Of a stretch of 64,000 bases of DNA, positions 1 to 64,000 are shown piece by piece. How positions within the stretch are numbered: position 1 is the first letter of the stretch; each line of letters starts with the position of its first letter. Location of the stretch: the NCBI GenBank assembly GCA_029964075.1, contig CM057146.1:9629501-9693500 (forward strand). The letters run 5' to 3'. The translations under genes and the position numbers were made by a program. The DNA comes from Patiria pectinifera (taxonomy: Eukaryota; Echinodermata; Asteroidea; Valvatida; Asterinidae). The notes beneath the pieces are model-generated. The model saw nothing but the letters and a program-made list of their open reading frames with translations, did no database searches and was not told the origin of the DNA.

Positions 1-399
1 GTTGCTTCCTTGGAGTAGCACAGTGGCCATTTGCCTGACTATGGAATAAGTTCAGGTTCCAGACTAGCGCCATAATCAAAATTATGGCATTTACCAAACT
101 CTGATTTTTGTCTCCAGCTTCGGCTTTATCGCTGGCCCAAGATTCATCAGTAGTCTTCCACATTCAAACCCGATGCAAATACACCAACCCCTTGTCCTTA
201 CGTGATAGGATTTGACCAGAAAAGTGGCCAGCATTGCACTGCAGTCTGTCCAAATAAGATTCTAAAGCTGGAGCTTGAATCCAAAGCTGGAGTCAAGCCA
301 AAATCTTGTAAAAGTCTGTGGAGATTGTTTTTGGATATAATTGTCGTGCATGTTGAAGTGAAAACCAAAAAGTCACTGAATTATGGCTTGATAGCTTGA
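1..399. other. Intergenic, no gene seen
   Basis: Ordinary mixed-composition DNA. Short open frames lack any recognisable motif or splice context. Nothing repeated elsewhere in the window was recognised. Confidence 0.5.
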
Positions 400-643
400 G
401 GCCCGTCTCGATATATATCCAGGACGAGTCGGACAAGTTGCGGTTAGAATTTGCCCGGAGGAGAACTCTGCATTTGTCCCGGACAGATTCCCGCGAAATT
501 TTCTTTAGCAACTGCTTGACTCGCCGATACTCATGACTGCATTGTGGGGAGATTGCGGGGAAGTTGTTCAGAATCCTGCAACTTATACCCGATCAAATGT
601 CCGGAACTGGTCCGGAACTCCCGGATGTGAATTGAGACGGGCC
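400..643. mobile_element. Short inverted-repeat element (GGCCCGTCTC termini)
   Basis: Ends GGCCCGTCTCGAT and, inverted, ATTGAGACGGGCC; similarity continues inward (CAGGACGAGTCGGACAAGTT against a related right arm). A MITE-like non-autonomous element. A second, partial copy lies at 6705-6900. No clear target duplication. Confidence 0.55.
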
Positions 644-1384
644 GTTACTTTTCTGTTGTTCAAGTTGAATTGTAATTTTGAGTGTGTGTGTGAGAATGCA
701 ATCCCACTGACTTGATATTAAAAGTAAGTTTGATTTTTAACCAAAAAGAACTGAAATTTAAGTAAATTGCGTGATCTCAGAAATATAATTTAATACTACG
801 GGGATCAAATCCTTATATCAGGAACAAATCATCCAAAGATTTGTATTATGCATATTTGTACAATAGAAGTCTTTATATTAACTAAATCGTTAAAAGCATT
901 AACTCCTAAAACTTTGATTGCATCCATAAATCGGATTTCAAACTCACATTGTTTGAACATAAAAAAATATATCACTGCTGCATTTAGCACTCTTAATTAT
1001 TTCCATCAGTGTGTAATAATGGTCATCTTCTTTATTGTGATACATTGTGTATATATATATAGCAACATCAATTGTGAAGGGTTCAGTTATTTTAGTATGG
1101 TGTTAATAGTTGGATGACAGTAATCATAATTTATTATCCAGTTTAATTTTAGCTCTTTTTATTATCAATCACACAACTTAATAATGCAACGGCTGTTTCA
1201 TAGTCGGTTATAGTGTATGTGGGTGCATTGAGTGAAGGTTCTAGTATTCCGAGCAGTTGTACAAAATGTGTATATTTATTACTGTGATTTCTTACATACT
1301 CATCAGCACATAAAGGCACTTGCATATGCTATCTGAGAGGCTATACTACTGAATTATTATGAGGGCATTTTATAAATTAAAAAT
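644..1384. other. AT-rich intergenic DNA
   Basis: No coding signal, RNA gene or structured repeat is visible. The 89-codon open frame at 848-1117 is hydrophobic and AT-driven, with no family resemblance. Confidence 0.5.
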
Positions 1385-1386
1385 TA

Positions 1387-1872
1387 CAGGGTGAGTAAAA
1401 AAAAACCGAAACACAAATGTCGGGGCTGTTGTTTTAGTGAAGTTCTGCATGTAGCACTTTCAAAATCTGAGATATGAAAGCCCAATTCATAAGCTTTCTT
1501 TTAGTACAAGAATCATTCAAATCACTCATGTACTTTTCAAGTTATGGAATTTTAAACACAACAACCGTTTTAAAGTTCTGTCCACGGATCACAAAAAAGG
1601 TGTGCGTTCTTTCAGAAAAGCAGACACTGTTTTCGTTTTGCTGAAAGAACACTTAACCCTGTTGTGATCCGTGAACAGAACTTGAAAACGGTGGTTGTGT
1701 TTAAAAGTCCGTAACTTGAACATTACATGAGTGATTTAAATGATTCTTGTACTAAAAGAAAGCTTATAAATTGGGCTTTCATATCCTAGATTTTGAAAGT
1801 GCTACTTGCAGAACTCACTAAAACAATGGTCCCGACATTTGGGTTTCGTGATGTTTTTTTTTACTCGCCCTA
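1387..1872. mobile_element. TA-flanked foldback element, CAGGGTGAGT family
   Basis: A 486-bp near-complete palindrome. The left end CAGGGTGAGTAAAAAA mirrors the right end TTTTTTACTCGCCCTA, and the arms match almost to the centre (the stretch around 1590 mirrors that around 1660). TA lies on both sides (1385-1386, 1873-1874), the target duplication of Tc1/mariner-type transposases. Non-coding. Confidence 0.8.
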
Positions 1873-1874
1873 TA

Positions 1875-3170
1875 TTCTATCTAAGTGATTTGACAAATGT
1901 TGGCTGTTATTATAGAGCAATAAGACGTTTTAAAAAGAGGCAATTTTAAGTTTCTATCCACATTTACAGTACACCCTAATGATGAGTTTTTCACTGATCT
2001 AGGATTATATTCATCATTCTTTAATACGGTTGGGAATGCTTACATGTAGTTATTTCTGCTAGTACATCTTCATAAAATCCACGGTGCCATGAAAAAAATA
2101 TGACACATGCTCTTTTGTACAAATCAAATCCATGTTTAAACCAACGAACAAATAGGTCACAAAATATCTTAATTTTATTTTATTTTTAGTACAAAAAAAA
2201 CAAAGTTGACTTTTACCACCAATATTGTGTCTCAGAGTTAAAAGAATAAGATTTCAAATACATGATTTGAATTACCTCAACAAACTACAGATGCAACATC
2301 GAAATTGATATTTTTCTAAAGAGCATTTTGCAAAATAGTTTGTATGCTTGCATGAAATTACTAAGTATACGAAAGTCAGTGTAAAGTGCGGCAGTGGAAA
2401 GCCAGTTAAAACGTTTCTACACCACCGCTGGGTAATGAAAGGAGTGAATAACGTACACATAAAAACAAGAATACTATTGTAATTCTTACGAACTCGGGTG
2501 ATGGTATTTTGTCGGTAAACATGTACAACGGTATTTCGATATATTCTATGCAAATTGAATCATGCACTCTATTTTAGTATTTTATCTCAGTCATTTTTTT
2601 TTGTAATAAAGTGTACTGATGTAAAGAAAAGGAACTATATTTTGTGGAATCGGAGACATTCATCATCAAATAAAATGGCAGTCATATTGAAGAAATCTGG
2701 GCATGTTTAAGAAATCCGTCATTTTTTGTGGCATGCGCATTGTGGTCAGAGACTAGACTTTACTGCAGGGGAAAAAATAATTAGCTACCTGGATTGGTCT
2801 ACACACACGGCTTATTTTAAGCACTGAATTTAGGCCTACTATTGGAGTTTTGCTGTACAAGCTATGAACCCCAGGAGTAGCTGAATGCAGCAATTTCTGG
2901 ATTAAGATTGATGATCACACGAAAGAGAATCCACGACAATAGTGTGCGTTAAGGTGAAGCGAGAGGGCGATGGTTTTGTATTGCGTGGATCGGCATGGGT
3001 ATAAACCTTTTGCGCATACATGTACATTGTAACTACATTAAAATAACAAAAGATGGCCTCTGAGACACCTGCAACACATAAGGGTTTGGCCTACTCATGA
3101 TGGTGGCAGCCTGATAAAGGTGTTTAGTTAAACTTGAGTACTGTCAAACTTGCACCCAGCTGACCTCTAT
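1875..3170. other. Intergenic DNA, no gene seen
   Basis: AT-rich, with scattered microsatellite-like A/T runs. The minus-strand open frame at 2272-2553 has no recognisable domain. Confidence 0.45.
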
Positions 3171-3175
3171 ACTAG

Positions 3176-3600
3176 CAGGCGCGGTTCCACGGGGGAAGGG
3201 GGGGGGCGCCTCGGGGTTGTAGGCCCCCCCCCCTGATTTTGTTCAGCCCCCCATGGACAATATGCTACGAGCCCCCACCCACCCACACACACACACACCC
3301 ACCCAGTCGTTTTTTGCTATGCTTCCGAGGATTGGCTTTGTGTTTTCCTTTGTTCCCTGATCTAAACTTTTCCCAAAAGCTAAACTTTTTATTGTTTGCG
3401 CCCCAGTTCTTTTGTCCTACGTCCACGATTGCCGGTGTTTACATACTCACCCCTACACTATTTAATTTTACGGAGGCCAATTGTTCGGGACAAAAACGTG
3501 TCTACATTTCAGCACGGATGTGCAATTGCACTAAAATTTCTAGAAAAGTCTTTCCTAGAAATTCTCCCCCCCCCATAAAAATGACCTTGCAACGCCCCTG
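3176..3600. mobile_element. Possible hAT-like short element with G/C-run ends
   Basis: Left end CAGGCGCGG followed by a long G run; right end a C run followed by AACGCCCCTG, so CAGG-GCG is inverted at both ends. Layout resembles the other G-run elements of the window (25532-25803). No target duplication was found, so confidence is low. A (CA)n/(CCCA)n tract lies at ~3275-3305. Confidence 0.35.
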
Positions 3601-4624
3601 CTTCCTAAAAGTTACAATCGCGTTATGTACTCATGAGGATGTGTGCACGCCACTATTGTGTTATCCTTTGGTAGTTGAATGTTTGAACGTGGCGGTGTAT
3701 TAAAAGCTAATTTATGTAATGAATAATCACAAATTAAAAGTGTGACGAAGCTCTGAAATATCTTATTTACAAGGTTTCGACATTTTTTCTTCATTTTTGA
3801 TTTACTATGGTACTTCCACTTTAAGTGACACACCATTAATACGCTAGCAGTTTTCAAATGTACAATATGATTAAAACTAGCATAATATCTGTCGAATAAT
3901 AATAATAATATTACTATATAATTCCTAATACCAACGTTTATTTTACCAGAAAATACTTTGAAAACCTTGCACAACTTTCTGAAAACAAGTATCCGCGAAA
4001 TACTACTTTTTGGGGATTGCTGCACAAAGGAAAAACTTGATTCACAGGATGAACTTCTAAAACCTTAAACATTGGTCGTTTTTGTTCGCGTTCCTATGAC
4101 AGTGATCCACTGCCTTCTAATCGAAAGAAAGAACAAGATCTAATAATGAATTGATTTCGGACTCACCTTCAAACCAGTCTCAGAGTTCAGAGAGATTACA
4201 TGTCACAATATCGATATTAGAAGAGAATGCCAGTATGCAAAGATTGTTGTGAGTCGAACTAACCCTTTTTCCAAAGTGGGTCAAATCACGATGTCGGGCG
4301 CAAGCCGAAAAGCAACTCCAAAAAGTTTCGGTACCGAAACGATAGCATTCAAACCTGCCGGCCGACCAATGAAGTACCTTTGTGTAGCCATCTTTCATTC
4401 AATGGTACCCGTACAGCAAAGCTTGTGGCCGGACCCTTGAACAACTCTTTCTAAAATAAGGCGGCATTCAAACCTTTCTTTGATGACCATCAAAATAGCT
4501 GGACAGTCACTGTGCTGTGGTTAGAAAATAATCCCTTCCAGTCAAGAGCCAATACATAAATGTCAAAGCCGTTTTGATGCAAGTAAAGACACGCCCTTTG
4601 CTGTAACGTCTGTGAATTTGTTTT
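3601..4624. other. Region 3' of the lectin gene, no gene seen
   Basis: Contains an (AAT)n-like stretch at ~3897-3910. Likely holds the lectin 3' UTR on the minus strand just below 4625, but no canonical AATAAA was found close by. Confidence 0.4.
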
Positions 4625-5164
4625 TCACGGCGAGTCGCTGACGAAGCGCCCGTTTGCGTTGGCTTGCATACATCGTACGGGAGGCTGAACAATCTTCTTG
4701 CAGACAGGATACTTGGTGTACCTTTTGCAGGACCCCGACCCCCACTTCCCTTCACCCATTAAGAGAAACCTCACACACTGTTTGTATCTATTCATTTTGG
4801 GGTGGCCCGGTGCCCAGTTGTAGAACTTGAGTTCCTCAGTGCCATCGGAGCACACGAATTCTCCGTCAGTAGACACACGGTAGCAGCCAAGCCAAAGCCC
4901 GCGCTCGGGCATAACCCTTGGCGCAGATCGTTCCACTACCATTTGCCAGACGAAGTCATTCTCAGCCCGAGAATGAGGTACGACCAGGCTGCTGCCTCTG
5001 TCTTGGCAGAAGTTATCGGCTTCCGTCCAAGACATGGGTTCTTGGAAAAGTCCGTAGCATGCTCGGTTCCACTGCTTCCAGCCCGAAGGACAGGCACCCG
5101 CCCCAGTCGAAAATGCTGCCACGCCGATCGCAAATGTCATCAGAAACTCACACCGACCTGCCAT
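4625..5164 (-). CDS. Secreted C-type lectin domain protein, single exon
   Basis: Encodes 179 residues as one uninterrupted reading frame. I start at the ATG at 5164-5162 (MAGRCEF...); the open frame runs ten codons further upstream but only to a GTG. Residues ~1-25 form a hydrophobic signal peptide ending near GAGA-CPSGW. Residues ~25-160 are a C-type lectin-like domain: CPSGW, ACYG, SWTEADNFCQ, LVVPHSRAENDFVW, WLGCYR, FYNWAPGHP, QCVRFL, GSCKR and YPVCKK carry the conserved cysteines and the helix/WLG landmarks. The usual Ca2+/sugar motifs (EPN or QPD, and WND) are not seen; APGHPK and KWGS stand in their places, so classical Ca2+-dependent sugar binding is doubtful. Family members are extracellular recognition or coelomic defence proteins. 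An extra cysteine follows the domain (PVRCMQ). No intron, TATA box or obvious poly(A) signal was identified. Family assignment is firm; ligand unknown. Confidence 0.85.
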   Translation of the reverse strand: MAGRCEFLMTFAIGVAAFSTGAGACPSGWKQWNRACYGLFQEPMSWTEADNFCQDRGSSLVVPHSRAENDFVWQMVVERSAPRVMPERGLWLGCYRVSTDGEFVCSDGTEELKFYNWAPGHPKMNRYKQCVRFLLMGEGKWGSGSCKRYTKYPVCKKIVQPPVRCMQANANGRFVSDSP

Positions 5165-5559
5165 CTTTCTCAGTGTGGAGAAGTATAGTCTCACTGGTAT
5201 CGAGCAGTTTCTTTACCCGCGTTTGTTTGATGTCTGAGCGGTTTGACTGAAGTTCGTGCAGCTTCAAATCAGGTTCAGATAGTGTGTACAGTTGTACAGG
5301 TAGGCCTATATGGTGTTGAATAATCACCGAGGGAATTTGGCCGTGTAGGCCTATAAAATTGCACCAAAGTTAGCCTCGGCCTCGGTTCTTCTTGCTGAAT
5401 AATTGCATCGTATGATTCGCCATAATATAGCTTTATTGTTGCTACAGCTATGATTCCCTCGCGTATACACGCAGGTTCACATTGCAACGGGGAAGAAAAC
5501 AAATATGCTAGATGTAATTTTCTGCATCAGCAGTTATTGTTCAGTCGCCATTTCATAAT
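5165..5559. other. 5' flank of the lectin gene
   Basis: Should contain the lectin 5' UTR and promoter on the minus strand. No TATA box or other defined element is evident. Confidence 0.35.
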
Positions 5560-5568
5560 GGCCGGGTG

Positions 5569-5956
5569 GCGTAAGTTTTTTTCCTAGGAGGGTTAGGGGC
5601 AATGTCATGAATAATTCAGTTTTTCCTTTGAATCATTGCAAGACTTAGGTTCTCGTTCTATTTTCCCTTTAATTTAAAATTATCTCAGTGATGAATTTGG
5701 AGAAGAAAAATAGCTGATGAAAATGAGCAGCGACGACGTGGATTCGAACCAGGGATCTTTGTATCCATAGCTCATCTCGCTATCCACTAGGCTACTGTGT
5801 GGTAGCTCGACGACAACCGTTCTTTAAAATGCTTTAATGTATTGTAACTAGTTGAGTAACTAACAACAATGCTGTTGATGTCATTGTCCGTTCTCATGGA
5901 TAAACATGAATTATTCGTGACATTGCCCCTAACCCTCCTAGGAATAAAAATTACGC
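5569..5956. mobile_element. 388-bp foldback transposon with 9-bp target duplication
   Basis: GGCCGGGTG lies directly outside both ends (5560-5568 and 5957-5965). The termini GCGTAAG-T-run and A-run-TTACGC are inverted, and the arms contain CCTAGGAGGGTTAGGGG on the left and its complement on the right, continuing to GAATAATTCA. About 48-bp inverted arms with a 9-bp duplication suggest a Mutator-like or similar non-autonomous element. It carries a tRNA-like sequence in its interior. Confidence 0.8.
5734..5803 (-). repeat. tRNA-like sequence inside the foldback
   Basis: On the minus strand TAGCCTAGTGGATAGCG resembles a pol III A box and D arm, and GGTTCGAATCC is a perfect B box 35-40 bases on. 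Stem pairing is imperfect (one mismatch in the T stem; no clean anticodon stem), so this is a tRNA-derived element or tRNA pseudogene. Confidence 0.6.
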
Positions 5957-5965
5957 GGCCGGGTG

Positions 5966-6704
5966 CGTGTGACTTTGATTAGCTTCTCCTTATACTTCTC
6001 CTTAGATCACGAAATGAGGCTAATTGAACGCTGTGGGTTTGAGACCAGTAAATAAACTGCCATAAACCCCAATGATAAATGCCCTCACTTCAGAAACTCA
6101 GGAAAAATATTCACAACTCTTTGAGGTGTTCGAGACACACATCAAATTAAAGCTTCTTTCAGCATCATTCCATTTTTTTCATCATTCAGTTTTTTTGGGG
6201 GTAATCCGATGTCTTTTGGGAGAAATCTCCATCCGAAGATGATCGATATCACCCTTTTAAAATGAATGGCCATTTTGAAAAAACGATGCCTACGCTCCAT
6301 TGCAAAGTAGTGCGCTTTTAGGGCCCAATTTCATCCAAAATTTCACAGAAATACAAGCTCACAGTCCTGTGCACGGCTGCCACCCTTCTTTTTTTTACAA
6401 ACCTTTAAGTTCATGGCCCACAAAATGCTCTAATCCCGAAGAATTTGAGGGAATGCAAATCGTGATTTGGCCGACAGTACATGGGTACTTTCGGGCATAT
6501 TTACTGATCTGCACCCCGTGACGTATTTTACTGGCATTCTGAAAAAAATTAAGGTCAAAAGTTGCTGTGTGATTGTCTACGGAATAGCGCCTTACACAGC
6601 AAGGATCTACAATATGCGAGCAGGTTCGGCGATTAATTATGCAAAACGAGACTTGTACAATGTATACTAAAAAAAACACATGGCAGCCAAATTTACCAAT
6701 AAAA
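5966..6704. other. Intergenic DNA, no gene seen
   Basis: Open frames at 6300-6679 overlap on both strands without motif support. No structured repeat was recognised. Confidence 0.4.
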
Positions 6705-6900
6705 CAGCTGATACTGATAACTTCATTGTGGAAAGATTGCGGGGAAGTTGTTCAGAATGCGGTCACTTTATTCATACCCGATACAATTTCTTACTTGTCC
6801 GGATCTCATCCCCGATATGATATGAATTGAGACCGTGTCTGTACTTTTCTATCGTTCAGGTTGAATAGTCAATTTTGAAAATATTTGTTTGTGGAGATAC
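6705..6900 (+). mobile_element. Partial second copy of the 400-643 element
   Basis: Shares GATTGCGGGGAAGTTGTTCA and the following stretch up to ATGAATTGAGACCG with 530-640. The left part of the element is missing. Confidence 0.5.
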
Positions 6901-7041
6901 TCCTTATTCTTGGCCTTCTTGGTTAACCCTCCGACGCAGAAAGCCCATTTAGTAACACACCCACAGTAAGGGGTCCCCCGGGACCCAAATATTTAGCGCC
7001 ACGGTTTGAGGCTACACAACACTGTATCCACATGAACACAT

Positions 7042-7334
7042 GGCCATGGCCCCCCCCCCCCAAAAAAAAACACACGAAACCATTTTTTTTTTATGTGACA
7101 TCGCAATAAAGGCAAGCAATGAGTACACCACCATCTTTTCCTAAAAAAACCCATTGGTGTAAGTGGTCAGAAATTGCCTCAGATCGCACCACAGAGCATC
7201 TAGAATCCAAACAATTTTCGGGGCCCTTAAGCGGGCCCCTAACCCCACGCCGTAATTTTTTTGACCCACTTTTTTGGGGGACCAAATTTTGTTTGGCCCC
7301 CCCCCAAAAAAATTGTGTTCTGGATCCGCCCTTG
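7042..7334 (-). mobile_element. hAT-like short element, CAAGGGCGGATCC family (copy C)
   Basis: In minus orientation it begins CAAGGGCGGATCCAGAAC and shares with the copies at 37625 and 39833 the core GCGTGGGGTTCGGGGCCC, GATTCTAGATGCTCTG and the GAAAAGATGGTGGTGTACTC stretch. The distal end stops at GGCCATG before the second terminus, so this copy is truncated. Confidence 0.7.
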
Positions 7335-7615
7335 CCCCCACCCCCATTGTAACATCCGCCCCCATGCACTCGCCCCGCCCCCATGGCGAGAATCAATGGC
7401 TACGCTGCTATGCTAGTCCATATGGTCTCTAAAGTTATCAAATTGCAATTCTTAACTGCCTTTGTACATAATTGAAATTATATCTAGTAACATTTGCAAT
7501 TATTTAATTTAATGTAAAGTAAAACAATTTCAGGTATAGCATTTCTAGTAACATTTTGCAGTAACACGTATAACTCTTTGATCAAAAATCGAGTATAAGT
7601 TAACATGATTAGAAT

Positions 7616-7765
7616 GGTTACACCTCCATGTTCCGACACCCCTATGTTCCGACTGCACATATTCCTATTCCTAACCCTAACCCTAACCCTAACCCTAACC
7701 CTAACCGGGAGTAACACAATCTAGGTTGTCGGAACATAGGGGTGTCGGAACATAGAGCAGTCACC
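7616..7765. mobile_element. 150-bp inverted-repeat element with a telomeric-repeat core
   Basis: ATTAGAAT, extendable to ATTAGAATGG, is duplicated at 7608-7615 and 7766-7773. Inverted arms carry ATGTTCCGACACCCCTATG and its complement. Between them are about six CCCTAA units (7671-7706), the complement of the animal telomere repeat TTAGGG. Non-coding. Confidence 0.75.
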
Positions 7766-7773
7766 ATTAGAAT

Positions 7774-8283
7774 GGACTGTAGACTGTCTGTCTTCCGACT
7801 GTATACCGTCTGTCTTCACGTTTATCGTAAATACACAAGTCCGAATTATATTTTATTATATTTATTTATATTTATATTAATATATAAACAGCGACCCCTG
7901 TCATATAAAAATCCGACTCCTTTGAAAATGGGACTCCTTTCCCAGGTCGCTCTCCCATATATGATCCTAAAAAATAGCATATTATCGTACTTTCGCATGC
8001 GCAATACTACCAATGAGTCCATTATTTCATGGTGTCGGATGTTCACGCTACATCGACTGAGAACTAGACAGCTTGCCTAACAGCAAGCCAAAATAAAAGC
8101 AGATACTTGCAGATTTTATGGCAGAGAACAGCAGCATTGCGTTAGAATAAAACACTTTTAAAAGGTCGAAATTCATGAGGGAAAAAAAAGATCGATTTGT
8201 TGAAGAGCAGGAGAACGGGAGGATTATGTCGGTCTTTCTGATTAGCCTTTCAAATCTAGTCTTTCGGTTGTGTTGGCTATACG
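7774..8283. other. 3' flank of the transporter gene
   Basis: Likely contains the transporter 3' UTR on the minus strand. A 24-base stretch starting GCATGCGCAATACTACC at 7995 recurs at 13062. No other gene is seen. Confidence 0.4.
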
Positions 8284-8411
8284 TCAATTGGCATTTAAAG
8301 GCCACATGTGTTTTAGTCTTTTAATGAGAAGTGGAATCAGTGCTGTAATTTGGAAGACCCCCAGAATGACGAAGGCCGTGTCGTAGCTACCAGTGTGGTC
8401 ATAAATCCAGC
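8284..8411 (-). CDS. MCT-like transporter, terminal coding exon
   Basis: Acceptor ccccttttcag, then GC completing a Gly codon, then WIYDHTGSYDTAFVILG, a final helix (VFQITALIPLLI), a basic tail KRLKHMWPLNAN and a TGA stop at 8284-8286. The Y-D-x-T-G-S-Y-x-x-A-F signature is typical of the last helix of monocarboxylate transporters. The exon is too short to stand out as an open frame; it was found by matching phase and motif to exon 3. Confidence 0.85.
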
Positions 8412-11400
8412 CTGAAAAGGGGATGATGATACAATGTATGAAAATATCAACGGAGTCTATAAATCCATTAGGACATCATATTCGAAGGTGAAAATATAAA
8501 ATTCTTCCTGATTTGAGCTGCGATGAACTATAATCGTCACTAACAAGATAAAATCATATGTTAATGTACCCGTCAGGAGACTTTTTATCATTAGGTATAC
8601 CATAGGAAGACACCGGACATTAGGGAGACGTTTCAATGTCTCCATAATGGGATAACTCAAATTTAGGGGCAAATTTTAGTGTCGCAAACAGGCTAGATCG
8701 ATCGCTCGTGGTCCAAATCAGAAATACATGTATAACAGAATTCGTTGGGGTAGGATAAGGGACAATTTGGGTACTAGGGGTCAAAGTAAAGTTGCAAAAA
8801 TGTGTGCACAACCCCATGGGGATGCCATCTTAAAGGCCCTGTCACACTGCCACGTCCATGCATGTAGTTCATATTGCGTTCATCAATGATTCATGCATAT
8901 TGCAACCTTAAACGTACGTGTGACGTCAGCAGCCAAACGCGCGGCGTGTATTAATTAATACTCGGGCCAAAACGGGCGATTATCATTGAGTCTTCACATT
9001 TTGAACTGCATAGACGCAGTAGACGCAGAGGAGACGCGCTGTCCTGATGCATGCACGTCCGTTGAGTTCTCGCGACGGCGCGCCCGTCTGCGCCTGCGCG
9101 TTGCCATTACGTCACGGCCGTTCGCGAGGAGTTTGCACAGATTCCTTACCGCGTTCTGGTCAAAACGCCGAAGCGCGGCGTTTGTTTTGTGCATTATGTC
9201 CAAAACGAACGCGGCAGTTTGGCGTTCAGCGAAGTTCTTGGAGTTCCTCTGAAATCCTCAACTAGTATCAAAGAGTCAACACACCGTCATCTGCGTTCCC
9301 ACCGCGTTTTAATCAAGTTTCTTGGTCGCAGTACGATCTCCATGCCAGAACGTGACAGTGTGACAGGGCCTAATAAGGTACGATTTCCGTAAAAATGATA
9401 TTGATCATGATCATCACTTGGGCTGTTTTCATGAAGCTGCTAGGGACAGAAATTTGCTAGGTATAGAACATATTTGCTCTGCAAAAACATGTTACCAAAC
9501 GAATCTCATTCAATGGAATTAATTAAGGGCTGGTTCTCAGCTCCACCATGCCTAGCACTAGTCTGAAAATCTAGGACTCTCAATACCGTGTATGAGAGTC
9601 CCAAAACTTAAGGTATTGAAAACATGCAACACAAGAAAATAGACTGGCACCTGAAACAACCAGTCAAACAACTCTTCAGTACTGCATAAAATTGAATTGA
9701 GTTTCAAATTTGAGTTGGTTGGTGAAGGACTTCGTCTTTGCCTCAAGACCATTTTTGGAAAAGTTTGTCAGCCAGATTTCGTTTTGCCACGTTTCAGCAC
9801 TTGAGCTCCCAGTCTGGCTTAATAGTACACCTTAGCACAGGCCTAAATCTGCTAAGCAATAATGTTGTGTTTACCAACTCCAAGAAATTGGACATCAACC
9901 CAGTTCTTACCTGGAATAAATCCGGCGAGAGGTCGAATTAACCCAGACAGAAATCCCATCCAGCCAAAGGCGTCCGCCATCTTGTCGACCCCGAGCAACT
10001 CTTTCACCATGAAGTCGACCATGGTGAACACCATACCCATACTTGAGACAAAGAGGGCGGCGTTGGCTGACACGGACCACCATGACGTCACCCAGGGGTC
10101 AATTAGAAAGGAGACGGCAACCAGACCGACACTCACCATCATAGCGCTGGTACTCGTCATCTTCTCTTTATACAAAGCTATGCCTCCGAGCGTGAAGGTG
10201 ACCAACTGAAACACCGCTGCAACCGATACCATGCCCGCGGCTTCTTCGTTGGAGAACCCAATGGCAACAACGCTTGGAACAAAATAGATATACCACGCTG
10301 ATTGGCTGATTCGAGTAGTCACGACAATTAGAGTAATCTCCCAAAAGGTTAGGCTCTTCATCAATGAAATGTCCAAAGCTCCCCAGATTTTCTCCAAAAA
10401 AGATCTGAATGACGCAAGAGTACAGTCGGTATGTTTATCCGATTTGTAAACCGGTCGGGGCTGATGACGGGAAGAATCAGGAAGCGACTGGTAGCCGACT
10501 CTTGCTTCGGACCACTTCGGTACAGGTTTTAATAGGGCACCGCTTACAGTGAGATGGGTACCAATCGATCCGACCAGGAGCATGGCTCCTCTCCAACCAT
10601 AGGTGTTGAGGAATAGCTGTACCAGAGGCGGTAGACAGACGAGACTAAGAGAGGAACCTATCCTGGCGACCCCTGACGCTAGTGCAAAATCCTTCACATC
10701 GAAATGCTCACCGAGGGAAGAACGGGTCAGAACGTTGGCTAAACACTGCCCTAAAGCTGAAGATACCCAAATTAAGAAGACAATTAAACACTAATTTTAT
10801 TAGGAACAATGCCACGATCAAGTGACAGCAAAGAAGGAATGTTCGTTACCACAAATTTAAATCAGGGCTGTCTAAAAGGCTACAATCCAGTTGTAAATTG
10901 AAACTCGTTATGGTATACTACTCACAAGCCTTTCAGGAGAATTTAAGGGTTTTCAACTGTGCGGCACTATGTTGACAGAACAGCCTTCGCTTCTGACAAA
11001 ATATTGTACAGTAGCGTTTGGAGTGTATCAACGAATTTTGCACGACGCTGTTTGACTTTTGTGGATCCCCCAACTATCTGTCCCCGGGCAGTTCAGAACA
11101 GACAGGTGTTTACTTGACTATTTCCCCAGTGACACTATCTTTAACATTTTTAATGGGAAAAATGTGTTTGCCAAAATGATGGCATCAAGGATCATATTGT
11201 TTCATTTTTTCCAGCGAGCCAGATACTACAGGGTGAGTCAAAAAAGCGGAACCCAAACACCAAAAATTATATTTCATATTTAAAAAATATGCCGCACCAA
11301 AAATAATTATGACTGGAAAGTCAATTTCATAAGCTACTTTTGGATGAAAAAAAGTACTGAAATTGGTCAATGCGTTCAAAAATATCACTATTTAAACACA

Positions 11401-13742
11401 AAGACCCTAAAACCTGTCTCGTCCAAAAATGCGATTTCAAGAATCGTCGTCACTATTGTCTTCAAACATCACCAGCAATGAAATTTTAGTTTAAACGTTA
11501 ACAATATGCAACAACGTTCTTTTGAAGGCCCGTCTTTTTAAAAAGTAGATTTTATAAATCATATTGTTTGCCTAACCAGGGTTGTTAATCAAAATACATG
11601 TATTGTGTGCTACAGTTGGTGACAGTTGTTGAAACAAGTATTCTGTGTCATTTTCTTTGTTGTTCCAAACAGTCAAAACACACAATAAATTGATTTTTAA
11701 ACGAGACAGGTTTAATGGTCATTGCGTTTAAATGGTGATATTCTTTGAACGGATTGAGCAATTTCAGTAATTTTTTTTATCTAAAAGTAGCTTTTGAAAT
11801 TGGCTTTCCAGTCATTATTATTTTTGGTGCTTCATATTTTATTAAATATGAAATACATTTTTGGGGGTTTGGGTTCCGCTTTTTTTGACTCACCCTGTAC
11901 ATTGTGAATTCGACAACCTTGAGCAAGTTCCAGCGAGAACCTACTTTGGTCGACTACTAGTCTAGTGGACTATCCGAGGATGGTCGCATCGCAGGGAGGC
12001 AAGACCAAGAAGTTTTGTGATAACGTTTTGACCATCGTTTGATAAGAGACATTGGCACGTTACATGTGCAGGCGTAAGTCACGTCACCATAAGTCAACCA
12101 ATATAGTCTTCGATTGAACTTGCTCAAAACTGACAACAGCTGTGCAAATCTTACTGAGCGATTTACCTATTAGCAGAATAAGTGGGAGTGCCATCTGCAA
12201 GACGTTAGAGGCTCGTGAGGTCAAGATGAATCCCAAGCCGACCATACCACCAGCTACCATGACAACGGCACGCGCTCCAAACTTCCGTCCAATCGGTGCC
12301 GCCAGAGGACCTGCAATCAATATCACCAAACATTAACAACTCGGTAACTAAACACAGACTTTTTAAATAACCAATGATCTAAACAAAAACCTGTGTCACG
12401 AACCGATCATTCACAATACCAATTTCAATACCCATAAACCATTACAAAAATACATGCGATGGTTCATTGGGGTAAAGGAAACGTATTCATAAATACCTAA
12501 GACAATTACCATTCCTATTGGTCGAGAGGCCGTCAAGTGGCCGGTCTTAAACGGTTGATAAAACACCGGCTGGCTGGTCTTAAACACTAATTTCTGGTGT
12601 CATATGATATTTGGACTCCTTACCTATGAAATCAGGTCCCTTTTAGCCTTTTATCGGTTGAATGTTGACAATCATCACTTTGGCATGCGCCAGAGGTGGC
12701 AGCAAGTCATTTTTTGCAAGTCCAAGTCAAGTCACAAGTCATTGTTTGCAAGTCAAAAGTCAGTCACAAAGTCAAGGTCTAAGTCAAAAGTCAAGTCACA
12801 AGTCATTTGGTCCACAAGTCAAAGTCACAACAAGTATCTTTGTTCAAGAACACGTGAAGTTGCATTATTTGTTGTCCTGCTAAAAAAAAAAAAACCTGGC
12901 GTCAAACCTTTTTTTTTTTATTTTGAACATTGAACCTCCCTCCTTAATTCCCCTTTTTTTTGCTATTGCTATTACTATTCTATATCATTATCACATATCT
13001 TCGGATATTAGCCCTTTGCTTTAGGTATTTACAAGTCACATGACTCGAGTCAGCAACTCTGGCATGCGCAATACTACCAATGAGTAGTACGAGTCATGTA
13101 TTTCATAGTCCTTAATACTCTGCACCGGCACAGCTACATTCTGCGCCACTTTCGCCGTACGCGCCACGCGCGTACCAGTAAGGAGTTTGTAACGACTACT
13201 CGCGAGAGGCACTTACCATAAAATAGTTGGAGGGGTGTTTCAAAAAACATGGAGTAACTCTATTTAGCAAAATCGTTGGAATTTATATTTGTAGACTTGT
13301 TTTGACTCTTTGACCGAAAAAGTATTAATGAATGGGAATAAATATGTGCTTGACGGGTTTTAAACAAGTCCGTTTAAGACCGGCTCGAGCCTGGTCGCCA
13401 ATAATATCCCTCGCCTTCAGCTTGGGCTATTATCAACGTCAATTCCCCAGCCGGTCTTAAAACGAGCTTGTTTGAAACAGGCCAAGCACATAATTATTCC
13501 CTTATTAATTAGTGCGCGATACCGTCAAGTGTTCTTTTTTATCATTGGAGAATAAACTTACCAAAGATATCCTTACCGCACTCGACGAGGGAAAAGACGG
13601 TGCCAACGACCCAGGTTTCTGCTTCAAACTCATTCATCATGGACACAAGAAGAATGCCGAGCGATTTCACGACCATGGCATTGATAAAGTACTGTATGAA
13701 GACTGCAATGGTTGCGAAGACACCAAGTTTAGATCTTTCCAT
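8284..13742 (-). CDS. SLC16/monocarboxylate-transporter-like MFS protein, four coding exons
   Basis: Joining 13562-13742, 12167-12310, 9911-10756 and 8284-8411 (minus strand) gives 432 residues plus stop. All introns have GT/AG ends and all interrupt a codon after its first base, so frame is kept throughout. Family marks: GPLAAPIGRKFGAR and VAGG after TM2 (residues ~61-83), GWRGAMLLVGSIG at TM5, a long hydrophilic loop (~residues 165-205) between two six-helix halves, and PLAGFIPGWIYDHTGSY before the last helix. These match animal monocarboxylate transporters, which move small carboxylates, amino acids or hormones across membranes; the substrate cannot be read here. The N-terminal D-G-G-W-G-W signature is absent. 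A likely acceptor (catttag) lies just 5' of the first ATG, so a 5' exon may exist. Its introns are packed with transposon remnants. An orphan or divergent member is likely. Confidence 0.85.
8834..9371. mobile_element. 538-bp inverted-repeat element (AGGCCCTGTCACACTG termini)
   Basis: Left end AGGCCCTGTCACACTGCCA mirrors right end CAGTGTGACAGGGCCT. The interior (8930-9330) is strikingly CpG-rich and unlike the AT-rich intron around it. Lies in the last intron of the transporter gene. No convincing target duplication; superfamily unassigned. Confidence 0.7.
9911..10756 (-). CDS. MCT-like transporter, coding exon 3 (main exon)
   Basis: An 846-bp exon: acceptor ggtatcttcag, donor CCAG|gtaaga. 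It encodes 281 full codons from LGQCLANVLTR to LAGFIP. It holds TM4-TM11 with the GWRGAML motif, the central loop rich in S/H/Q/K, and the second six-helix half (WYIYFVPSVVAIGF, FTLGGIALYKEK, MADAFGWMGFLSG). One large exon for the bulk of the protein is common in this family. Confidence 0.9.
11229..11897. mobile_element. TA-flanked foldback element, CAGGGTGAGT family, second copy
   Basis: 669 bp, with ends CAGGGTGAGTCAAAAAAG and CTTTTTTTGACTCACCCTG and long inverted arms (ACGAGACAGG near the inner ends of both). TA flanks at 11227-11228 and 11898-11899. Same termini as the element at 1387 but a different interior, so a second subfamily driven by a related Tc1/mariner-type transposase. In intron 2 of the transporter. 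Confidence 0.8.
11919..12127. mobile_element. Inverted-repeat element (TTGAGCAAGTTC termini)
   Basis: TTGAGCAAGTTC and GAACTTGCTCAA close a ~209-bp element. The interior (GTCGACTA motifs, TTTTGACCA-CGTT, GCAGGCGTAAG) is related to the element at 20834-21150. Lies about 40 bp from the exon-2 donor of the transporter. Confidence 0.65.
12167..12310 (-). CDS. MCT-like transporter, coding exon 2
   Basis: Acceptor ttgattgcag, donor ATAG|gtaaat. Encodes G-PLAAPIGRKFGARAVV through ALPLILLI (47 full codons plus split codons at both ends), covering the conserved TM2-TM3 loop and TM3. A small inverted-repeat element (11919-12127) ends only about 40 bases beyond its donor. Confidence 0.85.
12690..12835 (+). 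repeat. AAGTCA-rich degenerate tandem repeat
   Basis: Dozens of AAGTCA/AAGTCAC words in a row with irregular spacing. Simple-sequence repeat in intron 1 of the transporter. Confidence 0.7.
13331..13506. mobile_element. Small foldback element
   Basis: AATGGGAATAAATATGTGCT mirrors AGCACATAATTATTCCC; inner arms GTTTAAGACCGGCT and GCCGGTCTTAAAAC. A partial relative lies at 15485-15600 (same AATAATATCCCTCGCCTTCA core) and another at 12520-12590. In intron 1 of the transporter. Confidence 0.6.
13562..13742 (-). CDS. MCT-like transporter, coding exon 1
   Basis: Encodes MERSKLGVFATIAVF through VECGKDIF plus the first base of the next codon (60 codons + 1). It covers TM1 and TM2, with VKSLGILLVSMMNEF between them. 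The donor is G|gtaagt. The reading frame stays open upstream, but the first in-frame ATG is at 13742 and a catttag acceptor sits near 13770, so an upstream exon could be joined there. Confidence 0.8.
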
Positions 13743-14329
13743 ATCTCGACTATTGTACCTATTAGGTGCTAAATGAGAATCAATTGCATTCAAATACGAT
13801 ACAGGTATAGATAAACTCACGGTTTAACGTAGTACTTAAAACACTGCATCAGCTTTTAAATCCACTCTGGCCAGCTTTTGCTAAAATGACTTGAGTTAGT
13901 TAAATATCAACACAGTACATTTACACATGTGCATTGAAAATAAAATAAATTAAGAGATGATGCAAATTAATATTATAACATATCCTTTTGTAAAAAAAAA
14001 ATCATGCATTTTTAAATATGATTTACCGGTATTAAATAAACTGCTGAAAGGTCAAGTGTAAATGAACTATATAATATATTGTGGCGAAAATCGCCAGGAT
14101 GCTTATTAATATCACAATTATTCCTTGCTAGCTTAGTATTTTAGTGCTTGAAACTTTGTATACAACTGACCTTTTCCCTAGCTGGAACCTTTAAGTTAAT
14201 CTAATAATATTTGTTGAATTTATTCTTTGATCCTGTTGCAGTCATAATTCCTCGGGGCTGGACTCTCAGCAGTGCCTACGCTGACTTCCTGTTGTGTTGT
14301 TGCCACATGCACAGTGTTTACTGAATGAA

Positions 14330-14560
14330 CGTACATGTACATGCTGTACGTTACCGTACGACACAACTGTGAGCCATGCGCCAGCGCATGCGTACTGCTG
14401 TGCTGTTACAAGCTACCGTAGATTGTTGTGTTATTTAGCCAATCACTGCAGTTGTATGAGATGCGCGTGCCGCGCGCGTACGCGCGTGCAGAGCGCGTCC
14501 GCACTGTGCCTATAAATTCCACAGATATCCGAGTATTTGGGTTCTGTTCCCTCTGGCCGC
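14330..14560. promoter_or_regulatory. CpG-rich stretch upstream of the transporter
   Basis: CpG-dense DNA (GCGCGTGCCGCGCGCGTACG) in an AT-rich setting, ~600 bp upstream of the first coding exon. It could hold a 5' non-coding exon and promoter. A TATAAAT on the plus strand at ~14509 faces the wrong way for that gene. Speculative. Confidence 0.25.
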
Positions 14561-16388
14561 GCAAGACCTAAAGACAAGACCTCAAGACCTATTTATTGCC
14601 CCACGTTTGCGTGCACTGATTAAGCAAGCAACCGTGTACAGGCGACTTGCGCTATTAATTGGGCTTTGTCGGCGGAAAACCACACGAGCGCTTTTGTGTG
14701 TGAAAATTCCGACACTTTAGACAAAATAAAAGAAACTACTTTATGCGCTGTAATATTTTGAGATTGTATCATTTACAAGAAAACCGGCCATCGAATCAAT
14801 ACGCTACTCACGCTACCACTGAGCAACTCATACCGCAGCTTCATTATAATTTCCTTACTTCCTATAATAGAGGGCGCTGTCCCAAAGATGTTCAAGTTTA
14901 CTCAAGAAGATTAAATAAACTGAGTTTACCGTTTTGATCGGTTGAAAGAATTACTCCTTGTGGACATCTTTTACTGTTCATTATCTTGTGGTCGTTTGTA
15001 AATAATTCCCCCATCCCCTCCAAGAATCCCGTCTCACTCATCGACTCTTCATTCAAGCTTCCGGCAGATAACTGGGACCCGATTTTATTTGGGTCTTAGC
15101 CCAGACTAATATTAGGCAAGCCGGAATCGTTACAATATGAATGAACTATGGAAATTAAACCACAAAATGTCAAAGAGAGGAATCGCCAAATTTATACAAT
15201 AACTTATTAACAGAACACGAACATCAACCATCAATACTAATATACTATGGAGAACAAGAAGAAGGGACATTATAGTGAGGGGAAATAAATTTAAAAAATA
15301 CGTCACGGATGAATGCATGGCTTAGATAATAGAAAATAAATAATCTGATGTAAATAAATGAACAAGTCATGAATGGACAACACAACTTTAAAAAGTACAT
15401 GAAATTCAGGAAAATGCGATCGTAATGGGTACATGTAGGTAAACATAATAGACCATTTTGTTTACAAATTGGATGTTGTGATCATCACGCTAATAATATC
15501 CCTCGCCTTCAGCTCGGGCCATTCCTCCAGCCCGTCGTAAACGGATTTGTTTAAAACAGGCCAAGCACATATTTATTCCTTTAGTGCGCGATACCGGTCC
15601 GAAAAAGAAGAAAAAAACCCACAAGACAGCTACTTGGTTGGCTGTGTTGTACATTGGCATGCGACCGACAAGCATGACGTCACGTCAGACAGGCATGACG
15701 TCACAGGTGAAGTGGTCTCTTTAGACGAGTCATGCGCAATTAACTGAGAAAAATACAGCATTCATCACTTCGCCTTTAGAAATTGCCACGCATCCAATTG
15801 TTTCTCTGACGACATCGTGGCAAGCTTTGAAACATGATGACAATGTCTTTGAAATGTGAATAGGAGAACAAAACAATGAGAATTATCTGATCGTAAAATG
15901 CATCTAGACGACATATTTTTCGCCTCATATTTTCCAACTATCAGCAGAAATTCTTCTCAAACTTAGAGAGTAATGACTTCCTCATTCAGAGTTGTCCCAT
16001 ATACCTTCACGAATGTGATAATAAATACTTGAAAATATACTCAATTGGGTCATGGAAGAGCGTACTACCCAATTGAATGGACTTGGCAAAGTTTTACATT
16101 TACTGGTTGCATTTGGTAGAACATTCAACCCACAGGGTTTGGTATAATTTGTTAATTACTGTTCGGATTGCATTTTGATCACTTCTAAGGGCTCTTCCGA
16201 ATCTAGGTATATGAGTGAATGGACTACACACATTGCAAGGCCGTGAGTGGGCTTGTCTCTTCATTTGAATGCATGGTAGCCAGTACTAAATTCAAATTTT
16301 GAAGAAAAAAGTGTTTCCAGCATGTTAAAATAACCAATGTTCATTGCGGAACTTTATAACCAGCACATCCAAAAATCTTTTTAGGCCC
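14561..16388. other. Intergenic DNA with one small repeat copy
   Basis: No gene is recognisable. The partial repeat copy at 15485-15600 and two GCATGACGTCAC boxes at ~15670-15705 are the only patterns noted. Confidence 0.4.
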
Positions 16389-17795
16389 AACCTCGTTCCC
16401 AAGGTGTCAAGAAGTACGCTCCCACCACTACCTGTCCTCTCAACCTGGTATTGACTCATTTGCATATCCAGACATTTTGGATACATTTTTACGCTTCGCT
16501 CGTAACCCCCGCCCTGCAAACAGGACGCTGGGATACTCTGATGAGCTTCACAGAATCTTGTGAAGGTAATGGCCTATGACCTATGTATAAAGCATCTGGC
16601 TGCAGCTGTTCAAGACCGCAGTTAGACAATGTGCGCAAATGCTATCCGAAAACTTCTTATAGAAATGCGCACATTCAATACCGGATGTGATTTTTGTTTC
16701 ATTGCGGACCATGTGTAAAAAGTATTTGAGCGTCGCATAATGCAATCCGACCGTTCGTGATTCGAAACGGAGCCTGAGCCAGTGACGGGAATTGTAAATT
16801 TACAACACAGATAAGTTTTACAGAATTTCCCACATTATTACGCTTTTCAGCGAGAAAAATACATCTCTAAACTGGAATAAAAGAGTAATGAATCAGTCTT
16901 AACGGCCGTTTCAAACCTTGCGGAATCATGACCTTGATGACGCGCAGGTCACTGGTCACGCAAAATCCAACCAATCAGAGCGTGAATTCATCAGTGTATC
17001 CCAGCGTCCTGTTTGCAGGGCGGGGGGTACGAGCGAATTTTTACGTATGCAAGTGAGAAATAGTCTGGTGCCTGCCTGTGCTTTACATCGACGTTTGCAT
17101 TGGTATGTGGTATCTGGGGTAAAAACACAATCATTTCGTCGCGGCGGCGCGTGTTCGCTCGTATCCCCCGCCCTGTAAACAGGACGCTAGGAACCGCTGA
17201 CGAATTTAAGTTCCACGCTCTGATTGGATAAATTTGCGTGTCCTGTGACCGGCAAGTAATCACGGCCACGACCCTGCAATGTTTTAAATGACCGTTAAGA
17301 CCGAGTTACTACTCGTTTATCCCCATTCATAAATGTATTTTTTTCTCGTTGAAAATCGTAATAATGTAGGAAAAGCTGTAAAACTTAGGCCTATCTGTTT
17401 TGTAATTTTTCAATTCCATTGCTGTCACTTGCTCGGGCTCCGTTTCGAATTCACGAAGGATCAAATTGCATATTATGCGACGCTCAAATTTGTCCACAAG
17501 CTCCTCAATGAAAAAAAAAATCACCTCCGATATGGAATGTGCGCATTTGGCAGGGGGTATACGAGTGAATGCGACGTGAGTTACGAAAACACGAATTTTT
17601 TTTACAAAGTTAAAATGTTACAATCTTTTCCAGCCAATATGGAGTATCACATTTCATATTAATACGAGCAAATTGGAAAGGAAAGGATTATTTTTTTTTA
17701 AACGTGTGGACGTAATAATTATATGAACGTGAAAACACGTAATACACGTTGGAAAAACAACACCAAGTACACGATATAAGTCCATTTGCGGTATC
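16389..17795. mobile_element. Large palindromic element related to the 520-bp insertion at 40641
   Basis: The left end AACCTCGTTCCCAAGG and the stretch to 16465, the segment 17030-17150, and the segment 17560-17790 each match (inverted) consecutive parts of the 40641-41160 element. Between them is a long palindrome: left arm ~16663-17037, right arm ~17152-17548, loop ~115 bp (for example GAGCGTCGCATAATGCAAT against ATGCGACGCTC). A ~30-bp box with CCCGCCCTGCAAACAGGACG occurs three times (16506, 17000 inverted, 17166). Confidence 0.6.
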
Positions 17796-17949
17796 TTCTT
17801 CTTCTTCTTCTTTCTTCTTAGTGCTGCCTTCATATGTTGAAGATAAACGCACTGCGTTGGGCGCATGCATTGTCTAAAGACAACAGGAATTTGTACTCAG
17901 GTACAGTGCTATATCATGTACAGGTGCAAGTAAAAATCTGGTGGTGCGA

Positions 17950-18360
17950 TTAATCCGAGCGGATGTCCCTCAGCGCAGACTTGAAGGCGTTGAGGGACGG
18001 GTATGCAGCAGGATCAACTGGGAGGTTGTTCCAGTCTCGGATGGTACGTGGGAAGTACGAGCTAGCATACACTGAAGATCTGGTGTGTGGGATAGTGAAT
18101 CTGGAACTGTGTCCTCTGGGAGATGTCGATAATTGAGTAAGGTAGTTGTTCCAAGGGATGTCGACCAAGTTGTATCTGATCTTGTACATCATCTGCAGGC
18201 GATTTTGGTGACGACGTTCCTGTAGTGAGGGCCAGTCAAGATGTTCTAACATGGATGTAACTTGATGTAACATGGATGTATCGGAATACAGGAAGCAAGT
18301 TCCCATCAAAGGGCTTACTATTGGAAAGTTAGCCCTGAGGACGAAGTTGATTAGGCCCAT
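17950..18360 (-). mobile_element. 3' tail of a non-LTR retrotransposon (reverse transcriptase C-terminus)
   Basis: About 110 residues at the end of this frame match the tail that follows the reverse transcriptase domain in CR1/L2/RTE-like non-LTR retrotransposons: SMLEHLDWPSLQERRHQNR, MMYKIRYNLVDIP, SSRFTIPHTRSSVYASSYFP, RTIRDWNNLP, and LNAFKSALRDI before a TAA stop. Catalytic motifs are absent, so this is a 5'-truncated, dead copy of the kind left by target-primed reverse transcription. The first ~35 residues (MGLINFVLRANFP...) are weaker. The exact clade is not resolved by eye. Confidence 0.8.
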
Positions 18361-18450
18361 AGAGACTCAAAAATGTGTTTCTCTTAGAAAGATATATATA
18401 ACCTCCGAACATACGGCCGAGACAGCTTATGTCTGGGCATTGGAGTAGAG

Positions 18451-18635
18451 CCTACAATCCTGGCCAAATCCCGCCGGGCCCCAACCCCCGGCCCCGCTCA
18501 ATGTTGTCCCTCATTGCGCGGTGTGTGCTCCATCAGCTGGAGAGAACCCCATTGACCGGGAGAGCGGGGGAGTGGATGACCGTGGGAGGACAAGGTTATT
18601 TCCAAGTGCCCCAACCATTTTGGCTGGGATTGTAG
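18451..18635. mobile_element. Short inverted-repeat element (CTACAATCC termini)
   Basis: CTACAATCCTGGCCAAA at the left is mirrored by TTTTGGCTGGGATTGTAG at the right, about 184 bp apart. MITE-like and GC-rich inside. Confidence 0.6.
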
Positions 18636-18647
18636 GGTGTCCGCCCG

Positions 18648-19735
18648 ATAGTCCGAAGGTCCGATAGTCCGAAGGTTCTTTAGTTCGAAGGTTCGATAGT
18701 CCGAATGTACACATACCCATAAGAGGGGGTCCGTTAGTCCGAAAATGAAATAAGGTTCTTTAATCCGAACTTTGATGCATTAGTCCGAAGGTCCGATAAA
18801 CCGAAGGTTAATTTATCCGAAGGTAATTCGGTAGTCCGGATTTAGAACAAGGTTAATCAGTCCGAAGGTTCAATAGTCCGAAACGAAAATAAGGTTCAAT
18901 AGTCCGAAGGTTCATTATTCCGAATTGACAATAAGGTTCGATAGTCCGAAAAGACTATAAGGTGCGATAGTCTGAATCGACAATAAGGTCCGAAAGTACG
19001 AATCGAAAATAAGGTCCGATAGTCCGAATCGACAGTAAGGTCCGATAGTCCGAAGTGTCAGATTAATGAACCGTATTGTTAATTCGGATTATCGAACCTT
19101 ATCATCTATTCGGACTATCGGACCTTATTGTCGACTATCGCACCCTATCGTCTATTCGGACTATTGAGCCTTCGGATTAATTAAAAGGGGCCGGGGGGCG
19201 GAATCCGCCCCCCTCAACATTTTTCGTGATAGCCTCTAAAAAATTTTTTTTCGCGACCCGAGCTGTTATGACTTTTTAGCCTCGTGCTTTGCGCATCTTT
19301 TGATACCAAAAACATAAAAATCGGACCACGGGTTGCCGCGTAGCGAAAAATTTTCCGGCGCTACGCGCCGTGAAAACTGAATTTTCGCATATACGTCGTG
19401 TACACATAGCAAAATTCCCATTCGTACATATGAATAATTAATTAGCCATAATTCCAAAACCCTTTGACCTATAGTCATGAAATTTCTTGGGTATGTTTAG
19501 AAAGAGTTGCTCTTTGCATGTGCCAAGTTTCCGCTCCCCCCGGCTGAGAGATGGTCAAAATAACCCGGCCCCTTTAGGGTTAACCTTATTCTATTTTCAG
19601 CCTATCGAATCTTCGGACCATCGAATCTTCGGACTATCGAACCTTCGGATATTGAACCTCCGGACTAAACGAACCTTCGGATTAATGACCCTTCGGGCTA
19701 AAGAACCTTCGGACTACTGAAGCTTCAAACTATCG
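18648..19735. repeat. Foldback with tandem-repeat arms (GATAGTCCGAAGGTTC words)
   Basis: From 18648 to ~19060 the DNA is a degenerate tandem repeat of GGTTCGATAGTCCGAA words. From ~19070 to 19175 and again 19580-19735 the same words appear as the reverse complement (TTCGGACTATCGAACC). The two orientations make a foldback. A separate ~400-bp segment is embedded between the right-hand pieces. Confidence 0.75.
19178..19576. mobile_element. Element nested in the tandem-repeat foldback
   Basis: AAAGGGGCCGGG at the left and CCCGGCCCCTTT at the right bound ~400 bp that lacks the surrounding GTCCGAA words. Probably a non-autonomous transposon inserted into the array. No clear target duplication. Confidence 0.5.
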
Positions 19736-19739
19736 GGCT

Positions 19740-20330
19740 GTATTGAAATATCTAACTCATGTACACGAAACAAGCGTTCAATCAATAGAGCTTTTCCTTT
19801 TTAATTCAGAATGTTCTTTGCTGCAAAACATAAACAATACCAACAGAAGGGAAGTTGAAGGAAGGCATTAAAATGATGAGAGAAAATGCCTCACAAAAGA
19901 TACAAGGGAGTAAGTCCTGATGCCCAGTCAACCCCGGGGTATCAACCCTAGGCGAAGGCTCGTCAAGTTATGTTGGCCCCAACCAAAGGAGAACATCTCA
20001 TATGCAAAAAGATCTAAGATGGCGTGACGCAAGGAGAAGAGAAAGTACGTTGCCACATCTCGTCTATCCTTGTTGACCAACCCTTCCTATCTGCGACATG
20101 CCGGCCACATGATCATGTTGATCTATAATTTGTTTCTTTCGGCAATCACAAACCATAAGTTACTTGGCTCATTCTTCAAGACCAGGAGCGCTTCAAGGAC
20201 TATACCAAATACATCCAGGGATGGCCAGGGCACGAATGTTCTTTTCCCAAACTACATCCGCGAACATGGTTGTTTAGCGCCCTCTACGATACATTTATGA
20301 TACGTACGCAGGTATATAATTATTTTTTCC
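19740..20330. other. Intergenic DNA, no gene seen
   Basis: Open frames are short and unsupported. No structured repeat was recognised. Confidence 0.4.
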
Positions 20331-20349
20331 CCACGATTTGGTTAATAGT

Positions 20350-20420
20350 GCGATAGCTCAGTCGATACAGGGTCAAAATTTTGCACCGCGAGGTTGCGGG
20401 TTCGAAACACGGTTTTGTAA
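20350..20420 (+). repeat. tRNA-derived SINE-like sequence
   Basis: GCGATAGCTCAGTCGATACA resembles a pol III A box/D arm, and GCGGGTTCGAAAC is a good B box ~38 bases later. Flanking sequence does not fold into a full tRNA, and a T-run follows. Likely a SINE head. Confidence 0.55.
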
Positions 20421-20833
20421 TCAATTTTTTTGTGTGTGCTAACCTGAGGCTTCGGAGGATTTTTTTTAAAAGGGAAATTAATTTGGCAGGGCAATAAAAT
20501 AATATGAGCCTGAATTCACCATCTTCTTTCTGAATAGACAACCAGTTGCTCTCGAACGGGTCGAGCCGTTGTCTCCATCCCAAATATCAGATGACGACCT
20601 TGACTATACACGCACGGGGCACGCACTCATGTTTTACTATACTCTCGAGGACAATGCTTTGTGTCTCCCTTTGTCCCTGTAATATAACACTCTCCCGGAG
20701 ACAAGCGCACAAACTTACTACAGAGGACCGTTTTCAACAGAAGACCCAACGCCCGAGGACTGAAAGGATCTTTTGTTCTCCCTTTGTGTGTCGGTACTCG
20801 TAGGTTATGTAGAACACGTACACGGACATTATA

Positions 20834-21150
20834 GGGCAAGTTCGCGCAAGGACTATAGTTAACCATTGGTCGACTAACCCTTGCCCGAACTCTGTCTAGT
20901 CGACGATGGTTAACTACGCTAGTCGACTATTTGGAACCTACCTACCGGGGTTGGTTGCATCGCTGGTAACCATAGCCGCGCGCGTTCATAACGTACAGCA
21001 GGAAGCCAGGATCCAGTCGTTTTGCAATGACATTTTGACCAGCGTTCGACTAGAGACGTTTGCACTTTGCTATTAGTGCGCAGGCGTAAGGTACGTCACA
21101 AATCACTCACTAGTCGACTAATGGTCCTTGCCCGAACTTGGCCTAAAGAT
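20834..21150. mobile_element. Inverted-repeat element related to 11919-12127
   Basis: AGGGCAAGTTCGCGCAAGGAC on the left faces GGTCCTTGCCCGAACTTGG on the right; GTCGACTA motifs are repeated inside. Shares GACATTTTGACCAGCGTT-like and GCGCAGGCGTAAG stretches with the smaller element. Confidence 0.6.
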
Positions 21151-21599
21151 GCAGCCAACCAGCTTGATTTCCATACTTTGCCAAGAAAAGTGTTTATCAC
21201 TGGGTTCACTAGGAAGTTCGAGATCTCTTGGAATGATATGGGCGTTTTATTCACATAGAGTAGATGCATTGTGGTACATTTTGCAATTCTATCATAAGAA
21301 ATCTTCTCTTGCGATTATCCCGAAAGGTGTTTTCCATCCGAATTTACATGCCCGTCCCTTCGTGAAACTGGTGACGATATAAAAATATTTGAGGGCACGT
21401 TAAATGTGACTTATGAAAAATAGTCCAAAATGAGTCGAGTGACACGTGGCTGTTTACAGTGATAAAATCAGGTGCCCTTAAAGCCGTTACTTTTTGGTAA
21501 CCCTAACAGCTTTTACATTAATTTTATATTTTTAAATGTTATCTTCATATATTTTAGGAAACACAAACTTCACATCACAAGCGCTATCAGCGTAGCTTA
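21151..21599. other. Left flank of the macrosatellite
   Basis: No gene. Homology to the repeat unit begins at about 21600, so this is the single-copy side of the array boundary. Confidence 0.4.
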
Positions 21600-22039
21600 T
21601 TACCTTCGTGTTCAATGCACGTTGAAATGAAGTTTATAGACTCCGAGAACGATATTGTAAGGCATGGTCATGTATTTTAGCGTTTGATTTTTACTTTGAA
21701 TTATTACACAGAAAACTGTATGTGGAGGTGTAAAATATTGCCGGTTGCGTCCCGGATGAAAAAGTAAAACGAAAATGAATCAATTGAAATCAGAGTGGCC
21801 ATATCATCTCAGCCCCTCCTAATGGATCGCTGCCCATGAGATTAAACAAATTAAGTGGAAATTTGGAAGTAAATTGATTGAGGCGGCTTTTTCATCAATC
21901 AAAATTTTCAAACAAAAGATAATAAATGCAGCTGTATTAGGTAACAACGATTTTGCAGATCACGCCATAGATAATGTTACACAGCGCACACTGTACAAGA
22001 GTGATGATTGAGAACGCACCAAGCGTTCAGCAGTGACGC

Positions 22040-22575
22040 CGTTACGTAGTAAGGTTCATGTTTTTAACCCAGCTTGTCTTTGAATTCAGCTCATTCGGAT
22101 TTGAAATCGTTTGTACATGAGCACGTCTGAACTTTAGCTAGTATAAACTTCAGGTCATTCGGACTTCAACTCGGACTTGAGCTCGTTTGTACCTGCTTGA
22201 GCACGCCTAGACTTTAGCTAGTAAACTCGAGGTGATTCGGACTTCAACTCGGACTTGAGCTCGTTTGTACCTGATCGAGCACGCCTAGACTTTAGCTAGT
22301 AAACTCGAGGTCATTCGGACTTCAACTCGGACTTGAGCTCGTTTGTACCTGATTGAGCAGTGAACACACCTAGACTTAAGCTAGTAAACTCGAGGTCATT
22401 CGGACTTCAACTCGGACTTGATTTCGTTTGTACTTGAGCACGCCTAGACTTTAGGTAGTAAACTTGAGGTCATTTGGACTTCAACTCGGACTTGAGCTCG
22501 TCTGTACCTGAGCACGTCTTGACTTTAGCTCGTTAAACTTGAGGTCATTCGGACTCATCCAGACCTGAGGTCTTT
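22040..22575 (+). repeat. 74-bp minisatellite, array 1
   Basis: Tandem units containing CTCGAGGTCATTCGGACTTC, GGACTTGAGCTCGTTTGTAC and CGCCTAGACTTTAGCTAGT. The period is 74 bp, with small length changes (CTGATTGAGCAGTGAACAC variant). First block of unit 1. Confidence 0.85.
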
Positions 22576-25352
22576 TGGAGTTCGTTTGTCGGGACAACTG
22601 AGATTTCGAGGAACGCTTGGTCATATCATCCCCATTTTGAAAGGTAGGCCTTTGTTTTAACATTTCATATTTTGTCATAGCTAAGTGCAGGTTATCACGT
22701 TGACAATAACGAATATTTAACTTTTATCCAGCATAACAACGGAAAACTGCAACCCTCATGAAAACTGGATTTTATTTAGATTTTTGTCTAGCCCCTAAAC
22801 ATATCCTCCCTGCCGGTACACTGGCATTATCGAGTCCGATGGGGAACGGGGCCATTCTACCCTGCGAGAACTGAATGACGTCGGGCCCCAAATAATTTAA
22901 ACTGTGTAAAAGGGATTGTTTGAAAACTAAACGTGGTCAGCGGTCTCAATCGATGTTTCATTCGATGTCACATCGGTTGGACAGGCCCAACCCGAAAGTT
23001 TGACCCGCGGTAGTCACCCTTATAGATGAACTGACCAACACTCAGAACATAGCTAATGTGAAGCATTTCTTGATGTGATACAATATTTGTTCATATTTTA
23101 ACGCAAAGTTTTGTCTTTGTTTCCTAAACCAAATTTCCTCAACCCTCATTCACAATTGATATAATATACATAATACTCCAACGACTGCGTCCCGGTCGGT
23201 GTTTCTTGAACTAGTCATCTTGGGGTAGCTTCCTGGTCCCGTGACTAGTAGTGCTTGTGACGGTCCGTTGGTCCGCAAATGCGGGGCAATTTCTTAAAAT
23301 TTTAACAAATGGTTTTTAAATTTAAAAAAGTCAATTTCTATTTTATGTGCTACTAAAGGGTGCCCTTTCCGGTGACATCGCCATCATTTTTTCTTGGTGT
23401 TTGGCATTTCCCACTAAACACTGAATTTCACAAATGACTTGTTTGTACTAAAATGCTTCCATTTTCGAGTTAAATTCAATTTTCATTGCACTTCCAATAA
23501 CACCGGAAGTGAAGGTCAAGCGGTTTTGTGCCCGGGAACAAAATGTTGCTGAAGGCACCGTCCACCACCTCGCAACAAACGATAACGACACTCAGATTCA
23601 GTTTGTGAGAGAGAGTTAAAAGTATTTTGTCTAAGTCGGCCCTTAAATCGCTTGTAATTTGATATCTGATGACGTCATGATGACGTCACAAAATCCATTC
23701 CATCTTCGAACCCATGTCCAAGTTCTACCAGGTTTTATTATGACCACGTCAACCGTTCGGAAGAAATCTTGGTTGTTTTGACTGAGGCTCATTTCTGTAT
23801 TTTTAATTCAACTTACTTTGACTTTTCGGTCATACCAAAAACTGTTTCGGAGGAGAAAACCTGCCGAATATAGACTTTTTACTGATAAATTCATAATAAT
23901 GCACGCATGCGCATGAATGGGCCTGGCGACAAAAAGTGAAAGTAGCCCACTGTAATGTACAGGGGTCAAATTGTTGTCATCTGCTCTCAATTTCTCCAGG
24001 ATTTGTCATTTTTTTAATTTAGAAAAGGCCCTAAAATCGTAATAGGTATAACTTTCTGGTCTCAGTTCTGGTCTCATTTGGGTTTTTTTTTTGGGGGGGG
24101 GGGCACGAACAATGATCTTTAAAAATTGCTTGTGTCCCGTGCGCACAAGGGCGACTATCAGCAGGGTTCCTTTCCGCACCGGTGAGAAAAATAAACATGC
24201 TTGGAAGATTCCCGGTTCAACAACAAAACACTAGCGATCATCTTTTCAAATGTCGGGTTTTGAAATACCATCGAGAGTAATGTTGCAACTTTTTGCCGCT
24301 GACCGATATAGTGCAGCGTGATTTTCGCGTTGCAGGCTTCCGGGCAAGTACACCCGATCCCTGGTTAAACGTGACCGTCAGTGCACGGTGAAATCGATTT
24401 GTGCCGGCGTATCCCTTTCGCCTCGTGCGCACGAGACGAAAGCAATTTTTTAAGTTTTTATTTTGTGCCCCCAAAAACCACTAAAGCCAGAAAATAATGC
24501 ATATGACGATTTTAGGGATTTTTCATGCAACAAGTACAAATTTCCGTGAAATTTGCGTTCATGAAACCAAAAAACTATTTGGATTTTATATTCCAGCAAA
24601 ATATAATCAAATTGCTTTCTTTCTTTACATACAAAATGTACAAATTTCCACTGTAGCTCTTCGTAAATAAAACAAATAATGCAATAAACGTACAATAGCT
24701 CAAGCATTAAAATTCACTAAAGTAGCAGTCTGGCTGAGCCCTCTCCTTTGGCTTCTCTATATCGATAACTTCACACCAATTATTTCTCAAAATCATCGAG
24801 CTGGTCTTTGCCCTCTCCTCGGAATCTCATCTCAAAATCTGCTCCATTCCAAACTCGTCTTGCTTATAAACCCCGGTAGAAATATCAAAGCGAGGCCACA
24901 TGGTCCAAGAATTCGGTATGCATTCAAAAACAAACTAAGTATTCGACAATCAAAATGATGCAAAGTATAAACACGCTACTCAATAAACCTTTTCACTGTG
25001 AAATAATAATTTATGCCCTAAAAATGGTTTTGAGGCAAGAAGCGAAATTGGTCCATTACAATGTACAGCGGTACAAACAAACAGAAAAGCTCCTGAAATC
25101 GTCATGGGCATTACTTTCTGGCCAAAGTGGGCTTTTTGGGGGTCAAAAAAATCACAACTTAAAAAAATGCTTTCTTCCCGAGCGACTATGAGGGCGAAGG
25201 TAATCAGCAGGGCTCCTTTCAGCACGAGTGAAAATTAGTAACTGTGCACTTCGCGGTACCATCCACCAAAATAACGGGACGAATCGCGCCGCTGAATCGC
25301 GCCGGGCTGAACCGCCGGCTGAATCACGGGCTGCGCAGGCACAAACGATGTA

Positions 25353-26019
25353 TACAGCGTGTGTCATTAAAAACGCAGGATTAGAAACAAAAATATTAAG
25401 AATATTAAGACTGATAGTCCAGTTATTAAATTTAAGTGATACTTATCATCAGTTGTTTCAAAGAAAGTTCTGTTCTGGTTTAATCGTCTTCAATGCATAC
25501 CTGCATTGTACATAACTGGTCGTTGTGTTAACATGGGCGTCGCCAGGATTTTTTCTAGGGGGGGCAAATTTTTTTTTGCCAAAAAATGCTTGTATTTCTC
25601 AACACATTCTCGATTTATCAGTTTTAGAGGGGGGCAGGGACATTTTGGCCCCCCCCCCCAACTCATTAAATTTACACCACTTTGTCCTCGCGCCTCTTTT
25701 TCTTTTTTTTTTTTTTTTTTTTTTTTCCTTTTTTTTTTTTTTTTTTTGCTTTTCCAGGGGGGGGGCAAGTGCCCCCCCTTGCCCCCCCCTCGCGACGCCC
25801 ATGTGTGTTAAGGTCATTGAATCAGACCAACCCGCTTCAGAAGGGCTTCACAAAACTTGTCATAACTTTTGAACCAAAAGTCCAAATTCCACCAAACAAA
25901 AATCTTGTCAAAGATGAAATTATGAACAATCAAATCCTTATCAAATTAGGCACACCAGTAGCATAATTTTCTCAAAAAAAATTGCTTTGAATCCTGCGTT
26001 TTTATTGACACACGCTGTA
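25353..26019. mobile_element. Tc1/mariner-like MITE inserted in block d (unit 1)
   Basis: TA flanks an element starting CAGCGTGTGTCATTAAAAAC (25355) and ending, inverted, GTTTTTATTGACACACGCTG (26017). The corresponding place in units 2-5 (for example 30690 and 37420) reads straight through from ACAAACGATG to GTCACCGTG. Its own interior is interrupted by the hAT-like element at 25532-25803. Confidence 0.85.
25532..25803. mobile_element. hAT-like short element with perfect 8-bp target duplication (nested)
   Basis: Ends CATGGGCGTCGCCAGG and TCGCGACGCCCATG. TGTGTTAA is duplicated at 25524-25531 and 25804-25811. 272 bp, with long G, C and T runs inside and no coding capacity. An 8-bp duplication is typical of hAT (and a few other) transposases. 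Confidence 0.85.
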
Positions 26020-26929
26020 TGTCACCGTGAACGAACCGTCACGTTGACCGGGCACTGGGCGTACAGGCCCGCTGGGCGCCACGCCAAAAACCACGCTACG
26101 CTACATCGGTCATTATTATAAAAAATAAAGCAATAAAGAAAATAAAGTCCATACAATTAAAAAAGAATTTCAAAAATATTTTCCAAAGTTAATTGTCAAA
26201 TTGCATCTTTCGATAGTGATTGACGACACTGTTGCAACTTTTTTCCGCTCACCAATATATATAGCGCAGCGTGTTTTTTTCGTGTGGCTCACGCCGGGCC
26301 TGTACGTCCAGTACCCAGTCAATGTGACTGTCCATGCACGGTGACATCGTTTGTGGCCCGCAGCCCGTAATTCAGCCCGCGGTTCAGCCCGGCGCGATTC
26401 ATCACCGCGTTCAGTCCGAAATTGGGAGATGGAACACCGAAGTGCACAGTTACTCATTGTCACTCGTGCGGAAAGGAGCCCTGCTGATTGCCTTCGCCCT
26501 CGTGTGCACGGGACGAAGGCAATTATTTAAGTCTTCATTTTGTGCATCAAGAAAGAAGCGAGAAGTCCTTGGAGAAATTGCGAAAAAAACAACACACCCG
26601 AATGTTTGTACCCCTGTACATTTTTGATGGACCTTTGTCGCTTCTTGCCTCAAGACCATTTATGCGCATGCGCAGTATTTATATTTATCATTTTTAAGTA
26701 ACAGGTCTATGACATCCCAACTGGAGCCGAACACACATTCTTAGACGGTTCAATAACTTTGACAAAAAATGTTTGGGCGTGGAAGCCCCAAGAAAATATA
26801 ACTTCGTATCTCAACTGCTAGACGTGTGTTCAGCAGAACAACAAAAATCCCTGCCACGTAAACTAAATTCGTGTTTGTCATTTTAAACAGAAATTACGTT
26901 GAAAACAATATATCACCTTGTGACACATG

Positions 26930-27760
26930 CAGTGGCGTAGCCAGGAATTTTTCAGTGGGGGGCTGGAACATTTCATGGGGGGCCGTTAAGCAGGGGCGTC
27001 GATCGCTTCTCAAAAGTGGGGCGGGGGGAATACCTTGATCATTACTGATGCAAGCGCGAAGCGCGAAGCCCTTACAGCGTGGGGTTCGGGGCCCGCTTAA
27101 GGGCCTCGGGAAAAAAATGGATTCTAGATGTTCTGTGGTGTGATTTGAAGCAATTTCTTACGACTTTCCTCCATGCTTTAACTAATATTTTCTTGGCAAA
27201 AGATAATTATTTGAACATCGTTTTCGAGGTTGGAGACATTGAATCAGCTATCGGTATTCTGAGCTATTGGCGTGGGGTTCGGGGCCCGCTTAAGGGCCCC
27301 GAAAAAATGGATTTTCGATGCTCTGTGGTGTGATCTGAGGCAATTTCTTACCACTTTAACCAATAATTATCTTAGCACAAAAGATAATAACTTAAACATA
27401 ATTTTCGAGGGTTTTTCAGCTAAAGGCATATTGTGAACATTGTTTTGGAGGTTGGAGTAATTGAATCAGCTACCAGAATTCTGAGCTATAGGCGTGGGGT
27501 TCGGGGCCCGTTTAAGGGCCCCGAAAGATTTTGGATTCTAAATGCTCTGTGGTGCTATCTGAGGCAATTTCTGACCACTTTAACCAATATTTTCTAAGCA
27601 AAGATACATTGTAGTACATAATAGGGCCCATGGCGTCATGTAGATCAATGATAATTCTTTTAGAAACTCAAAATCTCAGTTGGGGGGGGGGGCGACTGGG
27701 GGGCGACAAGGTTTCAATGGGGGGGCGGTCGCCCCACCCCCCTCGGTGGCTACGCCACTG
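26930..27760. mobile_element. hAT-like element with CAGTGGCGTAGCC ends and internal triplication
   Basis: Termini CAGTGGCGTAGCCAGG and GGTGGCTACGCCACTG. Inside, a ~190-220-bp module starting GCGTGGGGTTCGGGGCCCG occurs three times (27077, 27270, 27492), each with CTGTGGTG-GATCTGAGGCAATTTCT-like follow-on; the same module forms the core of the CAAGGGCGGATCC family. About 350 bp of block e/f present in unit 2 is missing at this junction. Confidence 0.75.
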
Positions 27761-28056
27761 GACACCATCCTGAGGTCAATTTCTCAAAGTCGTATAGTGG
27801 GCTACAGAACTACAAGCCGCATTGGCTTACAACTCTGTTGGTGAATAGTCGGGCACGAGTTCAAATGAACAGTGGAGTGACGTCATGATGACGTCTTCAA
27901 GTGATTTCAAACAGATTTCCAATCTTTTTAATTTTTTTTATCAGTTTAAACAAATAAAGAAAAATACTTTGGAGGCTCGAATCAGACAAAGGAAACCTAT
28001 TTTGTGACCGAAAAGAGGATCCGACTAAAAAATAGCAAAAAAAAAAGAATCGTAAT

Positions 28057-28127
28057 TGCCAACCCGGGATTCGAACTCCGGACCATTCAAACGCCAAGTG
28101 AGAGCCTTAACCACAAGCAAACGCAGC
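28057..28127 (-). repeat. tRNA-derived SINE-like head, block f (unit 1)
   Basis: Minus strand: TGTGGTTAAGGCTCTCACTT (A box-like) and GGAGTTCGAATCCCGGG (B box), in tRNA-like spacing, then TTGGCA. Anticodon-stem pairing is poor, so not a functional tRNA gene. Confidence 0.6.
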
Positions 28128-28164
28128 TGGCACGACCGCGCGCAGTGAAAATAGCTTGTGAAAT

Positions 28165-28345
28165 ATTGTCCAATCACATGATATACAAATTGACGCGGAA
28201 CGCGCAAAATCCTAGACAAACAAAAGTCAACGTACAAAAGTTCCATAGGGCTGTCTAAGGGGCGTGGCTAACTCGCAAACGGCGAAAGATCTATGTCCAC
28301 TATATAAGGGCAAATACTCCCGACTCTTTAAGTGCGTGCGTGTTT
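28165..28345 (+). promoter_or_regulatory. Promoter-like stretch in block f (unit 1)
   Basis: In order: GTCCAATCAC (CCAAT box) at ~28169, GGGGCGTGGC (GC/CACCC-type box) at ~28259, TATATAAGG at 28301-28309, then CCCGACTCTTT ~25-30 bases on. The order and spacing are those of a pol II core promoter. A parallel copy is at ~49270-49460, with an expanded TATA tract. Units 2, 3 and 5 lack the CCAAT-to-TATA part. No downstream gene is recognised. Confidence 0.35.
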
Positions 28346-29225
28346 CGTGCACACATCAAAGTAAAGTTATTTTAAAAGCCTTCCATAATATGTTCACTTC
28401 CTACGATTTATTTGTCACTTTCGGGAAAAAAATCCATCCAGAAACGATCACCTCTAAAAGTAGTCCAAAATTCCATCGCCTTTTAAAAAATACCGTATTC
28501 ATACGCCCCAAGTAGCTCAGTCCGATTCTTTCCAAATTTCACAACGGTAGGCCTACGACATCACACAACGCACGGCAGCCAACCTTCTGTTTCTTAAACC
28601 CTCCATTTGTTGGCCTCCAAAATGCTCAAATAACAGAAAATTTCATTTTTGTGAGTAAAAATAAAACCAACAAATCATCCGGAGCCACGAATCACACGAA
28701 GACAAAAGATTGTTGTGACCGCAACGAAGATCCGGCGACAGAAAAAAAATAGATAAAAGGAACACATAATCGTTAACTGCAAACCCGACATTCGAACTTG
28801 GGACCTTTCGCATCACCTTCCTGTTCAATGCACCTTGAATTGAAGTATAAAGACTCCAATAACGATATTTTAAGGCATGGTCATACATTTTGGCTTTTGA
28901 TTTATATTTTGAGTTATTACTCAGACAATTTATGTGCAGGTGTAAAATCTTGGCGGTTGCGTCCCGGATGAAAAAAAATAGAAATAAAATGAATAAGTAA
29001 ACATTTTGAGTGGCCATATCATCTCATCCCTCCTGAGGGATTGTTGCCCACGTAGATTAAACAAATTGAATGGAAGTAAATTGATTGAGGCTTTTTCATC
29101 AATTTTTTTTCAAACAAAATGTAATGATAATAAATGCAGGTGTATTAGGTAACAACGATTTTGCAGATCACGCCATAGATAATGTTACACAGCGCACACT
29201 GTCCAAGAGTGATGATTGAGAACGC

Positions 29226-29860
29226 ACCTGTAGTGCTGCAGCAGTCCACGCCGTATCCAGGCCTTTTTTAGACAATTATTTTAAAAATTCGTTCATACCT
29301 TTGTACGAAAGCCGTTCGTGGCAAGTTTTAAAAGTAAAACAAAAATATTGCAAAACAACGCATTTTTTCCCTCAAAATATCGTTATAGTTCTGCGAAATC
29401 ACTCAAACGTATTGCGTAATAATAGTGTTGCAAAATAACGCAATGCATTTATTGCGAAATAACTAAATTTTGCGAAATGACGCAATAGTATTTCGAAATA
29501 TTAAACGCAATCTGAGTATTGCGAAAATAACGCAATAATGCCCCGAGCATGACTAGAGCAGGCTAGTCGAAACGTTGAGACCAAAGACCACTTCTTTTAG
29601 AACTAAGCAGGACTGTTCTTATCAGAACTAAAAACTACTTAGCGAACGTTGATAATATAAATAAGCAGAACAAGTTCTTATCAAAACTAAATATCTACTG
29701 AGCGACAGTAGTTATCACCACATGGTGTTACCGCAAACCGAAACGATACTGATACTCCACCACGCAAAACCTAAAATCTTAATGCAATAGTATTGATAAA
29801 TAGCAATTTAACGCAATAGAATTGCAAAATAACGCAAAGATATTGCGAAATATTGAACGC
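29226..29860. repeat. Block h: array of TTGCG/CGCAA dyads plus hairpins (copy 1)
   Basis: About a dozen TTGCG or CGCAA words, many as dyads such as TATTGCGAAATAACGCAAT, at 29400-29540 and 29795-29860. Between them lie AGTTCTTATCAGAACT-type palindromes and a GACTAG-loop-CTAGTC hairpin followed by GAAAC (29551-29572). No coding content. Confidence 0.7.
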
Positions 29861-30040
29861 ATTCCATTTGAAGATAGAAAAACTAAATATTTGGATTTGA
29901 AATTCTAGCAAAGTGTATATGAAATTGCTTTCTTTCTGTACATAAAAAAAAATGTACAAACTTTCCACTGTAACTTTTCGTAAATAAACAAATAATGCAA
30001 TAACCTTACAATAGCTCAAGCATTAAAATTCAATAATGCC

Positions 30041-33000
30041 GTAATCTTGCAAAGCCCTCTCCTTTGGCTTCTCCATATCGATAAATTCAAACCAATTATT
30101 TTTCAAAATCATCGAGGCTGGTCTCTGCCCTCTCCTTGAAATCTCTTCTCAAAATCTGCTCCATTCCAAACTCGTCTTGCTTATAAACCCGCGAGAAATA
30201 TTAAAGCGATGCCGCATGGTCCAAGAATTCGGTATGCATTAAAAAACAAACTAAGTATTCGACAATCAAAATGATGCAAAGTATAGACACACTACTCAAT
30301 AAACCTTTTCACTGATAAATAATAATTTATGTCAAATAAAAATGGCATTGAGGCAAGAAGCGAAATCGGTATATTGAAATGTAAAGGGGTACAAACATTT
30401 GGGTCATTTTCTTCAGGATTTCTCTCTTTTTTTTTAAGGAAAGTCCCTAAAATCGTCACAGGCATTACTTTCTGGCAAAAGCGGGGTTTTTCTTGGGGGG
30501 GGGGGTACAAAAAATCAAAACTTTAAAAATTGCTTTCTTCCCGAGCGAATATGAGGGCGAAGGCATCCAGCAGGGCTCCTTTCCACACGAGTGACAATGA
30601 GTAACTGTGCACTTCGGACTAAACGCGGTGATGAATTGCGCCGGGCTGAACCGCGGGCTGAATTATGGGCTGCGCAGGCACAAACGATGTCGATGTCACC
30701 GAGCACGAACCGTCACGTTTACCGGGCACTGGGCGTATACAGGCCCGGCGCGCGCCATGCGAAAAATCACGCTGCGCTATATCGGTCAGTGGCAAAAAGC
30801 GGCAACATCCTCGATCTCGATATTTTTTACTTATCTCTCTTTCTTCATATAAAAATAAAGCAATAAACAAAACAAAGCCCATACAATTAAAAAAGAATTT
30901 TAAAAATATTTTCCAAAATTAATTGTCAAATTGTATCTTTCGATAGTGATTGACAACACTGTTGCCACTTTTTGCCGCTGACCGGTATATATAGCACAGC
31001 GTGTTTTTTTCGTGTGGCTCCCGCCGGGCCGGTACGTCCAGTGCCCGGTCAATGTGACTGTCCATGCACGGTGACATCGTTTGTGGCCCGCAGCCCGTAA
31101 TTCAGCCCGCGGTTCAGCCCGGCGCGATTCATCACCGCGTTCAGTCCGAAATTTGGAGATGGAACACCGAAGTGCACAGTTACTCATTGTCACTCGTGCG
31201 GAAAGGAGCCCTGCTGATTGCCTTCGCCCTCTTGTGCTCGGGACGAAGGCAATTATTTAAGTCTTCATTTTGTGCATCAAAAGAAAAACGAGAAATCCTT
31301 GGAGAAAGAAAAATTCCCGAATGATTGTACCCCTGTACATTTTCGATGGATCATTTTCGCTTCTTGCCTCAAGACCATTTATGCGCATGCGCATCATTTA
31401 TATTTATCATTTATAAGTAACAGGTCGACACTGGAGCCGACCACACATTCTTAGACGGTTCAATAACTTTGAAAAACTGTTCGGGCGTGGCAGCCCCCCG
31501 CCCCCCCCCCTCCAATAAAAATAATTTTGTATCTCAACTGCTACATGCGTGTTCAGCAGAAGTCACAAAAATCCCTGCCACGTAAACTAAATTCGTGCTT
31601 GTCATTTTAAACAGAAATTACGTTGAAAGAAAATATCACCTTGTGACACGTGACCAGCGGTTTCATTGGATGATTCATTAAAACCAACAATTGTGTTGTC
31701 AGTCAGTCAGGAGCACAATAACGTTTTCCAATAACGAATTTATACCAAGGGGTAAATAAGCATTATTACTTAAAGTAGATGTACAGGGTTTATCATCCCC
31801 ACCCCAAACTAGAATGAGTTAGTTCTTGAAAGTTATGAACTTGGGCATTGTCAGTAAGGTTGAATCACCGCAATTGCGTCCATGACTAAGAATCATTTAT
31901 TTCAAAACAAAGACTAAAATTCTTTATTCACGTTGTTCCGATTCATTGGTAAAATGAGTTGTCAAGTGTCGTCGTGTTGACGTCATCATATGTTAGGCGA
32001 CACCATCCTAAAGGTCAATTTCTCAAAGTCGTATATCTACAGAACCACAAGCCGCATTGGCTTACAACTTTGTTGGTGAATAGTCGGGCACGAGTTCAAA
32101 ATGAACAGTGGAGTGACGTCATGATGACGTCTTCAAGTGATTTTAAACGGATTTCCAATCTTTTTATAATTTTTATGAGTTTAAACAAATACAGAAAAAT
32201 GCTTTGGAGGCCAGAATCAGACAAAGGAAACATATTTTGTCACCGAAAAGAAGATCCGACTGAAAATAGCAAAAAAGAATCGTAATTGCCAACCCGGGAT
32301 TCGCACTCCGGACCGTTCGTACGCCAAGCGAGAGTATTAACCACAAGCCAACGCAGCTTGCACGACCGCGCACACTGAAACATGACGTCCGTAAAAGAAA
32401 CATGTACATCTTATCATTAATCAAGCCGCCCAAACATTCTTCACCCCAGATACCTGCGCGATATACATTAACTGTCAAAAATCCCTGTGATAATTACAAA
32501 TATGCCCACTTAAAGGAAAAAAAAAGTATCAGGCCAAATACTCCCGACTCTTTAGGTAGGCCCTACGTGCGTGTTTCGTGCACACATCAAAGTAAAGTTA
32601 CTTTAAAAGCCTGTCATTATGTTCAATTCTTAGACGTTTATTGGTCACTTTCGGGAATGAAATATCCATCCAGAAATGATCACCTCTACAAGTAGTCCAA
32701 TATCCCATCGCCGTTAAAAAAAAACCTGTGTTCCTACGACCCAAGTAGCTCAGTTTAAGGGTCCGATTCTTTCACAACGGTAGGCCTACGACACCACACA
32801 ACGCACGGCAGCCAACCTTCTGTTTCTGAAACCCTCCAATTGTTGGCCTCCAAAATGCTCAAATAACCGAAAATTTAATTTTTGTGAGTAAAATTAAAAC
32901 CAGCAAATCATCCGGAGCCACGAATCAAACGAAGACATAAGATTTTTGTGACAGGAACGAAGATCCGACAGAAAAAAATAGATAAAAGGAAAACATAATC

Positions 33001-33470
33001 GTAACTGCAAACCCGACATTCGAACTTGGGACCTTTCGCATCACCTTCCTGTTCAATGCACCTTGAATTGAAGTATATAGACTCCAAGAACGATATTGTA
33101 AGACATGTTGATATATTTTGGCGGGGTGATTTATATTTTCAGTTATTACACAGAACATTTATGTGCAGTTATAAAATCTTGCCGGTTGCGTCTCGGATGA
33201 AAAAAATTGAAATAAAATGAATCAATCAAAATTTGAGTGGCCATATCATCTCATCCCCCTCCTAAGGGATCGCTGCCCACGTAGATTAAACAAATTGAGA
33301 GGAAATTTGGAAGTAAATTGATTGAGGCGGCTTTTTCATCAATCAAAATTTTCAAACAAATGATAATAATTGCAGGTGTATTAGGTTACAACGATTTTGC
33401 AGATCACGCCATAGATAATGTTACACATGCATCGCACACTGTACAAGAGTGATAATTGAGAACGCACGAA
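30041..33470. repeat. Macrosatellite unit 2 (short unit, d-e-f-g only)
   Basis: Lacks blocks a, b and most of c. The d-e foldback is uninterrupted: left arm ~30335-30825, loop ~120 bp, right arm ~30945-31385 (GGGCTGAACCGCGGGCTGAA mirrors CAGCCCGCGGTTCAGCCC). f 31960-32740 and g 32740-33465 follow. This unit supplies empty sites for three of the insertions in its neighbours. Confidence 0.85.
32287..32357 (-). repeat. tRNA-derived SINE-like head, block f (unit 2)
   Basis: Same sequence as the unit-1 copy, but the B box is GTGCGAATCC instead of GTTCGAATCC, a change shared only with unit 5. Confidence 0.6.
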
Positions 33471-33479
33471 GCGTTCAGC

Positions 33480-34015
33480 AGCGACGCCGTTACGTAGTAA
33501 GGTTCATGTTTTTGACCCAGCTTGTCTTTGAATTCAGCTCATTCGGATTTGAGATCGTTTGTACATGAGCACGTCTGGACCTTAGCTAGTATAAACTTCA
33601 GGTCATTCGGACTTCAACTCGGACTTGAGCTCGTTTGTACCTGATTGAGCACGCCTAGACTTTAACTAGTAAACTCGAGGTCATTCGGACTTCAACTCGG
33701 ACTTGAGCTCGTTTGTACTTGAGCACGCCTAGACTTTAGCTAGTAAACTCGAGGTCATTCGGACTTCAACTCGGACTTGAGCTCGTTTGTACTTGAGCAC
33801 GCCTAGACTTTAGCTAGTAAACTCGAGGTCTTTCGGACTTCAACTCGGACTTGAGCTCGTTTGTACTTGAGCACGCCTAGACTTTAGCTAGTAAACTCGA
33901 GGTCATTCGGACTTCAACTCGGACTTGAGCTCGTCTGTTCCTGAGCACGCCTTGACTTTAGCTCGTTAAACTCGAGGTAATTCGGACTCATCCAGACCTG
34001 AGGTCTTTTGGAGTT
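33480..34015 (+). repeat. 74-bp minisatellite, array 2
   Basis: Same unit as array 1; the spacing of GAGCACGCCT at 33721, 33795 and 33869 gives exactly 74 bp. The three central units are almost identical, suggesting recent local homogenisation. Confidence 0.88.
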
Positions 34016-37000
34016 CGTTTGTCGGGACATCTGAGATTTTGAGGAAGGCTTGGTCATATCATCCCCATTTTGAAAGATAGGCCTTCGTTTTAACATTTCA
34101 TATTTAGTCATAGCTAAGTGCAGGTTATCACGTTGACAATAACGAATATTAAACTTTTATCCAGCATAACAACGGAAAACTGCAACCCTCATAAAAACTG
34201 GATTTTATTTAGATTTTTGTCTTGCCCCCAAACAAATCCTCCCTGTCGGTATACTGGCATTATCGAGTCCGATGGGGAACGGGGCCATTCTACCCTGCAA
34301 GAACTGAATTATTGTCGGGCACCAAATAATTTGACCTCTGTAAAGTGATTGTTACAAAACTAAACGTGGTCAGCGGTCTCAATCGATGTTTCATTCGATG
34401 TCACATCGGTTGGATAGGCCCACCCCGAAAGTTCGACACTTGGTACATATTCATGACTAAAAGATGAACCGACCAACACTCAGAACAAAGCTAAGGCGAA
34501 GCATTTCTTGATGTGATACAATATTTGTTCATACTTCAACGCACATTTTTGTCTTTGTTTCCTAAACCAAATTCCTCAACCCTCATTCACAATTGATATA
34601 ATATACATAATACTCCAACGACTGCGTGCCAGTGTGTCTTGATCTAGCCATCTTGGGGTAGCTTCCTGGTCCCGTGACAAGTAGTGCTTGTGACGGTCCG
34701 TAGGTCTGCCAATGCGGGGCAATTTCTTCAAATTTTAAAAATGGTTTTTAAATTTAAAAAGTCAATCTCTATTTTATGTGCCACTTAAGGGCGCCCTTTC
34801 CGGTGATATCGCCATCACTTTTTTCTTGGTGTTTGGCATTTCCCACTAAACACTGAATTTCACAAATTACTTGTCTGTACTAAAATGCTTCAATTTTCGA
34901 GTTAAATTCAATTTTCATTGCACTTCCAATAACACCGGAAGTGAGGGTCAAGCGGTTTTGTGCCCGGGAAGAAAATGTTGCTGAAGGCACCGTCTACCAC
35001 CTCGCGACAAACGATAACGACACTCAGATTCAGTTTGTGAGAGAGAGTTAAAAGTATTTTGTCTAAGTCTGCCCTTAAATCGCTTGTAATTTGATATCTG
35101 ATGACGTCATGATGACGTCACAAAATCCATTAGATCTTCGAATCCATGTCCAAGTTCTACCAGGTTTTATTATGACCACGTCAACCGTTCGGAAGAAATC
35201 TTGGTTGTTTTGACTGAGGCTCATTTCTGTATTTTTAATTCAACTTACTTTGACTTTTCGGTCATACCAAAAACTGTTTAGGAGGAGAAAACCTGCCGAA
35301 AACCTGCCAGATTCAGTTTGTGAGAGAGAGTTAAAAGTATTTTGTCTAAGTCTGCCCTTAAATCGCTTGTAATTTGATATCTGATGATATCACAAAATCC
35401 ATTACATCTTCGAACCCATGTCCAAGTTCTGCCAGGTTTTATTATGACCACGTCAACCGTTCGGATGAAATCTTGGTTGTTTTGACTGAGGCTCATTTCT
35501 GTATTTTAAATTCAACTTACTTTAACTTTTCGGTCATACCAAAAACTGTTTAGGAGGAGAAAACCTGCCGAATATAGACTTTTTACTGATAAATTCATAA
35601 TAATGAACGCATGCGCATGAATGGGCCTGGCGACAAAAAGTGAAAGTAGCCCACTGTAATGTACAGGGGTCAAATTTTTGTCATCTGCTCTCAATTTCTC
35701 CCGGATTTGTTATTTTTTTAATTTAGAAAAGGTCCTAAAATCGTCATAGGCATAACTTTCTGGTCTCAGTTCTGGTCTCATTGGGTTTTTTTTGGGGGGG
35801 GGGCACGAAAAATATAATCTTTAAAAATTGCTTTTGTCCCGTGCGCACAAGGGCGACTATCAGCAGGGTTCCTTTCCGCACCGGTGCGAAAAATATACAT
35901 GCTTGGAAGATTCCCGGTTCAAGTACAAAACACTAGCGATCATCTTTTGAAATGTCGGGTCTTGAAATACCATCGAGAGTCAAAGGTATAGTGATTGACG
36001 AGAATGTTGCAACTTTTTGCTGCTGACCGATAAAGTGCAGCGTGATTTTCTCGTGGCAGGCGCCCGGGCCTGTACACCCGATGCCCGGTCAACGTGACCG
36101 TCAGTGCACGGTGAAATCATTTTGTGCCGGCGTATCCCGTAATTCAGCCACGGTGACGCCTGGCGCAACTCTGCACCGAAAGTCGGCCCGAAATTTGGTG
36201 GGTGGTACCCCAAAGCAAATGGTTATTTCTGGCACTCGTGCAGACAGGAGCCCGGCTGTTTTCCTCACCCTCGTGCGCACGAGACGAAAGCAATTTTTAA
36301 AGTTTTTATTTTGTGCCCCCCAAAACCACTAAAGCCAGAAAATAATGCATTTGACGATTTTAGGGATTTTTCATGCAACAAGGACACATTTCCGTGAAAT
36401 TTGCGTTTCATGATTTTATATTCCAGCAAAATATAATCAAATTGCTTTCTTTCTTTACATACAAAATGTACAAATTTCCACTGTAGCTCTTCGTAAATAA
36501 AACAAATAATGCAATAAACGTACAATAGCTCAAGCATTAAAATTCACGAAAGTAGCAGCCAGAAAATAATGCCTATGACGATTTTAGGGATTTTTAATGC
36601 AACAAGTACAATTTTCCTTGAAATTTGCGTTCATAAACAAAACGACTATTCGGATTTTCGATTCCAGCAAAGTATAATCAAATTGCTTTCTATCTTTACA
36701 TACTAAATGTACAAATTTCCACTGTAACTTTTCGTAAATAAAACAAATAATGCAATAAACATACAATAGCTCAAGCATTAAAATTCACGAAAGTAGCAGT
36801 CTGGCTAAGCCCTCTCCGTTGCCTTCTCTATATCGGTAACTTCACACCAATTATTTCTCAAAATCATCGAGGCTGTTCTCTGCCCTCTCCTCGGAATCTC
36901 ATCTCAAAATCTGCTCCATTCCAAACTCTTCTTCCTTATAAACCCGGAGAGAAATATTAAAGCGATGACATGGTCCAAGAATTCGGTATGCATTCAAAAA

Positions 37001-37624
37001 CAAACTAAGTATTCGACAATCAAAATAATGCAAAGTATAAACACGCTACTCAATAAACCTTTCCACTGTTAAAAACTAATTTATGCCCTAAAAATGGTTT
37101 TGAGGCAAGAAGCGAAATCGGTCCAATACAAATGTACAGCGGTACAAACAAACAGAAAAGGCCCTGAAATCGTCATGGGCATTACTTTCTGGCCAAAGTG
37201 GGCTTTTTTTGGGTAAAAAAAAAATCACAACTTAAAAAAATGCTTTGTTCCTGAGCGACTATGAGGGCGAAGGGAATCAGCAGGGCTCCTTTCAGCACGA
37301 GTGAAAATTAGTAACTGTGCACTTCGCGGTACCATCCACCAAATAACGGGACGAATCGCGCTGCTGAATCGCTCCGGGCTGAACCGCCGGCTGAATCACG
37401 GGCTGCGCCGGCACAAACGATGTCGATGTCACCGTGCACGAACCGTCACGTTGACCGGGCACAGGGCGTACAGGCCCGGTGGGTGCCACGCGAAAAATCA
37501 CGCTGCGCTATATCGGTCATTATTATAAAAAAATAAAGCAATAAACAAAACAAAGTCCATACAATTAAAAAAGAATTTCAAAAATATTTTCCAAAGTTAA
37601 TTGGTAAATTGTATCTTTCGATAG

Positions 37625-37951
37625 CAAGGGCGGATCCAGAACACAATTTTTTGGGGGACCAACAAAATTTTTGGACCCCCATAGTAGGGCAAAAAAAATT
37701 ATGGCGTGGGGTTCGGGGCCCGCTTTAAGGGCCCCCGAAAACAAATTGGATTCTAGATGCTCTGTGGTGCGATCTGAGGCAATTTCTGATCACTTTAACC
37801 AATGTTTTTTTGAGGAAAAGATGGTGGTGTACTCATTGCCTGCCTTTATTGCGATGTCACATACCCCCCCCCCCAAAAAAAAAACGGTCTTGTTTTTTTT
37901 TGGGGGGGGGGCATGGCCCCCTTTGGCCCCCCCCCCCCGGATCCGCCCTTG
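37625..37951 (+). mobile_element. CAAGGGCGGATCC element, copy A
   Basis: 327 bp with both termini intact (CAAGGGCGGATCCAGAAC left, GGATCCGCCCTTG right). Core GCGTGGGGTTCGGGGCCC, GATTCTAGATGCTCTGTGG and GAAAAGATGGTGGTGTAC. Left end of the composite. Confidence 0.85.
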
Positions 37952-38398
37952 CCGGCAAACCGCTGATCTGATTTAGTCAAAAACTAAAATGAAAACTGGA
38001 AGGAGGACAAGAGATGATAGGAGGGAGTGAGGTAAGAAGGTGTAACTGGAGCACTTATGAGGTGTAGTGAAAATTGCTAGAGGGAGTTAGGATTCTTCCA
38101 TCGATGTGCAGTAGCGATCACAAAGAGGTGTGACAAGATACCGACGCGATGGGACTATTCACCGACGTGTAGCACACCCAAAGGCGTTAGAAACAGCCTC
38201 GTACTCCATCAACCGATGTCCGCGCCGGACCCGACGATCTATATCGCCTCGTAGAAGAAGAGGTTACTCGGGGAATGGCAACAAATTCAATCAGGCCTCG
38301 TACGTGTCGCTAAAACAATTAATTTACGGTATCGCTTCAACTGTCGCCGGCTCCTGAGGCGATGATGCTGCCTCGGCCCATGGCTCATCATCGTTGCA

Positions 38399-38723
38399 TT
38401 ACGTTGCCCTCTGTCTCTCCTCGTTCATCGCATATGCATCACGCGCAATATTAACGGAAATTGTTTTACCTAAGTTTGTTGTGTGTTTCTTCAACGCCGA
38501 TGAGCTTTTCGGGCCGATGTTTTTCAACGTGCCGTTTCTCTCGTTGTAAGTTGACGTAGCCGCACCTTTTTTTCGTGACACTTTGGGCGGGAAAGACCAG
38601 ATAGATGACATGTCGATATTTGGCTGACGGGTTTGGGTAGCCGGCGGGTTCGTTTGCATTTGTGATATTGACTTGTGTTTCTTTGTTAACGGTTATTTTT
38701 TGGAAGTCCGGACAACTCGACAA
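38399..38723 (-). other. Exon-like segment inside the composite element
   Basis: A minus-strand ATG at 38659 opens a frame (MQTNPPATQTRQPN, IWSFPPKVSRKKG, KSSSALKKHTTNL) that reaches AACTTAG|gtaaaa, a plausible splice donor at ~38469. The composition (Ser/Thr/Lys-rich, balanced codons) and raised CpG of 38100-38720 differ from the AT-rich surroundings. It might be a captured promoter and first exon. No family is recognised and chance is not excluded. Confidence 0.25.
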
Positions 38724-39832
38724 GCACGTTCTGGTGATAATATTGTGCGGATGGCGTTTAGGTTTCGGTTTTAGGGCAGTAAGTCCAATTTAAATTGATT
38801 GTACTTGCCCGACTTGAACGTGTTTGCTTCTGTTTATTTTCAATTGGCTTTTATTTACTTGTCTTTTATTTGAAAATAGATTTTAAGATTTTTGAACGAC
38901 AACTTTTTCCTTAGTGCAACCGTAAATGCTCTATTATTTCTGCCTTCGTTTTAAGGTTTCCACACCAGGGTTTTTGCTGTATTTCGGTTCGTTGTGAGCA
39001 CCTTAATATATTTATGCTCTCTTGTAATTGAAAGGTAATAAGAACCAATCGATGTCAGGTTATTTGTCCTGATAGTGTCAGTTAAACAAGGATTCTAGAT
39101 TGCAAGATCATGGGAAACACATCAAAAATTACTTGCCGTTTAACACATTTGCAACAGAAAGTCTTTTCCATGCATGTTATAAATGATCGGGTACCATTGA
39201 AGTAGGGGTATGCCTACCACTGAAGTCGTTTTCTGTTTACATGGAGATGTGAAACCGATTTCTCGCGTGAATGTTCGTGAAATCTCTCGAGATTGAAGTG
39301 GAGAATTTTGCTGCGCCTTTGTTTTCAGTGTCTTGACACTTTCCTTGAATCTTAATTCATTCTGTTTCCACATTGGGCCAACTTCATTCATGTGGCCGTG
39401 AAGGATAGACAGTCCATTTCGTTTTAATTTTCAAAAATAGTTTTTTAATTAGTGAATGACTGACGTCATTGAATGCAACTGTCTAAAATGTGAAAAAAGT
39501 CTTGGAATTCTATTTTTTTATCTGACGTACTAATAAATATTGTATTTATTAACAAGAATAACTTGCATGGTTCACTTAAATATTGTTTGCTTTCATAAAA
39601 AAGGATGAAAAATTAGTCATAAAAACAAGTTTGACTATAATGATCTATTTCCCACAAAGATTCAACGATAATTGATGTCTGTTCATGAAAGCTTCTTTCT
39701 CCTCATACCTATTGCGGTAATTAATTGTATTTTTTTTTTTTCATTCTGATTCGTTTTTTTAATCAACTTTAGGACAAAAAAACCCCACGAAGACTACAGT
39801 ATACCCGCTGCGCCACACTCATGAGTTGTGCA

Positions 39833-40135
39833 CAAGGGCGGATCCAGAACACAATTTTTTGGAGGCACCCCCAAAAAAGTGGGTCAAAAAAATTACGGCG
39901 TGGGGTTCGGGGCCCGCTTAAGGGCCCCCGAAATTTTTTTGGATTCTAGATGCTCTGTGGTGCGATCTGAGGCATTTTCTGATCACTTTAACCAATGTTT
40001 TTTTGAGGAAAAGATGGTGGTGTACTCATTGCTTGCCTTTATTGCGATGTCACATAAAAAAAAAATGGTCTCGTTTTTTTTTTTTGGGGGGGGGGGGGGC
40101 CATGGCACCCTTTGGCCCCCCTGGATCCGCCCTTG
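39833..40135 (+). mobile_element. CAAGGGCGGATCC element, copy B
   Basis: 303 bp, complete, same orientation as copy A and clearly its sibling; differs mainly in homopolymer length and in the stretch after the left end. Right end of the composite. Confidence 0.85.
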
Positions 40136-40640
40136 TTCGATAGTGATTGACGACAGTGTTGCAACTTTTTTCCGCTCACCAATATACATAGCGCAGCGTG
40201 TTTTTTTCGTGTGGCTCCAGCCGGGCCTGTACGCCCAGTGCCCGGTTAATGTGACTGTCCATGCACGGTGACATCGTTTGTGGCCCGCAGCCCGTAATTC
40301 AGCCCGCGGTTCAGCCCGGCGCGATTCATCACCGCGTTCAGCCCGTAATTTGGAGATGGAACACCGAAGTGCACAGTTACTCATTGTCACTCGTGCGGAA
40401 AGGAGCCCTGCTGATTGCCTTCGCCCTCGTGTGCTCGGGACGAAGGCAATTATTTAAGTCTTCATTTTGTGTATCAAGAGAAAAACGAGAAATCCTTGGA
40501 GAAATTGAGAAAAAAATTCCCGAATGTTTGTACCCCTGTACATTTTCGATGGACCATTTTCGCTTCTTGCCTCAAGACCATTTATGCGCATGCGCATCAT
40601 TTATATTTATCATTTATAAGTAACAGGTCTATGACATCCC

Positions 40641-41160
40641 AACCTCGTCCCCAGTGTTTACTTTATTTCCTACGTTGTTTCCAATAGTAAACCCTGGATA
40701 GCAAACTTCCTTCCTGCATCCTGATTCGATACCGCAATTGGCTAGAAATGGATTTATATCGTGTACTTGGTGTTGTTATTCACCGTCGTGCAGTACGTGT
40801 TTTCGCGATCATTCGTCCACGCCTTCTCGAAAATGCCTATTCATTTCCTTTCCAGTTTGTTAATATTAATATGAAATGTGATATTTACTGCATGTTGTCT
40901 CGTTAAGATCGTAACAGTTTAATTAAAATGAAATCATGTTTTCGTAACTCACGCCATGCTCGCGCTGCGACGAATTGATTCTGTTTTTACCCCAGACACC
41001 GCATACAAAAACAAACGCATATGTAACGCACAGGCAGGCACCAGACTACTCCTAATTTGCGTACGTGTTCAAAAATCTTGCATATGCAAATGATTCAATA
41101 CCAGGGTGAGAGAGCAGGTAGTGGTGGGCGCGTACTGCTCGACACCCTGGGGACGAGGTT
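40641..41160. mobile_element. 520-bp inverted-end element in block e (unit 3)
   Basis: Ends AACCTCGTCCCCAG and CTGGGGACGAGGTT. Flanks ATGACATCCC (40631-40640) and ATAACATCCC (41162-41171) are near-identical, and the empty site ATGACATCCCAACTGGAG is present in units 1, 4 and 5. A larger rearranged relative is at 16389-17795. Confidence 0.75.
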
Positions 41161-42019
41161 GATAACATCCCCACTGGAGCCGACCACACATTCTTAGGCG
41201 GTTCAATACTTTGACAAAAAATGTTTGGGCGTGGAAGCCCCAAGAAAATATAATTTTGTATCTCAACTGCTAGACGTGTGTTCAGCAGAAACCACAAAAT
41301 CCCTGCTACGTAAACTAAATTCGTGTTTGTCATTTTAAACAGTAATTTCGTTCCAAAATAATTATCACCGTGTTACACTTGGCCAGCGGTTTCATTGGAT
41401 GATTCATTAAAAAAAGACAGTCAGTCAGGAACACAATAACGTTTTCCAATAACGACTTTATACCAAGGTAATTAAATAAGCATTATTACTTAAAGTAGAT
41501 GTACAGGGTTTATCATCCCCATCCCAAACTAAGAATGAGTAAGTTCTTGAAAGTTATGAACTTAGGCACTGTCAGTAAGGTTGGATCACCACAATTGCGT
41601 CCATGCCGTCATATATGAATAAGAATCATTTATTTCAAAACAAAGACTAAAATGCTTTATTTACGTTGTTCCGATTCATTGGTAAAATGAGTTGTCAAGT
41701 GTCGTCGTGTTGACGTCATCATCTGTTAAGCGACACCATCCTAAAGGTCAAGTTCTCAAAGTCGTATATCTACAGAACCACAAGCCGCATTGGCTTACAA
41801 CTTTGTTGGTGAATAGTCGGGCACGAGTTCAAAATAAACAGTGGAGAGACGTCATGATGACGTCTTCAAGTGATTTTAAACGGATTTCCAATCTTTTTAT
41901 GATTTTTATGAGTTTAAACAAATAAAGAAAAATACTTTGGAGGTCCGAATCAGACAAAGGAAACATATTTTGTGACCGAAAAGAAGATCCGACTGAAAAT
42001 AGCAAAAAGAATCGTACTT

Positions 42020-42088
42020 TGCCAACCCGGGATTCGAACTCCGGACCGTTCGTACGCCAAGAGAGTATTAACCACAAGCCAACGCAGA
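42020..42088 (-). repeat. tRNA-derived SINE-like head, block f (unit 3)
   Basis: Intact B box GGAGTTCGAATCCCGGG. A two-base deletion (CTCTTGGCG for CTCGCTTGGCG) shortens the middle. Confidence 0.6.
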
Positions 42089-43154
42089 TTGCACGACCGC
42101 GCACACTGAAAAATGACGTCCGTAAAAGAAACATGTACATCTTTTCATTAATCAAGCCGCCCAAACATTCTTTACCCCCAGATACCCGCGCGATATACAT
42201 TAACTGTCAAAAATCCCTGTGATAATTACAAATATGCCCACTTAAAAAAAAAAGATATCAGGCCAAATACTCCCAACTCTTTAGGTACGTGCGTGTTTCG
42301 TGCACATGTTCCATTCTTAGACGTTTATTGGTCACTTTCGGGAATGAAATATCACTCCAGAAATGATCACCTCTACGAGTAGTCCAATATCCCATCGCCG
42401 TTAAAAAAACACCTGTATTCCTACGCCCCAAGTAACTCAGTTTAAGGGTCCGATTCTTTCACAACGGTAGGCTTACGACATCACACAACGCACGGCAGCC
42501 AACCTTCTGTTTCTTAAACCCTCCAATTGTTGGCCTTCCAAATGCTCAAATAACAGAAAATTTAATTTTTGTGAGTAGAAATAAAACCAAAGAAATAAAA
42601 AAAATAGATAAAAGGAACACATAATCGTAACTGCAAACCCGACATTCGACCTTGGGACCTTTCGCATCACCTTCCCGTTCAATGCACCTTGAATTGAAGT
42701 ATATAGACTCCAAGAACGATATTGTAGGGCATGTTGATATATTTTGGCGTGTGATTTATATTTTGAGTTATTACACAGAACATTTATGTGCAAGTGTAAA
42801 ATCTTGCCGGTTGCTTCTCGGATGAAAAAAAAAATAAAAAATGAATCAATAAAAATTTGAGTGGCCATATCATCTCAGCCCCTCCTAAGGGATCGCTTCC
42901 CACGTAGATAAAACAAATTGAGAGGAAATTTGGAAGTAAATTGATTGAGGCGGCTTTTTCATGAATCAAAAATTTCAAACAAATGATAATTAATGCAGGT
43001 GTATTAGGTAACAACGATTTTGCAGATCACGCCATAGATAATGTTACACAGCGCACACTGTACAAGAGTGATAATTGAGAACGCACGAAGCGTTCAGCAG
43101 CGACGCCGTTACGTAGTAAAGTTCATGTTTTTGACCCAGCTTGTCTTTGAATTC

Positions 43155-43560
43155 AGCTCATTCGGATTTGAGATCGTTTGTACATGAGCACGTCTGGACC
43201 TTAGCTAGTATAAACTTCAGGTCATTGGGATTTCAACTCGGACTTGAGCTCGTTTGTACCTGATTGAGCACGCCTAGACTTTAGCTAGTAAACTCGAGGT
43301 GATTCGGACTTCAACTCGGACTTGAGCTGGTTTGTACTTGAGCACGCCTAGACTTTAGCTAGTAAACTCGAGGTCATTCGGACTTCAACTCGGACTTGAG
43401 CTCGTTTGTACTTGTGCACGCCTAGACTTTAGCTAGTAAACTCGAGGTCATTCGGACTTCAACTCGGACTTGGGCTCGTCTGTACCTGAGCACGCTTTGA
43501 CTTTAGCTCGTTAAACTCGAGGTCATTCGGACTCATCCGGACCTGAGGTCTTTGGAGTGC
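43155..43560 (+). repeat. 74-bp minisatellite, array 3
   Basis: Same unit as array 2 with fewer repeats. Forms the start of unit 4. Confidence 0.85.
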
Positions 43561-46500
43561 GTCTGTTGGGACAACTGAGATTTTGAGGAAGGCTTGGCCA
43601 TATCATCTCAATTTTGAAAGGTAGGCCTTCGTTTTAACATTTCATATTTAGTCTTAGCTAAGTGCAGGTTATCACGTTGACAATAACGAATATTTAACTT
43701 TTATGCAGCATAATAACGAAAAACTGCAACCCTCATGAAAACTGGATTTTATTTAGATTTTTGTCTTGCCCCCTGTCTTGCCCCCTGTCGGTATACTGGC
43801 ATTATCGAGTCCGATGGGGAACGGGGTTATTCTACCCTGCAAGAACTGAATTATTGTCGGGCACCAAATAATTTGACCTCTGTAAAGTGATTGTTTGAAA
43901 ACTAAACGTGGTCAGCGGTTTCATTCGATGTTTCATTCGATGTCACATCGGTTGGATAGGCCCACCCCGAAAGTTTGACCCTCGGTAGTCACCCTTATAG
44001 ATGAACTGACCAACACTCAGAACAAAGCTAAGGCGAGGCATTTCTTGATGTGATACAATACTTGTTCATATTTCAACGCAAATTTTTGTCTTTGTTTCCT
44101 TAACTAAATTCCTCAACCCTCATTCACAATTGATATAATATACATAATACTCCAACGACTGCGTGCCGGTGTTTCTTGATCTAGCCATCTTGGGGTAGCT
44201 TCCTGGTCCCGTGACTAGTAGTGCTTGTGACGGCCCGTAGGTCCGCAAATGCGGGGCAATTTCTTAAAATTTTAACAAATGGTTTTTAAATTTAAAAAGT
44301 CAATCTCTATTTTATGTGCCACTAAAGGGCGCCCTTTCCGGTGATATCGCCATCATTTTTTTCTTGGTGTTTGGCATTTCCCACAAAACACTGAATTTCA
44401 CAAATTACTTGTCTGTACTAAAATGCTTCCAATTTGAGTTAAATTCAATTTTCATTGCACTTCCAATAACACCGTAAGTGAAGGTCAAGCGGTTTCGTGC
44501 CCGGGAAGAAAATGTTGCTGAAGGCACCGTCTACCACCTCGCGACAAACGATAACAACACTCAGATTCAGTTTGTGAGAGAGAGTTAAAAGTATTTTGTT
44601 TAAGTCTGCCCTTAAATCGCTTGTAATTTGATATCTGATGATATCACAAAATCCATTACATCTTCGAACCCATGTCCAAGTTCTACCAGGTTTTATTATG
44701 ACCACGTCAACCGTTCGGATGAAATCTTGGTTGTTTTGACTGAGGCTCATTTCTGTATTTTAAATTCAACTTACTTTAACTTTTCGGTCATACCAAAAAC
44801 TGTTTAGGAGGAGAAAACCTGCCGAATATAGACTTTTTACTGATAAATTCATAATAATGAACGCATGCGCATAAATGGGCCTGGCGACAAAAAGTGAAAG
44901 TAGCCCACTGTAATGTACAGGGGTCAAATTTTTGTCATCTGCTCTCAATTTCTCCCGGATTTGTTATTTTTTTAATTTAGAAAAGGTCCTAAAATCGTCA
45001 TAGGCATAACTTTCTGGTCTCAGTTCTGGTCTCATTGGTTTTTTTGGGAGGGGGCACGAAAAATAATCTTTAAAAATTGCTTTTGTCCCGTGCGCACAAG
45101 GGCGACTATCAGCAGGTTTCCTTTCCGCACCGGTGCGAAAAATATACATGCTTGGAAGATTCCCGGTTCAACTACAAAATACTAGTGATCATCTTTTGAT
45201 ATGTCGGGTCTTGAAATACCATCGAGAGTCAAAGGTAGTGATTGACGAGAATGTTGCAACTTTTTGCCGCTGACCGATATAGTGCAGCGTGATTTTCTCG
45301 TGGCAGGTGCCCGGGCCTGTACACCCGATCACTGGTCAACGTGACCGTCATTGCACGGTGAAATCATTTTGTGCCGGCGTATCCCGTAATTCAGCCACGG
45401 TGACACCTGGCGCAACTCTGCACCGAGATTCGGCCTGAAATTTGGTGGATGGTACCCCAAAGCAAACGGTTGTTTTCTGGTACCAGTGCAGACAGGATCC
45501 CTGCTGTTTTCCTCGCCCTCGTGCGCACGAGACGAAAGCAATTTTTTAAGTTTTTATTTTGTGCCCCCCAAAAACCATTAAAGCCAGAAAATAATGCCAC
45601 TGATGATTTTAGGGATTTTTCATGCAACAAGTCCAAATTTCCTTGAAATTTGCCGTTCATAAACAAAACGATTATTCGGATTTTAAATTCCAGCAAAGTA
45701 TAATCAAATTGCTTCTTTCTTTACATACACAATGTGCAAATTTCCACTGTAACTTTTCGTAAATAAAACAAATAATGCAATAAACGTACAATAGCTCAAG
45801 CATTAAAATTCACTAAAGTAGCAGTCTGGCTGAGCCCTCTCCTTTGGCTTCTCCATATCGGTAACTTTACACCAATTATTTTTTCAAAATCATCGAGGCT
45901 GGTCTTTGCCCTCTCCTCGGAATCTCATCTCAGAATCTGCTCCATTCCAAACTCGTCTTGCTTATAAACCGCGGGAGAAATATTAAAGCGAGCCACATGG
46001 TCCAAGAATTCGGTATATGCATTCAAATGACAAGTAAATGTTCAACAATTAAATGTATGCAAAGTATAAACACGCTACTCAATAAATCTTTTCACTGTTG
46101 AATAATAATTTATGCCCTAAAAAAATGGTTTTGAGGCAAAAAGCAAAATAAGTCCATTACAAAATGTACAGGGTTACAAACATTTGGGTCATTTTCCCTC
46201 AGTTTCTCCAGGATTCCTCGTTTTTTCTTTAGAAAAGCCCCTGAAATCGTCATAGGCATTACTTTCTGGCCAAAGTGGGTTTTTAAAAATTGGTTCATTA
46301 AATTATTGGCGACGGAAACCAGCAGGGCTCCTGTTCACACGTGTGAAAATTAGTAACTGCACTTCGCGGTACCATCCACCAAACTACGGGACAAATCGCT
46401 GCTGAATCGCGCCGGCCTGAACGGCGGGCTGAATCACGGGCTGCGCCGGCACAAACGATGTCGATGTTACCGTGCACAAACATTCACGTTGACCGGGCAC

Positions 46501-46625
46501 TGGGCGTACAGGCCCGGCGGGCGCCACGCGAAAAATCACGCTGCGCTATATCGGTCAGTGGCAAAAAGCGGCAGCATTCTCGATCCCGCTATTTACAATT
46601 ATCTCTTTCTTATTATATCAATAAA

Positions 46626-47310
46626 TGTAGTGGTCGGCCCTGCTATCTTAATCAGAGGGGGAGACTCGTCCACCAGTTAAGGAGGATGGGAGGCAATCGC
46701 TAAGCATGGACAATCATCAGACACTTCTCATCGGTTTCTGTCATTAGTTGATTTGGTTGATTTATTGATGAGTGATGAAGCTCAGTTGAGATACAATATT
46801 TCAATAGAAATATAAAAAAAAAACCGACGTCTTCAAATCTTTGCTTAAATGACTTCAAAAGCAGCTATGCAGCACTTCACTCCAGTTGCTGGGCTGTCCA
46901 GGTACGGGCCTTCAGGTTTTTAGTTTGCAAAAGAAGGTTTTTGACGTGAATCTGGCTCACATCATGCAACGCCATTGTCCGAAGAAAAGGAAAAAGGGTA
47001 CGTGCAAATCCTGCACGTAGGCCACTTACTTCCGAAAAACCCCGGAGAAGTCCGAAGCACAAAAACCAGATTTACTTTTAGTAAAAGATCACATTTCTGG
47101 AATGATTTAACATTATGAGAAAACTTTAAATGTATTCTGCAAACTTATACATGCCCAATAAAGTAGTAGGAATAAAGTTTGAATAATTATGAGAACGTTT
47201 TTATTGTTACTATGTAGTTTCCGAACGCACTTAGCAACCACGAGTCAATGACGTCATCAAGCTTATGGCGCGTACGTAAGTTTTTAAAGGGGAATTCCCA
47301 GATCCCTACA
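46626..47310 (+). mobile_element. Solo LTR (unit 4)
   Basis: Begins TGTAGTGGTCGGCCC and ends GATCCCTACA, so it has 5-bp inverted TG...CA ends; TAAA is duplicated on both sides. 685 bp, with AATAAAG poly(A)-type signals at ~47158-47180. Unit 2 has the empty site (AATAAAGCAATAAAC). Orientation taken from the AATAAA signals. Internal retrotransposon genes are absent. The TG...CA ends and size suggest Gypsy/Copia-type; not further resolved. Confidence 0.75.
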
Positions 47311-49014
47311 TAAAGAAATAAACAAAACAATGCCCAGTAAATGAAAAAAAAAAGAATTTAACAAATATTTTCCAAAGTTACTTATCAAATTGTATCTTTC
47401 AATGGTGATTGACGACACTGATGCCACTTTTTGGCGCATTGTAAGGGTTTCAGGGGCTTGGTTTTCATATTCCTCGTTCATATCAGAACTCTCTATACCA
47501 TTTTGGGAAATGGTTAGGGATAACAAATTATCAGAAACTTTATGGCCAGTTTTGTTTTCATCTCTAGGGGGCACATTAATGCTCGAGGGCCACGAGGGGG
47601 CACATTTATGTCCGCAAAAGGGGCACTGGGGTAAATCTGGGTAGGGGAAGTCCCCCACCCCCCCGGTTTCGCCGCCCCCGCGCTGACCGGTATATTTAGC
47701 ACAGCGTGATTTTTCGTGTGGCTCCCGCCGGGCCTGTACGTCCAGTGCCCGGTCAATGTGAATGTCCATGCACGGTGACATCGTTGTGGCCCGCAGCCCG
47801 TAATTCAGCCTGCGTTTCAGCCCGGCGCGATTCATCACCGCGTTCAGCCCGTAATTTGGAGATGGAACACCGAAGTGCACAGTTACTCATTGTCACTCGT
47901 GCGGAAAGGAGCCCTGCTGATTGCCTTCGCCCTCGTGTGCTCGGGACGAAGGCAATTATTTAAGTCTTCATTTTGTGCATCAAGAGAAATGCGAGAAGTC
48001 CTTGGAGAAATTGCGAAAAAAAACACCCGAATGTTTGTACCCCTGTACATTTTTGATGGACCTTTATCACTTCTTGCCTCAAGACCATTTATGCGCATGC
48101 GCATTATTTATATTTATCATTTTTAAGTAACAGGTCTATGACATCCCAACTGGAGCCGACCACACATTCTTAGACGGTTCAATAACTTTGACAGAAAATG
48201 TTTGGGCGTGGCACTAGCCCCAAGAAAATATAATTTTGTATCTCAACTGCTAGACGTGTGTTCAGCAGAAACCACAAAAATCCCTGCCACGTAAACTAAA
48301 TTCGTGTTTGTCATTTTAAACAGTAATTTTGTTCCAAAATAATTATCACTGTGTTACACGTGGCCAGCGGTTTCATTGGATGATTCATTAAAAAAGACAG
48401 TTGTGTTGTCAGTCAGTCAGGAACACAATAACGTTTTCCAATAACGAATTGATACCAAGGTATTAAATAAGCATTATTACTTAAAGTAGATGTACAGGGT
48501 TTATCATCCCCACCCAAATCTAAGAATGAGTAAGTTCTTGAAAGTTATGAACTTAGGCATTGTCAGTAAGGTTGGATCACCGCAATTGCGTCCATGCCGT
48601 CATATGTGACTAAGAATCATTTATTTAAGAACAAAGACTAAAATTCTATATTGTCGTTGTTCCGATTCATTAGTAAAATGAGTCGTCAAGTGTCGTCGTG
48701 TTGACGTCATCATTATGTTAGGCGACAACCATCCTTAAGGTCAATTTCTCAAAGTCGTATATCTACAGAACCACAAGCCGCATTGGCTTACAACTTTGTT
48801 GGTGAATAGTTCGGCACGAGTTCAAAATGAACAGTGAAGTGACGTCATGATGACGTCTTCAAGTGATTTTAAACAGATTTCCAATATTTTAATTTTTTTT
48901 ATCAGTTTGAACAAATAAAGAAAAATACTTTGGAGGCCCGAATCAGACAAAGGAAACATATTTTGTGACCGAAAAGAGGATCCGATTAAAAAATAGCAAA
49001 AAAAAAATCGTAAT

Positions 49015-49087
49015 TGCCAACCCGGGATTCGAACTCCGGACCGTTCGTACGCCAAGCGAGAGCCTTAACCACAAGCAAACGCAGCTT
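49015..49087 (-). repeat. tRNA-derived SINE-like head, block f (unit 4)
   Basis: Intact A- and B-box-like motifs, closest to the unit-1 copy (GAGAGCCTTAACC on the plus strand). Confidence 0.6.
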
Positions 49088-50432
49088 GCACGACCGCGGG
49101 CAGTGGAAATGGCGTACGTAATGATGCACGTACACCTGCATGTTAACATAAACATGTACATCTTATCATTAGTCAAGCCACCCAAACATTCTTTACCCCA
49201 GATGTCAGATACCTGCATACATACATTAATTGACCTATCGCGGTAGAATCGCGTCAACGCAGCTTGTGAAATATTGTCCAATCACATGATATACAAATTG
49301 ACGCGGAACGCGCAAAATCCTAGACAAACAAAAGTCAACGTACAAAAGTTTCATAGGGCTGTCTAAGGGGCGTGGCTCACTCACAAACGTCGATAGGTCT
49401 ATGTCCACTTAAAAAAATATATATATCAGGGCAAATACTCCCGACTCTTTAAGTGCGTGCGTGTTTCGTGCACACATCAAAGTAAAGTTATTTTAAAAGC
49501 CTTCCTTAATATGTTCACTTCCTACGATTTATTGGTCACTTTCGGGAAAAAAATCCATCCAGAAATTATCATCTCTAAAAGTAGTCCAAAATCCCATCGC
49601 CGTAAAAAAAACACCTGTATTCCTACGCCCCAAGTAGCTCAGTTTAAGGGTCCGATTATTTCACAACGGTAGGCCTACGACATCACACAACGCACGGCAG
49701 CCAACCTTCTGTTTCTTAAACCCTCCAATTGTTGGCCTCCCAAATGCACAAATAACAGAAAATTTAATTTTTGTCAGTAAAAATAAAACCAACAAATCAT
49801 CCGGAGCCACTAATCACACGAAGACAAAAGATTGTTGTGACAGGAACGAAGATCCGACAGAAAAATTAATAGATAAAAGGAACACATAATCGTAACTGCA
49901 AACCCGACATTCAAACTTGGGACCTTTCGAATCGGCTTCCTGTTCAATGCACCTTGAATTGAAGTATATAGACTCCAATAACGATATTTTAAGGCATGTT
50001 CGTATATTTCGGCGTGTAGTTTATATTTTGATTTATTACACAGAACATTTTGTGCAGGTGTAAAATATTGCCGGTTGTGTCCCGGATGAAAAAAATAGAA
50101 ATAAAATGAATCAATAAAAATTTGAGTGGCCATATCATCTCAGCCCCTCCTAAGGGATCGCTGCCCACGTAGATTAAACAAATTGAATGGAAGTAAATTG
50201 ATTGTTTTTTTTATACATTAAAAGTTTCAAACAAAATGACAATAAATGCAGGTGTATTAGGTAACAACGATTTTGCAGATCACGCCATAGATAATGTTAC
50301 ACAGCGCACACTGTCCAAGAGTGATGATTGAGAACGCACCTGTAATGTTTAGTAGTCGACGCCGTTGGTATAGGTTTACGTTTTGGACCCTGTTTGCTTT
50401 TGGATTCAGCTCGTATAAAACTCGAGGTCATT

Positions 50433-51290
50433 CAAGGGCGGATCCAGAACATTTTTTTTGGGGGGGGGGAGGGGGGGAAACAAAATTTTGTTCCCCGAAA
50501 AAGTGGGTCCATACATTTTCCACCCCCAATTTGATTTGAAGAGCAAGGGGTCACATTAGGACTCTTCATGGCATTGGTGGATGGTTGCGCAATTTTAATG
50601 CTGCCCTCCGAGAATCTCATTACTCAGTCATTGCGGTTGGCAGTTTTTTGCGACTTACAAAAAAAATAAACAAAATAACAGCAAAAAAAACAAAAAACTA
50701 AACAGAACAAAACAAAAACAGTACGTAGGAAAAGCGTTCGCGGAAAAATTGACGTTGTATTTTAAAGGGTGTCAATCGCGTCTCAAAACATAGTGGGGAA
50801 CATACCTTGATCAGAAGTAGTTTATTTTTTTCTATTCTAGACGCTCTGTGGTTCGATCTGAGGAAATTTCTGACCACTGTAACCAAATTGTCTGAGCAAC
50901 AGATCATCATTTAAACATCATTTGAGTTTGGAGTCATTGAATCAGGTCCCTTGAGCTATATAATGAAATATAGGGGGACATGTCGTATCCCCCCCCCGTC
51001 CCCACCGATTGACGCCCATAGGTACTTTTACAGTTTGGACATAGTTATCCTGACTCCAGAACCAAAAATAATGACGCGCCAGTACAGTTGCGGCAGGTCA
51101 TGCAAAATATTCTTGAATTATATCCAGTATTGATTTCAATAGAATAAGATGTGTTGCTTTTTTTGAGTTTTGTGGGTGGTATACATAGTGGCTGCTTTTG
51201 TTGCGACGTCACTTTAAAAAAATGTTGGGTGCGGTGGGTTTTTTTTTTGGGGGGGAGGCATGGCCCCTGTGTCCCCCCCCCGGATCCGCC
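50433..51290 (+). mobile_element. Long CAAGGGCGGATCC-family element inside minisatellite 4
   Basis: Left end CAAGGGCGGATCCAGAAC is perfect; the right end GGATCCGCC is degraded (GGGGC instead of CTTG). The 858-bp interior contains CTCTGTGGTTCGATCTGAGG and a GAGCTATATAATG stretch related to the 26930-27760 element, linking the two families. It splits the 74-bp array of unit 5. Confidence 0.7.
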
Positions 51291-51605
51291 GGGGCATCAA
51301 CTCGGACTTGAGCTCGTTTGTACTTGAGCACGCCTTGACTTAAGCTAGTATAAACTCGAGGTCACTCGGACTTCAACTCGGACTTGAGCTCGTTTGTACC
51401 TGAGCACGCCTAGACTTTAGCTAGTAAACTCGAGGTCATTCGGACTTCAACTCGGACTTGAGCTCGTTTGTACCTGAGCACGCCTTGACTTAAGCTAGTA
51501 AACTCGAGGTCACTCGGACTTCAACTCGGACTTGAGCTCGTTTGTACCTGAGCACGCCTTGACTTAAGCTAGTAGAAACCAGAGGTCTTATGGAGTTCGC
51601 CTTTT
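51291..51605 (+). repeat. 74-bp minisatellite, array 4 (right part)
   Basis: Right-hand part of the array in unit 5; the left remnant (AACTCGAGGTCATT) ends at 50432 where an 858-bp element is inserted. Confidence 0.8.
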
Positions 51606-52626
51606 GGGACAACTGAGATTTTGAGTACTAGGACTCCCACTCCGCTTTTATTTTGTAAGGTAGGCACTCGTTTTAACACTTCCTTATTTTATCATAGCCA
51701 AGTGCAGGTTATCAAGTTGACAATAACGAATATTCAATTTTTATGCAGCATAACAACGAAAAACTGCAACCCTCATAAAAAAAAGAATTTTATTTAGATT
51801 TTTGTCTTGGCACCATGCGAGAACTGAATTATTGTCAGGCCCCAAATAATTTAAACTGTGTAAAAGTGATTGTTTTAAAACTAAACGTGGTCAGCGGTTT
51901 CATTCGATGTTTCATTCGATGTCACATCGGTTGGATAGGCTCACCCCGAAAGTTTGACCCTTGGTAGTCAGACCTAATAGATGAACCGACCAGCACTCAG
52001 AACAAGGCTAATGTGAAGCACTTCTTGATGTGATACAATATTTGTTCATATTTTAACGCAAAGTTTTGTCTTTGTTTCCTAAACCAAATTTCCTCAACCC
52101 TCATTCACAATTGATATAATATACATAATACTCCAACGACTGCGTCCCGGTCGGTGTTTCTTGAACTAGCCATCTTGGGGTAGCTTCCTGGTCCCGTGAC
52201 TAGTAGTGCTTGTGACGGTCCGTTGGTCCGCAAATGCGGGGCAATTTCTTAAAATTTTAACAAATGGTTTTTAAATTTAAAAAAGTCAATTTCTATTTTA
52301 TGTGCTACTAAAGGGTGCCCTTTCCGGTGACATCGCCATCATTTTTTCTTGGTGTTTGGCATTTCCCACTAAACACTGAATTTCACAAATGACTTGTTTG
52401 TACTAAAATGCTTCCATTTTCGAGTTAAATTCAATTTTCATTGCACTTCCAATAACACCGGAAGTGAAGGTCAAGCGGTTTAGTGCCCGGGAAGAAAATG
52501 TTGCTGAAGGCACCGTCCACCACCTCGCGACAAACGATAACGACACTCAGATTCAGTTTGTGAGAGAGAGTTAAAAGTATTTTGTCTAAGTCTGCCCTTA
52601 AATCGCTTGTAATTTGATATCTGATG

Positions 52627-52904
52627 CATGGGCGTCGCCAGGATTTTTTCTAGAGGGGGGCAAAAAAACATTTTACCAAAAAAATGCTTGTATTTCTCAA
52701 CACATTCTCGATTTATCAGTTTTAGAGGGGGGCAGGGACATTTTGCCCCCCCCCCCAACTCATTAAATTTACACCACTTTGTCTTCGCGCCTCTTTCCCC
52801 CCCCCCCCCCGTTTTACTTTCTTCCTTTCCCCCCCCCTTTTTTTTTTTTGCTTTTCCAGGGGGGGGCAAGTGCCCCCCTTGCCCCCCCCCTCGCGACGCC
52901 CATG
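52627..52904. mobile_element. hAT-like short element with perfect 8-bp target duplication (in block b, unit 5)
   Basis: Same family as 25532-25803. ATCTGATG is duplicated at 52619-52626 and 52905-52912; units 1 and 3 carry the intact target GATATCTGATGACGTC (23661, 35093). 278 bp. Ends are perfectly inverted over CATGGGCGTCGC. Confidence 0.9.
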
Positions 52905-54874
52905 ATCTGATGACGTCATGATGACGTCACAAAATCCATTACATCTTCGAACCCATGTCCAAGTTCTACCAGGTTTTATTATGACCACGTCAATCGTTCG
53001 GAAGAAATCTTGGTTGTTTTGAGTGAGGCTCATTTCTGTATTTTTAATTCAACTTACTTTGACTTTTCGGTCATACCAAAAACTGTTTAGGAGGAGAAAA
53101 CCTGCCGAATATAGACTTTTTACTGATAAATTCATAATAATGTACGCATGCGCATCAATGGGCCTGGCGACAAAAAGTGAAAGTAATTTTTTGAAATTTT
53201 TGTCATCTGCTCTCAATTTCTCCAGGATTTGTCATTTTTTTAATTTAAAAAAGGCCCTAAAATCGTCATAGGCATAACTTTCTGGTCTCAGTTCTGGTCT
53301 CATTGGGGTTTTTTTTTTTGGGGGGGGGCACGAAAAATAATCTTTAAAAATTGTTTTTGTCCCGTGCGCACAAGGGCGACTATCAGCAGGGTTCCTTTCC
53401 GCACCGGTGCGAAAAATATACATGCTTGGAAGATTCCCGGTTCAAGTACAAAACACTAGCGATCTTCTTTTCAAATGTCGGGTTTTGAAATACCATCGAG
53501 AGTCAAAGGAAGTGATTGACGAGAATGTTGCAACTTTTTGCCGCTGACCGATATAGTGCAGCGTGATTTTCGCGTGGCAGGCGCCCGGGCCTGTACACCC
53601 GATCCCCGGTCAACGTGACCGTCAGTGCACGGTGAAATCATTTTGTGCCGGCGTATCCCGTAATTCAGCCACGGTGACGCCTGGCGCAACTCTGCACCGA
53701 AATTCGGCCCGAAATTTGGTGGATGGTACCCCAAAGCAAACGGTTATTTCTAGCACTCGTGCAGACAGGAGCCCGGCTGTTTTCCTCGCCCTCGTGCGCA
53801 TGAGACGAAAGCAATTTTTAAAGTTTTTATTTTGTGCCCCCAAAAACCACTAAAGCCAGAAAATAATGCATATAACGATTTTATGGATTTTTAATGCAAC
53901 AAGTACAAATTTCCTTGAAATTTGCGTTCATAAACAAAACGACTATTCGGATTTTAAATTCCAGCAAAGTATCAAATTGCTTTCTTATACATACAAAATT
54001 TACAAATTTCCACTGTAAGTTTTCGTAAATAAATCAAATAATGCAATAAACGTACAATAGCTCAAGCATTAAAATTCACTAAAGTAGCAGTCTGGCTGAG
54101 CCCTCTCCTTTGGCTTCTCTATATCGATAACTTCACACCAATTATTTCTCAAAATCATCGAGGCTGGTCTCTGCCCTCTCCTCGGGATCTCATCTCAGAA
54201 TCTGCTCCATTCCAAACTCGTCTTGCTTATAAACCCCGGGAGAAATATTAAAGCGAGGCCACATGGTCCAAGAATTTGGTATGCATTCAAAAACAAACTA
54301 TGTATTCGACAATCAAAATGATGCAAAGTATAAACACGCTACTCAATAAACCTTTCCACTGTGAAATAATAATTTTATGCCCTAATAATGGTTTTGAGGC
54401 AAGAAGCGAAATTGGTCCATTACAATGTACAGCGGTACAAACAAACAGAAAAGCTCCTGAAATCGTCATGGGCATTACTTTCTGGCCAAAGTGGGCTTTT
54501 TTTGGGTCAACAAAATCACAACTTAAAAAAATGCTTTCTTCCCGAGCGACTATGAGGGCGAAGGGAATCAGCAGGGCTCCTTTCAGCACGTGTGAAAATT
54601 AGTAACTGCACTTCGCGGTACCATCCACCAAACTACGGGACAAATCGCTGCTGAATCGCGCCGGGCTGAACGGCGGGCTGAATCATGGGCTGCGCCGGCA
54701 CAAACGATGTCGATGTCACCGTGCACGAACCGTCACGTTGACCGGGCACTGGGCGTACAGGCCCGGTGGGCGCCACGCGAAAAATCACGCTGCGCTATAT
54801 CGGTCAGTGGCAAAAAGCGGCAGCATTCTCGATCCCGATATTTACAATTATCTCTTTCTTATTATATCAATAAA

Positions 54875-55541
54875 TGTAGTGGTCGGCCCTGCTATCTTAA
54901 TCAGAGGGGGAGACTCGTCCACCAGTTAAGGAGGATGGGAGGCAATCGCTAAGCATGGACAATCATCAGACACTTCTCATCGGTTTCTGTCATTAGTTGA
55001 TTTGGTTGATTTATTGATGAGTGATGAAGCTCAGTTGAGATACAATATTTCAATAGAAATAAAAAAAAAAAACCGAAGTCTTCAAATCTTTGCTTAAATG
55101 ACTTCAAAAGCAGCTATGCAGCACTTCGCTCCAGTTGGTGGGCTGTCCAGGTACGGGCCTTTAGGTTTTTAGCTCGCAAAAGAAGGTTTTTGACGTGAAT
55201 CTTGCTCACATCATGCAACGGCATGGTCCGAAGAAAAGGAAAAAAAGGACGTGCAAATCCTGCACGAAAAAACCCGAAGAAGTCCGAAGCACAAAAACCA
55301 GATTTACTTTAGTGAAAGATCACATTTCTGGAATGATTTAACATTATGAGAAAACTATAAATGTATTCTGCAAACTTATACATGCCCAATAAAGTAGTAG
55401 GAATAAAGTTTGAGAAATTATAAGAACATTTTTGTTGTTACTATGTAGTTTCCGAACGCACTTAGCAACCACGAGTCAATGACGTCATCAAGCTTATGGC
55501 GCGTACGTAAGTTTTTAAGGGGGAATTCCCAGATCCCTACA
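54875..55541 (+). mobile_element. Solo LTR (unit 5, duplicate of the unit-4 copy)
   Basis: Same TG...CA ends, same TAAA flanks and same position in block d as 46626-47310, so both descend from one insertion that predates the unit duplication. It lacks ~18 bp seen in the sister copy (around 55270). Confidence 0.75.
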
Positions 55542-57227
55542 TAAAGAAATAAACAAATCAAAGCCCATTAAATGAAAAAAATATAATTTAACAAATATTT
55601 TCCAAAGTTAATTATCAAATTGTATCTTTCGATGGTGATTGACGACACTGATGCCACTTTTTGGCGCATTGTAAGGGTTTTGGGGCTTGGTTTTCATATT
55701 CCTCGTTCATATCAGAACTCTCTATACCATTTTGGGAAATGGTTACGGATAACAAATTATCAGAAACTTTATGGCCAGTTTTGTTTTCATCTCGAGGGGG
55801 CACATTAATGCTCGAGGGCCACGAGGGGGCACATTTATGTCCGCAAAAGGGGCACTTGGGTAAATCGGGGAAGTTCCCCCAGCCCCCCCCCCCCCCGGTT
55901 TCGCCGCCCCCGCGCTGACCGGTATATTTAGCGCAGCGTGATTTTTCGTGTGGCTCCCGCCGGGCCTGTACGCCCAGTGCCCGGTCAATGTGACTGTCCA
56001 TGCACGGTGACATCGTTTGTGGCCCGCAACCCGAAATTCAGCCCGCGGTTCAGCCCGGCGCGATTCATCACCGCGTTCAGCCCGTAATTTGGTGGATGGT
56101 TCCGCGAAATGCACAGTTACTAATTTTAACTCATGCGGAAAGGAGCCCTGCTGATTGCCTTCGCCCTCGTGTGCTCGGGACGAAAGCAATTATTTAAGTC
56201 TTCATTTTGTGCATCAAGGCAAAAGCGAGAAGTCCTTGGAGAAATTGCGAAAAAAAATTCCCGAATGTTTGTATCCCTGTACATTTTAGAAGGACCTTTT
56301 TCGCATCTTGCCTCAAGACCATTAATGCGCATGCGCATTATTTATATTTATCATTTATAAGTAACAGGTCTATGACATCCCAACTGGAGCCGAACACACA
56401 TTCTTAGGCGGTTCAATAACTTTGAAAATCTGTTTCGGCGTGGCAGCCCCCCCCCAAACAAAAAATGTGTATCTCAACTACATGCGTGTTCAGTAGAAAC
56501 CACAAAAATCCTGCCACGTAAACTAAATTCGTGTTTGTTATTTTAAACAGAAATTACGTTGAAAAAAAAATATCACCTTGTGACACGTGACCAGCGGTTT
56601 CATTGGATGATTCATTAAAACCAACAATTGTGTTGTCAGTCAGGCAGGAACACAATAACGTTTTCCAATAACGAATTTATACCAAGGGGTAAATAAGCAT
56701 TATTACCCAAAGTAGATGTACAGGGTTTATCATCCCCACCCCAAACTAGAATGAGTTAGTTCTTGAAAGTTATGAACTTGGGCATTGTCAGTAAGGTTGA
56801 ATCACCGCAATTGCGTCCATGACTAAGAATCATTTATTTCAAAACAAAGACTAAAATTCTTTATTCACGTTGTTCCGATTCATTGGTAAAATGAGTTGTC
56901 AAGTGTCGTCGTGTTGACGTCATCATATGCTAGGCGACACCATCCTAAAGGTCAATTTCTCAAAGTCGTATATCTACAGAACCACAAGCCGCATTGGCTT
57001 ACAACTTTGTTGGTGAATAGTCGGGCACGAGTTCAAAATGAACAGTGGAGTGACGTCATGATGACGTCTTCAAGTGATTTTAAACGGATTTCTAATCTTT
57101 TTATAATTTTTATGAGTTTAAACAAACAAACAAAGAAAAATACTTTGGAGGCCCGAATCAGACAAAGGAAACATATTTTGTGACCGAAAAGAAGATCCGA
57201 CTGAAAATAGCAAAAAAGAATCGTAAT

Positions 57228-57300
57228 TGCCAACCCGGGATTCGCACTCAGGACCGTTCGTACGCCAAGCGAGAGTATTAACCACAAGCCAACGCAGATT
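57228..57300 (-). repeat. tRNA-derived SINE-like head, block f (unit 5)
   Basis: Carries the same B-box change (TTCGCACTC on the plus strand) as unit 2 plus a further C-to-A change next to it. Confidence 0.6.
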
Positions 57301-58395
57301 GCACGACCGCGCACACTGAAAAATGACGTCCGTAAAAGAAATATGTACATCTTATCATTAATCAAGCCGCCCAACCATTCTTTACCCCAGATACCTGCGC
57401 GATATACATTAACTGTCAAAAATCCCTGTGATAATTACAAATATGCCTACTTAAAGAAAAAAAAAAGTATCAGGCCAAATACTCCCGACTCTTTAGGTAC
57501 GTGCGTGTTTCGTGCACACATCAAAGTAAAGTTACTTTAAAAGCCTGTCATTATGTTCAATTCTTAGACGTTTATTGGTCACTTTCGGGAATGAAATATC
57601 ACTCCAGAAATGATCACCTCTACAAATAGTCCAATATCCCATCGCCGTTAAAAAAAAACCTGTATTCCTACGCCCCAAGTAGCTCAGTTTAAGAGTCCGA
57701 TTCTTTCACAACGGTAGGCCTACGACATCACACAACGCACGGCAGCAAACCTTACGTTTCTTAAACCCTCCAATTGTTAGCCTCCAAAATGCTCAAATAA
57801 CAGAAAATTTCATTTTTGTGAGTAAAAATAAAACCAACAAATCATCCGGAGCCACGAATCACACGAAGACATAAGATTGTTGTGACCGCAACGAAGATCC
57901 GGCGACAGAAAAAAAATAGATAAAAGGAACACATAATCGTTAACTGCAAACCCGACATTCGAACTTGGGACCTTTCGCATCACCTTCCTGTTCAATGCAC
58001 CTTGAATTGAAGTATAAAGACTCCAATAACGATATTTTAAGGCATGGTCATAAATTTTGGCTTTTGATTTATATTTTGAGTTATTACTCAGACAATTTAT
58101 GTGCAGGTGTAAAATCTTGGCGGTTGCGTCCCGGATGAAAAAAAATAGAAATAAAATGAATAAATAAATATTTGAGTGGCCATATCATCTCATCCCTCCT
58201 GAGGGATCGTTGCCCACGTAGATTAAACAAATTGAATGGAAGTAAATTGATTGAGGCTTTTTCATCAATTTTTTTTCAAACAAAATGTAATGATAATAAA
58301 TGCAGGTGTATTAGGTAACAACGATTTTGCAGATCACGCCATAGATAATGTTACACAGCGCACACTGTCCAAGAGTGATGATTGAGAACGCACCT

Positions 58396-59030
58396 GTAGT
58401 GCTGCAGCAGTCCACGTCGTATCCAGGCCTTTTTTAGACAATTATTTTAAAAATTCGTTCATACCTTTGTACGAAAGCCGTTCGTGGCAAGTTTTAAAAG
58501 TAAAACAAAAATATTGCAAAACAACGCATTTTTTTCCTCAAAATATCGTTATAGTTCTGCGAAATCACGCAAACGTATTGCGTAATAATAGTGTTGCAAA
58601 ATAACGCAATGCATTTATTGCGAAATAACTAAATTTTGCGAAATGACGCAATAGTATTTCGAAATATTAAACGCAATCTGAGTATTGCGAAAATAACGCA
58701 ATAATGCCCCGAGCATGACTAGAGCAGGCTAGTCGAAACGTTGAGACCAAAGACCAGTTCTTTTAGAACTAAGCAGGACTGTTCTTATCAGAACTAAAAA
58801 CTACTTAGCGAACGTTGATAATATAAATAAGCAGAACAAGTTCTTATCAGAACTAAATATCTACTGAGCGACAGTAATTATTACCACATGGTGTTACCGC
58901 AAACCGAAACGATACTGATACTCCACCATGCAAAACCTAAAATCTTAATGCAATAGTATTGATAAATAGCAATTTAACGCAATAGAATTGCAAAATAACG
59001 CAAAGATATTGCGAAATATTGAACGCATTC
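58396..59030. repeat. Block h: array of TTGCG/CGCAA dyads (copy 2)
   Basis: Near-identical to 29226-29860, with only scattered single-base differences. Shows that h belongs to the repeating structure. Confidence 0.75.
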
Positions 59031-59326
59031 CATTTGAAGATAGAAAAACTAAATATTTGGATTTGAAATTCCAGCAAAGTGTATATGAAATTGCTTTCTT
59101 TCTGTACATAAAAAAAATGTACAAACTTTCCACTGTAACTTTTCGTAAATAAACAAATAATGCAATAACCTTACAATAGCTCAAGCATTAAAATTCAATA
59201 ATGCCGTAATCTTGCAAAGCCCTCTCCTTTGGCTTCTCCATATCGATAAATTCAAAACAATTATTTTTCAAAATCATCGAGGCTGGTCTCTGCCCTCTCC
59301 TTGAAATCTCTTCTCAAAATCTGCTC

Positions 59327-59826
59327 NNNNNNNNNNNNNNNNNNNNNNNNNNNNNNNNNNNNNNNNNNNNNNNNNNNNNNNNNNNNNNNNNNNNNNNNNN
59401 NNNNNNNNNNNNNNNNNNNNNNNNNNNNNNNNNNNNNNNNNNNNNNNNNNNNNNNNNNNNNNNNNNNNNNNNNNNNNNNNNNNNNNNNNNNNNNNNNNNN
59501 NNNNNNNNNNNNNNNNNNNNNNNNNNNNNNNNNNNNNNNNNNNNNNNNNNNNNNNNNNNNNNNNNNNNNNNNNNNNNNNNNNNNNNNNNNNNNNNNNNNN
59601 NNNNNNNNNNNNNNNNNNNNNNNNNNNNNNNNNNNNNNNNNNNNNNNNNNNNNNNNNNNNNNNNNNNNNNNNNNNNNNNNNNNNNNNNNNNNNNNNNNNN
59701 NNNNNNNNNNNNNNNNNNNNNNNNNNNNNNNNNNNNNNNNNNNNNNNNNNNNNNNNNNNNNNNNNNNNNNNNNNNNNNNNNNNNNNNNNNNNNNNNNNNN
59801 NNNNNNNNNNNNNNNNNNNNNNNNNN
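59327..59826. other. Assembly gap (500 N)
   Basis: Exactly 500 undetermined bases, a conventional gap size. It interrupts the macrosatellite at a copy of block d, so the true array is probably longer than shown. Confidence 0.97.
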
Positions 59827-61002
59827 GACTTGCTTTTGTGCTTCTGTTGTTGTTCCATAAACCAGGACACACAGCTCATTTAGACAAGACTTAAAAAAAC
59901 AAATCAGACAACGAAGTGTAATTTTTCCAACATCAGACCAAATGGACCAGTATGCACTGTCAAGTATATGGTACCGAAAACATCAGAAGTGCCAACAACC
60001 TTGACAATTACCTACAACCTCAGAGTTTTTCAGCACATCAGTCTTATCAGATGATTAGCAGAGAAAAGTGCCATGCAAATGTAAGTATTATCTTGAGAGA
60101 CGTTAATCTGACACTCCAAAATGATGCTGAGATATCCTCGTCTCAACTGTCCATCGCGAGTGACCACTGACAGGCTGCGGATGTCCACCGGGAATGGACA
60201 GGACAGTCCGGTCAAGCATGATGGATAACCCCAGGGCTTCCAAGTACATCCCAAGTCATGAACTTCAATCCAGCGGACATCAAAATGGCCACAACTGGGA
60301 ATTTCCTTAAGAGGAGGGGACGTGCGCTTAATGTGATACCGATCACGCCGGTTTGCCGAGGTGTCAAATCATAACTGACAGCGCGCGAGGCTTTTTAGAC
60401 CTGAATTAAGTAAGTGGAGTCAGGATAGATGCTTCTTTTTTTTTTTCCTGCCACGAGCTATGCACGGGCTCGGATGGCAGTTTAACAGGATGACAGGGAT
60501 GATTCTGCAAGACAGATTTCTGACTCGGACGTCACATTACTAGCACTGGGCTAAAATAATACTGCAGCTGAACGATGCAGGATCGTAACTCGCATTATAC
60601 GCGAAGTTGCAATGATTACTTAATTTAGCTGGCATGTCACATACATGACAGACTTTGATATTTGAGATACACAGCTTGTATCGAAATTCTGTTCAAAATC
60701 TCTTATTCAAAGCAAAGGCTTTTGATTGCTTTTTTATTTTTCAATACTTCAGCAATTTTTTTTCAGGCTTTGTTAAGCCATTTTCATCCTGCACACAACA
60801 CAATAACAGATAGGCGGTGGATCTTTTAAAGCTCCAGACTGAATGTTTGATTTTCTCCCCAAAAAACCAATCTTGCTTCGACGTTCAAATAAAAAAAACA
60901 CTGTAGAAAAAGCGTTTAAAAATATTGGAAATAGACTACAAATGCACTATAATTTTATGGGAATTTGTTTGCATTGTCGAAAATGATTCGTTTAAGGCTT
61001 AC
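59827..61002. other. Region 3' of the axin exon, no certain gene
   Basis: On the minus strand this should be axin intron or 3' end, but no sequence encoding the second half of DIX was found. A 113-codon open frame at 60030-60368 (minus) is unassigned; see findings. Confidence 0.4.
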
Positions 61003-61179
61003 CTGTAGTCACCCCTCTTGGAAATGAGAGTCTTGAATTGGGCCAACGTGATCTTGTCGCCGGGTAGTGTCGTCCTGTAGGGGATGGGATCGTTGCAGAA
61101 GTAGTAGGCTACCGTCGTTGTCATTGTTTCCTTACCGTCCGGCGGGGCAAAGGTGCGCTGCTTGGACCCACTTTTCCTC
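61003..61179 (-). CDS. axin: Axin exon encoding the first half of the DIX domain (partial gene)
   Basis: On the minus strand, acceptor ttcacag and donor ACAG|gtaagc bound 177 bases: one base completing a codon, 58 codons, then two bases. The product runs [15 protein letters not shown], then [14 protein letters not shown], then [16 protein letters not shown]. This is the start of the DIX domain in its axin form (YYFC.. PIPYRT.. LGQFK.. in vertebrate axins); Dishevelled and Ccd1 DIX domains lack the YYFC-PIPYRT signature. Axin is the cytoplasmic scaffold of the beta-catenin destruction complex, and DIX mediates head-to-tail polymerisation and binding to Dishevelled. The final exon (rest of DIX and stop) should lie at lower coordinates but is not visible between the gap and this exon; upstream exons lie beyond 61179, probably outside the window. 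Confidence 0.88.
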
Positions 61180-61612
61180 CTGTGAACGTAATCAGAGAAA
61201 CAGATTACCAGTTAAAAATATTTATAAAAAAATATGTGTTTTGGGAGATTATAGTTGCTGAAATGGGCAATTCCAGGGTCATGTAATGTCCGTGACAGAG
61301 CCTTTTAAAACAGTTGCAAAGATTTTGCGGTGTTCGAAACGGATGACAGACTAGCACGCAAAATTGAAGAGACATGCTGAAATTGTTTTCAGATATTCCT
61401 GAACTACAAGATCCTGGTCGTATATGGTTAAAACGGCATTGAAAATATAGCTCAAGTTAAAGGGAATATACATCATTTGCTTTTGCTGTAATTTTCAGAA
61501 ATGGATGGAATTGGGGGGGTTGGAAATATATAGCAAATATAGTTACACTGACATTTTTGAGGTTTTGGGTTCGAAAATGCTATAAAAACCAAGAAAAACA
61601 ATCATTTTCTTG

Positions 61613-61697
61613 TAGTCTGGTTCCCTGAATCCATATAAGAAGAAACAGAGGAGTTTACATACATTGGAGAATTGTAAGGTCAGGGAACCAGTCTAGC
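61613..61697. repeat. Small inverted repeat (TAGTCTGGTTCCCTGA)
   Basis: TAGTCTGGTTCCCTGA at 61613 is mirrored by TCAGGGAACCAGTCTA near 61695. A short hairpin or MITE in probable axin intron. Confidence 0.55.
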
Positions 61698-61955
61698 TGG
61701 CTTGTACCCGTTCATAGGTGTGTAATCGATTGCAAACAAGTGCGATGGTCAATTGGGGCCAGTATTTGACGAAAAAAAACAGGGTTTTTTTGGAAATTGA
61801 TACAAAAATACCACTTTTCTTGAAAATGAATGTATACCAGGTGCCATGATTTTACAGGATGCTTTACACTGTCATTCACTAACAGTCCAGCAAGGTATTT
61901 CAAAATGATTTGGTAGTTTTATTTTTTGATGTTTGCAAATGTTGTATTTTCCCTT

Positions 61956-62148
61956 TAAGAAATAGCGGCCATTTAAAGAAGAATGGTCAAAAACTAGTCT
62001 GTCCACATCTATGGCAGTCATTTCGACCTAAGTACAATCATTGCAGTTCTTCATGTGCGCTGTGCTATTGTGTTGACCATATCTCATAGATTTGCGTGTG
62101 GACAAACTGGTGTTTGACCATCTTTCTTTAAACCATCGCCATTTCTTA
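61956..62148. mobile_element. Small foldback element in probable axin intron
   Basis: TAAGAAATAGCGGCCATTTA on the left is mirrored by TAAACCATCGCCATTTCTTA on the right, and GAATGGTCAAA with AGTCTGTCCACA likewise. Arms ~52 bp, centre ~90 bp. No clear target duplication. Confidence 0.6.
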
Positions 62149-63510
62149 ATTTAGGCTTCATTTTCAGCACCGTTTTCACCATATACCACCAAGATGCTGC
62201 AGTCAAGGAATATCTTGAAACAATTTGAACATGTCTCCTCAATTCCAAGAAGTCTGCGTCTGGAAAATTGTAAACGTTTTTTTAGGACCACCCTGTACAG
62301 AGACAGTGACATTAATGCTTTGGAGTAAACACATGTACCGGTATGCTGACCCACTTCAACTGACCTCTTTGGGCATGCACATGCTACATTCGTATCAAAC
62401 AAAAGCCTGGATTTTAATTTCCCTTCCCGAACAATAGAGAAATCTTATCCAGCCACACACTTAAAAGCCACACTTTCAAACCTGTCCGGTTCTGGTGTAT
62501 TTCGCATCCATCAAACATCACATACATTAGCAACACACCGAGGCACAAAATGAGTTTAATATCCGCTAGTTAGCCACTTATGGTCTCGCAACGCCTTTTC
62601 TTTTTTTTAAAACTTTTCGGAACCTTTTTCTTTATGAAAGGGATTGGGTGTCTTACAAGACTTAAAGCTTCAAAATTTCCTTGCGATAGTGTACTGTATT
62701 GATGCAACTGTACATTCACGGAAAAAAAGGAGGAAATTCCAAAATTCAGAAGACTTTGCACGGTGTTTTTCTTTTGTGAATGACAGAAATGGGAATTAAA
62801 GAGGAAATCAGCTGGTCTGAGGAAAATTTTATTTAATTTGAAACACGTATTAAGGAGTACCAAATAATTGTGTACAACCTGTATGCAACATGGACCCACT
62901 TTATTAATAGCCACTAAGTTTGGTCATCAGATAAGTCTGTATTTCTTGAGAGCCTCTGTTGTCTGACTGAAAGCCTTGCAGTTTCCACTTGGGTAATTCC
63001 AGCGTTATGAAAGGAAGTGTAATGTCCGTGACACGGCCAATTAACCATGATATCTAATTAATGATTCAGAGAAATGATAGTAAAACTCCTAGTCTGTAAT
63101 CTTCTTGACCATTACTAGACGATGTATAGGATTTTAATAATACATTTTCGGGTTTACTTAATGAGCTCTTAAAAGCGCGGTCAAGGATATTATAAAAGGC
63201 TGGAATCACCCACTTGTGACTTTTTTGTGTTCATGTTCATGGGCCATATTTAGCTTAACAGCTATAACGAACGTAAAACAGAAACTGGTGCCACGTGCAC
63301 GTAGCTAAACAAATTACACAATATCTTTACCTGATGGAGGAAGCTGAAGAGGAAGCTGAAATCGTACACATTCCTTAATTACAAAGATGCTTGGAGATGC
63401 TTGGTTTAGAAAAGGTAAATATGTGTGGTGGGTGAAAATAAAAAAAAAAAATCTATCGTGGGCTGTCAGTACATCCAGTATATACAGTATATACGCTGCT
63501 GTGCGATGTC
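62149..63510. other. Probable axin intron or flank, no gene seen
   Basis: A short repeat (TAATTCCAG ... AATGTCCGTGACA) occurs at ~61270 and ~62994. No exon could be placed with confidence. Confidence 0.4.
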
Positions 63511-63600
63511 GCTTCAAAACGTCACGCGCGCGTGCACGCCATCCATCCTAGCAGCGCGTGTTGCGCGCGCGCGCGTCGTCTCATGCGGGGGGGAGCGCAT
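63511..63600. repeat. Alternating purine-pyrimidine (CG)n-rich tract
   Basis: ACGCGCGCGTGCACG and GTTGCGCGCGCGCGCGTCG form an alternating tract of the kind that can adopt Z-DNA. CpG-rich in an AT-rich setting. Confidence 0.55.
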
Positions 63601-63708
63601 GCAGTGCATAATTGTTAAAAGTTTTACCAGACTGTTACTATCATTGAATATCATATTAATGACAACGGACGCGACAAACACTGATCATAAGAAACAAGGC
63701 CAGACCAG

Positions 63709-64000
63709 TAAAACTTTGGGGATGGAGGGAAGGTTCTAAGGGGGAACTTTGGGGATGGGGAAAAGGTTCTAAGGGGGAACTTTGGGGATGGGTAAAGGTT
63801 CTAAGGGAGAACTTTGGGAATGGGGTAAAGGTTCTAAGGGGGAACTTTGGGGATGGGGTAAAGGTTCTAAGGGGGAACTCTGGGGATGGGTAAAGGTTCT
63901 AAGGGAATATTTTGGGGATGGGGTAAAAGTTCTAAGGGAGTACTTTGGGGATGGGGTAAAAGTTCTAAGGCGGTACTTTGGGGATGGGGTAAAGGTTCTC
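63709..64000 (+). repeat. 33-bp minisatellite
   Basis: At least eight tandem units of GGTTCTAAGGGGGAACTTTG followed by GGGATGGGGTAAA, about 33 bp each with small length and base changes. Runs off the window end. Confidence 0.85.

Follow-up and report, generated by a model that had tools for sequence, protein, structure and literature searches.

Two complete MITEs and the 1.9 kb of host DNA between them as a probable natural macrotransposon in the genome of Patiria pectinifera

Results

Layout of the composite insert

The window analyzed in this study is a stretch of 64,000 nucleotides from contig CM057146.1 (here C18) of the Patiria pectinifera genome (assembly GCA_029964075.1, positions 9,629,501 to 9,693,500). 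Minus-strand frames in the window encode a C-type lectin domain (4628-5212) and an MFS transporter domain (9855-10790). A repeat array, the 120 longest listed self-matches of which are 73 to 97% alike, occupies positions 21600-59326 and includes inverted sub-repeats (for example, 37424-37497 versus 40203-40276, 86% complementary). The array is followed by the single N run of the window (59327-59826, 500 bases), which lies outside the composite described below.

One unit of the array carries a 2,511-bp insert (37625-40135) that is bracketed by an 8-bp duplication, TTCGATAG, at 37617-37624 and 40136-40143, as had been reported in a preliminary description of the same DNA. A perfect match of 8 bases has a chance of approximately 1 in 65,536, given four bases that are equally likely. 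Within the insert, two complete MITEs, copy A on the left and copy B on the right, enclose 1,881 bp of other sequence. This agrees with the same description, which had recognized two complete elements of about 300 bp in the same orientation (327 and 303 bp; Table 1). The CAAGGGCGGATCC / GGATCCGCCCTTG ends are intact in both, and alignment of the two copies over 297 sites gave 259 identities (87.2%). The description had also noted that the inner ends are without a matching duplication, and this was likewise found: CCGGCAAA, which follows A, and GTTGTGCA, which precedes B, each agree with the outer TTCGATAG at 2 of 8 bases. The composite has the features of a macrotransposon in that elements of the same family stand at both outer edges with the cargo between them and in that a single target-site duplication (TSD) encloses the whole block, with A and B individually having none. 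A history in which A and B independently entered a segment that the array already contained was rejected, because each element would bring its own duplication and the outer duplication of TTCGATAG would be left unexplained.

When 3 of the 8 frames in the interior were compared with Pfam, no gene was detected above the cut-off; a sub-threshold match to Lycopene_cyc reached 18.5 bits against a cut-off of 27. Rfam had no match at gathering scores anywhere in the window.

Five copies of the target can be read in the window, four of which are empty and one of which contains the composite; none contains a lone MITE. The earlier statement that sister units keep the single empty site was borne out by comparison, with the exact TTCGATAG present once at 26209 and once at 30939. 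Two other sister units have diverged forms of the site. Further matches at 24281, 35988, 45236, and 53511 cover the right side only and are uninformative on the target site.

Table 1. Positions of the parts of the composite insert and of the empty target sites in the window
Feature	Position	Strand	Remarks
Left TSD copy, TTCGATAG	37617..37624		Present once at the sister-unit sites 26209 and 30939
MITE copy A, complete, 327 bp	37625..37951	+	Ends CAAGGGCGGATCC / GGATCCGCCCTTG
Interior, 1,881 bp	37952..39832	+	Begins CCGGCAAA, ends GTTGTGCA; matches C3:21593215-21595112
MITE copy B, complete, 303 bp	39833..40135	+	Shortened near left end, as is the L005 element
Right TSD copy, TTCGATAG	40136..40143		Same B-TTCGATAG junction in L005
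Empty target site, exact TTCGATAG, sister unit	26209..26216		
Empty target site, exact TTCGATAG, sister unit	30939..30946		
Empty target site, diverged (TTCAATGG), sister unit	47398..47405		
Empty target site, diverged (TTCGATGG), sister unit	55628..55635		

The MITE family and its duplications

The family was searched for in the genome that contains the window (613.5 Mb, 1,020 contigs). First-look candidates numbered 3,384 with copy A as the query and 3,256 with copy B, totals that are not equivalent to confirmed copies because 40 candidates were scored per search. The flanks of 38 fetched rows (L007-L035 and L041-L049), whose ends were allowed up to 2 mismatches, served as a control; A, B, and the copy in a second array unit (L005) were excluded from the count as the objects under study. 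The flanking 8-mers agreed at 8 of 8 bases in 31 rows and at 7 of 8 in 5 and were unmatched in 2. Since L028 and L046 represent one place, the rows correspond to 37 distinct family places, and a duplication (7 or 8 of 8 bases) was present at 35 of them. Single members of the family normally have their own 8-bp duplication, and the unmatched inner ends of the composite therefore need an explanation.

The lengths of the elements (303 and 327 bp), their terminal inverted repeats (TIRs), the high candidate copy number, and the target duplication of fixed length are those of MITEs. Copies L007-L035 (n = 29) were 94 to 99% like their majority line, and inspection of these copies by eye gave no diagnostic subfamily letters for a chimeric A or B. 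Five copies (B, its counterpart in L005, L042, L049, and L044) are shortened in one stretch close to the left end, with differing letters, as if a small hairpin there were repeatedly lost. The same TSD is common to L022 and L030 and another to L042 and L049, both pairs being on C22; these shared duplications probably reflect segmental duplication. Two other relatives of the family are located in the window. One (50433-51292) is longer, approximately 860 bp, and has a perfect end on one side and an imperfect one on the other; its left flank, AGGTCATT, recurs at short spacing within the array at 22152-22542, 33600-33900, and 43219-43520. The other (7036-7334) is a minus-strand member from which one terminal repeat is absent.

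Both control rows with unmatched flanks are complete MITEs. L009 (C8:9989023-9989347) is flanked by TTTGGGCA and TGCGTAGC, each of which was found once within the surrounding 10 kb (L036, approximately 5 kb on each side), and there was no second MITE in this region that could be its partner. It is possible that L009 is half of a larger composite or that it arose through recombination between copies. L048 (C18:9764757-9765070; flanks TCCACCGG and TAAACCAT) shares its contig with the composite, from which it is approximately 95 kb away.

The name hAT is used here as a working label, an unproven assignment suggested solely by the 8-bp duplication and the terminal letters. Family members have the 8-bp target-site duplication of hAT elements; P-type and Merlin elements can likewise give 8-bp duplications. 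The target preference of hAT elements is nTnnnnAn. Among 33 distinct duplications, symmetrised, the frequencies of T at position 2 and of A at position 7 were 0.35, and those of T at position 3 and of A at position 6 were higher, at 0.41. The target letters appear to lean weakly towards the hAT pattern.

A source-like locus on C3

The preliminary description had suggested a search of the genome for the interior by itself. With positions 38000-39700 as the query, a search of the genome that skips very common words returned three matches, namely, the window, C3:21593263-21594986, and a 55-bp piece on C18 inside L005. The C3 stretch, which is continuous and without a MITE, was the one other near-full match to this query. 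Homology to the interior extends over C3:21593215-21595112 (positions 4216-6113 of the fetched sequence L004), a length of 1,898 bp versus 1,881 bp in the window. Of the 1,872 aligned sites, 1,813 are identical (96.85%), and the alignment contains 35 gap columns; the BLAST identity with gaps counted was 95.2%. Identity was even along the alignment, at 95 to 99% per 200-column block.

The inner 8-mers of the composite, CCGGCAAA and GTTGTGCA, form the first and last bases of the C3 copy, and beyond both C3 continues into other sequence. On the left, homology begins directly after the last base of A, and 0 bp of the end of A corresponds to the upstream C3 sequence. On the right, homology stops at the first bases of B, with a match of 2 bases (CA) that are also the first two of the MITE. 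The cargo of the composite matches a contiguous locus elsewhere whose edges fall at the inner element ends, as expected for a macrotransposon. No MITE was found in the 10 kb around the C3 copy, where a BLAST search with 37301-40500 matched nothing else. In this one assembly, the C3 locus has neither of the two MITEs nor a footprint. The C3 stretch, the one other near-full match in a search that skips very common words, has no TIR of the family, and no repeated 8-mer was seen at either of its edges; the possibility that the interior is itself an independent transposon was rejected for these reasons. The C3 edges fit what separate MITE insertions would leave once the block had moved off with both elements.

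The same edges bear on the formation of the composite as a Pack-TIR by gap filling or template switching, in which one MITE at TTCGATAG would have been broken and then patched with C3 sequence. In animals, single-copy Pack-TIRs, among which hAT predominates, are ascribed chiefly to this route, and the parental copies described in that work are without elements, as at C3 (PMC8277862). That parental copies are unlinked to elements is also brought forward there as an argument against end-bypass capture (PMC8277862). However, gap filling would split one element in two, and both MITEs of the composite are complete; the C3 homology terminates exactly at their intact inner TIRs; and the source is on another contig, with microhomologies of 0 and 2 bp. 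Gap filling is strongly disfavored by the completeness of A and B, and we consider it highly improbable.

A second array unit with the right part of the composite

L005, an array unit in reverse orientation, is located on C18, 203 kb away from the copy in the window. It contains the last ∼190 bp of the interior, followed by B, TTCGATAG, and the right flank. At L005 positions 2743-2746, the left flank is fused to the interior, and the end of that flank, MITE A, and ∼1.7 kb are deleted. Of the 182 sites that can be read in the window, L005, and C3, the window and L005 agreed against C3 at 7, C3 and L005 agreed against the window at 2, and the window and C3 agreed against L005 at 1. At two short indels, the window and L005 were alike by eye. 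The right flank of the composite was 96.6% identical to that of L005, versus 94.4% and 93.3% to those of the two units with exact empty sites. L005 shares with the window the right junction and 7 of the 10 variable sites, which points to one insertion that was duplicated later together with its unit. The shortening common to B and the L005 element is a weak marker of this relationship, because L042, L049, and L044 (3 of 38 rows) are shortened at the same place with other letters.

Interior sequence beside one element with its own duplication, the arrangement that the preliminary description had named as evidence against a composite, was not seen. In L005, a piece of the interior stands next to B without A, but the 8-mers on either side of B in this unit, GTTGTGCA and TTCGATAG, differ from each other.

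The repeat array and the 500-base N run that starts at 59327 are a setting in which an assembly artefact or a collapsed repeat might be expected, and the left junction, TTCGATAG-A-CCGGCAAA, was observed once. However, the right junction recurs in L005, at a distance of 203 kb and with several per cent divergence from the window, which makes an assembly error at this junction very unlikely. In addition, the outer duplication is perfect, and the composite is free of N. An artefact is the least probable of the explanations considered here.

Discussion

Probable movement of the block as one transposon

Comparison of the composite with the C3 stretch and the empty units suggests that the composite is probably a natural macrotransposon, in which the outer ends of A and B moved the block from a C3-like locus. 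Two MITEs of one abundant family would have inserted separately into a C3-like allele, in like orientation and ∼1.9 kb apart, duplicating CCGGCAAA and GTTGTGCA at the donor. A transposase acting in trans may then have paired the left end of A with the right end of B; if a single left end and a single right end, properly oriented, are enough for it, it would see a 2.5-kb element. The A-interior-B block would have been excised and inserted at TTCGATAG in one array unit, with duplication of 8 bp, and its inner flanks would have kept only the interior-facing copies of the old duplications, which would account for the unmatched inner ends. Later, the unit would have been copied within the array, and its descendant L005 would have lost the left part.

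Joining of the outermost ends and movement of the whole block was the first of two models put forward in the preliminary description, and the C3 edges make it the better supported of the two. The outer duplication, the empty sites, the two complete elements, the uninterrupted C3 stretch with its matching edges, and the right junction shared with L005 are read directly from the sequence. We infer a donor allele with two MITEs, the pairing of its outer ends, and which transposase was responsible. The donor allele must be one that is missing from the assembly, because the parental copy on C3 is without the elements; a C3 locus without MITEs fits a segregating insertion but does not prove one.

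The second model, a circle that recombines into a resident copy, was found to be less likely. A circle or ectopic template with a MITE and the interior, produced by recombination between A-like and B-like copies at the source, would have joined a lone MITE resident at TTCGATAG. Recombination predicts the same structure down to the final letters, and the thousands of first-look candidates in the genome would offer copies for it. The unmatched flanks of L009 and L048 could also stem from recombination between copies. There is a precedent in the bacterial MITESen1 composites, for which the text of PMC13367494 argues for a recombination route because single copies occupy the same site. However, recombination needs a double-MITE source as well, plus two extra steps, and the lone MITE that it requires was present at 0 of the 5 readable sites in the window, a small sample of the array. 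We consider this route unlikely.

Gene conversion is common between repeats and makes no duplication of its own. Conversion of a lone array MITE against a source locus with A-interior-B would be a further route to the composite. It would call for the resident MITE and the two-MITE source of the recombination model, in more steps than direct transposition, and we regard it as very unlikely.

Relation to known composite elements

Capture of host DNA by hAT-type elements in animals, macrotransposition in maize, and MITE-bounded composites in bacteria are already known. The maize Ac/Ds elements are hAT elements, and their macrotransposons were reportedly described by Huang and Dooner in 2008. Pairs of Ac are mobilized as macrotransposons according to PMC9910405, and the composite resembles the Ac/Ds cases outlined there in the linked pair, the movement of enclosed DNA by the outer ends, and the 8-bp duplication or footprint. 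Unlike in maize, the ends here are two ∼300-bp MITEs in an animal genome, their hAT identity is unproven, and the movement is read from sequence (PMC9910405).

For animals, macrotransposition has been proposed for AgaP2-P12MITE, a hybrid P-type MITE of Anopheles gambiae (PMC1562414). As outlined in that report, two nearby elements would move en bloc, and the duplications are also 8 bp long. AgaP2-P12MITE is a hybrid for which a deletion between the copies is inferred, whereas the composite has both elements complete and a MITE-free source-like stretch (PMC1562414).

A survey of 100 animal genomes detected 370 Pack-TIRs, 208 of which are hAT, the commonest class there (PMC8277862). The composite is like these in having host DNA with a parental copy between TIR ends of the same family. 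It differs from the single-copy Pack-TIRs of that survey, which are mostly ascribed to gap filling in one element, in that its cargo lies between two complete elements (PMC8277862). The preliminary description had called either route uncommon in an animal. With 370 Pack-TIRs on record (PMC8277862), this is too strong for the outcome; for the route, the literature matches listed included one proposed animal case (PMC1562414). In titles and abstracts of the open-access literature, a scope with most subscription literature outside it, there was among the matches listed no animal precedent in which both elements are complete and the source can be read.

Two complete elements also flank the cargo in large Drosophila elements bounded by foldback. 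Both Drosophila foldback and Sleeping Beauty belong to superfamilies other than that of the composite. In the Sleeping Beauty sandwich vectors of PMC4229213, a pair of complete elements likewise surrounds the cargo in an animal setting; these vectors are man-made, with the elements head to head and one inner end mutated (PMC4229213). The bacterial TIME-COMPs resemble the composite in that a pair of MITEs borders a segment that is moved as one block and is enclosed by a single outer duplication, and a circle model is raised for them (PMC13367494). They differ in being Tn3-family elements with 5-bp repeats on bacterial plasmids (PMC13367494).

Implications

It is doubtful that pairs of this MITE repeatedly act as composite transposons in this genome. 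If they do, any stretch of host DNA of a few kilobases between like-oriented copies could be shipped elsewhere, and L009 and L048, with their unmatched flanks, would each represent one half of another, larger composite.

The composite would be a rather complete natural case in which a non-autonomous pair mobilized host DNA as a single transposon in an animal genome, with the source-like stretch, the empty targets, the outer duplication, and a later descendant all readable. Because the composite does not fit gap repair, macrotransposition may be worth seeking as a route by which host sequences are duplicated.
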